Shown: piece after piece, positions 1 to 64,000 of the stretch
Numbering within the stretch: position 1 is the first letter of the stretch
How the letters are laid out: each line of letters starts with the position of its first letter
NCBI RefSeq assembly: GCF_003952465.1
Contig: NZ_CP034448.1
Span: 372,001 to 436,000 of the forward strand
Direction: 5' to 3'
Length of the DNA: 64,000 nucleotides
From: Mesorhizobium sp. M1B.F.Ca.ET.045.04.1.1
Lineage (GTDB): Bacteria > Pseudomonadota > Alphaproteobacteria > Rhizobiales > Rhizobiaceae
Notes under the pieces: model-generated
The model's database searches: none
Told to the model about the DNA's origin: nothing
The model's input: only the letters and a program-made list of their open reading frames with translations
Made by a program: the position numbers and the translations under genes

Positions 1-313
1 TGAAGTCGTTGGGATGGAAGCGCGGCGTTTGCGCGAACCAGCAGTTGGTGCCGCCGCCAAGGCCGATCGTGTAGTTCCACGGCTTGTCGGCGTTGTCGGT
101 CTTGTAGGTGCTTTCGTCGTCTATGTCGGTGTTGGCGTTCTGGTCGAGCTGCCATTCATGCGTGTTGTGGCGGCCCCATTCCAGCACCAGGGCGCGGGCT
201 TTGCGCCGCTTCAGGAACTCATGCAGGAAAAAGGCTGAGCCGAAACCGGAACCGATGACGACGAGATCGAAATGCTCGTTGGCGATTTGCTCGGGCTGAA
301 CGTCCAGCGCCAT
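1..313 (-). CDS. GMC-family FAD-dependent oxidoreductase (N-terminal part, cut by window edge)
   Basis: Only the first 104 codons lie in the window. Reading from the ATG at 313, residues 17-30 give a Rossmann-type FAD-binding motif (VVIGSGFGSAFFLH), followed by a basic and then acidic stretch ending in LVLEWG. Near the cut is a GLGGGTNCWF segment, typical of the second flavin-contacting loop of glucose-methanol-choline oxidoreductases. The gene follows the UDP-glucose dehydrogenase on the same strand after about 95 bases, so the two may be cotranscribed. Substrate cannot be inferred from this fragment. Family assignment is fairly safe; the C-terminal catalytic His is outside the window. Confidence 0.75.
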   Translation of the reverse strand, partial: MALDVQPEQIANEHFDLVVIGSGFGSAFFLHEFLKRRKARALVLEWGRHNTHEWQLDQNANTDIDDESTYKTDNADKPWNYTIGLGGGTNCWFAQTPRFHPNDF

Positions 314-407
314 CAGATCGAACCCTTTCCCGAAACGCGCGCGATCATCGTCGGGCTCTGTTGTCGTTCGCCGGAGCCGTTTGGCGGGAAACTCAGCGCA
401 GCCACCG

Positions 408-1739
408 TCATGCCGCCATCCTGCCGATCGAGTGGTATTCGATGCCGTAGCGCGCGATGACCTTCGGGTCGTAAAGGTTGCGGCCGTCGAAGATGACCGG
501 CGTGGTCAGCGCGTCCTTGAGCGCGTCGAAGGAGGGAGCCCTGAAGTTCTTCCATTCCGTGCAGATCAAAAGCGCGTCGGCGCCGCGCACGGCCGCTTCC
601 TTGGTGCCGCACAAGAGAAGGTCCTCGCGCATGCCGTAGATGGCCTGGCATTCCTGCATGGCCTCCGGATCATAAGCCTGCACCTTGGCGCCGGCCGCCC
701 ACAGCGCCTCCATCAGGGTGCGCGAAGGCGCCTCGCGCATGTCGTCGGTATTCGGCTTGAAGGCCAGCCCCCAGAGCGCAAACGTCTTGCCCTTGAGATT
801 GCCCTGGAAGTATCGGTCTACCTTCTCGAACAGCACCGATTTCTGCGCGTTGTTGCGCTCCTCGACGGCACGCAGCAGCTTGGCGTCGAACTTGACGCCC
901 TCAGCGGTCTTGATCAGCGCGCGCACATCCTTGGGAAAGCAGGAGCCGCCATAGCCGAGGCCGGGATAGATGAAGTGGTAGCCGATGCGCGGATCGCTGC
1001 CGATGCCCTTGCGCACCTCCTCGATGTCGGCGCCCAACTGCTCGGCGAGGTTGGCCATCTCGTTCATGAAGCTGATCTTGGTCGCCAGCATGCAATTGGC
1101 GGCATATTTGGTGAACTCGGCGCTGCGCACGTCCATCACGATCATCTTCTCGTGGTTGCGGTTGAACGGCGCGTAGAGCTCGCGCATCACCGCCTCGGTG
1201 TCCTCGCTGGAGGTGCCGACGATGATGCGGTCCGGCCTCATGCAATCGGCCACCGCCGAGCCTTCCTTGAGGAATTCGGGATTTGAAGCGACGTCGAACT
1301 GCAGATCCTCGCGGCCGCGCGCCTTCAGCGTCTCGGCGACCTTCGCCTTGATCTTCTCGCAAGTGCCGACCGGCACCGTCGATTTGCCGACGATGATCTT
1401 GGGCGCGTCCATCTCGCGGCCGATGGCTTCGGCGACGGCGAGCACGTATTTCAGGTCGGCCGAGCCATCCTCGCCGGGCGGCGTGCCGACAGCGATCATC
1501 TGGATCTGGCCGTGCTTGACCGCGGCGGCCGCGTCGGTGGTGAAGCGGATGCGGCCGGCGGCGTGGTTTTCCTTGACGAGGCTTTCCAGTCCTGGTTCGA
1601 AAATCGGGATGAGGCCTTGATTGAGCCGCTCCACCTTCGCTTCGTCGATGTCGACGCACACCACTTCGTGGCCGACCTCGGCGAGCACCGCGGCCTGGAC
1701 GAGACCGACATAGCCAATTCCAAACACCGTCAAATTCAT
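408..1739 (-). CDS. ugd: UDP-glucose 6-dehydrogenase
   Basis: This 443-residue protein oxidises UDP-glucose to UDP-glucuronate with two NAD+, supplying uronic acid for surface polysaccharides. The N-terminal NAD-binding motif GIGYVG is at residues 7-12 with the acidic strand end VCVDID after it. The catalytic cysteine sits in [10 protein letters not shown] (Cys267). The C-terminal UDP-binding Rossmann domain ([19 protein letters not shown]) is complete. Length matches the UDP-glucose/GDP-mannose dehydrogenase family. GDP-mannose dehydrogenase is a less likely alternative. It lies at the left end of the EPS locus, which fits a precursor-supply role. Confidence 0.93.
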
Positions 1740-1759
1740 TTGGTTCTATTCCTGTTTAA

Positions 1760-1784
1760 GGCCGGGCCGCAAAACGGCCCGGCC
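1760..1784. terminator. Perfect 10-bp GC hairpin between the GH16 gene and ugd
   Basis: GGCCGGGCCG and CGGCCCGGCC are separated by a 5-base loop (CAAAA). The hairpin lies 20 bases upstream of the ugd start. There is no T tract on either side, so it is either a weak terminator for the upstream GH16 transcript or an mRNA-stabilising/attenuating hairpin in the ugd leader. Confidence 0.45.
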
Positions 1785-1827
1785 AGTTCAGATGTCCCCC
1801 AGGCCCTGTACGGAACCTAGACGTTGC

Positions 1828-1909
1828 GCATGATCTTATCCGAACCGAAGGTCGGCGCAGCAAAAACCGGTTCTTTTCGCCGGCGCTGACCTTCGGCTCG
1901 CGATCATGC
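1828..1909. repeat. Imperfect palindromic intergenic repeat abutting the GH16 stop codon
   Basis: The arms GCATGATC (1828-1835) and GATCATGC (1902-1909) enclose a second inverted pair (CCGAAGGTCGGCGC against GCGCTGACCTTCGG). It ends one base before the stop codon of the minus-strand GH16 gene, so it may also shape the 3' end of that transcript. It shares the central ACCGGTTC element with the 106-bp repeats at 6773, 50441 and 53682 but is a different subtype. Confidence 0.6.
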
Positions 1910-2776
1910 CTAGTTGCTGTTGGTTATGGTGCATGCCAGCGATTCCGGGAATTGGCACGGCTGACCCAAAGCAGTGAAGGCGATGCGCTTGACCTGCATG
2001 GTCACCTTGCGGCCAGGGTCCGCGAAGGCGCCCATCCAGTTGGTCAGCTTGTCGCTGCCCCACAGGCTAAAGAAGATCTTCTGCGGATTGGTCGGCAATT
2101 CGTCCGGATTGGTCACTTCGTTGACCAGCTTGCCGTTGACATACCAGCGCAGCCGGTCCTTCTCCCAGACGAAGCCATAGTCGTTGAAGCCCTTGTCGGC
2201 GCCGCCCTCGACATCGACCAGCTTGCCATTCTTCGGCTTGCCCTGGATGTAGCTGTTGACCTGGACTTTCGACGGATCCTTGGTCAGCACCTCGAAATCG
2301 ATCTCGTCCCAGGGCTTTTTGTCCTGCGGCCCGATATAGGTGAAGAACGCGGCGTTGAGGCCGGAGCCGGTATCCGTCTTCATACGCGCCTCATAGACGC
2401 CGTAGCCGAAGCGCTGCTTGGTCTGGATCTCGGCGCAGGCGAACTCGCGGTCCTTCAATTTGCGCTTTTCGAAGCTCAGCGAAAGCACGCCGTCGGAAAG
2501 CCGGACAAGGTCCTTCGACCATGTGCAATTCTGATGATTGCCGTTGTTCCAACCGTCGGAGACGTACCAGCGCGAACGATCGAAGCTCGAAAAATTGTCG
2601 ACGAAGGACGGCGCGCTCTGCATGTCCTGGGCATGCGCCGGGGCCGCCGCAAAAGCAGCTGCAACCGCAAACAGCGCGCCTGCTAGGCCAAGCCAAGGCC
2701 TCCCCGGCCCATTCGAGCGCACGCGCGGCCTGCCGCAAGCCGCCGCGGTCATCGTGTTATTCGACTCTGCGTTCAT
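1910..2776 (-). CDS. exoK: Secreted glycoside hydrolase family 16 beta-glucanase (ExoK-like)
   Basis: A 288-residue secreted enzyme expected to cleave beta-1,3/1,4-type linkages in the nascent exopolysaccharide and control chain length, as ExoK does for succinoglycan. The start at 2776 is chosen because AAGGTGAG precedes it; an upstream in-frame ATG at 2806 lacks this. A signal peptide occupies about residues 25-50 (hydrophobic run ending AAPAHAQ). The GH16 active-site motif is DEIDFEV at 157-163, with Glu158 the likely nucleophile, Asp160 the assisting residue and Glu162 the acid/base. Length fits the family. Its place in the EPS locus supports the assignment; true substrate is inferred. Confidence 0.85.
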   Translation of the reverse strand: MNAESNNTMTAAACGRPRVRSNGPGRPWLGLAGALFAVAAAFAAAPAHAQDMQSAPSFVDNFSSFDRSRWYVSDGWNNGNHQNCTWSKDLVRLSDGVLSLSFEKRKLKDREFACAEIQTKQRFGYGVYEARMKTDTGSGLNAAFFTYIGPQDKKPWDEIDFEVLTKDPSKVQVNSYIQGKPKNGKLVDVEGGADKGFNDYGFVWEKDRLRWYVNGKLVNEVTNPDELPTNPQKIFFSLWGSDKLTNWMGAFADPGRKVTMQVKRIAFTALGQPCQFPESLACTITNSN

Positions 2777-2910
2777 AACAAACTCACCTTGTGTTGTCCG
2801 CCCCAACCCAAAGTCATTCCTGGCCCGCCTCCGGCGAGCCGCTTCTGATCCTCTGCCCGTTGAACTCCTCTAATGTCTCTACTGATGACGGCGCCGCCTT
2901 CGCCGCGCCG

Positions 2911-3303
2911 TCAGCTTCTTGCCGCAGACCTCGCATGTCCGGCCTGAGAGCCGGGTCGACCGTCACCATCGTCGACAATCGCGTCGAGCGAATGACGCAG
3001 TTCCTTCATCAAGCCTTTCTGGCGGGCGAGCTCGGCGATGCGCCGCTCGTAGTTCAGGATCGCGCCGGTCATGGCGCTGACGTCCGACGACTTATCTGTC
3101 GACGCGGAGCCATTCTCCATTGCTTCGACCAGGAAGGCGGCGTTGGTGGCCGTCGACCGATAGCGGTTCTCCAGCCCGGCCTTTTCCGCCTCGATCTCGG
3201 CGCTGATCTGGTCGAAGAGCTTCGCCAGACGGTCGAAACGCTGGAGATCGGTCTGCCGGTCGCGGGCCGGGTCCCTGGATCTGAAGCCAAAAATCGAAGC
3301 CAT
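2911..3303 (-). CDS. Small coiled-coil hypothetical protein
   Basis: This 130-residue protein is not recognised. It starts MASIFGFRSR after a GAAAGGC ribosome-binding site; the longer ORF start at 3348 lacks one. It is mostly helical with charged heptads (residues about 18-50 and 75-105, e.g. LAKLFDQISAEIEAEKAGLE), with no signal peptide, membrane segment or catalytic motif. It is followed by the EPS-linked GH16 gene on the same strand. A TGCGGTGCAGCAAT-type motif lies 18-33 bases upstream of the ATG, like those before exoY and the lasso precursor, so it probably belongs to the same regulon. Confidence 0.6.
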   Translation of the reverse strand: MASIFGFRSRDPARDRQTDLQRFDRLAKLFDQISAEIEAEKAGLENRYRSTATNAAFLVEAMENGSASTDKSSDVSAMTGAILNYERRIAELARQKGLMKELRHSLDAIVDDGDGRPGSQAGHARSAARS

Positions 3304-3320
3304 CCGATCGGCCTTTCGAA

Positions 3321-3336
3321 ATTGCTGCACCGCAAC
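3321..3336 (-). promoter_or_regulatory. Candidate shared operator, TGCNNTGCAGCA type
   Basis: The minus strand reads GTTGCGGTGCAGCAAT, almost identical to the sites before the lasso precursor (6082) and exoY (12877). It lies immediately upstream of the hypothetical gene starting at 3303. Function is inferred from recurrence only. Confidence 0.45.
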
Positions 3337-3429
3337 ATAGAGTGCCATTCTCAGCGTAAGTAGGCAACCTCGTAGTTTCGGAAAGCGGATTTTTTTGGGA
3401 ACGGTCCCGATTCCAGCGCCTTCGCCCGA

Positions 3430-4446
3430 TCATTCCTTTGCGGCACTTGTTGCCGACATCAGGAAGCGCATCGGCGGCACTTGCTGCTTTGCAGCAATGC
3501 CGGCGCGGCGAAACAGCGCGTCCAGCTTGTCAGCGGCCACGCCGCGAACGATCGGGATCAGATTGGACTGGCTGGCGAAGGCATAGGCGGCGGCCGACGC
3601 CAGCCCGCGCTCCGCCTTCACGTCGAGGAAATTACGCAGCCGGTATTTGTCGCGAACATGGCGCTCGTGGCGCCGCAATGCGGCCCTCGAGCCTTCCGGC
3701 AGGTTGCTGAGCGCGAGCAGCGCCAGGTCGGCATCGGCAAGCCGCTTCAGATCCTGGGTCCTGTGGCGGCCGCTCAGCGAGTCGGCGCGAACGATCGCGC
3801 CGTAGCCGCAGGATTTGATGATCTTGAAGCGCGCCCCGCAGGCGACCGCGCGCGCATAGAGCTCGTAATCCTCGCCGAGCCGCAGGTTTTCGTCATAGCT
3901 CAGTCCGTGACGCTCGAGGAATGCCCGGCTGATCACCGGCTTGAGGAAGCCCAGTTCGCCGCGCAGCACGCGGCGGCGCGAAATGTTGCCTTCGATGAAA
4001 CGCTCGAAATCGAGGAATTGCGGCTCGGGCGCAAAGGACGGCGCCGCGACCTTGGTGGGATCGGCCGCGGCATCGTCCCTGATCAGCATGATGTTGTCGG
4101 CGGCGAAATCCCAGTCGGCGCTGGCAAACAGCCGGCGGAAGCGGCCCTCGAGGAAGAAATCGTCGGCGTCGAGGATGCTGATGAAGGGCGAAATGGAGGC
4201 CTTGATCGCGGCGTTGCGGGCGGAAGACGGGCCGCGGTTGACGTCGAGGCGCATCACCTTGAGCCTGCCGCTGCCGTCATCGGCGGCGCGCGCCACATGT
4301 TGGGTGTCGTCGCTGGAGGCGTCGTCGACCACGACGACTTCCGCCACCTCCGCCTCGCGCAAAGCCGAAGCGATGGCGACCGGTATGGTCCGCGCCGCGT
4401 TGCGGGCGGCGATGATGACGCAGACCCTGGGGGTCGTCACGGACAT
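3430..4446 (-). CDS. Family 2 glycosyltransferase (ExoO/ExoU/ExoW-like)
   Basis: A 338-residue GT-A fold glycosyltransferase that should transfer a sugar from a nucleotide-sugar donor to a lipid-linked EPS repeat unit at the inner membrane. The N-terminus has VVVDDAS (38-44) for nucleotide binding and DADD (93-96) as the metal-binding DXD equivalent. LRLGEDYELYARAV in the middle is the usual acceptor/catalytic-base ED motif of this family. AAGGTG lies 5 bases before the ATG. It sits 62 bases downstream of the nucleotidyltransferase-fold gene, so it may be cotranscribed with it. The exact Exo counterpart and sugar specificity cannot be told by eye. Confidence 0.8.
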   Translation of the reverse strand: MSVTTPRVCVIIAARNAARTIPVAIASALREAEVAEVVVVDDASSDDTQHVARAADDGSGRLKVMRLDVNRGPSSARNAAIKASISPFISILDADDFFLEGRFRRLFASADWDFAADNIMLIRDDAAADPTKVAAPSFAPEPQFLDFERFIEGNISRRRVLRGELGFLKPVISRAFLERHGLSYDENLRLGEDYELYARAVACGARFKIIKSCGYGAIVRADSLSGRHRTQDLKRLADADLALLALSNLPEGSRAALRRHERHVRDKYRLRNFLDVKAERGLASAAAYAFASQSNLIPIVRGVAADKLDALFRRAGIAAKQQVPPMRFLMSATSAAKE

Positions 4447-4508
4447 GGTTCACCTTTCGATTGCATGAGTGACAGCCCCGCCCATGATGTTGAATGCCGC
4501 ACCGGTTC

Positions 4509-5666
4509 TCATCCGTTGCCCCGCGCTGACGCGATGGCGGCCGGCCGCTCGAAGATGCGCCGGCTGAGATCGGCGGAGGCCGCCCAGCCGGCCTCGGCCA
4601 GATAGCGCACCGGCTCGCGGCCGCAAAGTTCCCACAGCACGGCCCGCCGCTGCGGCCAGCGCAACGACGACAGCCAGGGCGCGATCACCATGTGGAAGAG
4701 ATCGGCGTTTTCGATGCGCGCCAGGATGCGGGTGGCGCGATCCGAAAGCAGCGTGGCGGTGCCGCCAAGCAGGACATCGGCCGCGCGCAGACCAAGCAGC
4801 AGCGTATCCGCCAGGCCCTGCTCGGCGGCGTGGTCGAGCACCTTCCGCTGCTCGGCTTCGCTCAGCCGGTTGGCCGCGGCTCTGACGTCGCAGACATAGC
4901 CGGCGCAGGGCTCGCGGTTGAAGAAGGCCTTGGCCACGCTGATGCAGGACAAGAGCAACATGTCGGACGCCGAAATCAGGGGCATGGCGGTTCCGGCAAC
5001 CTCGACCTCGCGCTTGCGGCGCAGGAAGCCGTCGGTGTCGCGCGGGCTCGGCGAACCCGGTTGCTGCAGCCGATGGTGGAGATCGACCGTGGCAGCCCGA
5101 ACCCCGTCGTCGCGCACCATATGCTGCTCGCCGAGGAAGCGCACCCACCAGACCGAGCGCGACTTGCTTGCCACCTCGTAGCCGACGGAACGCAGGGCAT
5201 CGCGAGCGGCGGCAAAGCCCGCCGGCGAAACCAGTATGTCGACATCGCCGGACGGCTTCATGAAATGATCGCCATAAAGCACATGCTGCTGGAGCGGACC
5301 TTTCAGGAAGATGAAGTCGATCTGCCTGCCCCGCAGCACCTGATGGAAGGCGAGCGAATCGCCGATGCAGGCGGCGTTCATCGCCATGGTGCGCCGTCGA
5401 TAGCCATCGAGCCATGCGGGCAATCCGGCTGGCGCCGCGCCGGTCGTCCCGCGCGCCAGAGCCTTGAGCACGAAGACCGCGACCTTGTTCAACCTGGCAA
5501 TGTCGGCGACGTTGGCCACGGAGATTGCCGGAGCCGGCGTGCCGCCAAGGTCGGCGGCACCTGCGGCCGGACTGAAGAACAGCCGTAGACAGGCCTGCAC
5601 ATAGGCGACTTCGTCGGCGCAGCCGGCCGCACGCAGCCTGTCATAGGAAGCATCCTGCACGGCCAT
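4509..5666 (-). CDS. Nucleotidyltransferase-fold protein (NTP_transf_5 family), divergent from lasso-peptide operon
   Basis: A 385-residue protein with the pattern of the uncharacterised nucleotidyltransferase family PF14907: LKG at 121-123 and SGDVDILV at 139-146, the G-D-x-D metal-binding part of a nucleotidyltransferase active site, followed by VDLHHRL. I start it at the ATG at 5666; an upstream in-frame ATG at 5786 adds an Arg-rich stretch unlike the family. Members of this family are often encoded beside PqqD-like and asparagine-synthetase-like RiPP genes, and from memory one occurs in the paeninodin cluster. Here it is divergent from the lasso precursor across a 498-base intergenic region, so a role in tailoring is plausible but unproven. 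Confidence 0.72.
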   Translation of the reverse strand: MAVQDASYDRLRAAGCADEVAYVQACLRLFFSPAAGAADLGGTPAPAISVANVADIARLNKVAVFVLKALARGTTGAAPAGLPAWLDGYRRRTMAMNAACIGDSLAFHQVLRGRQIDFIFLKGPLQQHVLYGDHFMKPSGDVDILVSPAGFAAARDALRSVGYEVASKSRSVWWVRFLGEQHMVRDDGVRAATVDLHHRLQQPGSPSPRDTDGFLRRKREVEVAGTAMPLISASDMLLLSCISVAKAFFNREPCAGYVCDVRAAANRLSEAEQRKVLDHAAEQGLADTLLLGLRAADVLLGGTATLLSDRATRILARIENADLFHMVIAPWLSSLRWPQRRAVLWELCGREPVRYLAEAGWAASADLSRRIFERPAAIASARGNG

Positions 5667-5844
5667 GCCCGATGTCGTTCTCCGCAAAAACCGCCCGCGG
5701 CTGTTATACTGCAGCTGCGAAGAAAAGCATCGCCAAAATCGCCGCGGCCGTCTAGTCACTCGCTGCGCTCGGCACCGCTCCTGCAACCACAGCGTTCAAA
5801 TGAGAGGCGCGACGATCACTTTTGAAGACAGGCCCGGCTGCGCC

Positions 5845-5880
5845 GACGTGCAGCAATAAGTGGCATTCTTTGCAGCAATT
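5845..5880 (+). promoter_or_regulatory. Two candidate TGCAGCA operator elements
   Basis: GACGTGCAGCAATA (5845-5858) and CTTTGCAGCAATT (5868-5880) share the TGCAGCAAT half of the motif found before the lasso precursor, exoY, exoQ and the 3303 gene. They lie about 180-215 bases upstream of the nucleotidyltransferase start. Confidence 0.35.
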
Positions 5881-6081
5881 TCTTCCCGGCTATAAAATAG
5901 GCATTCGCGAGCGGAAAATTATTGCAATTAAATCATAGGTTTATTTATGCGGGAAATATCCGGCGCTGAATTCTCGCGCGGGGCACGCCCGATTATGGGA
6001 TGCCTGTGGTTTGTTCACTGCAGAATATGCCCGCAACCGAGAATTGATTAACACCCGGTAAATCAGGCTTGACTCATAAAT

Positions 6082-6112
6082 GTTGCCGTGCAGCAATTGC
6101 AACGCAGCATAG
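6082..6112 (+). promoter_or_regulatory. Tandem candidate operator upstream of the lasso precursor
   Basis: GTTGCCGTGCAGCAAT is followed directly by TGCAACGCAGCATAG, two overlapping copies of the TGCNNTGCAGCA-like pattern, 53-83 bases before the precursor ATG. The TGC...GCA core resembles sites bound by PhaR/AniA-type carbon-storage regulators at phasin promoters (established family knowledge); the assignment here is inference. Confidence 0.45.
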
Positions 6113-6164
6113 CAATATGCTGGCGGCATTCTGAAGCCGCTTCCAGTCTTAATCGGAGAGTAGA

Positions 6165-6317
6165 ATGGAACAGAATGTTGAAAAGCATGAATACGAGACC
6201 CCCAGCCTGACGGTTCATGGTTCGATCGAAACGATCACGCAGGGTGCCTCAGGCACGACGGCTCTTGACGCGGCATTTCCCGCGCACACGCCGGTCGGCG
6301 ATCTCACCTTCTCCTGA
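6165..6317 (+). CDS. Lasso-peptide precursor (leader + core)
   Basis: A 50-residue peptide with GGAG 6 bases before the ATG. Residues 1-26 form the leader, with the class II lasso leader pattern Y10-xx-P13-x-L15-xxx-G19-xxxxx-T25. Thr25 is the essential penultimate leader residue. Cleavage after Gln26 releases a 24-residue core starting GASGTTALD and ending GDLTFS. Gly27 (core 1) and Asp35 (core 9) are spaced for a 9-residue macrolactam ring, and no other acidic residue falls at core 7-9. Bulky tail residues Phe12, His15 and Phe23 (core numbering) are candidate steric plugs. The C-terminal Ser is the residue phosphorylated in kinase-containing lasso pathways. B1, B2, C, K and D genes follow directly. 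It was too short to be listed among called ORFs. Confidence 0.88.
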   Translation: MEQNVEKHEYETPSLTVHGSIETITQGASGTTALDAAFPAHTPVGDLTFS

Positions 6318-6324
6318 AGGTTAA

Positions 6325-6360
6325 GGCGTCCGGCATGTCGTAGTTGGGGCTCCGGACGCC
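6325..6360 (+). terminator. Hairpin between precursor and processing genes (attenuator-like)
   Basis: GGCGTCCGG (6325-6333) pairs perfectly with CCGGACGCC (6352-6360) around an 18-base loop, 7 bases after the precursor stop. There is no long T run, so partial read-through is expected. Lasso operons commonly place such a hairpin after the precursor gene to give excess precursor mRNA over enzyme mRNA. Confidence 0.6.
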
Positions 6361-6475
6361 GCTTTAGCTAGATGGGCCGGGGGACCAGTTGCCCCGCTTA
6401 CTGGCCGGGCGATCGCAGGCAACCGATCCCGGTCCAGGTCGGAAGACGCGTGGCGTTCAACAATGAGGTTTTAGG

Positions 6476-6775
6476 ATGCACTGGAACCCATCGGACCATG
6501 ACCGCGTGGTCGCGACCGGCGATGCGGTGGCTTGCGAATTCGGCAACGGACTGGCGCTGCTCCATCTCAAATCCAACATCTACTACAGCCTGAACGGCGT
6601 CGGCGCCTACATCTGGGAGCTGATCCAGGAGCCGCGATCGATCCTCGACATAAGAAGCGCCGTGCTGACGCGCTACGATGTCGAAACGGAGCGCTGCAAG
6701 GCCGATGTCGAGGGCTTGCTCAAGGGGCTGATCGAAGCCGGGCTTGCGAGGCTCCACCATGAGGAACTGGCCTAA
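6476..6775 (+). CDS. PqqD-like lasso leader-binding protein (B1)
   Basis: A 99-residue PqqD-fold RiPP recognition element. Residues 18-95 have the family pattern: a beta start (ACEFGNGLALLHL), then NIYYSLNGVGAYIWELI, a helical region and LLKGLIEAGLARLH. Its job is to bind the precursor leader and present it to the B2 peptidase. GAGG lies 7 bases before the ATG. The gene is 158 bases downstream of the precursor, beyond the hairpin. Its TAA stop is formed by the first bases of an inserted 106-bp palindromic repeat (6773-6878), so the original stop or last residues may have differed. Confidence 0.88.
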   Translation: MHWNPSDHDRVVATGDAVACEFGNGLALLHLKSNIYYSLNGVGAYIWELIQEPRSILDIRSAVLTRYDVETERCKADVEGLLKGLIEAGLARLHHEELA

Positions 6776-6878
6776 AGCGCGTCGCGATCCTTCGGATTCG
6801 CTCCATGCGCTTTAAACTCTTGATTTTGCGCATGTCTTTGTCCCGAAACCGGTCCCACTTTCGGCAGACATGCTTTAG
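6773..6878 (+). repeat. Dispersed 106-bp double-hairpin repeat, copy 1 (inside the lasso operon)
   Basis: It starts TAAAGCGCGTCGCGATC and ends AGACATGCTTTAG. It has two stem-loops: AAAGCGC/GCGCTTT, and CATGTCT/AGACATG enclosing CCCGAAACCGG. Near-identical copies lie at 50441-50547 and 53682-53786. This copy fills the B1/B2 junction exactly: its first TAA ends B1 and its internal ATGs become the apparent start of B2. Confidence 0.85.
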
Positions 6879-7278
6879 GGTCCTCTCGCTGAGCGGCGCG
6901 GAGGCGCTGTTTCTGATGCGCTGCCTGGCAGTGGTCAGTGCCGTGCGGCTGGGACTGACCATCTTCTCCTATAACCGTGTGCGTGGCCTGGTGACGCGGC
7001 TGGAGGCGAGAGATGACGCTGATATCGCCGATCTGCGGCGCATCGCATGGGGCGTCGCCGCTGCCGCACGGTTTGTACCCGGCGCCAGCTGCCTCACCCA
7101 GGCGCTGTCCGGCCACTATCTGCTTGCCCGCCAGGGCAGCGCCTCGAAAATCCGCATCGGCGTGAGGCGCGACACCGGCGCGGAACTCAAGGCGCATGCC
7201 TGGCTGGTCAGCGGCAACCACATCGTGCTCGGCGGCTCGATCCACGGCTTCACCCATCTCGTCGATCACGGGCAATAG
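6805..7278 (+). CDS. Lasso-peptide leader peptidase (B2, transglutaminase-like cysteine protease)
   Basis: This 157-codon frame encodes the transglutaminase-fold protease (PF13471 type) that cuts the leader just before core Gly1. The family core is clear: FVPGASCLTQALSG with catalytic Cys96, the IRIGV strand, and AHAWL with catalytic His131. The third (Asp) residue is not obvious. Residues 1-24 are encoded by the inserted repeat, not by native sequence; native homology begins about VLSLSGAEALFLMR. No start in the repeat has a ribosome-binding site. An ATG at 6916 with GGAGG 11 bases upstream would give a shortened protein. The gene ends 3 bases before the cyclase gene. Confidence 0.8.
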   Translation: MRFKLLILRMSLSRNRSHFRQTCFRVLSLSGAEALFLMRCLAVVSAVRLGLTIFSYNRVRGLVTRLEARDDADIADLRRIAWGVAAAARFVPGASCLTQALSGHYLLARQGSASKIRIGVRRDTGAELKAHAWLVSGNHIVLGGSIHGFTHLVDHGQ

Positions 7279-7281
7279 GCC

Positions 7282-9201
7282 ATGAGCGGGGTCGCCGGAA
7301 TTCTGCTGAGGCAAGACGGCAGGCCCGCCGCGGCAGCCGACATCCAGCAGATGCTGGCGCGCATGCGCCACCGGGGCCGCGACGGCAGCTCGTGGTGGAC
7401 GGACAGAAGCGTGGCGCTTGGCCATGCCTGGCTCGACACGACGGGCGAGGACGGTCCCGGCCCGCTGACCATGGCCGGCGGCAAGCTCGCCGTCACGGCG
7501 GATTGCAGGCTGGACAACCGCGACGAGCTTTTGGCGCGGCTCGGCATACGCGACCCGACGGCCGCCGACGCGATGCTTTTGTTGCGCGCCTATCTCAAAT
7601 GGGGCGAGGCCTGCCCGACCTATCTGCAAGGCGATTTCGCCTTCGCGATCTGGGATGCCGAGCGCCGGGCATTGTTTTGCGCCCGCGACCATTTCGGCAT
7701 CAAGCCGTTCTACTACCACGCGGGCGCCAGGCGCTTCGCGTTTGCCTCGGAGATCGGCCCGCTGCTGGTCCTGGAGGGTGTCAACACACGCATCAGCGAG
7801 CATCAGATTTCCGGATTCCTTGCCGGGCTGCCCGACGATCCACAGTCGACCCACTATGCCGAGATCTTCCGTTTGCCGGCACGCCATACCCTGACGGTGA
7901 CGGACAACCAGGTGACGCTTCGTCAGTACTGGCACATCGAGCCTTCGCCAGAGCCGCTGCGCTCGGACGCGGCCGAAGAATTCAGGCATCTCTTCTACCG
8001 GTCGGTGCAAAACCGGATGCGCGGCACCCCTGCTATTGGCGCAATGCTGAGCGGCGGCCTCGATTCATCCTCGATCGCCTGCGTGGCCGGCCTGCAAGCC
8101 GCAGCTGCGCGGAAACCGGAGCTCAAGACCTTCTCGCTGGTCTTCGAGAAGGGCTCACCGATGGACGAGAAGCCGTTCATCGATGCAGTACTGGGTCACC
8201 ACCGGCTCGACGGCACGATGATTTCCATCGGCAACTACGCGCCTTTCGCCGAGTTCGAACGCATCCTCGAGGAACAGGAAGGGACTTTCCTGGCGCCTGG
8301 CCTGTCGCTGACCCGCAGCATCTACCGGACAGCGGAAGCCAAACGGGTGAAGGTGCTGCTCGACGGCCATGGCGGCGACGAAGTCGTTTCGCACGGGCAT
8401 GGGCTGCTGCATGAGCTCGCCAAGGCGGGTCGATGGCTGGCGCTGTGGCGCGAGCTGCACAGCGCCGCCGACACCTATGGTGACGGCATGCTGTCGCTGT
8501 ATTTCAGGTTCCTGACCGTCTACGGGCCTGCTTGGCGGACCGCCAGGATGAGGGCGATGGCCAAACGCGTTCTCGGCAAGCTGCGGCGCAGACCATTCCA
8601 AGCGCCGCGCTCGGCCTGGGCGGGACTGGTCAATCCGGAGCTTGCCAGGCGCACCGACCTTGCCGAACGTTTCCACCGCGCCGGCTACATGCCGCCGAGC
8701 GTCAGTGCCAGCGAAGCGCTGACGCATCGCTGGCTTCTGTCCACCGGGCTGGTGCCGCACGCTTTCGAAGTCCTTGACAAGGCCGCCGCCAATTTCGGCA
8801 TCGAGCCCCGCTACCCGTTCTGGGACAAGCCGCTCGTTGAGTTCTGCCTGGCGCTGCCCGGCGAGGAAAAGCTCAAGGACGGCTTCGGCCGTCTTGTGCT
8901 GCGCCGAGCCATGCAGGGCATTCTGCCGCCCGTGGTGCAGTGGCGGCGCGACAAGATCGATTTTACCGCAAACCTCGTCAAAGGCATGATCGTCAATCAT
9001 CGCGATCTCCTGGACAGGCTGCTGGTGTCGGACAACGACTTGATCGCCCCCTATGTCAATCTGCCCGAAGTGAACGCCGCCTACGCCCGCATGCTTCGGG
9101 AGCCCGAGCAGGCGACGCTGCCCGATGTCCAACATATCTGGCGTTCGGCCTCGCTGTCGCTGTGGCTGCGGCAGGTCCAGCATGATGGAAGCCCTGCATG
9201 A
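7282..9201 (+). CDS. Lasso-peptide macrolactam synthetase (C, asparagine-synthetase B-like)
   Basis: A 639-residue homologue of asparagine synthetase B. The ATP-pyrophosphatase loop SGGLDSS is at 257-263, expected to adenylate the Asp9 side chain so that the Gly1 amine can attack and close the ring. The N-terminal glutaminase-like domain is present (RHRGRDG, FAIWD, ARDHFGIKPFYY), but the nucleophilic Cys2 of true glutamine-dependent synthetases is replaced by Ser (MSGVAG). It therefore cannot use glutamine, as is usual for lasso cyclases. The start lies 3 bases after B2 and its stop overlaps the kinase start by 4 bases (ATGA), so translation is coupled. Confidence 0.9.
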   Translation: MSGVAGILLRQDGRPAAAADIQQMLARMRHRGRDGSSWWTDRSVALGHAWLDTTGEDGPGPLTMAGGKLAVTADCRLDNRDELLARLGIRDPTAADAMLLLRAYLKWGEACPTYLQGDFAFAIWDAERRALFCARDHFGIKPFYYHAGARRFAFASEIGPLLVLEGVNTRISEHQISGFLAGLPDDPQSTHYAEIFRLPARHTLTVTDNQVTLRQYWHIEPSPEPLRSDAAEEFRHLFYRSVQNRMRGTPAIGAMLSGGLDSSSIACVAGLQAAAARKPELKTFSLVFEKGSPMDEKPFIDAVLGHHRLDGTMISIGNYAPFAEFERILEEQEGTFLAPGLSLTRSIYRTAEAKRVKVLLDGHGGDEVVSHGHGLLHELAKAGRWLALWRELHSAADTYGDGMLSLYFRFLTVYGPAWRTARMRAMAKRVLGKLRRRPFQAPRSAWAGLVNPELARRTDLAERFHRAGYMPPSVSASEALTHRWLLSTGLVPHAFEVLDKAAANFGIEPRYPFWDKPLVEFCLALPGEEKLKDGFGRLVLRRAMQGILPPVVQWRRDKIDFTANLVKGMIVNHRDLLDRLLVSDNDLIAPYVNLPEVNAAYARMLREPEQATLPDVQHIWRSASLSLWLRQVQHDGSPA

Positions 9202-10175
9202 ACCCTCGGGCCGTTTCTCTTGCCACAAGGCCCGAAGCGGCCGCTCGGAATGGACGCGTCCGTCGCTTCTACAAGGCGTACGGTCTGACGATTGGGTCCG
9301 AGGTGGCTCTACCGGAACTGGAACCGACCGCGCCGGCAACGCCGGACATCGAGATTGCTGTCGGGCCGATCGATTTTCCGGAGGCCGCATCGGCGAACGC
9401 CACGGCCTTCCGGTTCGAGCAGAGCCATCAATATCTTTCATGGCCGGCGATCGGGACATTCAGGATCAGCGGTGCCGGCCGAATCGATGTTGACGCAGCG
9501 CCCGGGATCGACGACCCGCTGCTTGCCTTCCCGCTTCTCGGGCCCGTGCTGGCGCTTGCCCTGCATCAGCGCCGTCTGCTCATCCTGCACGCCAGCGCGG
9601 TCGCGGTGGGTGACCAAAGCCTGATCTTCATGGGCGACAAAGGCGCCGGCAAGTCGACCATGGCGGGCGCGATGATCCGCGCCGGTCACCTTCTGCTTAC
9701 CGATGATGTCGTGGCGCTGGATCTGTCCAATCCTTCACGGCCGATGATCCTGCCCGGTTTTCCGCAGCTCAAGCTTGCAGCGGACGCTGCCGACGCAATC
9801 CGCATAGGCCAAGCGGAGGTGCGGCCGCAGGTGCATCCGCAGATCGAGAAGGCGCAGCATCGTCTGCGTGACGGATTTGCCGGCAAAGCCGTGAAGGCGG
9901 CCCGGATCTATGTGCTGGAGCGCGGGGAGCGGGCGGCGATCATGCCGCTGCCGGGCGCCGGCGCCCTGCCGGCGATCATCAAGTTCTCCTACGTCACCCG
10001 GTTTGGCCGACAGGCGCTGGTCGGCGATTTCGCGTCCACGCATCTCAGTCAATGCGCGCAGCTTGCCGCTCGCATCGGCGTCTGCCGGCTTGAAGTGCCG
10101 GCAGGGCTGGGGCGGATCGATGAAGTCGTCGACCTGATCGAGCGCGATCTGGCGGCAGGCGCGCAAACAAGGTGA
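9198..10175 (+). CDS. HPr-kinase-like peptide kinase of the lasso cluster (K)
   Basis: A 325-residue protein related to HPr Ser kinase/phosphorylase. HAS at 131-133 and the P-loop GDKGAGKST at 146-154 are followed by LLTDDVVALD (166-175), the characteristic strand with paired Asp. In paeninodin-type pathways, homologues (PadeK/ThcoK) phosphorylate the hydroxyl of the C-terminal Ser of the precursor. The precursor here ends in Ser, consistent with that reaction. It lacks the N-terminal HPrK domain seen in Gram-positive HPr kinase. It overlaps the cyclase gene by 4 bases and precedes the exporter gene. Alternative: a kinase with another target, since HprK-like genes also occur in other PqqD clusters. 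Confidence 0.83.
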   Translation: MNPRAVSLATRPEAAARNGRVRRFYKAYGLTIGSEVALPELEPTAPATPDIEIAVGPIDFPEAASANATAFRFEQSHQYLSWPAIGTFRISGAGRIDVDAAPGIDDPLLAFPLLGPVLALALHQRRLLILHASAVAVGDQSLIFMGDKGAGKSTMAGAMIRAGHLLLTDDVVALDLSNPSRPMILPGFPQLKLAADAADAIRIGQAEVRPQVHPQIEKAQHRLRDGFAGKAVKAARIYVLERGERAAIMPLPGAGALPAIIKFSYVTRFGRQALVGDFASTHLSQCAQLAARIGVCRLEVPAGLGRIDEVVDLIERDLAAGAQTR

Positions 10176-10183
10176 TAAGAGGC

Positions 10184-12097
10184 ATGGCCTGGTCCTCAAA
10201 GCTTCGCCTGTCGCTTTTGCGGGATGTCGCCGGCTTCGGCGGCGTGATGGCGCAGGTCGGTGGGCGGCGCACGGCGACGGCGCTGGCCTTCCTGATCCTG
10301 GGAAGCCTGACCGAGGGGCTCTCGATCCTGCTGTTGATCCCGCTCCTGCATCTGATCGGCAACGCCGACCAGGATTTCGCCGTGCGGATGCCGAACGCAC
10401 TGCGCTGGGTGGCGCCCGGCGGCACGCTGTCGCTGGCGACGGTGCTCGCCCTGCTCGTCGCCCTGGTGGCGCTGCAGGCGATGTTCAACCGTTTCAAGTC
10501 GCTCTACATGGCGCGGCTGCTCTATGACTTCGTCAACCGCGTGCGCATGAACCTGTTCGAGAGCATCGGCAAGGCGCGCTGGGGCGTCTTCACGCGCATG
10601 CGCAGCTCCGACCTCGACCATGCGCTGACCGGCGACATCGATCGCGTGCAGGCGGCCGCCTTCTCGCTGCTGATGCTCGCCCAGACGGCGCTGCTGCTTG
10701 CCGGCTATCTCGTGGTGTCGCTGTTCATCTCACCGGTGATGACGTCCTTCGCCATCCTCATCGGCGTGCTCTTGTTCGTCGCGCTGCAGCCCTTCCGTGC
10801 GCGCGCCACCGCCTATGGCCGCGTGCTGACCGGCAGCCGCCAGGACCAGTACCGCACGGTTTCGGAATTCCTCGGCGGCATCAAGGTGGCCAAGAGCCTG
10901 AACGTCGAGGCGGGTTATTTCACGCAGCTCCGCGCGACGCTCGAGAAGATGAAGGCGGACAACATCGCTTATGTCCGCAACAGCACCATCGGTACCGCGC
11001 TGTTCCAGGTGACGAGCGTCATCGGGCTCAGCCTGTTCATCTATATCGCGCTGGTGCGCTTTCACCTGTCGCTCGCCGAGATCGTCGTGCTGCTCTTGGT
11101 CTTCATGCGGGTCGCGCCGCGCTTCATGGATATGCAAGTGCAGGCGCAGCAAATGCTGATCAACCTGCCGGCATATACCGCCATGCAGGCCCTCAAGGCG
11201 CGCTTCGACGCCGAGCGCGAAATGGTGCCGGGCGATGCCGGACATGGCGCCAGGCTGTCGCTCGACACCGGCCTCAACGTCCGCGACGTCTTGTTTGCCT
11301 ATGGCGACGGCGACGGAAAACCGGTGGTCGAAGGCATCACCTTCGACCTTCCCGCCGGCAAGGTGACGGCGCTGATCGGCCCGTCCGGCTCGGGAAAGAG
11401 CACGATCGCCGACATGCTGCTTGGACTGCTCGAGCCGACCGAGGGCACGATCCTTGCCGACGGCGTCGAGATCACTGCCAAGAACCGCAGGGCCTGGCGC
11501 GACCAGGTGGCCTATGTGCCGCAGGACGTGTTCCTGCTGCACGACACGATCGCCGCCAATCTGCGCCTGGCTGCGCCGCGGGCCAGCGACGAGGAGCTTT
11601 GGACGGCGCTGCGCAAGGCGCATGCGGCCGATTTCGTCGAGCGGCTCGACCGGAGGCTGGAGACGGTGGTGGGCGACCGCGGCGTCCGGCTCTCGGGCGG
11701 CGAACGCCAGCGCATCGCGCTGGCGCGGGCGCTGTTGCGCAAACCCGTGCTGCTCATCCTCGACGAGGCTACAAGCGCGCTCGACTGGCAAAATCAGTCG
11801 CTGATCGCCCAATCGATCGAAGACCTGCGCGGCCAGATGACGATCCTCACCATCGCGCACCGGCCGTCGATGATCGCTTTCGCCGACTGGGTCGTGGCCA
11901 TCGAGAGCGGGCGCATCGTCGAGGTCGGGCAATATCAAAGGCTGAAGGCAAAGCCCGGCAGCCGGCTGGCCAGAATGCTCTCCGGCGAGCGAGCCGAACG
12001 GGAAACCGCAACGCTGGCCGACAAGGCATTGGCCGACAATGCGCCGCTTCCGGCGCCGGGTGAACGATCAGCGGAGGCTGCCGCGCCTGGCGCTTAG
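10184..12097 (+). CDS. ABC-type lasso-peptide exporter (D; fused membrane and ATPase domains)
   Basis: A 637-residue half-transporter that works as a dimer in the inner membrane to export and give self-immunity to the mature peptide. Residues about 20-320 carry six predicted transmembrane helices. The ATPase domain has Walker A GPSGSGKST near residue 400, Q-loop YVPQD, signature LSGGERQR near 503 and Walker B LLILDEAT near 525. I chose ATG 10184 because AGGTGAT precedes it at proper spacing; a GTG at 10172 overlapping the kinase stop is possible. The 3' end overlaps the convergent exoX gene by 30 bases. Confidence 0.88.
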   Translation: MAWSSKLRLSLLRDVAGFGGVMAQVGGRRTATALAFLILGSLTEGLSILLLIPLLHLIGNADQDFAVRMPNALRWVAPGGTLSLATVLALLVALVALQAMFNRFKSLYMARLLYDFVNRVRMNLFESIGKARWGVFTRMRSSDLDHALTGDIDRVQAAAFSLLMLAQTALLLAGYLVVSLFISPVMTSFAILIGVLLFVALQPFRARATAYGRVLTGSRQDQYRTVSEFLGGIKVAKSLNVEAGYFTQLRATLEKMKADNIAYVRNSTIGTALFQVTSVIGLSLFIYIALVRFHLSLAEIVVLLLVFMRVAPRFMDMQVQAQQMLINLPAYTAMQALKARFDAEREMVPGDAGHGARLSLDTGLNVRDVLFAYGDGDGKPVVEGITFDLPAGKVTALIGPSGSGKSTIADMLLGLLEPTEGTILADGVEITAKNRRAWRDQVAYVPQDVFLLHDTIAANLRLAAPRASDEELWTALRKAHAADFVERLDRRLETVVGDRGVRLSGGERQRIALARALLRKPVLLILDEATSALDWQNQSLIAQSIEDLRGQMTILTIAHRPSMIAFADWVVAIESGRIVEVGQYQRLKAKPGSRLARMLSGERAERETATLADKALADNAPLPAPGERSAEAAAPGA

Positions 12098-12334
12098 CTT
12101 TTCGCCCTCGGCCACCTTGATGCCACGGTCGGCCTCTCGGCTCTTATCGGCGGGCACTGGCCCGCTCCTGGCAATCATGGCGTAGACCAGAAGGAAATAA
12201 CCCACCTGAATGACCACGGCGCAAATGACGGTACGCATGATGATGGTGCCAAGCGATGCGCCGTCGAAGTAAGACCAGCCGACCACGATCGCGAGCGCGA
12301 ATATCATCCCGACGATGAATTTTGGTAAAGACAT
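12068..12334 (-). CDS. exoX: Exopolysaccharide production repressor, ExoX/SyrA-like small membrane protein
   Basis: An 88-residue protein starting MSLPKFIVGM. Two transmembrane segments are visible (about residues 5-22 and 28-52, ending VICAVVIQVGYFLLVYAMIA), followed by a charged cytosolic tail. This is the pattern of the ExoX/PsiA/SyrA family, in which ExoX represses EPS synthesis after transcription through its ratio to ExoY. The much longer ORF extension upstream (to 12583) is Arg-rich and not supported. The gene is divergent from exoY across 607 bases, the same exoX-exoY arrangement as in Sinorhizobium. Its 3' end overlaps the lasso exporter gene. Confidence 0.8.
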   Translation of the reverse strand: MSLPKFIVGMIFALAIVVGWSYFDGASLGTIIMRTVICAVVIQVGYFLLVYAMIARSGPVPADKSREADRGIKVAEGEKLSARRGSLR

Positions 12335-12941
12335 GCTCGTCGGCCCGTCAACCGACACAAGCATGCAAAAGCTGTGACTTACCCACCCGCGTGACTCCCC
12401 GTTGCGCCAAAGAGCTATTTCTGGCTGCCCAACTCGGCCGGTTGCTTCCGGCCTTTCTGACCCATCCAAACTATGACAGAAACAGTTTGCGACTCTATTA
12501 AGGCGAGACCTTCGCAGCAAGGGCAAGCGCAAGTGATTTCCAACGGTTTTGCGGGATCGGCTCTGCCATGCTGCGACGCACATTCCGGCGCCACCACATA
12601 TTCAGGATAGCTAAACTGACCATAGTAAAACTCAAAATATTAATTAGTATTTTACGCTAAGAACTTACCTCCGCGAGTGATTCGGCCAGCCTGCAACCAC
12701 CAATCGTCTGCAACAAAGAATGAGCTGTCCAAAAACGGCCCAAATGGCGCACTACATTTCCCTGATTTTCCCTCACCTTGTCATAAACATGCCACAAAGG
12801 CCAAAATTTGTGCAGGGCAGGTTTATTATTTAGTCAATTCATGACGTGAACATTTCATGCGGATGGGAAATTGTGTGTTGCGCTGCAGCATTTTTTTGAT
12901 ATCGTGCCATAAACCATCCGTTCAACGTATGGAGCTTTTGC
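12335..12941. promoter_or_regulatory. exoX-exoY divergent intergenic region
   Basis: These 607 bases hold no credible gene. The segment 12600-12900 is AT-rich compared with the coding regions. A TGCNNTGCAGCA-type site lies at 12877-12892. The length and AT content suit a complex EPS promoter that could also contain sites for MucR/Ros-type regulators, but I cannot define such a site by eye. Confidence 0.5.
12877..12892 (+). promoter_or_regulatory. Candidate shared operator upstream of exoY
   Basis: GTTGCGCTGCAGCATT lies 50 bases before the exoY ATG and matches the lasso-precursor site GTTGCCGTGCAGCAAT at 13 of 16 positions. Confidence 0.45.
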
Positions 12942-13619
12942 ATGAGGGACGTCGCCAAGCCGGCCAATGCGGGTTTTTCGCAGGCCGGCATTGATTTTCC
13001 ACCCCCCATCGGCGGTCTGCTCAAACGCAGTTTCGATATCGTCGGTTCGCTCGCCGGTCTGATTCTGCTCAGCCCGCTCTTCCTGATGGTCGCCCTGCTG
13101 GTCAAGCTTTCCGACCGCGGGCCGATCTTCTATGGCCACAAGCGGATCGGCCGCGGCGGAAGGATTTTCGCCTGCCTCAAATTCCGCACCATGGTCCAGG
13201 ATGGCGAGAAGGTACTCGCGGCGCATCTGGCCGCCAATCCGGACGCCAATGCCGAGTGGCTGGCGACGCGCAAGCTGAAGAACGATCCGCGCGTGACGCG
13301 TGTCGGCCAGGTGCTGCGCAAGCTCAGCCTCGACGAGCTGCCGCAGATCATCAACATCCTGCAAGGCGACATGAGCCTTGTCGGGCCGCGCCCGGTCGTG
13401 CGCGACGAGCTCGAGATCTACGGCAGCGCCGCCGTCTACTATCTGAAGTCGCGCCCCGGTCTCACCGGGCTGTGGCAGGTGAGCGGACGCAACGACGTGT
13501 CCTACGACACGCGCGTCGCCTTCGATCGCCACTATGTCGAGAACTGGTCGATGGTCGAGGACATTCGCATCATCGTCAAGACCGTGCCAGCCGTGTGGAT
13601 GTCGCGCGGCAGCTATTGA
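12942..13619 (+). CDS. exoY: Undecaprenyl-phosphate galactose phosphotransferase ExoY
   Basis: A 225-residue initiating sugar-phosphate transferase that loads galactose-1-phosphate (or glucose-1-phosphate) onto undecaprenyl phosphate to start each EPS repeat unit. One membrane-entry helix (residues about 30-52, FDIVGSLAGLILLSPLF) is followed by the conserved catalytic stretch: KFRTM, DELPQIINILQGDMSLVGPRP, and PGLTGLWQVSGR. Length equals that of short ExoY/PssA-type transferases lacking the large membrane domain. It is first in the exoY-exoF-exoZ-like operon and divergent from exoX. Sugar specificity is inferred from family and context. Confidence 0.92.
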   Translation: MRDVAKPANAGFSQAGIDFPPPIGGLLKRSFDIVGSLAGLILLSPLFLMVALLVKLSDRGPIFYGHKRIGRGGRIFACLKFRTMVQDGEKVLAAHLAANPDANAEWLATRKLKNDPRVTRVGQVLRKLSLDELPQIINILQGDMSLVGPRPVVRDELEIYGSAAVYYLKSRPGLTGLWQVSGRNDVSYDTRVAFDRHYVENWSMVEDIRIIVKTVPAVWMSRGSY

Positions 13620-13677
13620 CCGACGGGCCTCCCCGCCGAACTCGGGGCAGGTATCCGGCAGTGATCTCATCGGGCGG

Positions 13678-14982
13678 ATGGGGCCAAAGCGGATCGGAAA
13701 CGTTCATTTGAAAAAACACCCCTTCGGACTGTCTTTCGCCTGCAGTCTTCTTTCCAGGGCGCCCGGCCGATTCGCGGCCGCGGCGCTTGCGATGTCTCTG
13801 CTTACGCCGCAGATGGCGGCGGCCGAGGATTACCGGCTCGGCCCGCAGGACAAGCTCAACATCCGCGTCGCCGAATGGCAGACGGTCGACGGCACGTTCC
13901 GCGACTGGTCGGCGATCAACGGCGACTACTCGGTCGGCCCCGCCGGGACGCTCTCGGTGCCTTTCGTGGGCGAGATGCAGGCGGCCGGGAAGACGACGTC
14001 GGAGGTCGCAAATGCGATCGGGCTTACGCTGCAGCGCAAGCTGGCCCTGCCCGACAAGCCTGAAGCCTCGGTCGAAATGGCCCAGTTCCGGCCGTTCTAC
14101 ATTTCGGGCGAAGTGCAGAACCCCGGCCAGTTTCCCTATGTGCCCGACCTGACGGTACTGAAGGCGCTGAGTATAGCCGGCGGCATCCGGCGCAGCGCCG
14201 ATTACGGCCCTCAGCTCGGCAAGGACCTGGTCACCGCCAAGGGCAGTTTCGATATTTATGACGACCAGCGGCTGCGGCTGATCATCAAGCGCGCCCGCAT
14301 CGATGCGGACCTCGCCGGCAAAGCGAGCTTCGACGTGCCGAAGGAGGTCGAGGGCGATCCGAGAGTGCAGGCGATCGTCGCCGACGAAATGCAGATTCTG
14401 ACGGCCGACCAGAAGGCGCTGAAGCTGAAGCTCGACGCGCTCGACGACCTGAAAGGGGTTCTGCAGGGCGAAATCGAATCGCTGGAGAAGAAGATCGCCA
14501 ACCAGCAGCAGCAGGTGGATCTGGCGCAGCAGCAGCTCACCAGCATCGGTCCGCTGGCGCAGAAGGGCCTGGTCGCCAATGCGCGGCTGCTCGATTCGAA
14601 ACAGTCGGTGGCCGACCTGCAGGGCAAGATCCTGGACTATGAAACGGCGATCCTCACCGCCAAGCAGTCGATCAGCAAGGCCGAGCAGGACGCCATCGAT
14701 GCCCGCAACACGCTCAATTCCAACCTGGCCGCCAGCCGGCAGCAGGCCGAGGCGGACCTCAACGAGGCGACGCTGAGGACAGCCATGCAGAAGGGCCTGA
14801 TCGCACAGGCGTCGGATCCGGCGACGATGGCCACCATGACCGGCAGCGAGGAACCCACTCTGCTTTATTCGCTGGTGCGCGTTGCCGACGGCAAGACCAG
14901 CGAGGTCGACGCCAAGGAAGACACGCCGGTGCTGCCGGGCGACGTGATCAAGGTCAAGCTGGCGCCGACGGCCAGCCAATAG
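13678..14982 (+). CDS. exoF: EPS export outer-membrane/periplasmic protein ExoF (polysaccharide biosynthesis/export family)
   Basis: A 434-residue OPX-type protein. It has a signal sequence (hydrophobic AAAALAMSLLTPQMAAA), a polysaccharide export domain starting EDYRLGPQDKLNIRV, an SLBB-like segment (RPFYISGEVQNPGQFPYVPDLTVLKALSIAGG), and a long coiled coil (LKLKLDALDDLKGVLQGEIE and on through the QQQQVDLAQQQ region). It ends in a beta-rich segment with VLPGDVIKVKL. It works in translocation of the EPS across the periplasm. Start is uncertain: ATG 13678 or TTG 13708, the latter with GGAAA upstream. It follows exoY by 58 bases. Confidence 0.87.
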   Translation: MGPKRIGNVHLKKHPFGLSFACSLLSRAPGRFAAAALAMSLLTPQMAAAEDYRLGPQDKLNIRVAEWQTVDGTFRDWSAINGDYSVGPAGTLSVPFVGEMQAAGKTTSEVANAIGLTLQRKLALPDKPEASVEMAQFRPFYISGEVQNPGQFPYVPDLTVLKALSIAGGIRRSADYGPQLGKDLVTAKGSFDIYDDQRLRLIIKRARIDADLAGKASFDVPKEVEGDPRVQAIVADEMQILTADQKALKLKLDALDDLKGVLQGEIESLEKKIANQQQQVDLAQQQLTSIGPLAQKGLVANARLLDSKQSVADLQGKILDYETAILTAKQSISKAEQDAIDARNTLNSNLAASRQQAEADLNEATLRTAMQKGLIAQASDPATMATMTGSEEPTLLYSLVRVADGKTSEVDAKEDTPVLPGDVIKVKLAPTASQ

Positions 14983-15098
14983 CGCAACGAGCTCGGGCCT
15001 CGCTTCAGCGGCCCGGCACGGAGGCGGGAGGAACAAGTCAGGCTCGTTCGCGCCAAGGCGCGGGCGAGCGATCTGTTTGCACCGCTTGAAGGCACAGA

Positions 15099-16193
15099 AT
15101 GCAGCCCGCCGCTCCGCGTCACGTCTACCTCAACCTCGACGCCATTCGCGGCGTGGCCGCGATCAGCGTGATGCTCTACCACTTCTCGCCGTTCCTGGCC
15201 GACGGCAAGGTGCTGCCATCGAGCTATCTCGCGGTCGACCTGTTCTTCCTGCTCAGCGGCTTCGTCATCGCCCATGCCTACGACCGCAAGATCGAGAACG
15301 GCATGGGCTTCGGCACGTTCCTGGCCATCCGCCTGATACGCCTCTATCCGCTCTATCTCGCCGGCACGCTGCTCGGTTTCTTCTACCTGCTGGTCAAGAA
15401 CGGGCTGATCCCGGCCGAATATATGCCTCTATCCGAGATCGGCATGCAGCTCACCACTGGCATGCTCTTCATTCCGCTGGTCGGCGAGGCCTACCATACG
15501 ATCTTTCCGCTCAATCCCGCCTCGTGGTCGCTGTTCTTCGAGCTGATCGTCAACATCGCCTATGTCGCCATCTTCTTCCTGCTGTCGAGACGATTGCTGA
15601 CGGGACTGATCGCCGTCAGCCTCGTGCTGCTGATCGTCGCCTCGGTATTCGCCGGCACGCTCGATTTCGGCATGACCGGCAAGACCATCATCAGCGGGCT
15701 GCCGCGCGTGTCGTTCTCCTTCTTCCTGGGGGTGCTCTTGTGCCGGTCGATGGCGCGCTACCAGGACAGCCTCGGCTTCCTGCGGCGCGGCTGGTGGGTC
15801 GAGGCCGCGATCCTGCTCACGCTCGCCGTCTTCGCCATCGCGCCTGTGGGCGCAGCCGGGCGCGTCGCCTATGATCTCGCTTCTGTCGCCATCGTCTTCC
15901 CGGTCATGGTGGTGACCGGCGCCGTGGCGCCGACCGCTCCGCGGCTGGCGGGCTTCTATGGTTGGCTGGGGCGTATCTCCTACCCGATCTACATAATCCA
16001 CACGCCGATGCTGATGATCATCGCCGGAGCCGGCAAGGCGGTATCGGTCGACCCGTTCGCGCACCATCCCTGGTTCGGCCTCTTGATGGCCGCGGCGGTC
16101 ATCGCCATCGCCGACATCGCCACCCGCATCTATGACGAGCCGCTGCGCCGCTTCCTGCAGCGGCAAATGCAGCGCGCGCGGGCGGTGGCCTAA
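15099..16193 (+). CDS. exoZ: Acyltransferase 3 family membrane protein (ExoZ-like)
   Basis: A 364-residue integral membrane O-acyltransferase expected to acetylate EPS sugars. The family signature near the N-terminus is complete: LDAIRGVAAISVMLYHFSPF (with catalytic-type His) followed by VDLFFLLSGFVIAHAY. About ten hydrophobic segments follow, and the C-terminal LGRISYPIYIIHTPML is typical. GAAGG lies 7 bases before the ATG. It is 116 bases downstream of exoF on the same strand. ExoZ (acetyltransferase of succinoglycan) is the best guess by context; other surface-polysaccharide acyltransferases look similar. Confidence 0.82.
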   Translation: MQPAAPRHVYLNLDAIRGVAAISVMLYHFSPFLADGKVLPSSYLAVDLFFLLSGFVIAHAYDRKIENGMGFGTFLAIRLIRLYPLYLAGTLLGFFYLLVKNGLIPAEYMPLSEIGMQLTTGMLFIPLVGEAYHTIFPLNPASWSLFFELIVNIAYVAIFFLLSRRLLTGLIAVSLVLLIVASVFAGTLDFGMTGKTIISGLPRVSFSFFLGVLLCRSMARYQDSLGFLRRGWWVEAAILLTLAVFAIAPVGAAGRVAYDLASVAIVFPVMVVTGAVAPTAPRLAGFYGWLGRISYPIYIIHTPMLMIIAGAGKAVSVDPFAHHPWFGLLMAAAVIAIADIATRIYDEPLRRFLQRQMQRARAVA

Positions 16194-16398
16194 GGTCTGT
16201 CGATATTCAGGTGATGCCGGCCTGCGAACGGCTACTTCCTCCGCTTCCGGTGCTCACGTACTTCAAGTACGCTCCGCTCCGGCCTTCGCCGGCCGAAGCC
16301 CTCATAAATGTCTCCGCCCTATGAAGGCTACGGCCGGCGTAGGCCGGTTCTCGGAAGCCACCTTTCTCGGCTCGGCCTGACCTGAATCTCAACAGACC
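16194..16398. mobile_element. 205-bp MITE-like element with 19-bp terminal inverted repeats
   Basis: GGTCTGTCGATATTCAGGT (16194-16212) and its inverted partner ACCTGAATCTCAACAGACC (16380-16398) match at 17 of 19 positions. The interior has further palindromes (GTACTTCAAGTAC; CTCCGCTCCGGCCTTCGCCGGCC) and no ORF of note. It sits immediately after the exoZ-like stop, between two convergent genes. No transposase is present, so mobility is inferred. Confidence 0.55.
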
Positions 16399-16466
16399 TT
16401 ACAGCGGTTCAGTTTTTCCGAACGGAAGACTGCCCCACACTTTTCCTTGGAATTTGTTGCAGCCGG

Positions 16467-17750
16467 TCAGACCGGGGCCGGCATGTGGCCGGCGGCCGGC
16501 TTTTCATCCTGGACCGGGATGACGACCCGCCGTCGCCGGGCAACCGGCATCGGGCTCAGCTTGAACAGGCCGAAATAGACGATGAAGGAGGCCATGAAGT
16601 AAGGGCCGAGGATCTCGACCTCGAAGAAGGAGCGGATCAGCATCAGCCCGACAACGCCGGCGAGCACCACCGAATCGGCGTTCCAGGCGCCGAACACCAC
16701 CTTCGATACATGACCGTAGAAGGCGCGCAGGATGATCAGCGCCAGCATGGTGACGCCGACGAAGCCGATCTCGACCAGGGTCTCGATATAGGTGTTGTGG
16801 AAGTGGAAGCCGGTGCGGGTCGTGATGTAGAATTCCGCCCACAACCGTTCCGGATCGGCGAAGCCTTGCACCCAATAGGCCGCATAGCCGTAGCCGAGCA
16901 GCGGATGCAGTTGCGCTGCCTCCCAACCCTGCTGCCAGAGATAGGTGCGGCCGGTCAGCGTCGAATCCTTGCCGAAGATGCCGAGCACGACGTCCAGCAG
17001 GCCGAGGTTCAGCGCGGCCACCACGCCGGCCACCAGCGCGCCGCCGCCGACCACGAACAGCACGCGGCGGTAGCGCCGCGACAGGACCCTGCTCATGGTC
17101 AGCAGGATGACGATACCGAGCACTGCCGGCAGCGAGGCGACGGATGTCGCCGAGTGGGCGATCGCCAGCATGTAGGCCGACATCAGGATGATCGGCGCGG
17201 TCCAGAAGAAGCTCAGCCAGTTGCGCCGGTAGAACATCAGGAAGACGAGGGACAAAAAGATGCCGAGCGACGAGAAGAAACCGACCAGGTTCTTGGAGGT
17301 GAAAGCGCCGACGAAATTGAAGGTGCCGTCGATCGTGTCGAGTGCGTAAGCGTTGACTTTCAGCGAATAGAGCAGGACGAAGAAGATGCCGATCAACGAG
17401 CCCAGCACAAGCGTGCGGACACTGATGGTGCGGGCCGCGATATAGGCACAGACGATGTGCGAGGAATACTGCACCGCCGCACGCGCGCTGATGCCGGCAG
17501 CCTGCGACCAGAAGACCGACAGGCAGACATAGGCTGCGAAGAGTATCGGCAACCAGGCGTTCGAGAGCTTCCAGGTGAAGCGCCTGTAGTCGACGAAGAG
17601 CAGCGGCAGCCAGACCGCGTAATAGGCAAGGATCAGGATCTGGCCGAAATTGCTGGAATAGGCAAAGGCAAAGACGGAGATCACTACGGCAAAGGCGCCA
17701 TAGGCCTTGTTTGCCTCCGGGTCGAGCAGAATGGATTTTGGAATCTTCAT
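16467..17750 (-). CDS. exoQ: EPS polymerase / O-antigen-ligase-like protein ExoQ
   Basis: A 427-residue membrane protein with about eleven hydrophobic segments and the O-antigen ligase/polymerase (Wzy-like) loop: LTGRTYLWQQGWEAAQLHPLLGYGYAAYWVQG followed by GFHFHNTYIETLVEIGFVG. It is expected to polymerise EPS repeat units at the periplasmic face. The start at 17750 (MKIPKSILLDPEANKAYG) is preferred to the longer ORF start at 17801. It is convergent with the exoZ-like gene and transcribed on its own. A TGCNNTGCAGCA-type site lies 43-61 bases upstream. Confidence 0.86.
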   Translation of the reverse strand: MKIPKSILLDPEANKAYGAFAVVISVFAFAYSSNFGQILILAYYAVWLPLLFVDYRRFTWKLSNAWLPILFAAYVCLSVFWSQAAGISARAAVQYSSHIVCAYIAARTISVRTLVLGSLIGIFFVLLYSLKVNAYALDTIDGTFNFVGAFTSKNLVGFFSSLGIFLSLVFLMFYRRNWLSFFWTAPIILMSAYMLAIAHSATSVASLPAVLGIVILLTMSRVLSRRYRRVLFVVGGGALVAGVVAALNLGLLDVVLGIFGKDSTLTGRTYLWQQGWEAAQLHPLLGYGYAAYWVQGFADPERLWAEFYITTRTGFHFHNTYIETLVEIGFVGVTMLALIILRAFYGHVSKVVFGAWNADSVVLAGVVGLMLIRSFFEVEILGPYFMASFIVYFGLFKLSPMPVARRRRVVIPVQDEKPAAGHMPAPV

Positions 17751-17792
17751 GCCGGATTTTCGTCCGTTGAGCCTTGGATGCCGCCGCAATTC

Positions 17793-17811
17793 ATTGTGCA
17801 CTGCAGCATAA
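17793..17811. promoter_or_regulatory. Candidate shared operator upstream of exoQ
   Basis: ATTGTGCACTGCAGCATAA matches the TGCNNTGCAGCAT pattern seen before exoY and the lasso precursor. It lies 43 bases upstream of the exoQ start on the other strand. Confidence 0.45.
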
Positions 17812-18060
17812 CCTATCGCCCTCTGGCCGGTGGCTCAACCGGAAATCTTGTCACGGGCAAAAGGGGCGGCCATCGGAGGCTTGTTGCATAGCGAAAAGGC
17901 CGGAATGGGGCGGGAGCAGGGCTCGGGCCCTGGTTAAGATTCGTTTCCTGCATTGACGCCGGCGCCGGCTTCGGCCAGCGCCGGCGCCCCTGATTTGTTT
18001 TTTGGCTTGAGACGGGCGCGCCCTTGCTCAACGAAAGCCACGGCGGGCCACCCGGGCCAG

Positions 18061-18168
18061 TTATTTCAGCTTGCCCTCGACCTCCTTGATCGCCGCCAGC
18101 GCGCATGCCTCGTCCAAATTGCCGCCGGGAGCGCCGCCGACGCCGATCGCGGGCATGCGCATGGGCAA
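18061..18168 (-). pseudogene. C-terminal remnant of a GlcG/HbpS-like (DUF336) protein
   Basis: The minus strand ends with MPAIGVGGAPGGNLDEACALAAIKEVEGKLK before a TAA at 18061. This is the usual C-terminal pattern of GlcG/HbpS haem-binding-like proteins (AIGVGGAPGG then D-E-A-C-A-x-A-x-I). Upstream on that strand the homology stops and the sequence becomes the antisense of the LuxR-type gene. It is thus a decayed 3' end left by a rearrangement that joined the LuxR gene here. Confidence 0.5.
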
Positions 18169-18934
18169 CATCTGGGCGCCGCTGGCCAAGGCGATCGCCT
18201 CCACCGGCACCGACAGGCATGTCGACTGCCTGATCGACCTGATCGGCGCCGACATCGCGCATGACCTAGTGACGGTGACACGCTATTCGGCGACCAAGAC
18301 GCCGGAATTCGTCAAGCATCGGCATTTCTCGGACGAGATGGTGCGGCGCTATCTCGACAACTACTACGTCTTCGATCCCTTCTATGCCTCGTGGCGGCGC
18401 GAGCGGCGGCTCGGCATCATGCCGCTCAAGGGACTGGCCGACGAGGAGGCCAAGCGCGGCCAGTACATAGCCGGCTTCCTGGCGCAGTCGGAGATCTGCG
18501 ACGAGGTCGGCATCCTGCTTGCCGATGGCGGCGACTGGTGCCTCGGCATCTTCCTCGACCGCTCGACCATATCGTTCAGGGACAGCGAGATCGCGCAGCT
18601 CACCGAACGGCTGCCGGTGTTCGAGGCCCTGCATGCGCTCGACATCAAGGCGCGCGGCAGCGACTTTTCCCGCACCTCGGCGCCGACCGGTCCCGGCGCC
18701 TCGCCACAGCAGAAGCCCAGAATACCGGAAAGCCTCTGGCCCGAGCTTTCGCTGCGCGAGCGAGAGCTGGTGCAGCTGATTCTCGCCGGACACCCGACCG
18801 CCAACATCGCCGAGCGGCTCGGCATCACCGTCGGCACGGTCAAGAACCACCGCCGCCGCATCTATGAGAAGCTCGACATCACCACCGAGCGCGAATTGTT
18901 CCTGCAGTTCTTCCAGCATCGCATGGACGTCTAA
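18155..18934 (+). CDS. LuxR-family transcriptional regulator
   Basis: About 259 residues. The C-terminal LuxR/GerE helix-turn-helix is clear: LSLRERELVQLILAGHPTANIAERLGITVGTVKNHRRRIYEKLDI. The N-terminal domain (LIGADIAHDLVTVTRYSATKTPEFVKHRHF, YYVFDPFYASWRRERRLGIM) is not a recognisable phosphoreceiver and shows only loose resemblance to autoinducer-binding domains, so its signal is unknown. I start it at ATG 18155 (18161 is possible); the ORF upstream overlaps a GlcG-like remnant read on the other strand. No good ribosome-binding site was seen. It may regulate the adjacent EPS genes, but that rests on position only. Confidence 0.75.
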   Translation: MRMGNIWAPLAKAIASTGTDRHVDCLIDLIGADIAHDLVTVTRYSATKTPEFVKHRHFSDEMVRRYLDNYYVFDPFYASWRRERRLGIMPLKGLADEEAKRGQYIAGFLAQSEICDEVGILLADGGDWCLGIFLDRSTISFRDSEIAQLTERLPVFEALHALDIKARGSDFSRTSAPTGPGASPQQKPRIPESLWPELSLRERELVQLILAGHPTANIAERLGITVGTVKNHRRRIYEKLDITTERELFLQFFQHRMDV

Positions 18935-19107
18935 ATTACGCTCGGCGCCATCCATGAAACCGCGGCATGTAGGTGTCCAACCCGTGCGATGGCGGCCAGC
19001 TGGTAACCAGCAGCGAGCCTGGCATGACGGCTTGACGGCCTGGCCAGAGGAGATCACAGGGGGAATGCGGGGTCTCAATAGCGCCGGTTCCTACGATCCG
19101 CCGGGCT

Positions 19108-20301
19108 ATGGAGTGGGGGTGGACGGGTTTGCGACGAACACTGATTGTCTGCCACGACCCGCCTTTTCCGCCGACGTCCGGCGGCGATCTCAGGAATTTC
19201 GGCAATGCCATGGCTGCCGCCGCGTTCGGCCCGGTCTGCCTGGCCTCGCTTGCGCCGCGCATCGGCGAAGCCCATCCAGCCGGCGTGGACATCCGCGTGG
19301 CTCAGCTAACCAATCTGTCCGAGCGGCGGGCGCCTTCGCTTGGCTGGCGCAGGATGAAGGGCGAGAGCCGGATAGCGCTTCCAGCCCTGGCGCGCCTCAA
19401 GGCGCTGGTTCAGGACTTCCAACCGGACACGATCATCGTCGAAGGCATTGCGCTGTTCAAACTTCTCGCGCCCTTGCGGCCGATGGCCCGGCAACTCATT
19501 CTCGACATGCACAATGTCGAATCCGACCTCGCCGATCAGTTGCCGCGCAAGAAGAAGTGGCGGCCGTTTTCGTCCGGCGTCAGGCCACTTGAAAGAAGGG
19601 CGGCTGCCATCGTCGACCGGATCTGGATCTGCTCGCAGCTGGACCGCGAGCGGCTGGAGGCATTTGTCCGGCCCGCAATACCCGTCGACCTTGTGCCAAA
19701 CGGTATCCCGCGCGCCGATCTGATGCCACGGACGCTGCCGCCACAGCCGGCCATCTCCGATAGCTTTCCAGTCATCCTCTATGTTGGCCATCTGGGCTAT
19801 GCGCCGAACATCGACGCCGCCGAGCGGTTGGCCCTCGCCGTCCTGCCGCGCGTCCGGCAGGCGTTGCCGACCGCGAAGCTCGTCCTCGCCGGCCGTTCGC
19901 CACGGGCGCCCGTTCGTGCCCTGGCACGGCTGGACGGGGTCAGCCTGGTCGAGGACCCGGACGACACCAGGCCGTTGTTGTCCGCCGCCCATCTGACCAT
20001 CGTGCCGCTCGCCATGGGCGGCGGCACGCGCATCAAGATACTCGAAGCGATGGCCTGGGGCGTTCCGGTCATCGCAACGCCATTGGCGGTGGAAGGCCTC
20101 GGCCTGATCGACAGCGAAGAGGTGTTGTTGTCCGAGAGTAACGACGATCTTGCCCGCCTGGCGGTCGAGCTGTGCCTGGATCGTGCCCGCATGGCCAGCC
20201 TGCGGGCCCGAGCCTATGATGGCGCGTGGTCCCGGTTCGGGCCGGAGGCGATCCGCGATGCGGTGCGCCACGGGCTGGGACTGGACGGCACCGGCCGATG
20301 A
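19108..20301 (+). CDS. GT4-type glycosyltransferase
   Basis: A 397-residue GT-B fold enzyme. The N-terminal domain begins RRTLIVCHDPPFPPTSGGDLRN, with the glycine-rich acceptor loop. The C-terminal donor-binding domain starts at VILYVGHLGYAPNIDAAERL and contains LVEDPDDTRPLLSAAHLTIVPLAMGGGTRIKILEAMAWGVPVIAT, the E-x7-E-type GT4 motif. It probably transfers a hexose in surface polysaccharide assembly. The start is unsure: ATG 19108 has no clear ribosome-binding site, and a TTG shortly downstream at LRRTL is possible. It stands at the right end of the EPS region. Confidence 0.8.
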   Translation: MEWGWTGLRRTLIVCHDPPFPPTSGGDLRNFGNAMAAAAFGPVCLASLAPRIGEAHPAGVDIRVAQLTNLSERRAPSLGWRRMKGESRIALPALARLKALVQDFQPDTIIVEGIALFKLLAPLRPMARQLILDMHNVESDLADQLPRKKKWRPFSSGVRPLERRAAAIVDRIWICSQLDRERLEAFVRPAIPVDLVPNGIPRADLMPRTLPPQPAISDSFPVILYVGHLGYAPNIDAAERLALAVLPRVRQALPTAKLVLAGRSPRAPVRALARLDGVSLVEDPDDTRPLLSAAHLTIVPLAMGGGTRIKILEAMAWGVPVIATPLAVEGLGLIDSEEVLLSESNDDLARLAVELCLDRARMASLRARAYDGAWSRFGPEAIRDAVRHGLGLDGTGR

Positions 20302-20396
20302 CGCCAACCTTGGCGGGCTCCACGAACCACCGAGCCGCCCTCATGCAATTCCGGCCCAAAACCGTTACAGATTTTCCTGGAATTGGTTTTGCGCAA

Positions 20397-20978
20397 TCAG
20401 CCGTGCAAGTCCCTGGAAATCGGCGGAGCGACCACAAAGTCGGAGAAGGTGACCTCGAAGCCTTCGCGCTGCGGCGAGCAGCACATCATGCCGACATCGA
20501 CGCTCTTGGAGGTGGGGAAGTAGGCCAGCCGCACCGGCTTCCAGTGGCTGTCCGACGCATCGAGATATTGCACCCGGATCGCCTCGGCGTGGCGGGTCAG
20601 ACGGATCCGGACGCCGTTCGGGTCCGGGGGAATAGCGACCAGCGACCAGTCGGACCTGTCGTTGGTGACGACGACGGAGAAATAGGCGAGGCCGTCGGTG
20701 TATTCGATGCCGGCCTTGATCCAGTGCGTTTCGCTCAGGCGCAGCATCATCCCGGCCTGATCGTAGAGCGCCTCGTATTCGCCCTTGATCGTGACCTCGG
20801 CGCTGAAGTCGCCCGCGACCGGCCTATAGAGAAAGTGGCCGTTGTCGCGCCGGAAGCCGTAGAAGGTCTCACGCCAGAAATCGGTCTCCTTGCCGGTGCG
20901 GACATGGAGCGTCCCGTCGCCGAACACATGGTGCGGCGGCGGGTTGCGCCAGGTCATTCCGGCAAGGTCCGACATCAT
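20397..20978 (-). CDS. DUF1349 domain protein (concanavalin-like fold)
   Basis: A 193-residue protein with the DUF1349 pattern across nearly its whole length: FWRETFYGFRRDNGHFLY, then DFSAEVTIKGEYEALYDQAGMMLRLSETHWIKAGIEYTDG, and VGMMCCSPQREGFEVTFSDFVV at the end. The fold is a beta-sandwich related to laminin G/concanavalin. No signal peptide is seen, so it is probably cytosolic. It lies 11 bases after the aldehyde dehydrogenase stop on the same strand, implying one operon and perhaps a sugar-related substrate. Biochemical role is unknown. Confidence 0.75.
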   Translation of the reverse strand: MMSDLAGMTWRNPPPHHVFGDGTLHVRTGKETDFWRETFYGFRRDNGHFLYRPVAGDFSAEVTIKGEYEALYDQAGMMLRLSETHWIKAGIEYTDGLAYFSVVVTNDRSDWSLVAIPPDPNGVRIRLTRHAEAIRVQYLDASDSHWKPVRLAYFPTSKSVDVGMMCCSPQREGFEVTFSDFVVAPPISRDLHG

Positions 20979-20989
20979 TGAGCCGCCCG

Positions 20990-22429
20990 TTAGCCGGCGA
21001 GCGTATAGGCCGTCTTCACGGTGGTGTAGAACTCCATGGCGTAACGGCCCTGCTCGCGCGGGCCATAGCTCGAGCCCCTGCGGCCGCCGAACGGCACATG
21101 GAAATCGACGCCCGCCGTCGGCAGGTTGACCATCACCATGCCGGCTTCGGAATTGCGCTTGAAATGCGTCGCGTGCTTCAGGCTCGTCGTGCAGATGCCG
21201 GAGGTCAGGCCGAACGGCGTGTCGTTGGCCACAGCCAGCGCCTCGTCATAATCCTTGACGCGGATGACGTTGGCGACCGGGCCGAAAATCTCCTCACGCG
21301 AGATGCGCATGGCGTTGGTGGAGCCGAGGAACAGCGCCGGCCGCAGATAGAAGCCGGGCGTTTCCCGCTCCAGCCGCTCGCCGCCGAAGGCGAGCTCGGC
21401 GCCTTCCTGGCGGCCGATCGCGATATAGTCCTCGTCCTGCTTCAGCTGGGTCTGGTCGACGACCGGACCGATCTGCGTCTTGGCGTCCAGCGCATCGCCG
21501 ATGACGAGCTTGTCCAGGCGCTCCTTCACGGCGTCGACGAAGCGGTCGTGGATGCCTTCGGTGACGATGAGGCGCGAGGACGCCGTGCAGCGCTGGCCGG
21601 TCGAGAAATAGGCGCCGTTGATCGCGCAGTCGACAGCAACCGCCAGGTCTGCGTCATCGAGCACGACGAGCGGGTTCTTGCCGCCCATCTCGAGCTGGAA
21701 CTTGCGCATATGCTCCACACTCGCCGCGGCGACGCGTTTTCCCGTGCCGACCGAGCCGGTGAAGGAAATGGCGTTGACGTCGGGGCTGTCGAGCATGGCC
21801 TGGCCGACCACCGAGCCCTTGCCCATGACCAGATTGAGCACGCCCTTGGGCAGACCGGCGCGATGCAGGATGTCGACGATGGTCCAGGCGCTTTCGGGAA
21901 CCAGCTCCGCCGGCTTGAAGACGATCGTGTTGCCGTAGGCGAGCGCCGGCGCGATCTTCCAGGCGGGAATGGCGATCGGGAAATTCCACGGCGTGATGAT
22001 GCCGACGACGCCGACGCCCTCGCGCGTCATCTCGACGCCGACGCCGGGCCGCACGCTCGGCACCATCTCGCCCGACAGGCGCAGCGTCTCGCCGGCGAAG
22101 AAATCGAAGATCTGGGCCGCCCGGATGGTCTCGCCGACGCCTTCGGCCAGCGTCTTGCCTTCCTCGCGCGCCAGCGAACGGCCGATCTCGTCCTTGCGCG
22201 CCATGATCTCGTCGGAGGCCTTCTTCAGCACGGCATGGCGGGCCAGCGGCCCGGAGCGCGACCAGGAGGGGAAGGCTGCCTTGGCGGCCGCGATGGCTTG
22301 CCTCGCCTCCTCCGGCCCGGCCGAAGCATATTCGCCGACGACATCATTGGTGTTCGACGGGTTGATGTTGTGCGAGCCGGCCTCGCCCAGCCACTCGCCG
22401 TCGATCAGGTTCTTGCGGAGCACGGTCAT
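20990..22429 (-). CDS. NAD(P)-dependent aldehyde dehydrogenase (2-oxoglutarate semialdehyde / succinate-semialdehyde type)
   Basis: A 479-residue class of the aldehyde dehydrogenase superfamily. The NAD-binding stretch ITPWNFPIAIPAWKIAPALAYGNTIVFKPAE, catalytic-base motif LEMGGKNP and nucleophile FSTGQRCTASSR are all intact. The C-terminus PFGGRRGSSYGPREQG resembles 2,5-dioxovalerate (alpha-ketoglutaric semialdehyde) dehydrogenases of sugar-acid and hydroxyproline pathways. Exact substrate is inference. AAGGAAA precedes the ATG. The partner downstream is a DUF1349 protein. Confidence 0.85.
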   Translation of the reverse strand: MTVLRKNLIDGEWLGEAGSHNINPSNTNDVVGEYASAGPEEARQAIAAAKAAFPSWSRSGPLARHAVLKKASDEIMARKDEIGRSLAREEGKTLAEGVGETIRAAQIFDFFAGETLRLSGEMVPSVRPGVGVEMTREGVGVVGIITPWNFPIAIPAWKIAPALAYGNTIVFKPAELVPESAWTIVDILHRAGLPKGVLNLVMGKGSVVGQAMLDSPDVNAISFTGSVGTGKRVAAASVEHMRKFQLEMGGKNPLVVLDDADLAVAVDCAINGAYFSTGQRCTASSRLIVTEGIHDRFVDAVKERLDKLVIGDALDAKTQIGPVVDQTQLKQDEDYIAIGRQEGAELAFGGERLERETPGFYLRPALFLGSTNAMRISREEIFGPVANVIRVKDYDEALAVANDTPFGLTSGICTTSLKHATHFKRNSEAGMVMVNLPTAGVDFHVPFGGRRGSSYGPREQGRYAMEFYTTVKTAYTLAG

Positions 22430-22621
22430 CTTTTTTCCTTCGAGATTGGCTTATTTCTTCGAGATTGGCGGGGCGGCAAGCGCCGCCCATTTGTCAGACA
22501 AATGATATACGCATTGCCCGCCGAAAGGTCTACCCGAGAGCTTTCGATAAAGGTAGGCGCGCGGCAGCGGAAGTCCATCGGCTTCGACCGCGACGACCTG
22601 TCACGATGTAGAGGCAGCGCC

Positions 22622-23107
22622 TTAGACGGAGAACGACCAGAACAGGCAGGCGAGCGTGGCCGCGGCGAAGATGACGAAGAACAGGCTTCTGAGCAGGATA
22701 TTGCGGCGAAGCTCGTTCATGGTGAGATGCGCTACCACGATGGCCGCGACGAAGAGAAAGCGCCAGTTGAGAAGCGCCCAGAGCGCACTTCCCTGGCCGA
22801 AAGCAAATCGGGCGAGAAGCGAACCGACGATGGTGGCGAACAGCACGATCGTGGCGCAGAAGATCGCGTCGGCGGCATGGGTGAGCACGATGCCGGCGGC
22901 GCGGATGGGCAGGATCATCATCAGCAGCGCGCTGAAGAAATAGATGGCGGCAATGGCGAGGAAGGAACCCGCATCCGCAATGCCGTCGAGACGCTTCATG
23001 CCGAAAACGCCGTAAGGGTAACCGTGCCTGGCGACCGCCAGCGACAGCGCCATCAGCAGGGCGCTCAACACCGTGACCAATGCGAATGTGCCGAGGGCCT
23101 TGCTCAT
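22622..23107 (-). CDS. Four-helix integral membrane protein of unknown function
   Basis: A 161-residue protein not recognised by family. It has about five hydrophobic segments (residues 5-25, 45-68, 80-100, 113-128, 138-158) with short charged loops (RHGYPYGVFGMKRLDG; TMNELRRNILLR). It has no signal peptidase site or catalytic motif. It stands alone between the aldehyde dehydrogenase operon and the peptide-type ABC operon, all on the minus strand. Confidence 0.6.
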   Translation of the reverse strand: MSKALGTFALVTVLSALLMALSLAVARHGYPYGVFGMKRLDGIADAGSFLAIAAIYFFSALLMMILPIRAAGIVLTHAADAIFCATIVLFATIVGSLLARFAFGQGSALWALLNWRFLFVAAIVVAHLTMNELRRNILLRSLFFVIFAAATLACLFWSFSV

Positions 23108-23170
23108 GCCGTTTCCCGTCGAAGCGAATCAACGGGAGTTTAGCAGAGCGCAGCTGCCGAAAACCGCAAT

Positions 23171-24058
23171 TCACCTCTCGGCATTCTCGAAGGCGCCCAT
23201 GCCCTGGGCGATCAGGTTGGTTGCCATCACCAGCGAGACGATCGCCGCCGAATTGAACACCACCACCCACCATTTGCCGCCGGTGAGGAAGCCGTAGCCT
23301 TCGGCGACCGCCAGGCCCCAATCGGCCGAGGGCGGCTGGATGCCAAGGCCGAGAAAGCTCAGCGTCGCGATCGAGAAGAAGGCATAGCCCAGCCGCGTGA
23401 CGAGCTCGATCAGGATCGTCTCCCTGATGTTGGGCAGGATTTCCAAGACCATTATGGCGAAAGCGCTCTCGCCCCCGAGGCGCGCGGCACTGACATAGTC
23501 GCGCTCGCGCTGCTCGCGCACGGCGGCGCGCACGGTTCTTGCCACCAGCGGCGCATAGGCGATGGCGATCACCAGGATGACCGTGGGGTTCGAGGGCCCG
23601 AGCGCCACCAGGGTCATGGTCACGAGCACAATGAAAGGGAAGGCCATCAGCGTGTCGAGCAGTCTCGCGCCTATCGCGTCGACCAGGCCATCGAAATAGC
23701 CGAGCGCCAGGCCGATGACCGTGCCGACGGCGACGCCACCAAGTGTCGCGAGCGGCGCCACCAGCAGGATATCGCGCGATCCGACGATGATCCGGGACAG
23801 CACATCGCGGCCGAGATGATCGGTGCCGAACCAGTGCGCGGCGTCCGGCGGCGCCAGCGTGGCGAGAAAATCCTCGGCATAGGGATCATACGGAACCAGC
23901 CGGTCGCCGAACAGGGCGCAGCAGATCCAGAAGATCAGGATGAGCGATCCGATGATAACGGACGCAGGAAGACCGCGAACGGCGCGGCCCAGCCTGCCAG
24001 CGACCCGCAAGACACCGGGCGCGTGCGAAGGTGCCGGGAATTCCAAAAGGTCCATCAT
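23171..24058 (-). CDS. ABC transporter permease, DppC/OppC type
   Basis: A 295-residue inner-membrane permease of a peptide/nickel-class (DppBC) importer. The N-terminal extension with one helix (SLILIFWICCALFGDRLVPYDPYA) is followed by GTDHLGRDVLSRIIVGSRDILLVAPLA, the hallmark of DppC. The EAA loop (YVSAARLGGESAFAIMVLEILPNI) contacts the ATPase. The start overlaps the DppB stop by 4 bases. Its cognate ATPase is the fused protein encoded divergently at 28945. Confidence 0.88.
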   Translation of the reverse strand: MMDLLEFPAPSHAPGVLRVAGRLGRAVRGLPASVIIGSLILIFWICCALFGDRLVPYDPYAEDFLATLAPPDAAHWFGTDHLGRDVLSRIIVGSRDILLVAPLATLGGVAVGTVIGLALGYFDGLVDAIGARLLDTLMAFPFIVLVTMTLVALGPSNPTVILVIAIAYAPLVARTVRAAVREQRERDYVSAARLGGESAFAIMVLEILPNIRETILIELVTRLGYAFFSIATLSFLGLGIQPPSADWGLAVAEGYGFLTGGKWWVVVFNSAAIVSLVMATNLIAQGMGAFENAER

Positions 24059-25014
24059 GGCGACGCCCGCCGCCGCTGCCGCGGGTCGAGCAGCGCCTGA
24101 ACGAGATCGCCCATCGCAGCGGACAAGACGAAGATCGTCGCCATGACGAGGACACCCGCTTCGAGCATCGGGAAGTCGCGCGACTTGGCCGCATTGAGCA
24201 CCAGGTTGCCCAGGCCCTGGATGCCGAACAGCGCTTCGATCACCACCAGTCCGCCGAGCATGTAGCCGCTCTGGGTCGCAAGCACCGCGATCGTCGGCGT
24301 CAGCGCGTTGGGAAGCACATGCCGGAAAATGACCTGCCAGCGATCGAGCCCTTTCAGGGTCGCGGTGCGCGTGTAGTCGGCGGCCAGCGCCTCGATCACC
24401 CCTGCCCGCGTCATGCGCGCCAGATAGCCGGCGAGGTTGAGCACCAGCGGCAGCGCCGGCAGAATGAGATAGTAAGCGCTTGTCCAGAAGCCCGCGCCAT
24501 CAGGAGCCGCGCCGGTGATCGGCACCCAGTTCAGCCACAGGCCGAGAACCAGGAGCAGAAGCAGTCCGGACACGAAATCCGGGACGATACCAAACGAGAC
24601 GCCGGCAAGAACGATCAGCCGATCGACAAGCCGACCCTGGTTGAGGCCGGCGACGATGCCCGCGGCGACACCCAGCGGGACGAGAAACAGCAATATGATG
24701 CCGGCAAGCGCGGCCGAGCGACCGAGGCTTGCCAGCACGAAGGGGCCGACCGGCGCGCGCATCGACAGCGAGGTGCCGAAGTCGCCGGTGAGCGCCGCGC
24801 TGAACCAATGCCAGTATTGGACGAGCATGGGCTGGTCGGCGCCGAGCTGTTTGTTCAGCGCCGCGACGGCTTCAGCATCGGCGAAGGGACCGAGCATGAC
24901 GCGTGCGACATCGCCGGGCAGGACCTGCCCGGCGAGGAAGACCAGCGCGCTGACCAGCCACAGGGTGAGCAGCAGCGAAGCTGCGCGCGTCGACAGGGTG
25001 CGGCCCGTCAGCAT
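24055..25014 (-). CDS. ABC transporter permease, DppB/OppB type
   Basis: A 319-residue DppB-type permease. The first helix (RAASLLLTLWLVSALVFLAGQVLPGDVARVMLGPFA) and the periplasmic loop LGADQPMLVQYWHWFSAALTGDFGTSLSMRAPV are diagnostic. The EAA loop is YTRTATLKGLDRWQVIFRHVLPNALTP. The start at 25014 is chosen; the longer ORF upstream overlaps the binding-protein gene in another frame. It pairs with the DppC gene (4-base overlap) and follows the binding-protein gene by about 30 bases. Confidence 0.88.
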   Translation of the reverse strand: MLTGRTLSTRAASLLLTLWLVSALVFLAGQVLPGDVARVMLGPFADAEAVAALNKQLGADQPMLVQYWHWFSAALTGDFGTSLSMRAPVGPFVLASLGRSAALAGIILLFLVPLGVAAGIVAGLNQGRLVDRLIVLAGVSFGIVPDFVSGLLLLLVLGLWLNWVPITGAAPDGAGFWTSAYYLILPALPLVLNLAGYLARMTRAGVIEALAADYTRTATLKGLDRWQVIFRHVLPNALTPTIAVLATQSGYMLGGLVVIEALFGIQGLGNLVLNAAKSRDFPMLEAGVLVMATIFVLSAAMGDLVQALLDPRQRRRASP

Positions 25015-25045
25015 CCGGCGTCCCGCCCGGCTTGGCGTTTCCGCG

Positions 25046-26551
25046 TCATGCCTGGACGAAGGAAACGCGGTCGAGCAGCAGATGCGAGATCGCCGTGAAA
25101 CGCACGCCCTCGACCTTGGTGCTGGCGATCCGGCTGTACTGCGAGAAGTAGCTGATGATCTCCGGCGCCTCGTCGAGCAGCAGGTTCTGAATCTTGCCGG
25201 CGGCGATGCGCTGCGCCTGAAGGTCGCGGGCCTTGCCGTAGTCGACCAGCAATGCGTCATAGTCCGCATTCTTGAAGTGCGCGGCGTTCCACGCTCCGGT
25301 GCTCTTCAGCGTCGCGTTGAGGAAGATGTCCGGCGTGCCGCGATGGCCGAAATCGGTGATGCCGAGATTGGAATCGAGCCATGGCGAGCTGCCGAACGTC
25401 GCCGATCCGTAATAGGCATCCTGCGGCAACACGTTGAGCTTGATATCGATGCCGGCCTTTTTGGCGAAGTTCTGGATGATCACGGCGTAGTCGGGAATGT
25501 CATAGGCGCGCTCGGTGGTCAGCGTCACCTCGAAGCCGTTGGGCACGCCGGCCTCGGCGAGCAGCCGCTTGGCCTCGGCGATGTCCTGCTTGCGCTGCGG
25601 CACCGACGGATCGGCCGAGGGGAAGATCGGCGCGAACGGGGTGTCGTTGCCGGCGATTGCGCGACCCTTGAGCAGACCCTTCACGATGGCCGGTTCCAGG
25701 CGCGTGGTGCTCGGGATGACGTCGAGCTGGCCGGCCTGCAGCGCCACGACCTGCGCCTGCTCGTCGTCGAAGAACTTGATCTCGACCCGGTCGGGCAGAG
25801 CCTTCTCGCCCCAGTAGTCGGAGTTGCGCACGAAGGTCGCGCCCTGTTTGGGGCGGAAGGATTCGAGCTTGAATGGGCCGGTGCCGTTGAAATTCTTCTC
25901 GAAGTCACCGGCATAGTCGGCCGGCAGGATCACGGCGTTGTAGACGTCGGAGGACACGTAGAAGGGGAAATTCGAGTTCGACTGGTCGAGATCGAAGGCG
26001 ACCGTCTCGTCGTCGATAATCTTGGCGCCGCCCTTGGACAGGATGCCCTTGTAGGCCGACAGCGCCGACGAGCCGCTGTTCGGATCGACGAGGCGCTCGA
26101 AGCTCGCCACGACGTCCTTGGCTGTGACGGTGCGGCCATCGTGGAATTTCACGCCCGGCCGCAGCTTGAACGTCCAGCGTTTTGCCGTCTCATCCGCTTC
26201 CCAGGACAGAGCGAGCTTCGGCTGGAGCCCGTCCTTGGGATCGTCGAGGATCAGATATTCGCCGACCTGGCTGAGAACGCCGATGCTGGCCGGATCGGTG
26301 ACCGTGATCGGATCGATCGCCTTGGTCGGCTGGCCGAGCCCGACGCGCACTGTGCCGCCGGCGGCAGCGGCGCGCGCCGTACCGGAAAAGCCCAAATCTT
26401 GCGAAGCGGCGAAGCCGGTCAGTCCGATCAGCGCGGCATATTTCAACAGGTCGCGGCGCTTGAGATAGCCCTTGGCGTATTCATCGACAGCGACATTCCA
26501 GATATCGCCGGACAGGTTGCGAAGGGAGTCGATTTCGTTGCGTTTGGTCAT
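25046..26551 (-). CDS. Tat-exported peptide/nickel-class ABC substrate-binding protein
   Basis: A 501-residue family 5 extracellular solute-binding protein. The N-terminus carries a twin-arginine export motif (KRRDLLKYAALIGLTGFA, residues about 29-46) and an AAA-type cleavage region, so it is probably exported folded. Family core motifs are RWTFKLRPGVKFHDGRTVTAKDVVASFERL and FKLESFRPKQGATFVRNSDYWG. ATG 26551 is preceded by GAGGC; the longer ORF start at 27010 overlaps the DUF427 gene. Ligand is unknown; the neighbouring NtaA/DszA-type monooxygenase hints at an organosulfur or aminocarboxylate compound. Confidence 0.87.
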   Translation of the reverse strand: MTKRNEIDSLRNLSGDIWNVAVDEYAKGYLKRRDLLKYAALIGLTGFAASQDLGFSGTARAAAAGGTVRVGLGQPTKAIDPITVTDPASIGVLSQVGEYLILDDPKDGLQPKLALSWEADETAKRWTFKLRPGVKFHDGRTVTAKDVVASFERLVDPNSGSSALSAYKGILSKGGAKIIDDETVAFDLDQSNSNFPFYVSSDVYNAVILPADYAGDFEKNFNGTGPFKLESFRPKQGATFVRNSDYWGEKALPDRVEIKFFDDEQAQVVALQAGQLDVIPSTTRLEPAIVKGLLKGRAIAGNDTPFAPIFPSADPSVPQRKQDIAEAKRLLAEAGVPNGFEVTLTTERAYDIPDYAVIIQNFAKKAGIDIKLNVLPQDAYYGSATFGSSPWLDSNLGITDFGHRGTPDIFLNATLKSTGAWNAAHFKNADYDALLVDYGKARDLQAQRIAAGKIQNLLLDEAPEIISYFSQYSRIASTKVEGVRFTAISHLLLDRVSFVQA

Positions 26552-26607
26552 TTTTGCCTCTGTGAAAATTGTGGTTTTGAAATGAGGTGGAGACGACGGG
26601 GCCGGAC

Positions 26608-27381
26608 TCAGACCGGCTGGCCGTCGAGATGGATGCGGTCGACTGCTTGCGGATAGAAGGCGATCAGCCCCTTGATCTTCGGCATCTCGGCGATCGGATC
26701 GCGGTAGCTCCAGGCGATGTCTTCGCTGAGCGAGCCGTCCTTGAGCACGCCGGACCAGTAGGAGGCGATGCCTTTGTAGGGACATCGGGTCCTCGTCAAC
26801 GAGGCCCTCAGCCGGTCGAGCCGGACATCCTCCGGCGGAAGATAGAAACGTGTCGGCAGGTGCGTTTCGAACAGCAGCACCGGGCGGCGGCTGTCGGCGA
26901 TGAGCTCGCCATCGAACCATATCGCGACATGGCTCGCGCTCTGCAGAACGTCGATGCGCGCATAGGGATCGCGGGCATGGACGAAGACTTCTTCCTCCTC
27001 CTCGAACCATTGGTCGACGAGATTCCAGGTGAAGGCGACGCGGCCGGCGAGCGGCGCGAGGTTCTCGTCGGGCGGCGCTGTGAACGACCAGGCGGCATCG
27101 GCGGCGCGCCGGTCACCGGCTTCGATATCCCAGTATTTCGTCTCGCCACCGACAGCATGCTGCTGGCCATGTTTCGATGGCTTCAGCACGGACTGGTCGA
27201 CCGCCGAGAGCGGGAAGAAATAGATCGGCAAAAAGTGATTGGAGCGCAGCACCAGCACGTTGCGGCTGTCGGCGATGACGCGGCCGGCGAATTTGACGCG
27301 GACACGCTTGGGGCTGTGGAGGACATTGATCAGTTGCGGCGCAGTGGCTTCGCGCGGCTGCAGCCTCGGTGCGGCGGTCAT
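26608..27381 (-). CDS. Tandem DUF427 domain protein
   Basis: A 257-residue protein with two DUF427 units. The first (residues about 25-125) has VRVKFAGRVIADSRNVLVLRSNHFLPIYFFP and ETKYWDIEAG. The second (about 138-235) has HVAIWFDGELIADSRRPVLLFETHLPTRFYLPPEDV and CPYKGIASYWSG, the KG-x-A-x-Y-W motif of the family. It is cytosolic, of unknown reaction. It sits between the monooxygenase and the binding-protein gene in a five-gene minus-strand operon, which ties it to that catabolic system. Confidence 0.78.
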   Translation of the reverse strand: MTAAPRLQPREATAPQLINVLHSPKRVRVKFAGRVIADSRNVLVLRSNHFLPIYFFPLSAVDQSVLKPSKHGQQHAVGGETKYWDIEAGDRRAADAAWSFTAPPDENLAPLAGRVAFTWNLVDQWFEEEEEVFVHARDPYARIDVLQSASHVAIWFDGELIADSRRPVLLFETHLPTRFYLPPEDVRLDRLRASLTRTRCPYKGIASYWSGVLKDGSLSEDIAWSYRDPIAEMPKIKGLIAFYPQAVDRIHLDGQPV

Positions 27382-27393
27382 GACGGCTCTCCT

Positions 27394-28752
27394 TCAGGAT
27401 ACGGCGCGCTGATTGGCGCGCTGCTCGGCAAAGCGGTTGGCGGGACGGGCGAGGCCGAAGCGGTCGCGCAGCGTGCCTGGCGCGTATTCGGTCGGGAAGA
27501 CGCCGCGGCGCTGCAATTCCGGCACGACCTGTTCGGCGAAGTTCACCCAGTCCTCGGGCAGCAGCGGGAACATCAGGTTGAAGCCGTCGGCGGCGCCGGC
27601 CTCGAACCAGTCCTGCAGCTGGTCGGCGATCTGCTTCGGCGTGCCGGCGACGGTCGGCACCGAGCCGCTGTTGGCGAGCTTGCGCGCGATCTCGCGCAGG
27701 GTCAGATTCTGCTTGGCCCACTGCTTGACCCGGTTGAGCGAGGTGCGGCCGCCATTGAAGGTGCTTTCATCGGGGAGCGGCGGCAGCGGGCCATCCGGCG
27801 GATAGGCCGAGAGGTCGAGCCCGCTCCAGCTCGACAGGAGGTCGATGCCGACCCGGTCCGGAAGCAAGGTCTGGAGATAATCCTGCCTGTCGCGCGCCTC
27901 GGCTTCGGAAGCGGCGACGATCGGCAATATGCCCGGCAGGATCTTGAAGCTTTCCGGCCGCCTGCCGTGGCGGGCGAGACGGTCGTTGATGTCCTGGCGG
28001 TATCTGATGCCGTCTTCCCTGGTGCTGAAGATGGCGAAATGGGCGTCGGCGTGCGCGGTGGCGAAGTTCTTGCCGTCCTCGGATGAGCCGGCCTGCACGA
28101 TCAGCGGATGGCCCTGCGGCGGCCGCGGGACGTTGAGCGGTCCGCGCACCTTGAAATGTGTGCCGCGGTGCTCGAGCACATGGACCTTGTCCGGGTCGGC
28201 GAAATAGCCGGTTTCCTTGTCGAATAGCAGCGCTTCGTCTTCCCAGCTGTCCCACAATCCCTTGACGATCTCGAGGAATTCCGCCGCGCGCTGGTAGCGG
28301 AAGGCATGCTCGATGTTGCCGTCGCGGCCGAAATTGCGCGCCTCTTCGTCCATGGCCGAGGTGACGACGTTCCACGACGCCCTGCCCCCGCTGATGTGGT
28401 CGAGCGAGGCGAACAGGCGCGCGACATTATAGGGTTCGCTGTAGGAGCTCGACGCGGTGGTGATGAGGCCGATGTGCTTGGTAACGCCGGCAAGCGCCGA
28501 CAAAAGCGTCAACGGCTCGAGCCGGGCATTGGCGTAATGCGCGACACCGCTCTTCACCGAATCCCAGATCGACACGTGGTCGGCGACGAAAATGGTGTCG
28601 ATCCTGGCGCGCTCGGCGGCCTGGACCAGCTCGCGATAGTAATCGAAGCCGAGCACTTCCCGGCCGGGCGCGCGCGGATGCCGCCACGACATGCGATGGT
28701 CGCCCTGCGGGTTGAAGAAGAATGCGCTGAGGATCAAGTGGTTTCGCGCCAT
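27394..28752 (-). CDS. FMN-dependent monooxygenase, NtaA/SnaA/DszA family
   Basis: A 452-residue bacterial-luciferase-like monooxygenase using reduced FMN from a partner reductase. The start at 28752 follows GGAGG; MARNHLILSAFFFNPQGDHRMSWRHP is the standard NtaA/DszA opening. Other family motifs are FVADHV, TLLSALAGVTKHIGLITTASSSYSEPYNVARLFASLDHISGGRASWNVVTS and FGRDGNIEHAFRYQRAAEFLEIV. Known members oxidise nitrilotriacetate, EDTA, dibenzothiophene sulfone or pristinamycin. Operon with a Dpp-type importer suggests an imported S- or N-containing substrate. The specific substrate cannot be inferred. Confidence 0.86.
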   Translation of the reverse strand: MARNHLILSAFFFNPQGDHRMSWRHPRAPGREVLGFDYYRELVQAAERARIDTIFVADHVSIWDSVKSGVAHYANARLEPLTLLSALAGVTKHIGLITTASSSYSEPYNVARLFASLDHISGGRASWNVVTSAMDEEARNFGRDGNIEHAFRYQRAAEFLEIVKGLWDSWEDEALLFDKETGYFADPDKVHVLEHRGTHFKVRGPLNVPRPPQGHPLIVQAGSSEDGKNFATAHADAHFAIFSTREDGIRYRQDINDRLARHGRRPESFKILPGILPIVAASEAEARDRQDYLQTLLPDRVGIDLLSSWSGLDLSAYPPDGPLPPLPDESTFNGGRTSLNRVKQWAKQNLTLREIARKLANSGSVPTVAGTPKQIADQLQDWFEAGAADGFNLMFPLLPEDWVNFAEQVVPELQRRGVFPTEYAPGTLRDRFGLARPANRFAEQRANQRAVS

Positions 28753-28944
28753 GCCGGCCTCCTTGCAAATCCGCGCGAGGGACGCTGGCGCCACGTCGAT
28801 CCGCGCGGTCAGCAATCCTCGATGTGCAAAAGGCTAGATTGCGCTCGCCATTAATTCGAGTAATTTTATAGAGATTATATACTCGACAAGCGGAAGCGAT
28901 TGCCCCTGATGAGGGCGCCGGAAGAAAGTGGTTTCGAGGTCTTG
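28753..28944. promoter_or_regulatory. Divergent promoter region between monooxygenase operon and ABC ATPase gene
   Basis: These 192 bases separate two oppositely transcribed units of one uptake/oxidation system. The part 28840-28890 (TTAATTCGAG, TTTTATAGAGATTATATACTC) is much richer in A/T than its surroundings and probably holds both promoters. Confidence 0.5.
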
Positions 28945-30744
28945 ATGTCCCCTTCTGTGCTCAACGTGGAAAAACTTTCCATCGCCTATGGCGGGAAAAG
29001 AGGATGGCAATCCGCCGTCGACGGCGTGTCGCTCTCGATAGGCCAAGGCGAAGCGCTGGGGCTGGTCGGCGAGTCGGGCTCGGGAAAGAGCTCGGTGGCG
29101 CTCGCCATACTGCGCTACCTGCCGGGAAATGCCCGGCTGGCCGCCTCGGCGCTGGAGTTCCAGGGCCGCGAAATCAGAAGCCTCTCCGGCGAGGAACTGC
29201 GCGGCCTGAGGGGCGACCGCATCGCCGCCGTCTACCAGCATCCGGGCGCCGCGCTCAATCCGGCAATGACGATCGGCCGGCAGATCGGCGAGACGATCAT
29301 GCGCCATCGTCCGATCCGCCGCGATGAGGCGCGCTGGCGTTCGGCCGAGTTGCTCAAGCGCGTGCGGGTGAGCAATTCCGAGCGGGCGCTCGATCTCTAT
29401 CCGCACGAGTTGTCAGGCGGCATGCAGCAGCGCGCCAACATCGCCATTGCCATCGCACTCGACCCGGCTCTTTTGGTGCTGGACGAGCCGACGACGGCGC
29501 TCGATGCCAGCGTGCAGTCGGAAGTCATCGCGATCCTCGACGAACTGCGCCGGGACCACAAAACCAGCATCCTGCTGATCAGCCACGACATCAACCTGAT
29601 CCGCCGCTCCTGTGACCGGGTGGCGGTGATGCAGTCGGGCGCCGTGGTCGAGAGCGGCGATGCGCACGATGTCTTCGAAAACCCCACCCATGCCTATACC
29701 AAGACGCTGATCGCCTCGATTCCGGCGCTCAACTTCACCAAGCGGGACGGCCGGCTGGCCGAGGTCGACACGGCAGGTCGCATCCAGGCGGCCGCTCGCC
29801 AAACCGGTCCGGACGCGGAACGCCAGACCGCCATTGCCTGCAAGGGCATCAGCCATTCGTTCGGTTCGCAGGCCGTGCTGCACAATGTCGAGCTTCGCAT
29901 CGGGCAAGGCGAAACCTTCGGCCTGATTGGCGAATCCGGCTCCGGCAAATCGACGCTGGCGCGGATCGTCACGGGCCTGCAGACGCCGAGCCAGGGATCG
30001 GTCGAGCTGTTCGGCAGGACGGTCGCGGCACGCGCCGAGAAACGCGCGCCTGGCGAGCGGCGTGACGTGCAGATGGTCTTCCAGTCGCCGCACCGCACAC
30101 TCAATCCGCGCCACCGGATCGGGCGCATTATCAGCCGGCCGCTGCGGCGGCTTGCCGGGCTTGGCCGGAGCCGGGCGCGCGAACGCGTCGCCGACCTGCT
30201 GCGCTCGGTCCGGCTGGCGGACACGACCGCCGAACAGAAGCCACGCACGCTCTCCGGCGGCCAACGACAGAGGGCGGCGATTGCACGCGCCTTTGCCGGC
30301 GCACCGAAAGTGGTGGTGCTGGACGAGCCGACCTCGGCGCTCGACGTCTCGGTTCAGGCGACCGTCCTCAACCTGCTCAACGACCTGCAGCGCGAGAAGG
30401 ACACGACATATCTGTTCATCAGCCACGACCTCAAGGTGGTGCGCTACATGGCCGACAGGATCGGCGTGCTTTATCGCGGCCGGCTGGTCGAGGCCGGCTT
30501 GTCCGAGCAGGTCTTCAAGGGTCCCAACCACCCCTATACGAAGCTGCTTCTGGCCGCGTCCGCCGACGCCGCGCAGGCCGTCTCAATCCAGGCCGGGATC
30601 CCAGGGGAGACCCAACCGGCCAAGGGATGCTGCTTTGCCGAGCGCTGCCCTCTTGCCTCGCCGCTATGCGGGGAGGCGGAGCCGGCCTCCACCGATACGG
30701 GCGACGGCCATCTCATCGCCTGCTGGCGGCGCGACGAGCTGTGA
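28945..30744 (+). CDS. Fused dipeptide-type ABC transporter ATPase (DppD-DppF fusion)
   Basis: A 599-residue protein with two complete ABC ATPase domains. Domain 1 has GESGSGKSS, signature LSGGMQQR and LLVLDEPTTALD; domain 2 has GESGSGKST, signature LSGGQRQR and [14 protein letters not shown]. The C-terminus AKGCCFAERCPLASPLCGEAEP is the cysteine-rich oligopeptide-transporter tail. The start at 28945 follows GAGG; an upstream in-frame ATG at 28900 is less likely. It should energise the DppB/DppC permeases encoded at 23171-25014, from which it is divergently transcribed. Confidence 0.9.
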   Translation: MSPSVLNVEKLSIAYGGKRGWQSAVDGVSLSIGQGEALGLVGESGSGKSSVALAILRYLPGNARLAASALEFQGREIRSLSGEELRGLRGDRIAAVYQHPGAALNPAMTIGRQIGETIMRHRPIRRDEARWRSAELLKRVRVSNSERALDLYPHELSGGMQQRANIAIAIALDPALLVLDEPTTALDASVQSEVIAILDELRRDHKTSILLISHDINLIRRSCDRVAVMQSGAVVESGDAHDVFENPTHAYTKTLIASIPALNFTKRDGRLAEVDTAGRIQAAARQTGPDAERQTAIACKGISHSFGSQAVLHNVELRIGQGETFGLIGESGSGKSTLARIVTGLQTPSQGSVELFGRTVAARAEKRAPGERRDVQMVFQSPHRTLNPRHRIGRIISRPLRRLAGLGRSRARERVADLLRSVRLADTTAEQKPRTLSGGQRQRAAIARAFAGAPKVVVLDEPTSALDVSVQATVLNLLNDLQREKDTTYLFISHDLKVVRYMADRIGVLYRGRLVEAGLSEQVFKGPNHPYTKLLLAASADAAQAVSIQAGIPGETQPAKGCCFAERCPLASPLCGEAEPASTDTGDGHLIACWRRDEL

Positions 30745-30751
30745 TGAGCTA

Positions 30752-31645
30752 TCAGGGTCTCTGCGAGGCCGAGACGAGCTCGGCCTTGCGCCGGGCCGTT
30801 TCCAGGCCGACGTCGATGAAGCGGCGCGCATGGCGGGCGAGCTCCATGTTGTCGATCCACAGATTGCGCCAGATCGCCGTCTTCCGCGACAGGTTCTCGT
30901 CGACGATCTCGGAGGAGAAGGATTCGAAGCTGAGGTCGTCGTCATAGCCGATCGCCGTCAGCGCATCGAAGATCGCGGCGAAATCGATGCTGCCGGTGCC
31001 GAGGAAGCCGCGATGGCTCTCGCCGATATGCACATAGCCGATCTTGTTCGCGGCATGGCGGATCGCGAGCCCGACATCAGCCTCCTCGATGTTCATGTGG
31101 AAGGTGTCGAGATGCAGGAAGATGTTGTCGGAGCCGGTGTCTTCGATGAAGGCAAGCCCCTGCGCGGCGGTGTTGAGCAGGTTGCTTTCGAAGCGGTTGA
31201 CGATCTCGAGATTGAGCGTGACGCCGGCCGCCTTGGCGGTTTCCGCAACCCCGGCAAGCGTTCCGGCGCTGCGGTTCCACTGGTCGCGCGTCGGCGGCTC
31301 GGTCTGCAAGCCGTGGCTGGCCGAAAGGATGCCGCCGACCTTGCGGCCGCCGAGATCGCGGGTGAGCGCGATGGTGCGGTTCAGGATTTCGACGCCGCGC
31401 GCGGCGACCGCCTTGTCGGGGCTGGAGATGTCGCCGTCGGCCGGCAGGCCGATGCTGATCGCGACCCCCAGGCCGAGATCGGAGATGCTTTTGGCCAGCC
31501 TGGCGATATCGACGTCGGCCGGGTCGAGATAGGAGAACTCGATCAGATCGAAGCCGGCCTTCCTGGTGTCGACCAGTGTGCGTTCGAGGTCCGCCTGCGC
31601 TGAGCTCGCCGACCAGACGAAAGAATGGATTCCAATGCGCGACAT
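30752..31645 (-). CDS. Sugar isomerase/epimerase of the D-tagatose/D-allulose 3-epimerase type
   Basis: A 297-residue TIM-barrel metalloenzyme. The catalytic set of ketose 3-epimerases is visible: Glu147 in LEIVNRFE, Asp180 in LDTFHMNIEE, His206 and Arg212 in HIGESHR, and Glu241 in SFES. These match the spacing in Agrobacterium psicose 3-epimerase-type enzymes. It should invert C3 of a free ketose with a divalent metal. It ends the DeoR-kinase-ABC operon, so the epimerised sugar is probably the one imported. The precise ketose is not determinable here. Confidence 0.83.
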   Translation of the reverse strand: MSRIGIHSFVWSASSAQADLERTLVDTRKAGFDLIEFSYLDPADVDIARLAKSISDLGLGVAISIGLPADGDISSPDKAVAARGVEILNRTIALTRDLGGRKVGGILSASHGLQTEPPTRDQWNRSAGTLAGVAETAKAAGVTLNLEIVNRFESNLLNTAAQGLAFIEDTGSDNIFLHLDTFHMNIEEADVGLAIRHAANKIGYVHIGESHRGFLGTGSIDFAAIFDALTAIGYDDDLSFESFSSEIVDENLSRKTAIWRNLWIDNMELARHARRFIDVGLETARRKAELVSASQRP

Positions 31646-31715
31646 GATCGTCTCCGTCCGATGGGATACGGCGCGGCCGGGTCGACCCGGCCGCGCCAGC
31701 CTTGGGGGGGCGGCG

Positions 31716-32654
31716 TTAGCGGGCCGCGGTCCAGCCCTTGTAGTCCTTGAGGTTCTCGGCGGTGATCAGCTTCGGATCGAGCAGGACGACCGGCTCGGCC
31801 GGCTTCTTGCCGGCAAGCACTTCGGCCGCCATCGTCAGCGACTGACCGGCCATGACATAAGGATCCTGCGACGCAGACGCCTTGATCATCGAGGTGCCGG
31901 AGGCGAACTCCTTTTCGATATCGGGCGCGCCGTCGACCGCGGTGAAGATGAATTCGGAGCGGTTGAGCTGCTTGGCCGCGAGCTGCGCGCCGATCGCCGT
32001 CGGGTCGTTGATGGCGAACACCGCGTCGATCTTGTCGAAGCGGGTGAGCAGCGACTGGAACACTTTCAGGCCGCCGTCGCGCGAGCCTTCGGCGTTCTGG
32101 TCGTCGGACAGGATCTTGATGTCCGAATGCTGCGAGAGCACGTTCTTGCAGCCCTTGACGCGCTCCAGGATCGAGGACGAGGCCGGGCCGTTGAGGATGA
32201 CGTAGTTGCCTTTGCCGCCGGTTTGGTCGACCAGGTACTGGCAAGCCTCCTCGCCGGCCTTGACGTTGTTGGTCATCACGGTCACGTCCGCTCCTGGCGC
32301 CGAAACGTCGAAGGCCGCCACCACGATGCCGGCTGCCTGCGCCTTCTTGACGGCAGGCGCGATCGCCTTGGCATCGACGGCATTGAGCATGATCACGTCG
32401 ACGCCGGCGGCGATGAAGGAGTCTACCTGCGAGACCTGCTTGTTGAGGTCGTAGTCCGCCGATACCGACGTCACCTCGACCTTGGGATTGATCTTCTTGG
32501 CCGCGTCCTCGATGCCCTTGATGGTGGCGACGAAGAAGGGGTTGCCGAGCAGGCCGACCGAGATGCCGACCTTGTTAAGGTCCTTGGCCGATGCCGGCGC
32601 GACGGCAAGGCCCGCGAGGGCAGCGCCGCAGAGCAGTTTGGCGATGGTCTTCAT
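31716..32654 (-). CDS. Sugar ABC transporter periplasmic binding protein (RbsB-like)
   Basis: A 312-residue periplasmic binding protein of the ribose/galactose class. A signal peptide (MKTIAKLLCGAALAGLAVAPASA) precedes a type I periplasmic fold: VGISVGLLGNPFFVATIKGIEDAAKK, GVDVIMLNAVDAKAIAPAVKKAQAAGIVVAAFD and IDAVFAINDPTAIGAQLAAK. It delivers a monosaccharide to the RbsC-like permease encoded just upstream. Which sugar is not evident. Confidence 0.88.
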   Translation of the reverse strand: MKTIAKLLCGAALAGLAVAPASAKDLNKVGISVGLLGNPFFVATIKGIEDAAKKINPKVEVTSVSADYDLNKQVSQVDSFIAAGVDVIMLNAVDAKAIAPAVKKAQAAGIVVAAFDVSAPGADVTVMTNNVKAGEEACQYLVDQTGGKGNYVILNGPASSSILERVKGCKNVLSQHSDIKILSDDQNAEGSRDGGLKVFQSLLTRFDKIDAVFAINDPTAIGAQLAAKQLNRSEFIFTAVDGAPDIEKEFASGTSMIKASASQDPYVMAGQSLTMAAEVLAGKKPAEPVVLLDPKLITAENLKDYKGWTAAR

Positions 32655-32737
32655 TTACTTGCTTCCTCCGATTGCCCCGCGCCTCTCACGGTGCGTTACA
32701 CACAATCCGGCTCGTTTGGGCCGGCGACCGAGGTCAA

Positions 32738-33736
32738 TCACGTTCTTGCTCCGGCCTGGAGCCGGTAACGGTCGAGGGCGACCGCCACGATGATGACCAA
32801 TCCCTTGATGATGTACTGCCAAATGTCCGAGACACCGGCCAAAATGAGCCCGTTGGAGAGCACGGCGATGATCAGCCCCCCGATCAGCGTGCCCCAGATC
32901 GAGCCGACGCCGCCGACGAAGCTGGTGCCGCCGAGAATGACGGCGGCGATGGCATCGAGCTCGTAGGACTGGCCGAGCTGCAGGCCGTTGGCGGCGTAGA
33001 GCCTCGCCGCCGACATGACGCCGCCGAGGCCGGCGAGCAGACCGGAGACGCCATAGACGAAGAGCAGCACCAGCGGCACCTTGATGCCGGTCAGCCGCGC
33101 CGCCTCGGCATTGCCGCCCACCGCATAGATCCAGGTGCCGAGCACGGTGCGCTTGAGCACCAGCCAGGACAGCACAACCACCGTCAGCGCGATGATGACC
33201 AGCCACGGAACGCCGAACAGCGAGCCGTTGCCGATGAAGTCGAAGGGCAGGTCGGAATTGAATACCGTCGTGTCCTCGCCGAGCAGGCGGGCGACGCCGC
33301 GCACCGCGGTCAACGAGCCCAGCGTGACGATGAAGGGCGGCAGCCTGATATAGGCGACGAGCAGGCCGTTTACGACGCCGAAGCCGAGGCCGATCAGAAT
33401 GGCGGCGGGAATGCCGAGCATGCCCCAGTCCGGCACCAGCGACACCAGCACGGCCACCATCGCCGAGGCGGCGAGAACCGAGCCCACGGAGAGGTCGATG
33501 CCGCCAGTGAGGATGACGAAGGTCATGCCGGCGGCGAGCACGATGTTGATCGACGATTGCTGCGTGACGATGAGCAGGTTGGTGCCGGTGAGGAAGCGCG
33601 GATTGATGAACTGGAAGGCGGCTGCAAGCAGCACCAGGACGGGCAGCATGCCGAGTGCGGCGAAGGCCGTGCGCAGCCGCCGGCTCCTGACCGCCGCCTG
33701 GTCCGCTGTCGTCGTCACGGTTGTCCTGTCGGTCAT
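32738..33736 (-). CDS. Sugar ABC transporter permease (RbsC-like)
   Basis: A 332-residue inner-membrane permease with about nine hydrophobic segments and the RbsC family motifs [48 protein letters not shown] stretch and [32 protein letters not shown]. It has a 4-base overlap with the ATPase gene upstream, implying translational coupling, and an 83-base gap to the binding-protein gene downstream. Confidence 0.9.
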
Positions 33737-35277
33737 CGCTCAACCGCTCCCGTCGCAAGTTCCATGATCGCTTCCTGGTGAAGCGGCTCGCCTGCGGACG
33801 CCGTCACCTCGCCGGCGATGGCGCCGTCGCGCATCACCAGCACCCGGTCGGCGACTCCGATCACTTCCGGCAGTTCGCTGGAGATCATCAGGATGGCGAT
33901 GCCCTTGTTGGCGAGACTGTCGATCAGCCGGTAGATTTCCGACTTGGCGCCGACGTCGACGCCGCGCGTCGGCTCGTCGAGCACGACGACCCTCGGCTCG
34001 GTTTCCAGCAGGCGGGCGAGCAGAACCTTCTGCTGGTTGCCGCCCGACAGCGACCCGGCATTGGCCCGCGCCGACCCGGTGCGGATCGAGAGGTCGGCGA
34101 TTGCCTTGGCGGAACGCCGGTCGGCGGCGGCGAAATCGCGAAAACCGCCGGGGCGCGCATCCTTGGCAAGGACGCCCATATTGATGTTGTCGGAAATCGA
34201 CATGTCGAGGAACAGGCCGAGCTCCTTGCGGTCCTCGGTGAGATAGGCGATGCCGGCATCGAGCGCCTCGCGCGGCGAGGCGATGGCGAGCGGCTTGCCG
34301 TCGAGCTCCAGCTCACCTGCGCTGCGCCGGTCGGCGCCGAAGATCAGCCTGGCGAGCTCGGTGCGGCCGGAGCCGACCAGCCCCGCCAACGCCAGCACCT
34401 CGCCGTGGTAAAGGTCGAAGGAACAATTCTTCAGCAGCCTGCCGTCCGACATGCCGCGCACCGACAGCGCCACTTTGCGCTTGCTGTCCGGCGGCCGGTG
34501 ATCCTTCTTGTAGAAGGCCGAAAGGTCGCGGCCGACCATCATCGAGACGAGGCGCGAGGCGTTGAGATCGGGGCGCTCCAGCGTGCCGACATAGCCGCTG
34601 TCGCGCAGCACGCTGACGCGGTCGGCGAGCTGGTAGACCTCTTCCATGCGATGGCTGATGTAGATGATGGCGATGCCTTGCGCCTTCAGCGTCGCGATCA
34701 CCTCGAACAGCCTGTCGGTCTCGCGCGAAGTCAGCGAGGTGGTCGGCTCGTCCATGACGATGATGCGGGCGCTGGTCGACAGCGCGCGGGCGATCTCGAC
34801 CAGCTGGCGCTCGCCGAGCGACAGGCTGGAGACCAAGGCGCGTGCCGAGAAGGAGACGCCGAGCCGTTCGACGATTTCCTTGGCGCGCCGGTTGCATTGG
34901 TCGCGGTCGACGATGCCGAACCTGCGCGGCTCGTTGCCGAGGAAGATGTTCTGCGCCACCGTGAGGTTCGGCGCCAGCGACAGCTCCTGGTAGATGACGG
35001 CGATGCCATGGGCGCGGGCCTTGATCGGATCGCCGGTGGCGACGGGCGCGCCATCGATCAGGATCTCGCCGCCGGCATCAGGCCGATAGGCGCCCGACAG
35101 CACCTTCATCAGCGTCGACTTGCCGGCGCCGTTCTCGCCCATCAATGCGTGCAGCTCGCCGGCGCTGACGGTCAGCGACACATCCTGCAGGGCGCGGATG
35201 GGACCGAAGGTCTTGGAGATGTGACGCATCTCCAAGACCGGCCGCTGCGTTGCCTCGACGCGGGCGACGGCGGTCAT
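33733..35277 (-). CDS. Sugar ABC transporter ATPase (RbsA-like, two ABC domains)
   Basis: A 514-residue tandem ABC ATPase. Domain 1 has [23 protein letters not shown] and [11 protein letters not shown]. Domain 2 has the degenerate Walker A of the family (GLVGSGRTE) and a full signature [15 protein letters not shown] with [13 protein letters not shown]. It powers the RbsC-like permease. Coding overlaps on both sides (4 bases each) place it in one operon with the kinase and DeoR regulator. Confidence 0.92.
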
Positions 35278-36650
35278 GGCGCGCCTCCCGCCGGAGCGGC
35301 GATGCCGCGTTCGGCAATGAGACCGCGCCAGTCGTCGCGATAGCCGGCAAGGCCTTTGAAGCCTGCGACACGCACCGGCTCGGGCATGTCGGCGGCAAAC
35401 TCGCGGCCGACGCTCTCGAAAGCGAGAGCGGCCGCGCCCGTGGCGCTGCCTTCCAGCGTGGCGCCCTGCAGGAAGGACTGGCCGGGACGCAGCGCGGCCA
35501 ACAGCCCGGCGAGAAGGCCGCCCGCGTTCAGGCCGCCATCGACGATGACGGCGTCTCGCGAACGGATCAGGTCGAGCGACAGATCGATCATCAGCGCCAC
35601 ATAAAGCAGCGCCACGGCCGCGCGTTCCTCGGCATCGGAGACACGCCCAACAATTTCACCTGTCCGGCTGGGCATCGGCCCGCCAGGCGCAAAGCTCGGC
35701 AGCGCCATGACGCCGGCGTCGATCGCGCGCTGTATCGAGGCCGGCGCGATCGCGCCCTGCCAGTTGCCGCTGATCACGGCGAATTCGCGCCCGCCCATGA
35801 AACGGATGGTGGGAGCCGGACCGCCATCGACATCGACATTGACCAGCATGTCCCGGTCGCGGTCGAGCGCGTCGAGCGGGCAGTCCGGATTGAGCACGAT
35901 TACCCAGGTGCCCGTCGACACCACGGTGAGCGGCCCGAGTTCCTGCCGCCGATACGCATGGAGCGCGGCGTTGCTGTCATGGACGCCGTTGTGAATGGCG
36001 ACCGGTCTGCCGGCCTGGCCAAGCCGCCGCTCGCCGGTGACGGCGCCGGCCCGCGCGAAGGCGGGCATCTTGCCGCGCCAGCCTTCGGCATCGACCAGCG
36101 AGGAGAAGTCGCGCTTTCGCGGCGCCCACAGATGCGAATGGCAGCCGAGATAGGACACTTCCGAAACGGCGCGACCGCCGAAGCGCCAGCTCCAATATTG
36201 CGGGTAGCCGAGGATCGCCTTCGCCGCGGCGAAGGCGCCGGGTTCCACTTCCTGCAGCCACAGCATGTGGCGGCCGTAATTGAAGCCGAGTGGCAGGCGC
36301 GGCGAGAAGGTCTCGGCAAAATCGGGAATGCGGCGATCGATCCGCGCGGCGATTTCGGCGGGCGGCTCCTGCTCGTAGTCGAGGATCGGATGCGTCAGCG
36401 CCGTTTCGTCGACCAACGCAAAGGTGCAGCCATGGCCCGACACCATCAGGCCTTCGATGCCATGACCGTCGGCGGCCTGGTTGACGGCATCGAGCGCCCA
36501 GTCATGCAGCGCCGCCTCGTCGAGCACACTGAGGCCGCCCTTGCGTATCCAGTCGGGTTTGGTGCGCCGCTCATCGACGATGCGCCCGTCCTGGCCGAAG
36601 ACGAACAGCTTCGAATTGGTCTTGCCGAAATCGAGCACCGCCATCTTCAC
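35274..36650 (-). CDS. FGGY-family carbohydrate kinase
   Basis: A 458-residue sugar kinase of the actin/hsp70 ATPase fold. The phosphate-1 motif is [14 protein letters not shown] (5-18), and the second half has [14 protein letters not shown] and [20 protein letters not shown]. It resembles the L-fuculose/rhamnulose-kinase-like branch of FGGY kinases common in rhizobial DeoR-ABC loci. It would phosphorylate the imported or epimerised ketose. Overlaps with both the DeoR gene and the ATPase gene show tight operon packing. Confidence 0.83.
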
Positions 36651-37429
36651 TGTACGGCTCCCGCGGACGGGGCGATGCGCACGGTGACGCCGGCATCTTC
36701 CAGCATGCGCGCATCGGCATCGGAGAGGCCGTCATCGGTCACCAGCGTGCCGATGCGCGACAGCGGCAGCGCGACGTTGCGGGCGTGGATCGACAGCTTG
36801 CGGCTGTCGGCCAGCACCACGATCTGGTCGGCGCAAAGGCTGAGATCGACGATCGAACGTACCAGCAGCGGATGCGATTCCAGCACGCCTTCATGGCCGA
36901 GGCCCTGTGCGCCGAGAAAAAATTTCGATGCGTAGAAAGGCACGGCCTGGGTGAGCGAGTGGATGATGCCTGGCTCGCGGTGCAGATCGCCACCGGCGAT
37001 GGTCAGGCTGCAATGGCCGTGGTCGCTGAGATAGGCAGCAAGCGGCATGGAATTGGTAAAGAGGCGGATGTTGCGGTCGGCAAGCTTGACGCCGAGATGG
37101 AAGCAGGTCGAGCCGCCATGGACGATGACGGCGTCGCCGTCGCGCACCATGGTGGCGGCGGCGGCGGCGATCTGCCGCTTGGCGTCCACCGCCAGATCGC
37201 GGTTCTCGTCATAGGGCCTGGCATAGGCGACCCCGGCATGGGCAGCGCCATCGAGAGCAGAGATACCGCCATAGACCTTCCGCGCCTCACCGGCCTCGTC
37301 GATCTTGTCGATGTCGCGCCTGACCGTCGCGGCCGAAACGCCAAGCCGCTCCTGCAGCTCGCGCACCGATGCAAAGGGGCGGTCCCGCAAGAGCTCGACG
37401 ATCTGACGCTGGCGGCCGGGTTCGCTCAA
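36647..37429 (-). CDS. DeoR-family transcriptional regulator (probable TTG start)
   Basis: About 260 residues. The DeoR helix-turn-helix is RQRQIVELLRDRPFASVRELQERLGVSAATVRRDIDKIDEAG, followed by the phosphosugar-sensing DeoRC domain (AAAATMVRDGDAVIVHGGSTCFHLGVKL, YASKFFLGAQGLGHEGVLESHPLLV, IVVLADSRKL). I use TTG 37429 because GGAGG sits about 8 bases upstream of it and LSEPGRQRQI is the usual start; an ATG at 37483 lies before that site. It likely represses both the minus-strand sugar operon it heads and the divergent aldolase operon at 37622. Confidence 0.83.
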   Translation of the reverse strand: MSEPGRQRQIVELLRDRPFASVRELQERLGVSAATVRRDIDKIDEAGEARKVYGGISALDGAAHAGVAYARPYDENRDLAVDAKRQIAAAAATMVRDGDAVIVHGGSTCFHLGVKLADRNIRLFTNSMPLAAYLSDHGHCSLTIAGGDLHREPGIIHSLTQAVPFYASKFFLGAQGLGHEGVLESHPLLVRSIVDLSLCADQIVVLADSRKLSIHARNVALPLSRIGTLVTDDGLSDADARMLEDAGVTVRIAPSAGAVQ

Positions 37430-37621
37430 CCCTTTTCCTCCCGAAGTGCCATTTTCACGGCAATGGTGCAACTTACTCAACATTAGCCAGATTGCAAGTC
37501 AGTTTTGACGATACTAGATCACAGTTGACGGAGATCGCTCGCATCTGCGATACCAGCGCCATCGCTCCCGGCGACGGGAGATCGTGCAAGAACAAGGCCA
37601 AGCCGTTGGAGGACAAGCGCC
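37430..37621. promoter_or_regulatory. Divergent promoter between DeoR sugar operon and aldolase operon
   Basis: These 192 bases separate two oppositely directed sugar-catabolic units and contain AT-rich sequence around 37460-37530 (TGCAACTTACTCAACATTAG). DeoR proteins usually bind direct or inverted repeats in such a region, but I could not define one confidently. Confidence 0.4.
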
Positions 37622-38662
37622 ATGGCGACCGAAGCTGACGCGCAGGAACTGGTCGCCCTGCGGGCGCTTTCGGCCAGGATCGGCAGCAACCCGCATCTGA
37701 CGCAGGCGGCCGGCGGCAACACTTCGCTGAAGGCCGGCGACACGCTGTGGATCAAGGCCTCCGGCACCTGGCTGAAGGACGCGCTGTCCGACGACATCAT
37801 GGTGCCGGTGGCGATGGGCCCCCTCATCGAGGCCGTCGAACGGCGCGATCCGGCCGCCGACAAGCCGCAGGCTTTTGCGATCGGCGCCCTCAATCCACGC
37901 GGCTTGCGTCCGTCGATCGAGACCACCGTGCACGCGCTGATGCCGCAGCGGGTCGTGCTGCATGTCCACTGCGTCGACACGATCTCGCTTGCGGTCCAGG
38001 CCGATTGTGAAAGCGAGGCCGCGCGGCGTCTCGAGGGCATCGAATGGGCCTATGTTCCCTATCGCCGTCCGGGCCTGCCGCTTGCCCACGCCATTGCCGA
38101 GCAGCTTCGGCCCGGGGTCGACGTGCTGATTCTCGGCAATCACGGGCTGGTCGTCGCGACCGAGACCGTGGCCGGGGCGGAGCGCCTGCTGCATCGGGTC
38201 AGATCGCGGCTCGCGCGCCCGGCGCGCGCGGTGGCGAACGCCGATACCGCCGCGCTGACGGCGCTTGCCGGCGACAGCGGCTACAGACTGCCGGCGGATG
38301 TCGAGGCGCATGCCGTGGCGCTCGATGCGGACAGCCGCCGCATGGCCGAAGCCGGCAGCCTCTATCCCGACCATGTCATCTTCCTCGGCCAGGGTTCGGT
38401 GGTGGCAAGGCCCGGCGAGCAGGTCGCCGACGTCATTGCACGGCTGGGCACGAACCCGGCCGCGATCCTCTTTGCCGGCGCCGGCGTGTTGATGCGCCGC
38501 GATGCCAGCTCCGGCGCGGACGCCATGCAGCGCTGCCTTGCCGATGTCACCGCCCGGATCGACACCACGACCCGGCTGAACTATCTCACCGCCGCCGACA
38601 ATGACGAGCTGGTCAACTGGGATGCCGAGCAGTATCGCCAGAAACTCAACACCGCGGGCTAG
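37622..38662 (+). CDS. Class II aldolase/adducin family protein
   Basis: A 346-residue protein. The N-terminal part has GSNPHLTQAAGGNTSLKAGDTLWIKASGTWLKDA, the class II aldolase nucleotide/phosphate-binding loop. Metal ligands are visible in VVLHVHCVDT (His-x-His) and ILGNHGLVV (His). It should cleave or epimerise a phosphorylated ketose, giving DHAP or glycolaldehyde-type products. The C-terminal third (about 220-346) extends beyond the classical fuculose aldolase length. It heads a plus-strand operon with an FGGY kinase and a HAD phosphatase. Confidence 0.83.
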   Translation: MATEADAQELVALRALSARIGSNPHLTQAAGGNTSLKAGDTLWIKASGTWLKDALSDDIMVPVAMGPLIEAVERRDPAADKPQAFAIGALNPRGLRPSIETTVHALMPQRVVLHVHCVDTISLAVQADCESEAARRLEGIEWAYVPYRRPGLPLAHAIAEQLRPGVDVLILGNHGLVVATETVAGAERLLHRVRSRLARPARAVANADTAALTALAGDSGYRLPADVEAHAVALDADSRRMAEAGSLYPDHVIFLGQGSVVARPGEQVADVIARLGTNPAAILFAGAGVLMRRDASSGADAMQRCLADVTARIDTTTRLNYLTAADNDELVNWDAEQYRQKLNTAG

Positions 38663-38666
38663 TCGA

Positions 38667-39941
38667 ATGGCGCCGCTTGCAATAGGCATCGACATCGGCA
38701 CCTCCGGGTCGCGCGCCGTCGCCATGCACCCGGATTTTTCCATCGCCGCGCGCGCCGCCGTGCCGCTCGAGCGCTTTGGCGCGAACGGCCGCGATCCCTC
38801 CGTCTGGTGGGCGGCGGTCGAGGCGACGCTGAAGGAGCTCTTCTCGCACATCGATCGCAAAGCGGTGCGCGCGATCGCGGTCGACGGCACGTCGGGCACC
38901 TTGCTGCCGGTCGACGGCGCCGGACGACCGCTGGCCGAGCCGCTGATGTACAACGACAAGGTTTCGGACAACGCCATCCTTGCCGCGATCTCCCGCACGG
39001 CGCCGCAAACGAGCGCCGCGCATGGGGCGACATCCGGGCTTGCCAAGGCGCTCTGGTTCCAGCGCCTGCCCGGCATCTATGCGGTGCTGCACCAGGCCGA
39101 CTGGATCGCCGGGCAATTCTCGGGCCGCTTCGACGTCAGCGACGAAAACAACAGCCTGAAGACCGGCTATGATGCCGAGAAGCGCAGCTGGCCGGACTGG
39201 ATCGCAGAGCTCGGCATGCGCGTTGAGCTGCTACCCGCCGTCGCCAGGCCGGGTAGCGTGACCGGCAGGCTCACGGCCGCCGCAGCCGATCTGTTCGGGC
39301 TGCAGCGCGAGGTGGCGGTGGTTGCCGGCACGACGGATGGCTGCGCATCGTTCCTGGCGACGGGCGCGGCGGACACCGGCGAGGGCGTCACTGCGCTTGG
39401 ATCGTCACTGACCATCAAGATCCTGTCCGACCGGCCGATCTTCGCGCCGCGCTATGGGATCTACAGCCACCGGCTCGGCGACGCCTGGCTGGCCGGCGGC
39501 GCTTCGAACACCGGTGGCAAGGTGCTTGCCCAGCATTTTTCGCTCGCGCGCATCATCGAGCTCAGCGCCGCGATCGACGCCGCGACGGAGACCGGCCTCG
39601 ACTATTATCCGCTCGCCTCGGCCGGCGAACGTTTCCCCATTGCCGATCCGACGCTCAAGCCGCGCCTTCTGCCCAGGCCGGAATCCGATGCTGATTACCT
39701 GAAGGCTATGCTTGAAGGCATCGCGGCCATCGAGGCGCTCGGTTACCAGAGGCTTGCCGAGCTCGGCACGCCCCGGCTGACATCGGTACGCAGCGTCGGC
39801 GGCGGCGCCGCCAATGCCGTCTGGACCGAGATCCGGCGGCGCAAACTTGGTGTGGCTTTCCTACCGGCGCTCTCCGACGAGGCGGCCGCCGGTACGGCGA
39901 GGCTGGCGCTGATGGGCGCAACGGAGGCCGGGCTGCTGTGA
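38667..39941 (+). CDS. FGGY-family carbohydrate kinase (second in the locus)
   Basis: A 424-residue sugar kinase. The N-terminal phosphate motif is IGIDIGTSGSRAVAM (5-19) and the substrate/adenosine motifs include AIAVDGTSGTLLPVDGAGRP, VVAGTTDGCASFLATGA and VRSVGGGAANAVWTEI. It resembles ribulokinase/xylulokinase-like proteins rather than the other FGGY kinase at 35274, so the two probably act on different sugars. It begins 4 bases after the aldolase stop and its TGA overlaps the HAD gene's GTG start. Confidence 0.83.
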   Translation: MAPLAIGIDIGTSGSRAVAMHPDFSIAARAAVPLERFGANGRDPSVWWAAVEATLKELFSHIDRKAVRAIAVDGTSGTLLPVDGAGRPLAEPLMYNDKVSDNAILAAISRTAPQTSAAHGATSGLAKALWFQRLPGIYAVLHQADWIAGQFSGRFDVSDENNSLKTGYDAEKRSWPDWIAELGMRVELLPAVARPGSVTGRLTAAAADLFGLQREVAVVAGTTDGCASFLATGAADTGEGVTALGSSLTIKILSDRPIFAPRYGIYSHRLGDAWLAGGASNTGGKVLAQHFSLARIIELSAAIDAATETGLDYYPLASAGERFPIADPTLKPRLLPRPESDADYLKAMLEGIAAIEALGYQRLAELGTPRLTSVRSVGGGAANAVWTEIRRRKLGVAFLPALSDEAAAGTARLALMGATEAGLL

Positions 39942-40789
39942 GCACGACGCAAGCCAGGCATCTCGATGGGATCGGAGCGCTCGCCGAACGCTACGACGTG
40001 TTCCTGCTCGACCAATTCGGCGTGCTGCATGACGGGCAGCGGGCTTATCCGGGGGCGGTCGAAGCCGTGTCGGCACTGAAGCGCGCCGGCAAGACGGTGG
40101 TGCTGGTCTCCAATTCCGGCAGGCGGGCGGAGCCCAACGAACGGCGGCTGCTGAAGCTCGGTTTCGAGCCGGGAAGCTGGGACCATTTCGTCTCGTCCGG
40201 CGAGGTCGCCTGGCGCATTTTCAAGGACATGGTGGGCTCGGGCGCGCTGCGGGCGGGAACAAAATGCCTGCTGATCAGCCGCGACGGCGACCGTTCGGCG
40301 ATCGATGGCTTGCCCTTGACCCTGACCGAACGCGGCGACGACGCAGAGCTGGTGCTGCTCGCCGCCAGCGAGGGCGACCGCTACGATTTCGATTATTACA
40401 GCACGCTGCTGGGCCCGATCGCGGCGCGACGGGTGCCATGCTTTTGCACCAACCCCGACCGGATCATGCTGACCGCGGTTGGGCCGCGCTTCGGCGCCGG
40501 CGAAATTGCCGATCTCTACGAGAGACTTGGCGGCAGCGTCACCCGTATCGGCAAGCCCGATCCGGCGATCTATGAGGCGGCGCTGGCGCTTGCGGGAAAT
40601 CCGGCGCGCGGCAACGTGATCTGCGTCGGCGACAGCGTCGAGCACGATATCGCGGGAGGCCGCGCTGCCGGCGTGGCGACCGCGCTGGTCAAGTCGGGGA
40701 TATTGGCCGATGCCGGCGACCTGACCGGGCTTTTCCAAGAGTTCGGCGCGTGGCCCGACTACACTCTGGATGCCTTCCGCTGGCGTTGA
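39938..40789 (+). CDS. HAD-superfamily subfamily IIA phosphatase
   Basis: A 283-residue HAD hydrolase with GTG start overlapping the upstream kinase stop. Motif I is VFLLDQFGVLHDG, with the second Asp replaced as in the TIGR01459 group. Motif II is VVLVSNSGRR, and motifs III/IV are GKPDPAIYEAAL and VICVGDSVEHDIAGGRAAG. It likely dephosphorylates a sugar phosphate produced by the same operon. GGACTT near its 3' end leads into the convergent MalK-type gene with a 9-base gap. Confidence 0.82.
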   Translation: MSTTQARHLDGIGALAERYDVFLLDQFGVLHDGQRAYPGAVEAVSALKRAGKTVVLVSNSGRRAEPNERRLLKLGFEPGSWDHFVSSGEVAWRIFKDMVGSGALRAGTKCLLISRDGDRSAIDGLPLTLTERGDDAELVLLAASEGDRYDFDYYSTLLGPIAARRVPCFCTNPDRIMLTAVGPRFGAGEIADLYERLGGSVTRIGKPDPAIYEAALALAGNPARGNVICVGDSVEHDIAGGRAAGVATALVKSGILADAGDLTGLFQEFGAWPDYTLDAFRWR

Positions 40790-40798
40790 TCCGCGGAC

Positions 40799-41866
<1,068 letters not shown>

Positions 41867-41869
41867 CGA

Positions 41870-42718
41870 TTATCCTTTGACCGCGCCGGCGGTGAGGCCG
41901 GTGACGAGATAGCGTTGCAGGAAGGCGAAGAAGATGCAGACCGGGATCAGCGCCAAGATGGAGGCGGCCATCATCTGCCCCCAGTCGACCGCGAACTTGC
42001 CGATGAAGGTGAGCAGGCCGACCGCAAAAGTCTTCTGCTCGTCGCTGGAGATCAGCATCAGCGCGAACAACAATTCACTCCAGGCGGCGGTGAAGACGAA
42101 GCCGAGCGTGGCGCCCATGCCCGGCAAGGTGAGCGGCACGATCACCCGGCGCATGGCTTGCGCGCGCGTGCAGCCGTCGATCATCGCCGCTTCCTCCAGG
42201 TCCTTCGGGATGCCATCGAAAAAGGACTGCATGAGGAAGGTGGCGAAGGCGGTGTTGAAGGCGGTGTAGATGATGATCAGCCCGATCAGGCTGTTGGTGA
42301 GGCCGAGGTCGCCCATGATGCGGTAGATCGGCGGGATGACCATGACCAGCGGGAAGGTCTGGGTGAGCAGCAACAGGATCGCGAGCGTCGCCTTGCCCCG
42401 AAAAGTGAAGCGCGACATGGCGTAGCCGGCTAGCGTGGCGATGACCGTGACAAACGCCGCGGTCGACACCGAGACGATGACGCTGTTGAGGAAATAGCGC
42501 GGGAAGTCGGAAGCCTCGAGCACGGTGGCAAAGTTCTTGAGCGTCATTTGCGACGGCCAGAAGGTGATGCCTTCCGAGTAGAGCAGCCGCTCTGGCGTCA
42601 CCGAGATCTTCAGCGTCCAGAAGATCGGGAACAGCGCGAAGATCACAAATGCCGCGATGGCCAGATAGAGGCCGATGCCGCCGGCGATGCGCGAGGAGGT
42701 GGAGCGTCCGGCGATCAT
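41870..42718 (-). CDS. ABC transporter permease, MalG/UgpE type
   Basis: A 282-residue CUT1 permease. Six hydrophobic segments are seen, with the EAA loop EEAAMIDGCTRAQAMRRVIVPLTLPG that contacts the MalK-type ATPase. It overlaps the start of its upstream partner permease gene by one base and precedes the ATPase gene by 3 bases. Confidence 0.91.
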   Translation of the reverse strand: MIAGRSTSSRIAGGIGLYLAIAAFVIFALFPIFWTLKISVTPERLLYSEGITFWPSQMTLKNFATVLEASDFPRYFLNSVIVSVSTAAFVTVIATLAGYAMSRFTFRGKATLAILLLLTQTFPLVMVIPPIYRIMGDLGLTNSLIGLIIIYTAFNTAFATFLMQSFFDGIPKDLEEAAMIDGCTRAQAMRRVIVPLTLPGMGATLGFVFTAAWSELLFALMLISSDEQKTFAVGLLTFIGKFAVDWGQMMAASILALIPVCIFFAFLQRYLVTGLTAGAVKG

Positions 42719-43641
42719 CAGACATGCCTCACGAGCGTGCGGCGGATGGCGATCAACCCTATTGCGTAGGCAATCAGCAGCACGAGCAGCAGCACGGCGA
42801 CCGCCGAGGCGTAGCCTTTATCGAGCGACTTGAAGGCGCTGACATAGATGTAGACCGGCACCGTGCTGGTCGAGCCCGCCGGTCCGCCCTCGGTCATGAC
42901 GAAGATCAGGTCGGCGAAGGTGGCGATCCAGATCGTGCGCAGCATGACGGTAATCACGATGGTCGGCGCCAGGAACGGCAGCGTCACCTTGGTGAAGCGC
43001 TGCCAGGGTGAGGCGCCGTCGATCGCCGCCGCCTCGTGCAATTCGGACGGGATCGATTTCAGCGCGGCGAGCAGCGTGATGGCGAAGAAAGGGATGCCGA
43101 ACCAGATGTTGGCGACGATCGGCCCCCACATGGCGGTGGCCGGGTCGGAGAGCACATTGGTCGGCTCGGCCTTCAGGCCGAGCGCGAAGAGCCAATGCGG
43201 CAGCGGACCGATGATCGGGTTGAACAGCCAGGCCCAGGTGAGGCCCGAGAGAAAAGACGGCACCGCCCAGGGCAGGAACACCACCGCCTGCACTATCCTG
43301 CGGCCGTAGAACGGCTTGTCGAGAAGCAGGGCCAGGCCAAGCCCAAGGAAGAACTGAAAGAACAGGCTGGCCACCGTCCACCACAGCGTGTTGATCAGCG
43401 CCTGGCCTAGCACGGCGTCGGAGAGCATCGCCTGGTACTGGCCGAGCCCGACATATTCCGACTTGAAGGCCGAGAATTTGCGGAAGGAATAGCTGATGCC
43501 GATGATCAGCGGCACCAAGAGCACTACGACCAGCAGGACGATAGCCGGCGAAAGATAGAGCCATGGCTCGATCGCGGCCTTGGTCAGCCGCTTCTTGCGC
43601 GGCCGGCCGGCGGATCGGATTTCGGACACTGCGTAGGTCAT
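42718..43641 (-). CDS. ABC transporter permease, MalF/UgpA type
   Basis: A 307-residue CUT1 permease. The N-terminus has EPWLYLSPAIVLLVVVLLVPLIIGISYSF and the EAA loop is HEAAAIDGASPWQRFTKVTLPFLAPT. Start 43641 (MTYAVSEIRS) is chosen; the ORF extends upstream into the hairpin-rich intergenic spacer without a good start. It pairs with the MalG-type permease downstream. Confidence 0.9.
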   Translation of the reverse strand: MTYAVSEIRSAGRPRKKRLTKAAIEPWLYLSPAIVLLVVVLLVPLIIGISYSFRKFSAFKSEYVGLGQYQAMLSDAVLGQALINTLWWTVASLFFQFFLGLGLALLLDKPFYGRRIVQAVVFLPWAVPSFLSGLTWAWLFNPIIGPLPHWLFALGLKAEPTNVLSDPATAMWGPIVANIWFGIPFFAITLLAALKSIPSELHEAAAIDGASPWQRFTKVTLPFLAPTIVITVMLRTIWIATFADLIFVMTEGGPAGSTSTVPVYIYVSAFKSLDKGYASAVAVLLLVLLIAYAIGLIAIRRTLVRHV

Positions 43642-43649
43642 ACGGTGCT

Positions 43650-43864
43650 CGCGTTGGGAGTTGGGGCCGACGACAGCGACACGGTCCTGCTCCCCGCATG
43701 CGGGGAGCAGATGCCGGTTCACCCTCCGTAGCAGCAGCACAGCTGCTGCGGAGGACGGGCAGGCAGCTGAAGGGCGGCGCCAGCTTCTCGGAACTTGGCG
43801 CTGCCCCTCATCCGGCCCTTCGGGCCACCTTCTCCCCGTGAAACGGGAGAAGGAAGAAGAGTGC
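43650..43864. repeat. Hairpin-rich spacer between binding-protein and permease genes
   Basis: Three stem-loops lie in tandem: a perfect 24-base palindrome at 43687-43710 (core CCCCGCATGCGGGG), a CCTCCG...CGGAGG/GCAGCAGC hairpin at 43723-43754, and CCTTCTCCC...GGGAGAAGG at 43828-43853. Such elements between a binding-protein gene and its permease genes commonly stabilise the upstream mRNA so binding protein is in excess. The last hairpin resembles dispersed rhizobial intergenic repeats. Confidence 0.6.
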
Positions 43865-45142
43865 CTACTTCTTGTTCTTGGCCATCCAGTCCTGCTGCTC
43901 CTTGGTCAGGAACTTGGCCCATTCGTCGGCCACGTCTTTGGCCGGCTTCTGGCCGAGCAGCACTTCCTGGAAGTTCTTGATCGCCACCTGGTCGACGAAA
44001 TTGCCGAGGTTCTCGAGATGCGTCGGCGGCGTCACCATTTCATATTTGGAGCTGTCGCTGAGTTCGGTGAACCAGCCCTTGAACTGCTCGGTCTTGAAAT
44101 GGGCGTCCTGGTCGGCGCCGTTGTGGATCGGGACGACACCGACTTCCTTCGCCCATTCCAGATTGTCCTTGGGCGACAGCAGCGTCGCCATCAGCTTCCA
44201 GGTCTCTTCCTTGTGCTGGGAATTGGCGAACATTGCCCAGCCGGCATAGCCGAGCGTCGGATAGGACTTGCCGCTCGGTCCGACAGGCAACGGCGCCACG
44301 GCGAAATCGTCGGCGCTCATCTTGTCGGCGATGCCGAGCAGCGCGTCCGGATCCTGGTTGAGCATGGCGCAGGTGCCGGAATAGAAGCCGGTCACCGTCT
44401 CATTGAAGCCCCAGCTCACGGAGTCCTTCGGCGCCAGGCCGTTCTTGTACATGTCGGCCAGCATCTGCAGGCCCTTGACCGAGCCCTCGTCATTGATGGT
44501 CGAGGTGCCGTCCTCGGTGAAATAGCCGCCCCGGCCGTCGGCGATGTTCATGAACATGTGCATGCCGTTGAAGGCGCCGGGGCCGCCGCGCAGGCAGTAG
44601 CCATATTTGCCGGGGATGGCCGAGATCTTCTTGGAGAACTCGACGAACTCGTCGAGGTTTTCCGGCGGACGATCGAGGCCCGCTTCCTTGAACAGCTTCT
44701 TGTTCCAGAACAGCGCGTTCACATAATAGCCATAAGGGATCATGAACTGCGTGTTGTTGACGGTCGAGCCGAACTGCTTGGCGCGATCGCCGAGCGTCTT
44801 GGCGTCGTCCCATTTGGCCATGTACGGCCCGAGGTCCTCGAGCTGACCGTTATTGGCATAGAGGCCCATCCAGCGCTCCGGCATCTCGACGACGTCAGGC
44901 GTGTCGCCGGCCTGGACCATGGTGAGGAATTTCTCGAAGGCCTGGCCCCAGGGCAGCGAGACGAGCTCCACCTTGATGCCGGGATTGGCCTGCTCGAACT
45001 CGGCGATCTGCTTCTTCAGGAATTCGGTGCGCGGCGGGCTGGTGATGACCTCGACCATCTTGACGGTGGTATCGGCCAGCGCGCTGTTGGCGCAGATCGC
45101 CAGACCGGCGACGGCGGCCAGCATGACTGTCAGTCTTTTCAT
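43865..45142 (-). CDS. CUT1-type ABC substrate-binding protein
   Basis: A 425-residue family 1 extracellular solute-binding protein. A signal peptide (MKRLTVMLAAVAGLAICANSALA) is followed by the MalE-like fold (TEFLKKQIAEFEQANPGIKVELVSLPWGQAFEKFLTMVQAGDTPDVVEMPERW). GGGAG lies about 8 bases before the ATG at 45142. It binds an unknown sugar or polyol for the two permeases downstream. It lies only 27 bases after a cystathionine-lyase-like PLP gene, an unusual partner. Confidence 0.9.
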   Translation of the reverse strand: MKRLTVMLAAVAGLAICANSALADTTVKMVEVITSPPRTEFLKKQIAEFEQANPGIKVELVSLPWGQAFEKFLTMVQAGDTPDVVEMPERWMGLYANNGQLEDLGPYMAKWDDAKTLGDRAKQFGSTVNNTQFMIPYGYYVNALFWNKKLFKEAGLDRPPENLDEFVEFSKKISAIPGKYGYCLRGGPGAFNGMHMFMNIADGRGGYFTEDGTSTINDEGSVKGLQMLADMYKNGLAPKDSVSWGFNETVTGFYSGTCAMLNQDPDALLGIADKMSADDFAVAPLPVGPSGKSYPTLGYAGWAMFANSQHKEETWKLMATLLSPKDNLEWAKEVGVVPIHNGADQDAHFKTEQFKGWFTELSDSSKYEMVTPPTHLENLGNFVDQVAIKNFQEVLLGQKPAKDVADEWAKFLTKEQQDWMAKNKK

Positions 45143-45169
45143 GTTCGGTACTCCCATTTTGAACACCCG

Positions 45170-46372
45170 TTATTTTTTTGACTTGTCGAAGGCCTGGACG
45201 ACGTCCGCCCAGAGATCCTCGACGTTTTCCAACCCGACATTGAAGCGGATGGTTCGGGGGCTGACGCCGAAGCGCGCCATCGAATTGAGACCCGGCGTCT
45301 GCTCGAGCGAGGCCTTTGCCGGCACGACCAGGCTTTCATGGCCACCCCAGCTGACGCCGATGCGGAACAGCTTCAGCGCATCGACGAAAGCCGGAATGTC
45401 GACATCCTCCGTGACCTCGAAGGAGAACAGCCCGGCATAGCCGGCCAGCGTTTTTTTCCCGGGGTGATTGGAATAGGCGGGGTGGTTGACCCGCTCGACC
45501 TTGCCATGCGCCTTGAGCCGCTCGGCAAGCGTCAGCCCGCTCTTCATGTGATGCGGCAAGCGCAGCGGCAGTGTGCGCAGGCCGCGCAGCAGCAGCCAGC
45601 CTTCGAAGGGCGACAGCTTGCCGCCGAGCGAGGAATAGGTCTGCTCGTTGATGTGCTTGATGTGGGCGGCGGAGCCCGCCACCACGCCGGCAACGGTGTC
45701 GCTGTGGCCGCCGAGATATTTCGAGGCCGAATGCAGCACAAGATCGACGCCGTTCGCGATCGGCTTCTGGAAGACGGGCGTGGCCCAGGAATTGTCGATG
45801 GTGGTGACGATGCCCTGCTCTTTCGCCAGCCGCGTCAGATGGGCGATGTCCTGCAGCTCGAACATCATCGAGGTCGGGCTTTCGAGGTAGAGCAGCTTGG
45901 CGCCGGGGAGCGCCGCGGCCACCGCGTCCGGATCCGAGCCGTCGACATAGTCGACCTTGATCTGCAAGCGCGGGAACAGCCGCTCGAACAGACGATAGGC
46001 GTCGCCATAGCAGTTGCGCACGGCAACGATGCGCTCGCCGGCGCCGACGAAGGCGAGCACCGTGGCGCTGATCGCCGCCATGCCGCTGGAGAAGCCGCGA
46101 GCTGCTTCGGCGCCTTCCAAAGCCGCGACGCGCGCCTCGAACTCCATCACCGTCGGGTTGTCGCCGCGCGAATAGATCGGCTGGCGGCGGCGCCCGGCGA
46201 AGGTGTCGGCCATGTCGGCATAGTTGTCGAAGGTGAACAGCGAGGTCTGGTAGATCGGCGGCACCACCGCGCCGCCGGGGAACGGATCGTCATGCGCGAG
46301 AAGCGTCGCCGCCTCGCCGAGATAGTCGCTGACGGAAATGCCTGGGTCGAAAGCGGTCGGGTGCTCGTTCAT
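45170..46372 (-). CDS. Cys/Met-metabolism PLP-dependent enzyme (cystathionine gamma-synthase/beta-lyase-like)
   Basis: A 400-residue fold-type I PLP enzyme. PPIYQTSLFTFDNYADM, SGMAAISATVLAFVGAGERIVA, TIDNSWATP and the PLP lysine in HSASKYLGGHSDTVAG are all present. The C-terminal FSFEVTEDVDIPAFVDALKLFRIGVSWGGHESLVVP fits the family. Reactions in this family include beta- or gamma-elimination from cystathionine or related thioethers. Here it is encoded in an operon with a GntR regulator (4-base overlap) and a CUT1 importer, so its substrate may be an imported amino-acid conjugate. Function is inferred. Confidence 0.86.
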   Translation of the reverse strand: MNEHPTAFDPGISVSDYLGEAATLLAHDDPFPGGAVVPPIYQTSLFTFDNYADMADTFAGRRRQPIYSRGDNPTVMEFEARVAALEGAEAARGFSSGMAAISATVLAFVGAGERIVAVRNCYGDAYRLFERLFPRLQIKVDYVDGSDPDAVAAALPGAKLLYLESPTSMMFELQDIAHLTRLAKEQGIVTTIDNSWATPVFQKPIANGVDLVLHSASKYLGGHSDTVAGVVAGSAAHIKHINEQTYSSLGGKLSPFEGWLLLRGLRTLPLRLPHHMKSGLTLAERLKAHGKVERVNHPAYSNHPGKKTLAGYAGLFSFEVTEDVDIPAFVDALKLFRIGVSWGGHESLVVPAKASLEQTPGLNSMARFGVSPRTIRFNVGLENVEDLWADVVQAFDKSKK

Positions 46373-47100
46373 TTGCGGTCCGAAAGTTTGAGGTTGGCGG
46401 CACCGCGCTTCAAATCGTCCTCGACCGTGGCGATGAGCTTCAGCGCCTCGGCGCGGGCTCCGTCCGGATCGTGCGCGGCGATGCAGTCGAAGATGGTGCG
46501 GTGGTAGGGGAAGCTGGCATGACCGAAGTCGCGCACGCCGAGCGGATGCTCCCAGAAGCGGTGGAACAGCTCATGCATGGCGCTGATGATCTGCTCGAAG
46601 AGCGGATTGCCGGAAGCGCGGTAGACCGACTGGTGGAACTCCCAGTCCTCCTCCGACGACATGCCGGCGCGGGTGTGGAAGGCTTCTTCCATGATGTCGA
46701 GCTTGCGCTCGATCTCGGCGATCTCGGCCTTGCCGGCGCGGACGGCGCAAAGTGCTGCCGCCTCGGCCTCGAGCGCGCGGCGGATCTCCAACGTGCGCAT
46801 CAGCCCGGCGAAATCATTGCCGCCGGCCAATGTCAGCGGCATGTGCAGCATGTCCGGCGAGACCGCCGCCTTGAGATAGGTGCCGCTGCCCTGGCGCCGC
46901 TCGACGAGGCCCAGCCCTTCCCACCGCGTCAACGCCTCGCGCACGGTGTTGCGACTGACCTTGAGACGTTCGGCCAGTATTCGCTCGGTTGGCAGTTTTT
47001 CGCCAGGTCCCAGCGACTCCTGCCTGACGAAGCCGGCCAACGCCTTCAGCACCGCGTCATCGCGAGCCGTCGTCTGGATGGGCGGGAGGCTGTCTGTCAC
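46369..47100 (-). CDS. GntR/FadR-family transcriptional regulator
   Basis: A 243-residue regulator. The winged helix-turn-helix is EKLPTERILAERLKVSRNTVREALTRWEGLGLVERRQGSGTYLK (about 35-80). The all-helical FCD ligand domain has LEIRRALEAEAAALCAV, the EFH-type metal ligand region (DWEFHQSVYRASGNPLFEQII) and HRTIFDCIAAHDPDGA. It heads the minus-strand PLP enzyme-ABC operon and overlaps the PLP gene by 4 bases, so it probably represses its own operon in response to the substrate. Confidence 0.88.
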   Translation of the reverse strand: MTDSLPPIQTTARDDAVLKALAGFVRQESLGPGEKLPTERILAERLKVSRNTVREALTRWEGLGLVERRQGSGTYLKAAVSPDMLHMPLTLAGGNDFAGLMRTLEIRRALEAEAAALCAVRAGKAEIAEIERKLDIMEEAFHTRAGMSSEEDWEFHQSVYRASGNPLFEQIISAMHELFHRFWEHPLGVRDFGHASFPYHRTIFDCIAAHDPDGARAEALKLIATVEDDLKRGAANLKLSDRK

Positions 47101-47224
47101 GCCGGCCGATGCCTAAAGTGGTTCAATGGTCCAACCAATTTCTGCATAGACCGAATGGGGAGTCAACCGCCGAAATCGAGACAGGGCCGAACGGCGCGGA
47201 TAAACGCAATTCGGCCCTGTCGTT

Positions 47225-47932
47225 TCAGGCGCGGATGAACGCCGGCGTGGCGGCCGCGCGTGCCTTGCGCCAGCGAGCGAACATTTCCTCGCGAACCCGC
47301 CTCGAAGCCGAGAGCCGCTCCTTTGCCTCCGCCAGGATAGCAGGCGAAGCCTCCGCTGGCGTGCCGGAGCGGAAGGGAGGCGCCGGCGCATATTCGAGCG
47401 AGAGCTGCACGACTTCCGCTTCGGACTGGCCGAGCAGCCTCGCGACCAGCGCCAGGCCGAAATCGATCCCGGAGGTGACGCCGCCGGCGGTGATCAGCTT
47501 GCCGTCCTCCACGATTCGCTCATCGACCGGAATTGCCCCGAACTCTTCAAGGAAGTCATGCGCATACCAATGTGTCGTCGCCCGCTTGCCCTTGAGCAGC
47601 CCGGCCGCGCCGAGCACCAGGGCGCCGCTGCACACCGAGGTGACACAGCGCGCCTGCGCCGCGCGCTCCCAGACGAAATCGAGAACCGCACGGTCCTCGA
47701 GCAGCGCGTTGACGCCGCCTCCGCCTGGAATGCACAGCACGTCGAGGGGCGGGCAGTCGTCGAAGGTCGCCGTCGGCGTGAGGGAAAGACGCGTCGAGGA
47801 CGTCACCGGATTGCGATCCTTCCAGATCAAATCCACCTCGGCGCCCTTTGCCGACGCCAGAACTTCGTAGGGACCGGTGAGATCGAGCTGTTGGACATTG
47901 GGGAATACGAGGATGCCGAAACGAAGGGTCAT
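47225..47932 (-). CDS. DJ-1/PfpI family protein (isonitrile hydratase-like)
   Basis: A 235-residue protein with a class I glutamine-amidotransferase-like fold. VQQLDLTGPYEVL, VLCIPGGGGVNALLED and the nucleophile elbow SVCSGALVLGAAGLLKGKRATTHW (Cys in SVCSG) are clear. These match isonitrile hydratase InhA and related proteins. ATG 47932 is preferred over 47962. It is divergently transcribed from a GlxA-type AraC regulator with an N-terminal domain of the same fold, 87 bases away. A stress-chaperone or deglycase role is an alternative. Confidence 0.83.
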   Translation of the reverse strand: MTLRFGILVFPNVQQLDLTGPYEVLASAKGAEVDLIWKDRNPVTSSTRLSLTPTATFDDCPPLDVLCIPGGGGVNALLEDRAVLDFVWERAAQARCVTSVCSGALVLGAAGLLKGKRATTHWYAHDFLEEFGAIPVDERIVEDGKLITAGGVTSGIDFGLALVARLLGQSEAEVVQLSLEYAPAPPFRSGTPAEASPAILAEAKERLSASRRVREEMFARWRKARAAATPAFIRA

Positions 47933-48019
47933 GGAAATCTCCACAAGGTTGACTTCGGGCAATCTAAGGCATCATGCTTTGGCGCGATCGCCATTCATCC
48001 CTCGTTTCAGGCCAAACCC

Positions 48020-48967
48020 ATGCGCCGCATCGAAATCCTTGCCTATCCCGACGTCCAACTCCTCGACGTCAGCGGGCCGCTGCAGGTGTTCGCCAGCGCC
48101 AACGACTTCAGGACGCAGGCCGGCGAGGCGGCTGCCTACGAGGTCTTGGTCGTCGCCGCTTCGCCGCGGATCAGGACATCCGCCGGCCTCGTGCTGGAGA
48201 CCGCGGCGCTGCCGACGCGCGGGCTCGAGATCGACACGCTGATCGTGCCTGGCGGATGGGGTGTGAACGCGGCCTGCGAGGATCCCCAGCTTGTCCAGTG
48301 GATCATCGGCCGCTCGCGCGATGCCAGCCGCACAGCTTCCGTCTGCAGCGGCGCCATGCTGCTGGCGACGGCGGGTCTGCTCGACGGCCGCCGCGCGGTT
48401 ACCCATTGGGGACGTTGCGCGGAGTTCGCCCAACGCTTTCCGGCGATCCGCCTGGAACCCGACCCGATCTTCATTCGCGACGGCAATGTCTGGACGTCCG
48501 CCGGCGTGACGGCGGGCATCGATCTCGCCCTTTCTTTCGTCGAGGCCGACCTTGGCCGACGCATGGCGCTTGCGGTGGCGCGCGAATTGGTCGTCTTCCT
48601 GAAACGTCCCGGCGGCCAGGCGCAGTTCAGCCAGACCCTCAAGCTGCAGGACGGCGATGGGCGATTCGATAAGTTGCATGGCTGGATTCTGGACAATCTG
48701 GGCGGCGACCTTTCGCTGACGGCATTGGCCGAACGCGCCAATATGAGCCCGCGCAGCTTCTCCCGTCACTATCGGAAGGCAACCGGCCGGACACCCGCCC
48801 GCGCGGTCGAAGAGATACGCATCGAGGCAGCGCGACGGATGCTGGAACAGGGACTGGCCGTGAACCAGACAGTACGGCGCTGCGGCTTCGGCTCGGAAGA
48901 GACGATGCGACGCGGCTTCCTGCGCGCCCTCGGCACGAACCCGCGCGACTATCGCGAACGTTTCTGA
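48020..48967 (+). CDS. GlxA-family AraC-type transcriptional regulator (DJ-1 domain + AraC helix-turn-helix)
   Basis: A 315-residue regulator. Residues 1-190 form a DJ-1/PfpI domain (VQLLDVSGPLQVFASAN, IVPGGWGVNAACEDPQL, SVCSGAMLLATAGLLDGRRAVTHW). The C-terminal AraC domain is LSLTALAERANMSPRSFSRHYRKATGRTPARAVEEIRIEAARRMLEQG and RRCGFGSEETMRRGFLRALGTNPRDYRERF. The start at 48020 gives MRRIEILAYPD; the ORF upstream is out of family and antisense to the DJ-1 gene. It likely controls the divergent DJ-1 gene. Confidence 0.88.
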   Translation: MRRIEILAYPDVQLLDVSGPLQVFASANDFRTQAGEAAAYEVLVVAASPRIRTSAGLVLETAALPTRGLEIDTLIVPGGWGVNAACEDPQLVQWIIGRSRDASRTASVCSGAMLLATAGLLDGRRAVTHWGRCAEFAQRFPAIRLEPDPIFIRDGNVWTSAGVTAGIDLALSFVEADLGRRMALAVARELVVFLKRPGGQAQFSQTLKLQDGDGRFDKLHGWILDNLGGDLSLTALAERANMSPRSFSRHYRKATGRTPARAVEEIRIEAARRMLEQGLAVNQTVRRCGFGSEETMRRGFLRALGTNPRDYRERF

Positions 48968-49007
48968 TCGCGCCAACCTATTCAATCGATGAGACGGCGG
49001 CAGCCTC

Positions 49008-49724
49008 TCACGCGCCGACCTTCACGCCGAGCTGATCGGCCTGATACGGAGCGACCTGCAGCGGGCCCTCAACTATCCCATGTGACTGGACGGCCGCCCG
49101 ACCGGCTTCGGTCAGCGCGTAGATGCCGCGCTCGGCCCTGGCGAACCAGCCATAATAGTTGTGCAGCAGGATGCCGGCCGCGCGCGGCGAAAGGGGCTTG
49201 AGATCGCGCGGCCGCTTGGGGCCGTCGGCCATGGCGGCGGCGCAGGCGATCGCCTCCTGCCGGTAGGCGGTCATAATGGGCTTTCGTCGCGTGCTGCCGC
49301 CGATGGACGGGTCGCCCTTGCGGCGGTGATGTTCCTCGACGAGGCGCGAGCGCCGTCTGGGGTCGCGCCGCGGCGGCACGGCGGCCGGGCTGAGCAGCAG
49401 CTCCACCTTACCCTTTCCGTCGACCGCCAGCAGGCCGAAGCCGAGCCTGCGGCAGAGCGCACGGAAGCGGCGGTCGTGCTCACGGCCCTTGCCGCGCGCC
49501 GACATCCTGGCGGCAAGCCAGACCTCGTCGCAGGCCGCCGCGCGATCGACACCCTGCAGGACGAGCTCGAGATTGAACTGCAGCTTCAGCTCGCAGATGA
49601 CGACCACGGGCGGCTCGCCGTCGCGCAGCCCGAGGATGTCGCAGCCGCCGACCTCGCCCTTGACGATGAAATCCAGGCTCTCGAGGAACCGCTTCACCGG
49701 GGCATAGAGGGATGTTTCCTGCAT
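49008..49724 (-). CDS. DUF2161 protein with PD-(D/E)xK nuclease-like core
   Basis: A 238-residue protein. The N-terminal half has GEVGGCDILGLRDGEPPVVVICELKLQ, a D-x(n)-E-x-K arrangement as in PD-(D/E)xK phosphodiesterases, which is how DUF2161 proteins are classed. The C-terminal half has a winged-helix-like run (LSPRAAGILLHNYYGWFARAERGIYALTEAGRAAV). Substrate is unknown; no restriction or toxin partner is adjacent. Cytosolic, single-gene transcript. Confidence 0.75.
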   Translation of the reverse strand: MQETSLYAPVKRFLESLDFIVKGEVGGCDILGLRDGEPPVVVICELKLQFNLELVLQGVDRAAACDEVWLAARMSARGKGREHDRRFRALCRRLGFGLLAVDGKGKVELLLSPAAVPPRRDPRRRSRLVEEHHRRKGDPSIGGSTRRKPIMTAYRQEAIACAAAMADGPKRPRDLKPLSPRAAGILLHNYYGWFARAERGIYALTEAGRAAVQSHGIVEGPLQVAPYQADQLGVKVGA

Positions 49725-49843
49725 GGGAGAGGCATAGCCGATTCGGACCTGGCCGGCACGTCGCAGGGTGACGTGCGGACTGCCAGGATAATCCCGCGAT
49801 CCAGGTGCGGCCGTGGCAATCTCGTCGACTGCCGTTCCGTGGA

Positions 49844-50404
49844 CTATTGCCTGGCGAACTGGCCCCTATAGGTCTGGCCGGCAAGCGCATAGGTGGCGGC
49901 CAGCGTTCCGTCAGGCTGCATCGTAAAGGTGGCGTCCGCGCCATTTGGCAGGCGCCCAAGCTTCAATGTGTTTCCGACAATCCTGCCGGCGCCGTCGGCG
50001 ACCCCCGGCTTGTAGTCGGCCACATCGCCCCACGCATAGCTGACCGTCACCTGCCCGCCTGAAGAAACCGTCAGCACGGCCAGCTTGCCTTCATACATTC
50101 CATCCAGCCGTCCGGCCCATATGCCTGAGAATGCGGCGTATCTGGCCGGAATGCCCCTGCCGGGAGGCGTGATCGCCACGGTTTGGTCCAACACCGCCAA
50201 ATCCGGAGAAGCGGGAGCCGCAACAGCAGCCGGGGTTGGTTGAGGTGGAGGAGCAGGCGGCGCCTCGGATGCCGATTGGCAGGCAACGAGGGCGAATGCC
50301 GCGAATCCGAGGATCAGAGAAGGACTGTTTGGCGGCAGTCGAGAGAGAACGGGTCCCTGCCGAAATTCCCTGACAGGGGCGGAAGAACGACGAATTTTCG
50401 GCAT
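49844..50404 (-). CDS. Putative lipoprotein of unknown function
   Basis: A 186-residue protein. A hydrophobic segment SLILGFAAFALVAC ends in a lipobox (LVAC, Cys42), followed by a Pro/Ala-rich linker (residues about 48-68). The C-terminal 100 residues are beta-rich with repeating strands (YAAFSGIWAGRLDGMYEGKLAVLTVSSGG, GTLAATYALAGQTYRGQF). No enzyme motif. The N-region before the hydrophobic part is long, so a later start is possible. A 106-bp repeat lies just upstream. Confidence 0.65.
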   Translation of the reverse strand: MPKIRRSSAPVREFRQGPVLSRLPPNSPSLILGFAAFALVACQSASEAPPAPPPQPTPAAVAAPASPDLAVLDQTVAITPPGRGIPARYAAFSGIWAGRLDGMYEGKLAVLTVSSGGQVTVSYAWGDVADYKPGVADGAGRIVGNTLKLGRLPNGADATFTMQPDGTLAATYALAGQTYRGQFARQ

Positions 50405-50440
50405 TTCAGCGATCAGCCCCACTTTCTTTGCGAGAAATCC

Positions 50441-50547
50441 TAAAGCGCGTCGCGATCTTTCAGATTCGCTCCATGCGCTTTAGGTTTTTGATTTCACGCA
50501 TGTCTTTGTCCCGAAACCGGTTCCCACTTTCGGGAGACATGCTTTAG
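50441..50547 (+). repeat. Dispersed 106-bp double-hairpin repeat, copy 2
   Basis: It starts TAAAGCGCGTCGCGATC and ends AGACATGCTTTAG, nearly identical to copies at 6773 and 53682. It lies between the lipoprotein gene and the 3' end of the autotransporter, in a non-coding gap. Confidence 0.85.
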
Positions 50548-50579
50548 CACGAAACCGCTGCTCACTTTTGGCCGATGTA

Positions 50580-52973
50580 TTAGAATTTTACGCCTACTCT
50601 CGCGCCGAAGGCGTGATCCTGGCCGCCTGAAGCCAATTGTCCGCTGTAGGTCACGCCGAAAACGGCATCGTCGGTAAGGTTCAGGTCAATGGCAGCCTCG
50701 ACGACGGCGACATCCCTGGCGATCGGCACGCCTTCTATGGCAAACGCGTCGGAGCCGCCGAAGGTGAATGTGGAAAACGGGATCGTATCGCCATAGGCAT
50801 GCCGCCAGCCGACCGTCCCATGCGCCGTGGCCCGCATGCCGGAAAGGTCGAAACCGGTCGAGGCTCGCAGCCCGAGCGTTGTGAAGGTCGCTTGCGTGGT
50901 CTGGCCCTTGGCATGAAGCACGCTCGCGCCGCCGCTTTCCGAATAGGCATCGGTGTGAAGGCTCGCATAGGAGAGATTGGCGAAGGGCTCGAAGGCAGCC
51001 GGGCCGGTATCGACACGGTAACCGGCTTCACCGAAGGTGTGTAAGGTTCCCGCGCCGTATTTTGCCTGCAGGCTATCGGCGAAGCCGGGGAAGGCCACCG
51101 TTCGGCCTGTCTCGATATTGTGCCATGTGTATGTCGCGCCGGCGCGCAGGCCGAACTGGTTCCATTGTGTGCCGCCGTAGAGTCCGAGGGTGTAGTTCTC
51201 GCTATCGCCGGACGAGGCACGGTCCTTCACGTCGAAATTGGTGTGGCTATACGCGGCTATCGCACCGACGCGCCATGCTTGGAAGGCAGAACCGTCGACG
51301 CCGACCACGACCCCACCGGTGGAGCGCTTGAGCGACGCGACACCATCCCCGTCCGCACGACCCCAAGATCCGATAGCGGTGCTCCAGGCGGCAAAACGAT
51401 CGGTCGTGGCGGGAGCAAGTTCCGGCCCGCCCTCGCCAAAGGCCATCACGGGCAACGAAACAGTGGCGCCAGTTCCGGAGAAGGCTGCGCGCAGCCGCGC
51501 GTTGATCGCGTCGAGAACGAGGCGCGTGTCGTTGATCAGGGCTGTCTTGGCCGAAGCATGGATCTCGCCGGTCAACTGGTCGAAGGCGTCGCGGGTGGCT
51601 TCGACGTCGGTTTGCAGTGCGATGGCGTTCCACAGTGGATTGCCGGAACCGAGGCTGTCGACGGCGCCCGCGACCGCCCGCTGGTTGGGCGTGATGCCGA
51701 CTTCGCCGAACTGGACGTCGTTGCGCACCAGTTCCAGCGTCACGTCGTTGCCGTCGCCTCCCGCATAGTCGAGCTTCTCGTCCAGGAACAGAAGGTTCTT
51801 GCTGACGGCGCCGAACACGCCGGTCACCGCATCCGTATTGTCATTGTCGATGATGGTGAAGGGTCCGTTGGAGATGTTCCAGCTGGACGCTGCATTTGGC
51901 GACATCAGCAGCTCGAGCGTGGCGCCGGTGATTTCGACCGTGCCGGAGACCTTGACCTGGTCGGCCGCGTCGGGCGTCGCCTCGATCTGCAGCGTGCCAT
52001 GGTTGACGTAGTTTCCGGCGACGGTCTGCGTGCCGATCGAATTTCCGGGCGCATGCACGCCGCCGGTATCGATTGTCGTCGCCCCGACTGTCCCCGTGCC
52101 GCCCAGCCTGGCGCCCGTCCTGACAGTTACATTGCCGGTCAGGCTGCCGTTGACGGCAAGCGACCCGCTGACCACTTCCATTCCGTTGACAAAGGTGGCA
52201 TCGCCGCCGAGGACCCACTTTCCGCCGGCGGCATCAACCTGCGCCGACGCAAAATTCAGGAAGTCTCCCCGGAAGCTGCCGCTGCCCGAACCTGCCAAAA
52301 GCAGTGTGTTGACTCCGGCCTCGGCATCGATGTCGCCCTCGATGGACGCGCCGGTTTCCAGCTTGAGGCTCGAGTTCCCAGAACCGAGCTTCACATCGCC
52401 GCTGATGAGGCTCCCCTGAAGGAGGGACAGGTCGAACGATCCCGTTCCGCCCTGAATCGCCGCCGCCGCTCCGGTGATGGACGCATTCGCCACGCTCATC
52501 CGCGTCTTGCCGCTGCCGCCGAAGCGGACACCGATACCGCTCGCGCTCGAAAGCCCGCCGGCGACGGAGCCGCCGCTGATGGAAACGGTCGTGTCTCCCG
52601 ATGTCACGACGGACAGGCCGTGCGTGCCGCCATTGAGCGCGCCCGCCGTCTGCTTGAAGGACGCCGCACCGGTGGTCTGCAGGGCGACAGCATGCAATTT
52701 TGTTGCCGTGATCGTGCCTGAATTGGTGATGTCGGCGGTTCCCTGCGAAACGAACAGGCCGACATCGCGTCCCTCGATGGTCCCCGAATTGTTTGCCACG
52801 GCGTTGCCGTTTTGCAGCAGCACCGCATAGATGGGAGTGGAGAATGAACCGTCGCCTTTGGCGGTGTAGGTGCCGCTATTGGTGAAGGTGATGTTTCCTT
52901 GGCTCCAGAACCCCTGGCCGATGTTGGTAAACGCGACGGTTCCCGAATTGTCGAGCGATCCGCCACCGTTCAT
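50580..52973 (-). CDS. Autotransporter, C-terminal part (passenger end + beta-barrel)
   Basis: A 797-codon frame holding most of a type V autotransporter. Residues 1-400 are Gly/Ser/Thr-rich beta-helix repeats with a PEP/autotransporter-associated region (GGVHAPGNSIGTQTVAGNYVNHG). The last about 270 residues are a beta-barrel translocator (FAAWSTAIGSWGRADGDG to the terminal VGVKF, ending in Phe as outer-membrane barrels do). The frame continues upstream of its first ATG without a stop and matches the sequel of the 52970-53584 frame; a one-base frameshift at 53059-53063 separates them. Alone it has no signal peptide. Confidence 0.83.
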   Translation of the reverse strand: MNGGGSLDNSGTVAFTNIGQGFWSQGNITFTNSGTYTAKGDGSFSTPIYAVLLQNGNAVANNSGTIEGRDVGLFVSQGTADITNSGTITATKLHAVALQTTGAASFKQTAGALNGGTHGLSVVTSGDTTVSISGGSVAGGLSSASGIGVRFGGSGKTRMSVANASITGAAAAIQGGTGSFDLSLLQGSLISGDVKLGSGNSSLKLETGASIEGDIDAEAGVNTLLLAGSGSGSFRGDFLNFASAQVDAAGGKWVLGGDATFVNGMEVVSGSLAVNGSLTGNVTVRTGARLGGTGTVGATTIDTGGVHAPGNSIGTQTVAGNYVNHGTLQIEATPDAADQVKVSGTVEITGATLELLMSPNAASSWNISNGPFTIIDNDNTDAVTGVFGAVSKNLLFLDEKLDYAGGDGNDVTLELVRNDVQFGEVGITPNQRAVAGAVDSLGSGNPLWNAIALQTDVEATRDAFDQLTGEIHASAKTALINDTRLVLDAINARLRAAFSGTGATVSLPVMAFGEGGPELAPATTDRFAAWSTAIGSWGRADGDGVASLKRSTGGVVVGVDGSAFQAWRVGAIAAYSHTNFDVKDRASSGDSENYTLGLYGGTQWNQFGLRAGATYTWHNIETGRTVAFPGFADSLQAKYGAGTLHTFGEAGYRVDTGPAAFEPFANLSYASLHTDAYSESGGASVLHAKGQTTQATFTTLGLRASTGFDLSGMRATAHGTVGWRHAYGDTIPFSTFTFGGSDAFAIEGVPIARDVAVVEAAIDLNLTDDAVFGVTYSGQLASGGQDHAFGARVGVKF

Positions 52974-53584
52974 GATGACGCCATAGCCGCCGCCGTTGCT
53001 TGAAACGCTCCCTTTGTTGATGAAGTTTCCGGGCGTGGCCGAGGTCGCAAAGACGACGCCCCCAGCATGGTGTTCCGGTTTTCGACCGTGCCTCCGGCAA
53101 GAACGTGCACGGCAATCCGACTGCCCGCGATCAGCCCGTCGTTCTGGACGTTTGCCGCGCCACCTTCGATCACGACGCCCTTGCGCGAACCCTCGACCTT
53201 GCCGGTCAAACTCACATTGACCGTTCCGCCCGCGCGCAGCCAGACACCGTAAACCTCGTTGTCCGCGTCAAGGACCTTGACGGAGCCGTCCACATTGACC
53301 GTCCACGCGCCCAGTCCGGGAGACATGTAGGGCTGAATGGCGTGATTGCCTCCCGACTGCGTTGTGACGGAGCCTGTCTGCGTCACGTTGATGGTTCCCG
53401 TCGGGTCTACGATGGATGACACCGGGACGGTGCTTGCGGTCGAAATGGTAATCGTCTCGGCCTGGGTCTGGCTGGCCCATAGGCCGGCAGCAATTGCAAT
53501 CAAGGATGCAGAAGAGCAAAATAAACGACTTGCAAGAACCGAATTCTTCGCCAACCTTATTTTAGAATTTCCGAATAAATTCAT
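52970..53584 (-). CDS. Autotransporter, N-terminal part (signal peptide + passenger start), frameshifted
   Basis: The frame starts MNLFGNSKIRLAKNS after a GGGGGGA ribosome-binding site. It has a long signal peptide (residues about 20-45, ending SQTQAE) and beta-helix passenger repeats (GTINVTQTGSVTTQSGG, VYGVWLRAGGTVNVSLTGKVEGS, VVIEGGAANVQNDGLIAGS). Near GTVENRNTMLG the true passenger frame is lost and about 30 unrelated residues follow before the stop. Adding one G to the G5 tract (plus-strand C5 at 53059-53063) restores reading into the 50580-52973 frame with GGVVFATSATPGNF, giving one protein of about 1001 residues. Confidence 0.75.
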   Translation of the reverse strand: MNLFGNSKIRLAKNSVLASRLFCSSASLIAIAAGLWASQTQAETITISTASTVPVSSIVDPTGTINVTQTGSVTTQSGGNHAIQPYMSPGLGAWTVNVDGSVKVLDADNEVYGVWLRAGGTVNVSLTGKVEGSRKGVVIEGGAANVQNDGLIAGSRIAVHVLAGGTVENRNTMLGASSLRPRPRPETSSTKGAFQATAAAMASS

Positions 53585-53681
53585 GTAAATCCCCCCAAGC
53601 CTCAATGGGATATCGCATCGAGCTTCAGGGGCGTCAAGCCGGAGCTTTTCATCTTACACTTGAAGGGATTCGGCGTGAGAC

Positions 53682-53786
53682 TAAAGCGCGTCGCGATCTT
53701 TCAGATTCGCTCCGTGCGCATTAGGTATTGAATTTACACATGTCTTTGTCCCGAAACCGGTCCCACTTTCGGGAGACATGCTTTAG
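53682..53786 (+). repeat. Dispersed 106-bp double-hairpin repeat, copy 3
   Basis: It starts TAAAGCGCGTCGCGATC and ends AGACATGCTTTAG. It differs from copy 2 at a few positions (e.g. CCGTGCGCATTAGG for CCATGCGCTTTAGG). It lies upstream of the autotransporter start, so copies 2 and 3 bracket that gene in the same orientation. Confidence 0.85.
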
Positions 53787-53836
53787 CTGCGAACCGCGAT
53801 CTTCGAGCTGTCGGGGAAATGTCGGGCACGGCAGCA

Positions 53837-53883
53837 TTAAAAGCGCGTCACGGCGAAAATGTATTCAGGCGACACGCTTTAAG
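53837..53883 (+). repeat. Palindromic repeat of a second type
   Basis: TTAAAAGCGCGTCACGGC and the partner GACACGCTTTAAG form an imperfect stem around a 17-base loop. It has the same AAAGCG/CGCTTT ends as the 106-bp repeats and is probably a related short form. Confidence 0.45.
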
Positions 53884-53979
53884 TCACTCGTTCCAGGCTT
53901 TGCGGAACGCGCAGCTAAACCTGGAAGGGCGCAACTATTTTTTCGCACTCTACAACTTCGTTGTCGGAGAAGGACTGTT

Positions 53980-54055
<76 letters not shown>

Positions 54056-54219
54056 ACTCCCGGCAGTCGGCCGGCGCCGTTTCCGGCGAAGAGATCCGGC
54101 GCGGTTGGGAACCGCGCCGTCGTTTAGTGCTGGCGGCTTCTAGCGCCGCCTTCGGTCAAGATCAAGCCTTGAAAAGCCGCTTTTTCGTCACAGGCCAAAA
54201 TGGCCGGCAAACGATCAGA

Positions 54220-54615
54220 TCAGACCTCGTCCTCGTCGTCGCCGACGCCGATCATGTCGGAGACGTCGTCGTCCTCTTCCTCTTCATCGGCAAGGAAGGT
54301 GTCGTCGTCATCGTCGCCGAGATCGACATCATCCTCGTCGTCGCCGATATCGGGAAGATCGTCGCCGCCACCCTTGGCCTCGTCATCAGCCTCTTCGAGC
54401 GAGACGACCTCGGCACCTTCTTCCTCGTCGCCGTCGATTTCCTTGTCGGCGACCTCCTCATCCTCCTCGATGGCGGAGATCTTGCCTTCGTCGAAATAGG
54501 AGCGCGGATAGCTCTTGCCGGTATAGGGCGAGACGATCGGGTCCTTGTTCAGGTCGTAGAATTTCCGACCCGTTTCGGGGTCGATACGCTTCGTGCCAAG
54601 TTCAGCTTTTGCCAC
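54220..54615 (-). CDS. TIGR02300-family acidic protein
   Basis: A 131-residue protein of the conserved alphaproteobacterial family TIGR02300. The N-terminus is (V)AKAELGTKRIDPETGRKFYDLNKDPIVSPYTGKSYP, then a long acidic, low-complexity tail (residues about 60-131, nearly all Asp/Glu in blocks such as DLGDDDDDTF). I use GTG 54615, with GAGG 5 bases upstream; the longer ORF start is not family-like. It has no Cys, so no zinc ribbon. Function unknown. It is divergent from aroA, the usual Rhizobiales order. Confidence 0.83.
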   Translation of the reverse strand: MAKAELGTKRIDPETGRKFYDLNKDPIVSPYTGKSYPRSYFDEGKISAIEEDEEVADKEIDGDEEEGAEVVSLEEADDEAKGGGDDLPDIGDDEDDVDLGDDDDDTFLADEEEEDDDVSDMIGVGDDEDEV

Positions 54616-54728
54616 AGCAGGCCTCGTCAAAAAAAGAATGGTCCCCATAACCGCAGTTTTCCGCGCTGTCAAAGCCAAAAGACATGTCCTGAAAACCCGC
54701 TTTTTCAAAGGCCCGCGCGAGGGGATGA

Positions 54729-56168
<1,440 letters not shown>

Positions 56169-56210
56169 GGCGATGGATGGATTGGAGCCGAACTGAGATG
56201 TTGGCGGGAC

Positions 56211-56368
56211 AGCACCCCCTCTGTCCTACCGGACATCTCCCCCGCAAGGGGGGAGATCAGATGTCGCGCAGGCTTTCGCCAATCTCCGACGCTGGACGGA
56301 AGGCGCTGGCATAGGAACTGCCAATCTCCCCCTTGCGGGGGAGATGTCCGGCAGGACAGAGGGGGGTG
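56211..56368. repeat. Long inverted repeat between aroA and cmk
   Basis: The left arm (56211-56257, containing CTGTCCTACCGGACATCTCC) and right arm (56324-56368, containing GGAGATGTCCGGCAGGACAG) are near-perfect inverted copies of about 45 bases around a 66-base loop. Each arm has its own ATCTCCCCC...GGGGGAGAT hairpin. This is a well-known type of rhizobial intergenic palindrome and lies inside a presumed operon. Confidence 0.75.
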
Positions 56369-56425
56369 TGAAGGAACTCGGCGCTTGTCTTGCTCATCGT
56401 GCCCTTCGGTTGCGTCGCCCCGCTA

Positions 56426-57076
56426 ATGACCCAGACCTTCACCATCGCCATCGACGGCCCGGCCGGCGCGGGCAAGGGCACGCTGGCCCGGCGGCTCGCC
56501 GACCATTACCGGCTGAACCTGCTCGACACCGGCCTCACCTATCGCGCCGTTGCCCATAAGCTGCTCGAGCTCGGCCTGCCGCTCGACAATGTCTCCGCGG
56601 CTGAAACCGCGGCGCGTCAGGTCGACCTCTTGAACCTCGACCGCACGGTGCTTTCGGCGCATGCGGTAGGCGAGGCCGCCTCCAGGGTCGCGGTCATCCC
56701 CACCGTCCGGCGCATCCTGGTCGAAAAGCAGCGCGCGTTCGCCAAGGCGCCGCCGGGCGCGGTGCTCGACGGCCGCGACATCGGCACCGTCGTGTGCCCG
56801 GACGCCGACATCAAGCTCTATGTGACGGCAAGTGCCGCGGTGCGGGCGCAGCGCCGGCTGGCCGAAATTGAGAGCATGGGCGGCAGCGCCGATTTCGCCA
56901 CCATCCTCGCCGACATCGAGCGCCGCGACGAGCGCGACATGGGCCGCGCGGACTCGCCGCTCAAGCCGGCCGCCGACGCGCACTTGCTTGATACCAGCGA
57001 AATGGCTATAGAGGCCGCGTTTCTGGCGGCGATGACGATCATTGACGACGTCCTGGCCAAGAGAAGCAAGGCCTGA
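56426..57076 (+). CDS. cmk: Cytidylate kinase
   Basis: A 216-residue kinase converting CMP/dCMP to the diphosphate. The P-loop is [19 protein letters not shown] (7-25), the CMP-binding [12 protein letters not shown] follows, and [50 protein letters not shown] are the lid and substrate motifs. Start 56426 ([11 protein letters not shown]) is preferred to 56390. The slot between aroA and rpsA is the standard alphaproteobacterial location. Confidence 0.94.
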
Positions 57077-57246
57077 TCCGGGTTTTCTCTCACGCTTGCG
57101 ATTGCCGAACGCGGGAAAAATACCCATATCGGGCACGAACCAGCCTGCCAGCATTCTCATGCGCCGGACTTGCCGCTCGAAAAGCGGCCGAGGGCTCTTC
57201 AGCCCGGAACGCCGGCAGGCTCACGCAACGCTAACCCACGGCGCCC

Positions 57247-57267
57247 GCTCCGCTACGAAAGCGGAGC
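57247..57267 (+). promoter_or_regulatory. rpsA leader hairpin
   Basis: GCTCCGCT and AGCGGAGC form an 8-bp stem with a 5-base loop, 15 bases before the rpsA ATG and just upstream of the CAGGAGA ribosome-binding site. It could serve translational control of rpsA; this is inference from position. Confidence 0.4.
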
Positions 57268-57282
57268 ACTCCAGGAGAAACA

Positions 57283-58980
57283 ATGTCAGTAGCTAATCCC
57301 ACTCGCGACGATTTCGCGAGCATGCTCGAAGAATCATTCACCGCCGGCCATTCCGGCGAGGGCCAGGTTGTCCGGGGCACGATCACCGCGATCGAAAAGG
57401 ACATGGCCATCATCGACGTCGGCCTCAAGGTCGAAGGCCGCGTGCCGCTGAAGGAATTCGGCGCCAAGGGCAAGGACTCCTCGCTCAAGGTCGGCGACAC
57501 CGTCGAAGTCTATGTCGAGCGCATCGAGAACGCGCTTGGCGAGGCCATGCTGTCGCGCGAGAAGGCCCGCCGCGAGGAGAGCTGGGTGCGCCTCGAAGAG
57601 AAGTTCACCAAGGGTGAGCGCGTCGAAGGCGTCATCTTCAACCAGGTCAAGGGCGGCTTCACCGTCGACCTCGACGGCGCCGTGGCGTTCCTGCCGCGCA
57701 GCCAGGTCGACATCCGTCCGATCCGCGACGTCTCGCCGCTGATGCACAACCCGCAGCCCTTCGAGATCCTCAAGATGGATCGCCGCCGCGGCAACATCGT
57801 GGTGTCGCGCCGTACCGTGCTCGAGGAGAGCCGCGCCGAACAGCGTTCGGAAATCGTGCAGAACCTCGAAGAGGGCCAGGTGGTCGAAGGCGTGGTCAAG
57901 AACATCACCGACTACGGCGCGTTCGTCGACCTCGGCGGCATCGACGGCCTGCTGCATGTCACCGACATGGCATGGCGCCGCGTCAACCATCCGACCGAGA
58001 TCCTCAACATCGGCCAGACGGTCAAGGTGCAGATCATCCGCATCAACCAGGAAACCCACCGTATCTCGCTCGGCATGAAGCAGCTCGAGTCGGATCCGTG
58101 GTCGGATATCGGCACCAAGTTCCCGATCGGCAAGAAGATCAAGGGCACCGTCACCAACATCACCGACTACGGCGCGTTCGTCGAGCTGGAGCCGGGCATC
58201 GAGGGCCTCATCCACGTTTCGGAAATGTCGTGGACGAAGAAGAACGTGCACCCCGGCAAGATCCTGTCGACGACGCAGGAAGTCGACGTGGTGGTGCTCG
58301 AGGTCGATCCGGCCAAGCGCCGCATCTCGCTCGGTCTCAAGCAGACGCTGGAGAACCCGTGGGAAGCGTTCGCGCGCAGCCATCCGGCCGGCAGCCAGGT
58401 CGAGGGCGAGGTCAAGAACAAGACCGAGTTCGGCCTGTTCATCGGCCTGGAAGGCGACGTGGACGGCATGGTGCACCTCTCCGACCTCGACTGGACCCGT
58501 CCGGGCGAGCAGGTCATCGAAGAGTACAATCGCGGCGACATGGTCAAGGCGCAGGTGCTCGACGTCGACATCGAGAAGGAGCGCATCTCGCTCGGCATCA
58601 AGCAGCTGGCCCGCGACACGGTCGGCGAGGCGGCGAGCAGTGGGGAACTCCGCAAGAACGCCGTCGTCACCTGCGAGGTCATCGCGGTCAAGGATGGCGG
58701 TCTGGAAGTGCGGCTGGTCGAGAGCGGCCTCGAGACCTTCATCAAGCGTTCGGACCTTTCCCGCGACCGCGACGAGCAGCGCCCCGAGCGCTTCACCGTC
58801 GGCCAGAAGGTCGATGCCCGCGTCATCGCCTTCGACAAGAAGACCCGCAAGCTGCAGGTCTCGATCAAGGCGCTGGAAATCGCCGAGGAGAAGGAAGCGG
58901 TTGCCCAGTACGGCTCGACCGACTCCGGCGCCTCGCTGGGCGACATCCTGGGCGCGGCGCTGAAGAAGCAGGGCAACTAG
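57283..58980 (+). CDS. rpsA: 30S ribosomal protein S1
   Basis: A 565-residue protein with six S1 (OB-fold) repeats: residues about 20-90, 108-172, 193-261, 279-347, 366-434 and 453-525, several with the ITDYGAFVDL/TNITDYGAFVELE signature. It binds mRNA on the 30S subunit and promotes initiation. Length is typical for Alphaproteobacteria. GGAG lies about 6 bases before the ATG. A strong terminator follows at 59059. Confidence 0.96.
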   Translation: MSVANPTRDDFASMLEESFTAGHSGEGQVVRGTITAIEKDMAIIDVGLKVEGRVPLKEFGAKGKDSSLKVGDTVEVYVERIENALGEAMLSREKARREESWVRLEEKFTKGERVEGVIFNQVKGGFTVDLDGAVAFLPRSQVDIRPIRDVSPLMHNPQPFEILKMDRRRGNIVVSRRTVLEESRAEQRSEIVQNLEEGQVVEGVVKNITDYGAFVDLGGIDGLLHVTDMAWRRVNHPTEILNIGQTVKVQIIRINQETHRISLGMKQLESDPWSDIGTKFPIGKKIKGTVTNITDYGAFVELEPGIEGLIHVSEMSWTKKNVHPGKILSTTQEVDVVVLEVDPAKRRISLGLKQTLENPWEAFARSHPAGSQVEGEVKNKTEFGLFIGLEGDVDGMVHLSDLDWTRPGEQVIEEYNRGDMVKAQVLDVDIEKERISLGIKQLARDTVGEAASSGELRKNAVVTCEVIAVKDGGLEVRLVESGLETFIKRSDLSRDRDEQRPERFTVGQKVDARVIAFDKKTRKLQVSIKALEIAEEKEAVAQYGSTDSGASLGDILGAALKKQGN

Positions 58981-59029
58981 AGCATTCCAGGAAAACCGCG
59001 TAGCGGTTTTTCCGTCCGGAATTGCGTAG
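58981..59029 (+). repeat. Dispersed intergenic repeat after rpsA
   Basis: AGCATTCCAGGAAAACCGCG followed by TAGCGGTTTTTCCGTCCGGAATTGCG forms an imperfect palindrome (AAAACCGC/GCGGTTTT; CATTCC/GGAATTG). Degenerate relatives lie at 16399-16466 and around 20358-20393 (AAAACCGTTACAG; GGAATTGGTTTTG). Confidence 0.5.
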
Positions 59030-59058
59030 GCCCTCCTTCGCCAGGAACCAAACAAAAA

Positions 59059-59087
59059 CCCCGCCGGAGCGATCCGGCGGGGTTTTT
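59059..59087. terminator. Rho-independent terminator of rpsA (bidirectional)
   Basis: CCCCGCCGGA and TCCGGCGGGG form a 10-bp stem with loop GCGA, followed by TTTTT on the plus strand and preceded by AAAAA, which gives a T tract for the minus strand. It can end both rpsA and the convergent SDR gene. Confidence 0.92.
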
Positions 59088-59109
59088 CATTGCACTTTGA
59101 TCTGTGAGG

Positions 59110-59817
59110 TCAGGCCCGGCCGTAAAGCGGCACCAGCGTGCCGCTCATCGCCTGGTTGGCGGGCGAGGCAAGATAGGCGATCGCCTCGGCGGCGGCTTCG
59201 AGGCTCACCCATTTGGTGAAATCGGCGTCTGGCATGTCGGCGCGGTTGGCCGGCGTGTCGAGCGTCGAGGGCCCCACCGCGTTGACGAGGATGCCCTTGT
59301 GCTTCAGCTCCTCGGCCATTGCCTGCGTGATCGCGGCAACCGCCGCCTTCGAGGCGGCATAGGCGACCATGCCGGACCCGCGCCTGGGATCGATCCCGGC
59401 GCGCGCGGTGACGTTGACGATACGGCCGGCCGTGCCCGACGCCAGCATCGAGCGCACCGCGGCGCGGCTGCAAAGGAAGGCGGTGCGGGCATTGGTGTCC
59501 ATCATCTCGGCAAAGGACGCCGATTCGATCTTTTCCACCGGCGCCATGGTGAACCCGCCGGCGAGGTGGATCGAAGCCCAAAGCTCCGGAAGCTGATGAT
59601 AGAAGGCCTCGACCTTGGCGGAGTCCGAGAGGTCGACATTGTGCGCCAAGTGGACGCTGGCGTGGGCCGCGTAAGGAAAGTGCGGCGGAGCCGCGGCGTG
59701 GGCATTGGGCACATGGCAGATCGCCCCCTGCTCCAGCAATCTGCCGACAACCGCGCCGCCGAGCGCCCCAGTGCCGCCCGTCACCACGACATGCCTGCCG
59801 TTAAGCGTTTCCGTCAT
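59110..59817 (-). CDS. Short-chain dehydrogenase/reductase
   Basis: A 235-residue classical SDR. The cofactor motif is VVVTGGTGALGGAVVGRLL (TGxxxGxG), the catalytic Tyr-Lys pair is in YAASKAAV with a preceding VTARAG segment, and the C-terminus has ASPANQAMSGTLVPLYG. The NAD(P)(H) substrate is unknown. It is convergent with rpsA and separated from the TPP-enzyme gene by about 230 bases. Confidence 0.85.
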   Translation of the reverse strand: MTETLNGRHVVVTGGTGALGGAVVGRLLEQGAICHVPNAHAAAPPHFPYAAHASVHLAHNVDLSDSAKVEAFYHQLPELWASIHLAGGFTMAPVEKIESASFAEMMDTNARTAFLCSRAAVRSMLASGTAGRIVNVTARAGIDPRRGSGMVAYAASKAAVAAITQAMAEELKHKGILVNAVGPSTLDTPANRADMPDADFTKWVSLEAAAEAIAYLASPANQAMSGTLVPLYGRA

Positions 59818-60046
59818 ATTTCGACTGCTCCTGTCGTATTCTTATGGTTATGCCGCCCCAGTTTCGAACGTCGCGCCTTTCGCGCTGTCACTCAATTGAA
59901 ATATCGACATGGCTGGCGCAGCGTCTTTGCATGTGTCAGGCCGTCGCGGAAGATCTTGTCGCCGCGTCTGGATTCGACCGGATCTTGTTCTGCGGAGCCG
60001 GCGCGGCAATTGGAGCGCCGGCAAATGCTCGCAGGCGCCAACGCCT

Positions 60047-61627
60047 TCAGTCGACCGTGATTTCGACAAGGCGCGGCTTGCCGGCCGCCCGCGCGCGCTT
60101 CAGCGCCTCGGCGAGGCTGCCGACCCCGGTCAGCCGTTCGGCCTCAATACCATAGGCCTCGGCGAGCTTGCAGAAATCCGGCGGCGCCGGCGACACGCCG
60201 ACCGGCTCGACGCCGACATCGAGCATCGAGGTCTCGATCTCGCGATAGCCGCGGTTGTTCCAGACGACGAAGATCACCGGAGCCCCGGCGTCGAGCGCGG
60301 CGCCCAGCTCCGGCAAGGTGAACTGGAAGCCGCCGTCGCCGGTGAGACACACGACGGGCGCTTCGGGCACGGCAAGGGCGGCGCCGATCGCCGCCGGCGG
60401 GCCATAGCCCAGCGCGCCGAACCCGGTCGCCGCATTGAACCAGCCGCCCGGACGGTCATGATCGTAATAGAGATTTGCGGCATAGATCGGCTGGGTCGAG
60501 TCGCCGACGATAATGGCGCCGGGCAGCGTGTCGCGGATCGCCTCCACCGCGCGCACCTGCGCCACATATTCAGGTCTCAGCTCGGCCAGCGCTGCCTCTC
60601 GACCCGCTGCCGCGCGGACCTCGCCGTCTTTCGCGGCGACATGAGCAGGGCCGAGATCAGCCAGCAAAGCACCAAGCGCCGCGGCGCAATCCGACTGGAT
60701 CGCAACGGTGACAGGACGACGGGCGAGCTGATCGGCGCCGATGTCGATGCGGATGAGGTTCGGCGGCAGCACGAAGCCGCCGTCGCCATAGCCGTCATAG
60801 TCGGTCGGGCCGAATTCGGTGCCGGCGGCGATCACCAGATCGGCGTCCGCCATCAGCGCGCGCACGGCCTTCAGGCTGGGGCTTGCCGGCACGCAGAGCG
60901 GATGGGCATGCAGCAGGCCGCGCGCATTGGCGGTTTCGACGACCGGCGCGCCCAACGCTTCGGCGAAGCGCGTCAGCGCCGTATCCGCCCTCTTGGCGCC
61001 GCCGCCGGCCAGGATCAGTGGACGGCGAGCCGTCCTGATCAACCGCACAGCATCGGCGATCGCCGCCGCTGCCGGAGCGGGCGGCGCAGCATTGCCAAGC
61101 ACGGCCGCAATGCCGTCGGCGGGCTTCACCATGACGTCGGTCGGGATCTCGATATGGACCGGACCAGGGCGCGACGAGGAGAAAACGGCGAAGGCGCGGG
61201 CGAGCGCGCCGGGCAGTTGCCCGGCCTCGGTGACGCGCTCGGAGAACAGCGCCATCTTCTCCATCATGCCGCGCTGATCGGGCAGTTCATGCAGGAAGCC
61301 AAGCCCCTTGCCGAGTGTGTCGGTGGCGTTAACGCCGGAGATCACCAGCATCGGGACCGAATCGGCGCGCGCCTGACCCATGGCGGTGATGGTATTGGTC
61401 AGCCCCGGCCCGGTGATGACGAAGGCGACGCCCGGCCGGCCGCCGGCGCGCGCATAGCCGTCGGCCATGAAGCCGGCGCCCTGTTCGTGGCGCGGCGTGA
61501 CGTGGCGGATCTTCGAGCGCGCCAGACCGCGATAGAGCTCGACGGTGTGCACGCCCGGAATGCCGAAAACGGTGTCGACGCCATGCGCCTCGAGCAAGGT
61601 GATGAGCGCTTCGCCGACGGTTGTCAT
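60047..61627 (-). CDS. Thiamine-pyrophosphate enzyme, probable 5-guanidino-2-oxopentanoate decarboxylase (AruI-like)
   Basis: A 526-residue acetolactate-synthase-fold enzyme. VFGIPGVHTVELYRGLARSKIRHVTPRHEQGAGFMADGYAR has the catalytic Glu region, and the TPP/Mg motif is VCLTGDGGFQFTLPELGAALDAGAPVIFVVWNNRGY (GDG...NN). It is shorter than acetolactate synthase. Neighbours are a TetR regulator (4-base overlap), dimethylargininase and a polar amino-acid ABC ATPase. This context favours 2-ketoarginine decarboxylase of the arginine transaminase pathway. Other 2-oxo-acid decarboxylases remain possible. Confidence 0.75.
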   Translation of the reverse strand: MTTVGEALITLLEAHGVDTVFGIPGVHTVELYRGLARSKIRHVTPRHEQGAGFMADGYARAGGRPGVAFVITGPGLTNTITAMGQARADSVPMLVISGVNATDTLGKGLGFLHELPDQRGMMEKMALFSERVTEAGQLPGALARAFAVFSSSRPGPVHIEIPTDVMVKPADGIAAVLGNAAPPAPAAAAIADAVRLIRTARRPLILAGGGAKRADTALTRFAEALGAPVVETANARGLLHAHPLCVPASPSLKAVRALMADADLVIAAGTEFGPTDYDGYGDGGFVLPPNLIRIDIGADQLARRPVTVAIQSDCAAALGALLADLGPAHVAAKDGEVRAAAGREAALAELRPEYVAQVRAVEAIRDTLPGAIIVGDSTQPIYAANLYYDHDRPGGWFNAATGFGALGYGPPAAIGAALAVPEAPVVCLTGDGGFQFTLPELGAALDAGAPVIFVVWNNRGYREIETSMLDVGVEPVGVSPAPPDFCKLAEAYGIEAERLTGVGSLAEALKRARAAGKPRLVEITVD

Positions 61628-62265
61628 TGGTTTTCTCCCTTTTCCGGCGCGAGGCCGAGCTCGGCCTCGACAGCCTTGATCCCAATCGCCGCCAATTCGC
61701 CGGGCGAGAACATCTCGCCCGCCAGGCAGCCTTCGATCCAGAGCCCGTCGATGATCGCGTTGATGGCGATGGCATGGTGGCGCAGCTCATTTGCGTCCGG
61801 CTTGCGCCGTTGGGCGGCGAGCACTTCGGCCACAACCGCTTCCACCTCGTTGCGAAAGCCGAGGTAGCCTTCGCGGTGGGCATGGGCCAGGGTCGGATCT
61901 GCACTGGCGCGGCCGAGGAAGGTTGCCCAGAGCGAAAACACCCGCGCGTCGATGATCGGCGCGTTGAGGTTGGCGGTGACGAAAGCCGCAAGGCGTTGGC
62001 GCGGCGTGGCGTTTTCCATGACCAATGCCGCTTTCGCCTGCTCGGTCATGCGGCCGACCAGCGCTGTATAGGCTTCCTGCAGCAATTCTTCCTTGCCGGG
62101 GAAATAGTGCCGGATCAGCCCGGCGGTGACGCCGGCACGCAATGCGATGGTGCGCAAGGTGGCGCCCTGCAGGCCATATTCCGCCACGCAGTCCAGGGTC
62201 GCCTCGATCAGATCCTGCCGCCGCCGCTCCTCGCCCTCGCGACGGAACTTGCGGCGCGCATTCAT
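61624..62265 (-). CDS. TetR-family regulator (BetI-like)
   Basis: A 213-residue regulator. The N-terminal helix-turn-helix is RRQDLIEATLDCVAEYGLQGATLRTIALRAGVTAGLIRHYFPGKEELL. The C-terminal ligand domain has NAPIIDARVFSLWATFLGRASADP and AINAIIDGLWIEGCLAGEMFSPGELA, as in BetI-type members. ATG 62265 overlaps the dimethylargininase stop (ATGA), so it is translationally coupled. It overlaps the TPP-enzyme gene start by 4 bases and probably controls the three-gene operon. Confidence 0.86.
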   Translation of the reverse strand: MNARRKFRREGEERRRQDLIEATLDCVAEYGLQGATLRTIALRAGVTAGLIRHYFPGKEELLQEAYTALVGRMTEQAKAALVMENATPRQRLAAFVTANLNAPIIDARVFSLWATFLGRASADPTLAHAHREGYLGFRNEVEAVVAEVLAAQRRKPDANELRHHAIAINAIIDGLWIEGCLAGEMFSPGELAAIGIKAVEAELGLAPEKGENQ

Positions 62266-63134
62266 TGGCGCAGGATCGGCCGCGTCAGGCATGTCGGCCC
62301 GCCTTCGCAAGCGATGCAGAGCGCATCCGCCTCGAAGATTTCAACCGTGCAGCCGGCGGCTTCCATCGCCGCTTTGGTCTTGGGAAAGCCCGCAACGGCA
62401 ATCACCTTGAGCGGGCTGGTCGGCAATACGTTCAGGCTGAGGCCGTTGGAAGCGGCGAACTCTTCGGCGTCGCCTTCGACCAGCCGGATGCCTCGCGCCT
62501 TCAGCATCTGATAAAACGGGGCCGGCAAAAGCGGTGAATAGACCAGCGCGAGGTCGTCGGCCAGCGGGCTGATCACCGACATCAGGTGCAGGCATGCCTC
62601 TTCGCCCTGCCACAGCGGCAGGTCGAAGCCGTAGACGGAAATGCCCAGCGGCGTCAGCAGGTTGGAAACCTGCTGGATGCCTTCCTGGTTGGAGCGGACA
62701 CCGCGCCCGATCGCCAGCGTGCGGGCATCCACCCATACACAATCACCGCCTTCGACCTGGCCAGGAGCCTCGACGCGGCCGAGGATCGGAATGCCCAGTC
62801 TTCTGTAGGTTTCCTCATGCAGCGAGGGCTCCCCGGCGCGCAACGGCTTGCCCATGGACAGGATCAGCGCGCCGCGGTCGGTCATCAGCGACGGGTCGTG
62901 CGTGAACACTGAATCCGAAAGGCCGTCGGCCTTGTCCTCGATCCATTCGATTTCGGCGCCGGAAGCCAGTACCAGTTCGGCAAGGACCGCGTGTTGCGAG
63001 GCAGCTTTGGCCGGGTTGAACCCCGGGCCATAATGCCAGGCAACTCTGTTGGCGTCGCGCATGGCGTTGGCCGCCGACCGCATCAGCACGCGCCGCAGCG
63101 GCGCCGCCATGGACTGTGATCCGAAAGCGCTCAT
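62262..63134 (-). CDS. Dimethylarginine dimethylaminohydrolase-like amidinohydrolase
   Basis: A 290-residue member of the guanidino-modifying superfamily. The substrate loop DSVFTHDPSLMTDRGALILSMGKPLRAGE, the Glu/Asp pair in GQVEGGDCVWVD, the catalytic His in LWQGEEACLHLMSVIS and the nucleophile Cys in EGGPTCLTRP near the C-terminus are intact. It would hydrolyse methylated arginine (or a related guanidine) to citrulline and an amine. AAAAGGG lies 6 bases before the ATG. It heads an operon with TetR and TPP-enzyme genes. Confidence 0.87.
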   Translation of the reverse strand: MSAFGSQSMAAPLRRVLMRSAANAMRDANRVAWHYGPGFNPAKAASQHAVLAELVLASGAEIEWIEDKADGLSDSVFTHDPSLMTDRGALILSMGKPLRAGEPSLHEETYRRLGIPILGRVEAPGQVEGGDCVWVDARTLAIGRGVRSNQEGIQQVSNLLTPLGISVYGFDLPLWQGEEACLHLMSVISPLADDLALVYSPLLPAPFYQMLKARGIRLVEGDAEEFAASNGLSLNVLPTSPLKVIAVAGFPKTKAAMEAAGCTVEIFEADALCIACEGGPTCLTRPILRQ

Positions 63135-63345
63135 CGATGCCCTTTTAAGCTGAAAAAAATCGAAAAAATTTCACGAGAGGCTATTTATACACTTGCGCAA
63201 CAAGCCCGCAAGTGCCGTAATGAGCAGGATTGACGGGCTCGCGCGGTCGGGTCCATGCTGAAGTCTGACGCGGGACAGTACAGCGTATGTTGATTAGCCG
63301 GATGGACGTTCGACGAACTGCCGTCGCCCCTACAGAGGTCACCCG

Positions 63346-64000
63346 GTGAGCGCGGTGGAAGCTGCCGCAGTCCCATCCGGCGAGGCGCAGAGCGGCGCCG
63401 CCGAAGCCATCCATGTCGAGAACCTGCACAAGAAGTTCGGCCAGTTGCATGTGCTGAAGGGTGTTTCGCTGTCGGCGCGAGACGGCGAGGTGATCGCGAT
63501 CATCGGCGGCTCGGGCTCCGGCAAATCGACGCTGCTGCGCTGCATCAACTGCCTGGAAAACCCGACCAGCGGCCTCATCCGCGTCAATGGCGAGGAGATC
63601 AAGCTGAAGGCCGACAGCCACGGCCACACGGTTCCCGCCGACCGCAAGCAGATCGAGCGCATCCGTTCCCGGCTCGGCATGGTGTTCCAGAACTTCAACC
63701 TGTGGAGCCACATGACGCTGATCGAAAACGTCATCGAGGTTCCGGTGCATGTGCTTGGCGTCAAGCGCGACGAGGCGATCGCGCAGGCCGAGAAGCTGCT
63801 TGCTCGCGTTGGCCTCGCCGAGAAGCGCGACGTCTATCCGGCATTCCTCTCGGGCGGCCAGCAGCAGCGCGCCGCGATCGCCCGGGCGCTGGCGATCAAT
63901 CCGCGCGTCATGCTGTTCGACGAGCCGACCTCGGCGCTCGACCCGGAGCTGGTCGGCGAGGTGCTGAAAGTGATCGGCGACCTGGCGCGCGAGGGGCGCA
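63346..64000 (+). CDS. Polar amino-acid ABC transporter ATPase (HisP/OccP/NocP-type), cut by window edge
   Basis: The GTG at 63346 starts a HisP-class ATPase; 218 codons are inside the window. Residues about 24-40 ([19 protein letters not shown]) open the ABC domain, then Walker [11 protein letters not shown]-loop [19 protein letters not shown], signature [15 protein letters not shown] and Walker [20 protein letters not shown]. The insert [23 protein letters not shown] is typical of histidine/arginine/octopine-type ATPases. Position beside dimethylargininase suggests uptake of arginine-like compounds. The upstream 211 bases separate it from the divergent dimethylargininase gene. Confidence 0.9.

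What the first reader, a model, noticed from the sequence alone, without database searches (positions are those of the whole stretch)
6165..12097. Complete lasso-peptide biosynthetic operon with a previously uncalled precursor
A 50-residue reading frame too short for ORF calling has the lasso leader pattern YxxPxLxxxGxxxxxT with Thr at -2, and a 24-residue core starting GASGTTALD and ending GDLTFS. Gly1 and Asp9 are spaced for a 9-residue ring. B1 (PqqD-like), B2 (transglutaminase-like), C (Asn-synthetase-like with Cys2 replaced by Ser), K (HPr-kinase-like) and D (ABC exporter) follow in order. I do not recognise this core as a known lasso peptide. Gene roles follow established lasso biosynthesis; the product is inferred.
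Basis: partly seen in the sequence, partly recalled or inferred. Interest (0 to 1): 0.93.

Follow-up and report, generated by a model that had tools for sequence, protein, structure and literature searches.

The report
Lasso peptide locked in exopolysaccharide locus
Most Mesorhizobium species examined carry, inside their exopolysaccharide genes, a gene set that likely makes one conserved knot-shaped (lasso) peptide, predicted to be tagged with phosphate and perhaps sugar, which would make a link between lasso peptides and the bacterial surface coat testable.

Summary
The 50-residue frame at 6165-6317 is a lasso precursor (over the NCBIfam NF033528 cut-off), followed in order by B1, B2, C, K and D; the hand masses are right. 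It is not new to annotation: NCBI already calls homologues 'lasso peptide'. The finding stops too early on both sides. A divergent nucleotidyltransferase gene (N, 4509-5666, PF14907) belongs to the cassette: N occurs in 104 of 146 Mesorhizobium genomes, the 103 with the cyclase plus one fragment. The flanking glycosyltransferase, ExoX-like and WbaP-like genes also occur without it. Wherever the flanks could be read (102 of 103 each), the cassette sits between the same exopolysaccharide (EPS) genes; it is co-inherited with them and was lost mainly in one subclade, with remnants. Gly1, Asp9, FP, TP and the terminal TFS are invariant in 103 of 103. In a distant alphaproteobacterial genus N is fused to the EPS glycosyltransferase within the same kind of locus. 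Best reading: a Gly1-Asp9 lasso peptide, likely phosphorylated on its C-terminal Ser and then probably sugar-capped by N (as PsmN does for pseudomycoidin). No product, modification or activity was shown here. Boldest open reading: the lasso becomes attached to the polysaccharide.

The parts
6165..6317 (+). A: lasso precursor, 50 aa; leader 26 codons (6165-6242), core 24 codons (6243-6314)
   Evidence: NF033528 33.8 bits (cut-off 33), NF033521 23.6 (cut-off 19); conserved in 103 of 103 loci
6042..6077 (+). Conserved promoter-like block of A: AATTGATTAA-N5-GGTAAATCA-N2-CTTGACTCAT (dyad plus -35-like hexamer)
   Evidence: Both ten-base runs kept in 97% or more of the aligned upstream regions, the nine bases between in 85% or more; unique in the window. 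Role inferred
6318..6475 (+). A-B1 spacer with two predicted hairpins
   Evidence: Consensus fold of 102 distinct spacers, 94% of cells paired against 88% in shuffles, covariation barely above shuffles
6476..6775 (+). B1, PqqD-like leader-recognition protein
   Evidence: PF05402 E 2.4e-18
6805..7278 (+). B2, transglutaminase-like leader peptidase; about 24 N-terminal codons come from an inserted repeat
   Evidence: NF033537 67.1 bits, cut-off 33; repeat
7282..9201 (+). C, lasso macrolactam cyclase, Ser instead of Cys at position 2
   Evidence: NF033535 763.6 bits, cut-off 525
9198..10175 (+). K, HPr-kinase-like precursor Ser kinase
   Evidence: Weak HprK matches below cut-offs; His131, Lys152, Asp169, Asp170 in 103 of 103
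10172..12097 (+). D, ABC exporter
   Evidence: PF00005 and PF00664
4509..5666 (-). N, nucleotidyltransferase of the cassette; likely start at 5666 (385 aa), not 5786
   Evidence: PF14907 E 1.8e-32; found only with the cassette or on one contig too short to tell; stops at or before codon 40 of the longer frame in 43 of 102 loci; NTase fold in the predicted model
3430..4446 (-). GT2 glycosyltransferase of the EPS locus, fused to N in another genus
   Evidence: PF00535; 138 of 146 genomes; fusion
12068..12334 (-). ExoX/SyrA-like exopolysaccharide repressor, between D and the WbaP-type gene
   Evidence: PF11089 29.5 bits, cut-off 25; NF052519 ExoX 41.5 bits, below its cut-off of 140; in 103 of 103 cassette loci and 34 of 34 loci without cassette
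12942..13619 (+). WbaP-type sugar transferase, downstream flank
   Evidence: PF02397; 137 of 146 genomes
13534..14982 (+). Polysaccharide export protein (start not settled; overlaps the gene before it)
   Evidence: PF02563
1910..2806 (-). GH16 glycanase of the EPS locus
   Evidence: PF00722
2911..3348 (-). 145-aa protein without Pfam match; matches part of the same frame as GH16 in two other genomes
408..1739 (-). UDP-glucose/GDP-mannose dehydrogenase
   Evidence: PF03721, PF00984, PF03720

Best explanation
This is a lasso-peptide cassette (N, A, B1, B2, C, K, D) set inside an exopolysaccharide locus of Mesorhizobium, and it likely makes a 24-residue lasso peptide with a predicted Gly1-Asp9 ring whose C-terminal Ser24 would be phosphorylated by K and probably then sugar-capped by N. 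Steps: B1 would bind the YxxPxL leader; K would phosphorylate Ser24 on the linear precursor (as PadeK does to PadeA); B2 would cut after Gln-1 with Thr at -2; C would close the ring; N, a nucleotidyltransferase-fold enzyme, would put a sugar or nucleotide group on the phosphate (as PsmN does in pseudomycoidin), perhaps drawing on the EPS sugar supply; D would export the product. Shown by sequence: the genes, their order, motifs, co-inheritance with EPS genes and conservation of the product. Inferred: every chemical step. Separate estimates: lasso product 0.95, Ser24 phosphorylation 0.8, sugar or nucleotide on that phosphate 0.5, a functional tie to EPS 0.5.
Against: No product, modification or activity was tested. 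K scores below every curated HPr-kinase cut-off. GT, ExoX-like and WbaP genes persist without the lasso cassette, so the EPS locus does not need it. Twelve cyanobacterial and acidobacterial loci with K show none of the four EPS probes within the stretches held (0 of 12) and N in only 5 of 12. In one of them (Calothrix, L101) TFS is not terminal: six residues follow. The operator-like block of A occurs nowhere else in the window, so shared control with EPS genes is not supported. PsmN's own donor and mechanism are unsettled in print.
Confidence: 0.7

Rival explanations
1. A stand-alone narrow-spectrum antimicrobial lasso peptide: the EPS position is an old integration site, N and K only mask or protect the peptide, and D gives immunity.
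For: Many known lasso peptides are antibacterial (recalled). Loci without the cassette keep a 1.0-1.6 kb GT-WbaP gap (34 of 34), so the EPS locus stands without it. The cassette was lost more than once or regained, with remnants in 8 of 34 loci.
Against: The core is under purifying selection (pN/pS 0.27; residues 10-24 0.21), with 9 invariant core residues including the last three; none of the block's genes that I scanned looks like a dedicated immunity gene beyond D; N is fused to the EPS glycosyltransferase in another genus within the same kind of locus.
Confidence: 0.3
2. An extracellular signal: the modified lasso peptide is sensed by kin and tunes EPS output or biofilm, perhaps through the neighbouring ExoX-like repressor.
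For: Conserved product and EPS position; an ExoX/SyrA-like EPS repressor gene lies next to D in 103 of 103 cassette loci; a unique conserved dyad in the A promoter.
Against: The ExoX-like gene is there without the cassette too (34 of 34); no peptide-sensor gene was recognised among the block's genes that I scanned; the dyad does not recur in the window.
Confidence: 0.2
3. A relic cluster without a product.
For: Two of 103 loci (L210, L211) have the cyclase in two pieces.
Against: The best matches of C, K, B1 and B2 hold no internal stop in 103 of 103 loci (partial for C in those two) and A is 50 aa in 103 of 103; leader pN/pS 0.044.
Confidence: 0.03

Closest known systems
Paeninodin (Paenibacillus dendritiformis; kinase PadeK)
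   Same: Lasso cluster with an HPr-kinase-like K, a His-Lys-Asp-Asp motif and a C-terminal Ser as target (review passages)
   Different: Other core (recalled); here an N gene is added and the cassette sits in an EPS locus; the paeninodin genes were not compared by sequence
Pseudomycoidin (Bacillus pseudomycoides; PsmK and PsmN)
   Same: K plus a nucleotidyltransferase; PsmN is reported to put one or two hexoses on the phosphorylated Ser
   Different: Here N is divergent, sits in an EPS locus and is fused to a glycosyltransferase in relatives; PsmN itself was not compared by sequence
SyanA/SyanK of Sphingobium yanoikuyae
   Same: Proteobacterial precursor with a C-terminal Ser and a tailoring kinase
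   Different: Not compared by sequence here
Cyanobacterial precursors of loci L099-L101 (Nostoc, Calothrix)
   Same: Same leader type and core scaffold GxxxxxxxDxxFPxxTPxxxxTFS with K beside it
   Different: Precursor lies after C; below the NF033528 cut-off (30.1 and 27.5 bits for L099 and L101); no EPS probe match nearby; Calothrix has six residues after TFS
Butyrivibrio fibrisolvens lasso clusters
   Same: HPr kinase, nucleotidyltransferase, GT2 and EpsH genes reported with lasso genes (PMC7533575, passages)
   Different: Firmicutes; in the passages seen, co-occurrence is reported without a link to a polysaccharide locus

Membership tests
Lasso peptide biosynthetic cluster (B1/B2 split type) | Precursor with YxxPxLxxxG leader, Thr at -2, Gly/Ala/Ser/Cys1 and Asp/Glu at 7-9 | tested here: met
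   Y, P, L, G, T(-2), G1 and D9 invariant in 103 of 103
Lasso peptide biosynthetic cluster (B1/B2 split type) | B1, B2 and C genes | tested here: met
   PF05402, NF033537 and NF033535; all over their cut-offs; B2 Cys96 and His131 in 103 of 103
Lasso peptide biosynthetic cluster (B1/B2 split type) | Threaded macrolactam product | not testable with these tools
   Needs expression, MS and NMR or thermal and protease tests
Kinase-tailored lasso peptides (paeninodin type) | HPr-kinase-like enzyme with His-Lys-Asp-Asp motif | tested here: met
   H131, K152, D169, D170 in 103 of 103; family matches themselves below cut-offs; that these four are the motif's residues is inferred from the review's wording
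Kinase-tailored lasso peptides (paeninodin type) | C-terminal Ser of the core | tested here: met
   Ser24 in 103 of 103
Kinase-tailored lasso peptides (paeninodin type) | Ser phosphorylation | not testable with these tools
   Needs MS
Nucleotidyltransferase-tailored lasso peptides (pseudomycoidin type) | Nucleotidyltransferase gene tied to the cluster | tested here: met
   PF14907 E 1.8e-32; 104 of 146 genomes, 103 of them with the cyclase. Kinship to PsmN was not checked
Nucleotidyltransferase-tailored lasso peptides (pseudomycoidin type) | Hexose on phospho-Ser | not testable with these tools
   Needs MS with and without N
NF033528 lasso_cyano | Score over the curated cut-off of 33 bits | tested here: met
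   Window's A 33.8 bits. Of 7 precursors from other lineages scanned, 0 reach the cut-off (16.3 to 32.0 bits)
FKRP/LicD-like phosphosugar transferases (for N) | Fold and active-site likeness | tested here: inconclusive

The most novel reading that the evidence does not exclude
The cassette is a device for hanging a lasso peptide on the bacterial surface polysaccharide: K makes phospho-Ser, N joins that phosphate to a sugar of the EPS pathway next to glycosyltransferase GT (with which it forms one protein in relatives), giving a lasso-capped exopolysaccharide or sugar-phosphate lasso held at the cell surface, in the genus Mesorhizobium and in scattered other alphaproteobacteria.
Probability: 0.12. 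Interest if true: 0.9.

Novelty: new variant of a known kind. Interest (0 to 1): 0.58.

Why it matters
Lasso clusters are usually thought of as patchy accessory loci making diverse products (recalled). Here one product has been kept through most of a genus known for legume symbionts at a fixed place in an EPS locus, with its likely tailoring enzyme N fused to the EPS glycosyltransferase elsewhere. That gives a concrete, single-gene-deletion route to two open questions: what the phosphate and sugar tags on lasso peptides are for, and whether some lasso peptides serve the cell surface rather than killing rivals.

Tried and rejected
GT as a lasso-only tailoring gene: rejected, because 138 of 146 genomes have it and only 103 the cyclase. 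Shared operator with EPS promoters: not found in the window. Class-wide search with NF033528: 4 of 385 genomes at E up to 0.01, only the window's own over the cut-off. Order-wide cyclase search: 11 of 397 at E up to 1e-70, 7 of them in the genus. A control set of kinase-free lasso clusters on plasmids failed: the cyclase query matched 301 records, and of the 60 listed most are Sinorhizobium places that are unannotated or named asnB, so there is no measured base rate for EPS adjacency of lasso clusters. EPS probes on cyanobacterial and acidobacterial loci: 0 of 12. NF033528 on 7 precursors of other lineages: 0 of 7 over the cut-off. PADLOC: no match for N, K or the 145-aa protein. PDB sequence search with the N alignment: none. 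Core strings in print: none of 4 strings or names in the held library.

Literature searched for a printed account. The 6 papers holding both 'lasso peptide' and 'Mesorhizobium' were seen as listing and abstract starts only; of the 52 holding 'lasso peptide' and 'rhizobi' 25 were listed. Two papers were seen as passages: PMC9266682 and PMC7533575. The library lacks most subscription papers, so 'not in print' is not claimed.
Full report
What is there. A passes NF033528 (33.8 bits, cut-off 33) and the lasso-leader model NF033521; B2 and C pass NF033537 and NF033535; B1 is PqqD. K matches HPr-kinase models only weakly (PF07475 28.1 bits against 33.3; TIGR04352 41 against 200) but carries the His, Lys (P-loop) and Asp-Asp residues in 103 of 103 loci. 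The review PMC9266682 (passages) names such a His-Lys-Asp-Asp motif for lasso kinases that phosphorylate the C-terminal Ser of the linear precursor.

Where it is. The window lies in a 7.78-Mb single-contig genome. Relatives held under the same genus code include contigs with the lengths of named Mesorhizobium records (for example 62,187 bases, Mesorhizobium silamurunense), and N is 98% identical to a protein named Mesorhizobium shonense.

The cassette is wider than reported. Upstream and divergent is N, a PF14907 nucleotidyltransferase. Its likely start is 5666: in 43 of 102 loci stops fall at or before codon 40 of the longer frame. Beyond it are GT (glycosyltransferase family 2), a 145-aa protein, GH16 and a UDP-sugar dehydrogenase. 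Downstream are an ExoX/SyrA-like EPS repressor (PF11089, 29.5 bits, cut-off 25), a WbaP-type sugar transferase, a polysaccharide export protein and an acyltransferase. This is an EPS locus.

Which genes travel together. Of 146 genus genomes searched, 103 have the cyclase at E up to 1e-90, 104 have N, 138 have GT and 137 have WbaP. The extra N genome is G122, 79% complete, whose 4.2-kb contig ends beside N. K at E up to 1e-5 is in 107, but in 4 of those it is a 28-30% match elsewhere. So N belongs to the lasso cassette, and GT and WbaP to the EPS locus. I fetched the 102 other cassette loci. With the window, A, B1, B2, C, K and D are in 103 of 103; GT and N in 102 (not L164); WbaP and export in 102 (not L212); both misses are stretches at contig ends. 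In the genomes without the cassette, the 34 loci with GT and WbaP have a gap of 1024-1567 bp between the two matches (34 of 34), and the ExoX-like gene is in it or beside it (34 of 34, and 103 of 103 with the cassette). Eight of the 34 keep remnants of D (7) or N (1) at E up to 1e-3, three at 1e-5 (best: 74 residues of D at 81% identity in L242), against none in 20 shuffled sets and one reversed set.

Ancestry. On a tree of GT plus WbaP (138 rows; G122 counted with the cassette; 51 of 135 inner branches weakly supported; midpoint root) the cassette's presence needs four changes. Nine rows without it form the most distant group and L250 is next. Of the other 24 rows without it, 23 fall in one subclade of 24 rows, which also holds one cassette-bearing row (L162), and L237 stands apart. 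The remnants all lie among these 24, none in the ten distant rows, so within the main clade the cassette was lost, more than once or with one regain; for the ten distant rows absence may be original. Protein distances of N, C, K and D track those of GT plus WbaP in 99 loci (Mantel r 0.926, 0.896, 0.906, 0.901; largest of 200 permutations 0.082; four loci, L164, L210, L211 and L212, left out beforehand). The cassette has thus been inherited with its EPS neighbours. Two of 103 loci (L210, L211) have a broken cyclase.

The product is conserved. All 103 precursors are 50 aa, with 51 distinct precursors and 32 distinct cores. Invariant core residues: G1, D9, F12, P13, T16, P17, T22, F23, S24. pN/pS is 0.044 for the leader, 0.27 for the core, 0.40 for the ring residues and 0.21 for residues 10-24 (97 distinct DNA sequences). 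In a distant alphaproteobacterium (L271) A is 74% identical to the window's over 42 residues, while C, K and N are 42-44% identical. The scaffold GxxxxxxxDxxFPxxT....TFS recurs in Nostoc, in Calothrix (with six residues after it) and, as TLS, in a Pyrinomonadaceae MAG. None of 7 precursors from other lineages reaches the NF033528 cut-off.

The EPS tie recurs. L271 (contig length equal to that of Pararhizobium sp. IMCC21322) and L098 (an alphaproteobacterial MAG; L272 is the same contig) have the order GH16, N-GT fusion, A, B1, B2, C, K, D, WbaP, export. N-GT is one reading frame there, and five of the seven protein clusters found with it carry both PF14907 and PF00535. L273 has N, GH16 and the export gene beside its lasso genes. 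I looked at ten plasmid regions: all 4 records found with A, 8 of 13 records found with K (three of them also found with A) and one more of 301 found with C. Paracoccus, Sulfitobacter, two Azospirillum and Antarctobacter have glycosyltransferase or polymer genes near lasso genes; Halopiger (an archaeon) has an annotated nucleotidyltransferase and a flippase; Thalassobaculum lists galE and a sulfotransferase; Priestia lists galU and a short polysaccharide gene; Nostoc lists none; Tistrella pTM2 has a kinase without lasso genes. These regions were picked by similarity to A, K or C, and no base rate was obtained. Against generality, 0 of 12 cyanobacterial and acidobacterial loci match the EPS probes.

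Verdict. An orthodox lasso cluster in its predicted chemistry, already recognisable to current annotation, but with an unusual biology: one product kept through most of a genus inside an EPS locus, with a likely sugar-linked tailoring enzyme. The EPS conjugate is the boldest reading not excluded.

Noticed in passing
window 6774-6878: A 105-bp repeat sits at the B1 stop and supplies about 24 N-terminal codons of the B2 frame; at least 40 copies in the genome (40 of 130 candidates scored). The same repeat family lies there in 4 of 103 loci, in opposite orientation in three; L131, L147, L158 and L188 carry other extra sequence at that place, so this junction may be an insertion hot spot.
   Followed up: partly
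window 6042-6077: Strongly conserved dyad plus TTGACT-like block upstream of A, unique in the window; regulator unknown.
   Followed up: partly
window 6318-6475: Two hairpins predicted in the A-B1 spacer across 102 distinct sequences; covariation barely above shuffles (6 pairs with double changes against a mean of 5.3).
   Followed up: partly
L284 (Halopiger xanaduensis plasmid): A haloarchaeal plasmid carries B1, B2 and C lasso genes, a K match spread over two annotated genes, a nucleotidyltransferase and a flippase.
   Followed up: no
L274 (G752): Three lasso precursor-like frames in a row (cores starting near GSG) between C and K in a distant genome of the same order.
   Followed up: no
L103: An acidobacterial MAG locus with two different lasso precursor-like frames, one ending TPFRDVTLS.
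   Followed up: no
L277 and L279 (Azospirillum plasmids): Lasso genes with a K match, an aspartyl/asparaginyl hydroxylase or 2OG oxygenases, tail-fibre genes and O-antigen or glycosyltransferase genes nearby.
   Followed up: no
L210 (G050), L211 (G077): Cyclase gene found in two pieces; a possible early stage of cassette loss.
   Followed up: no
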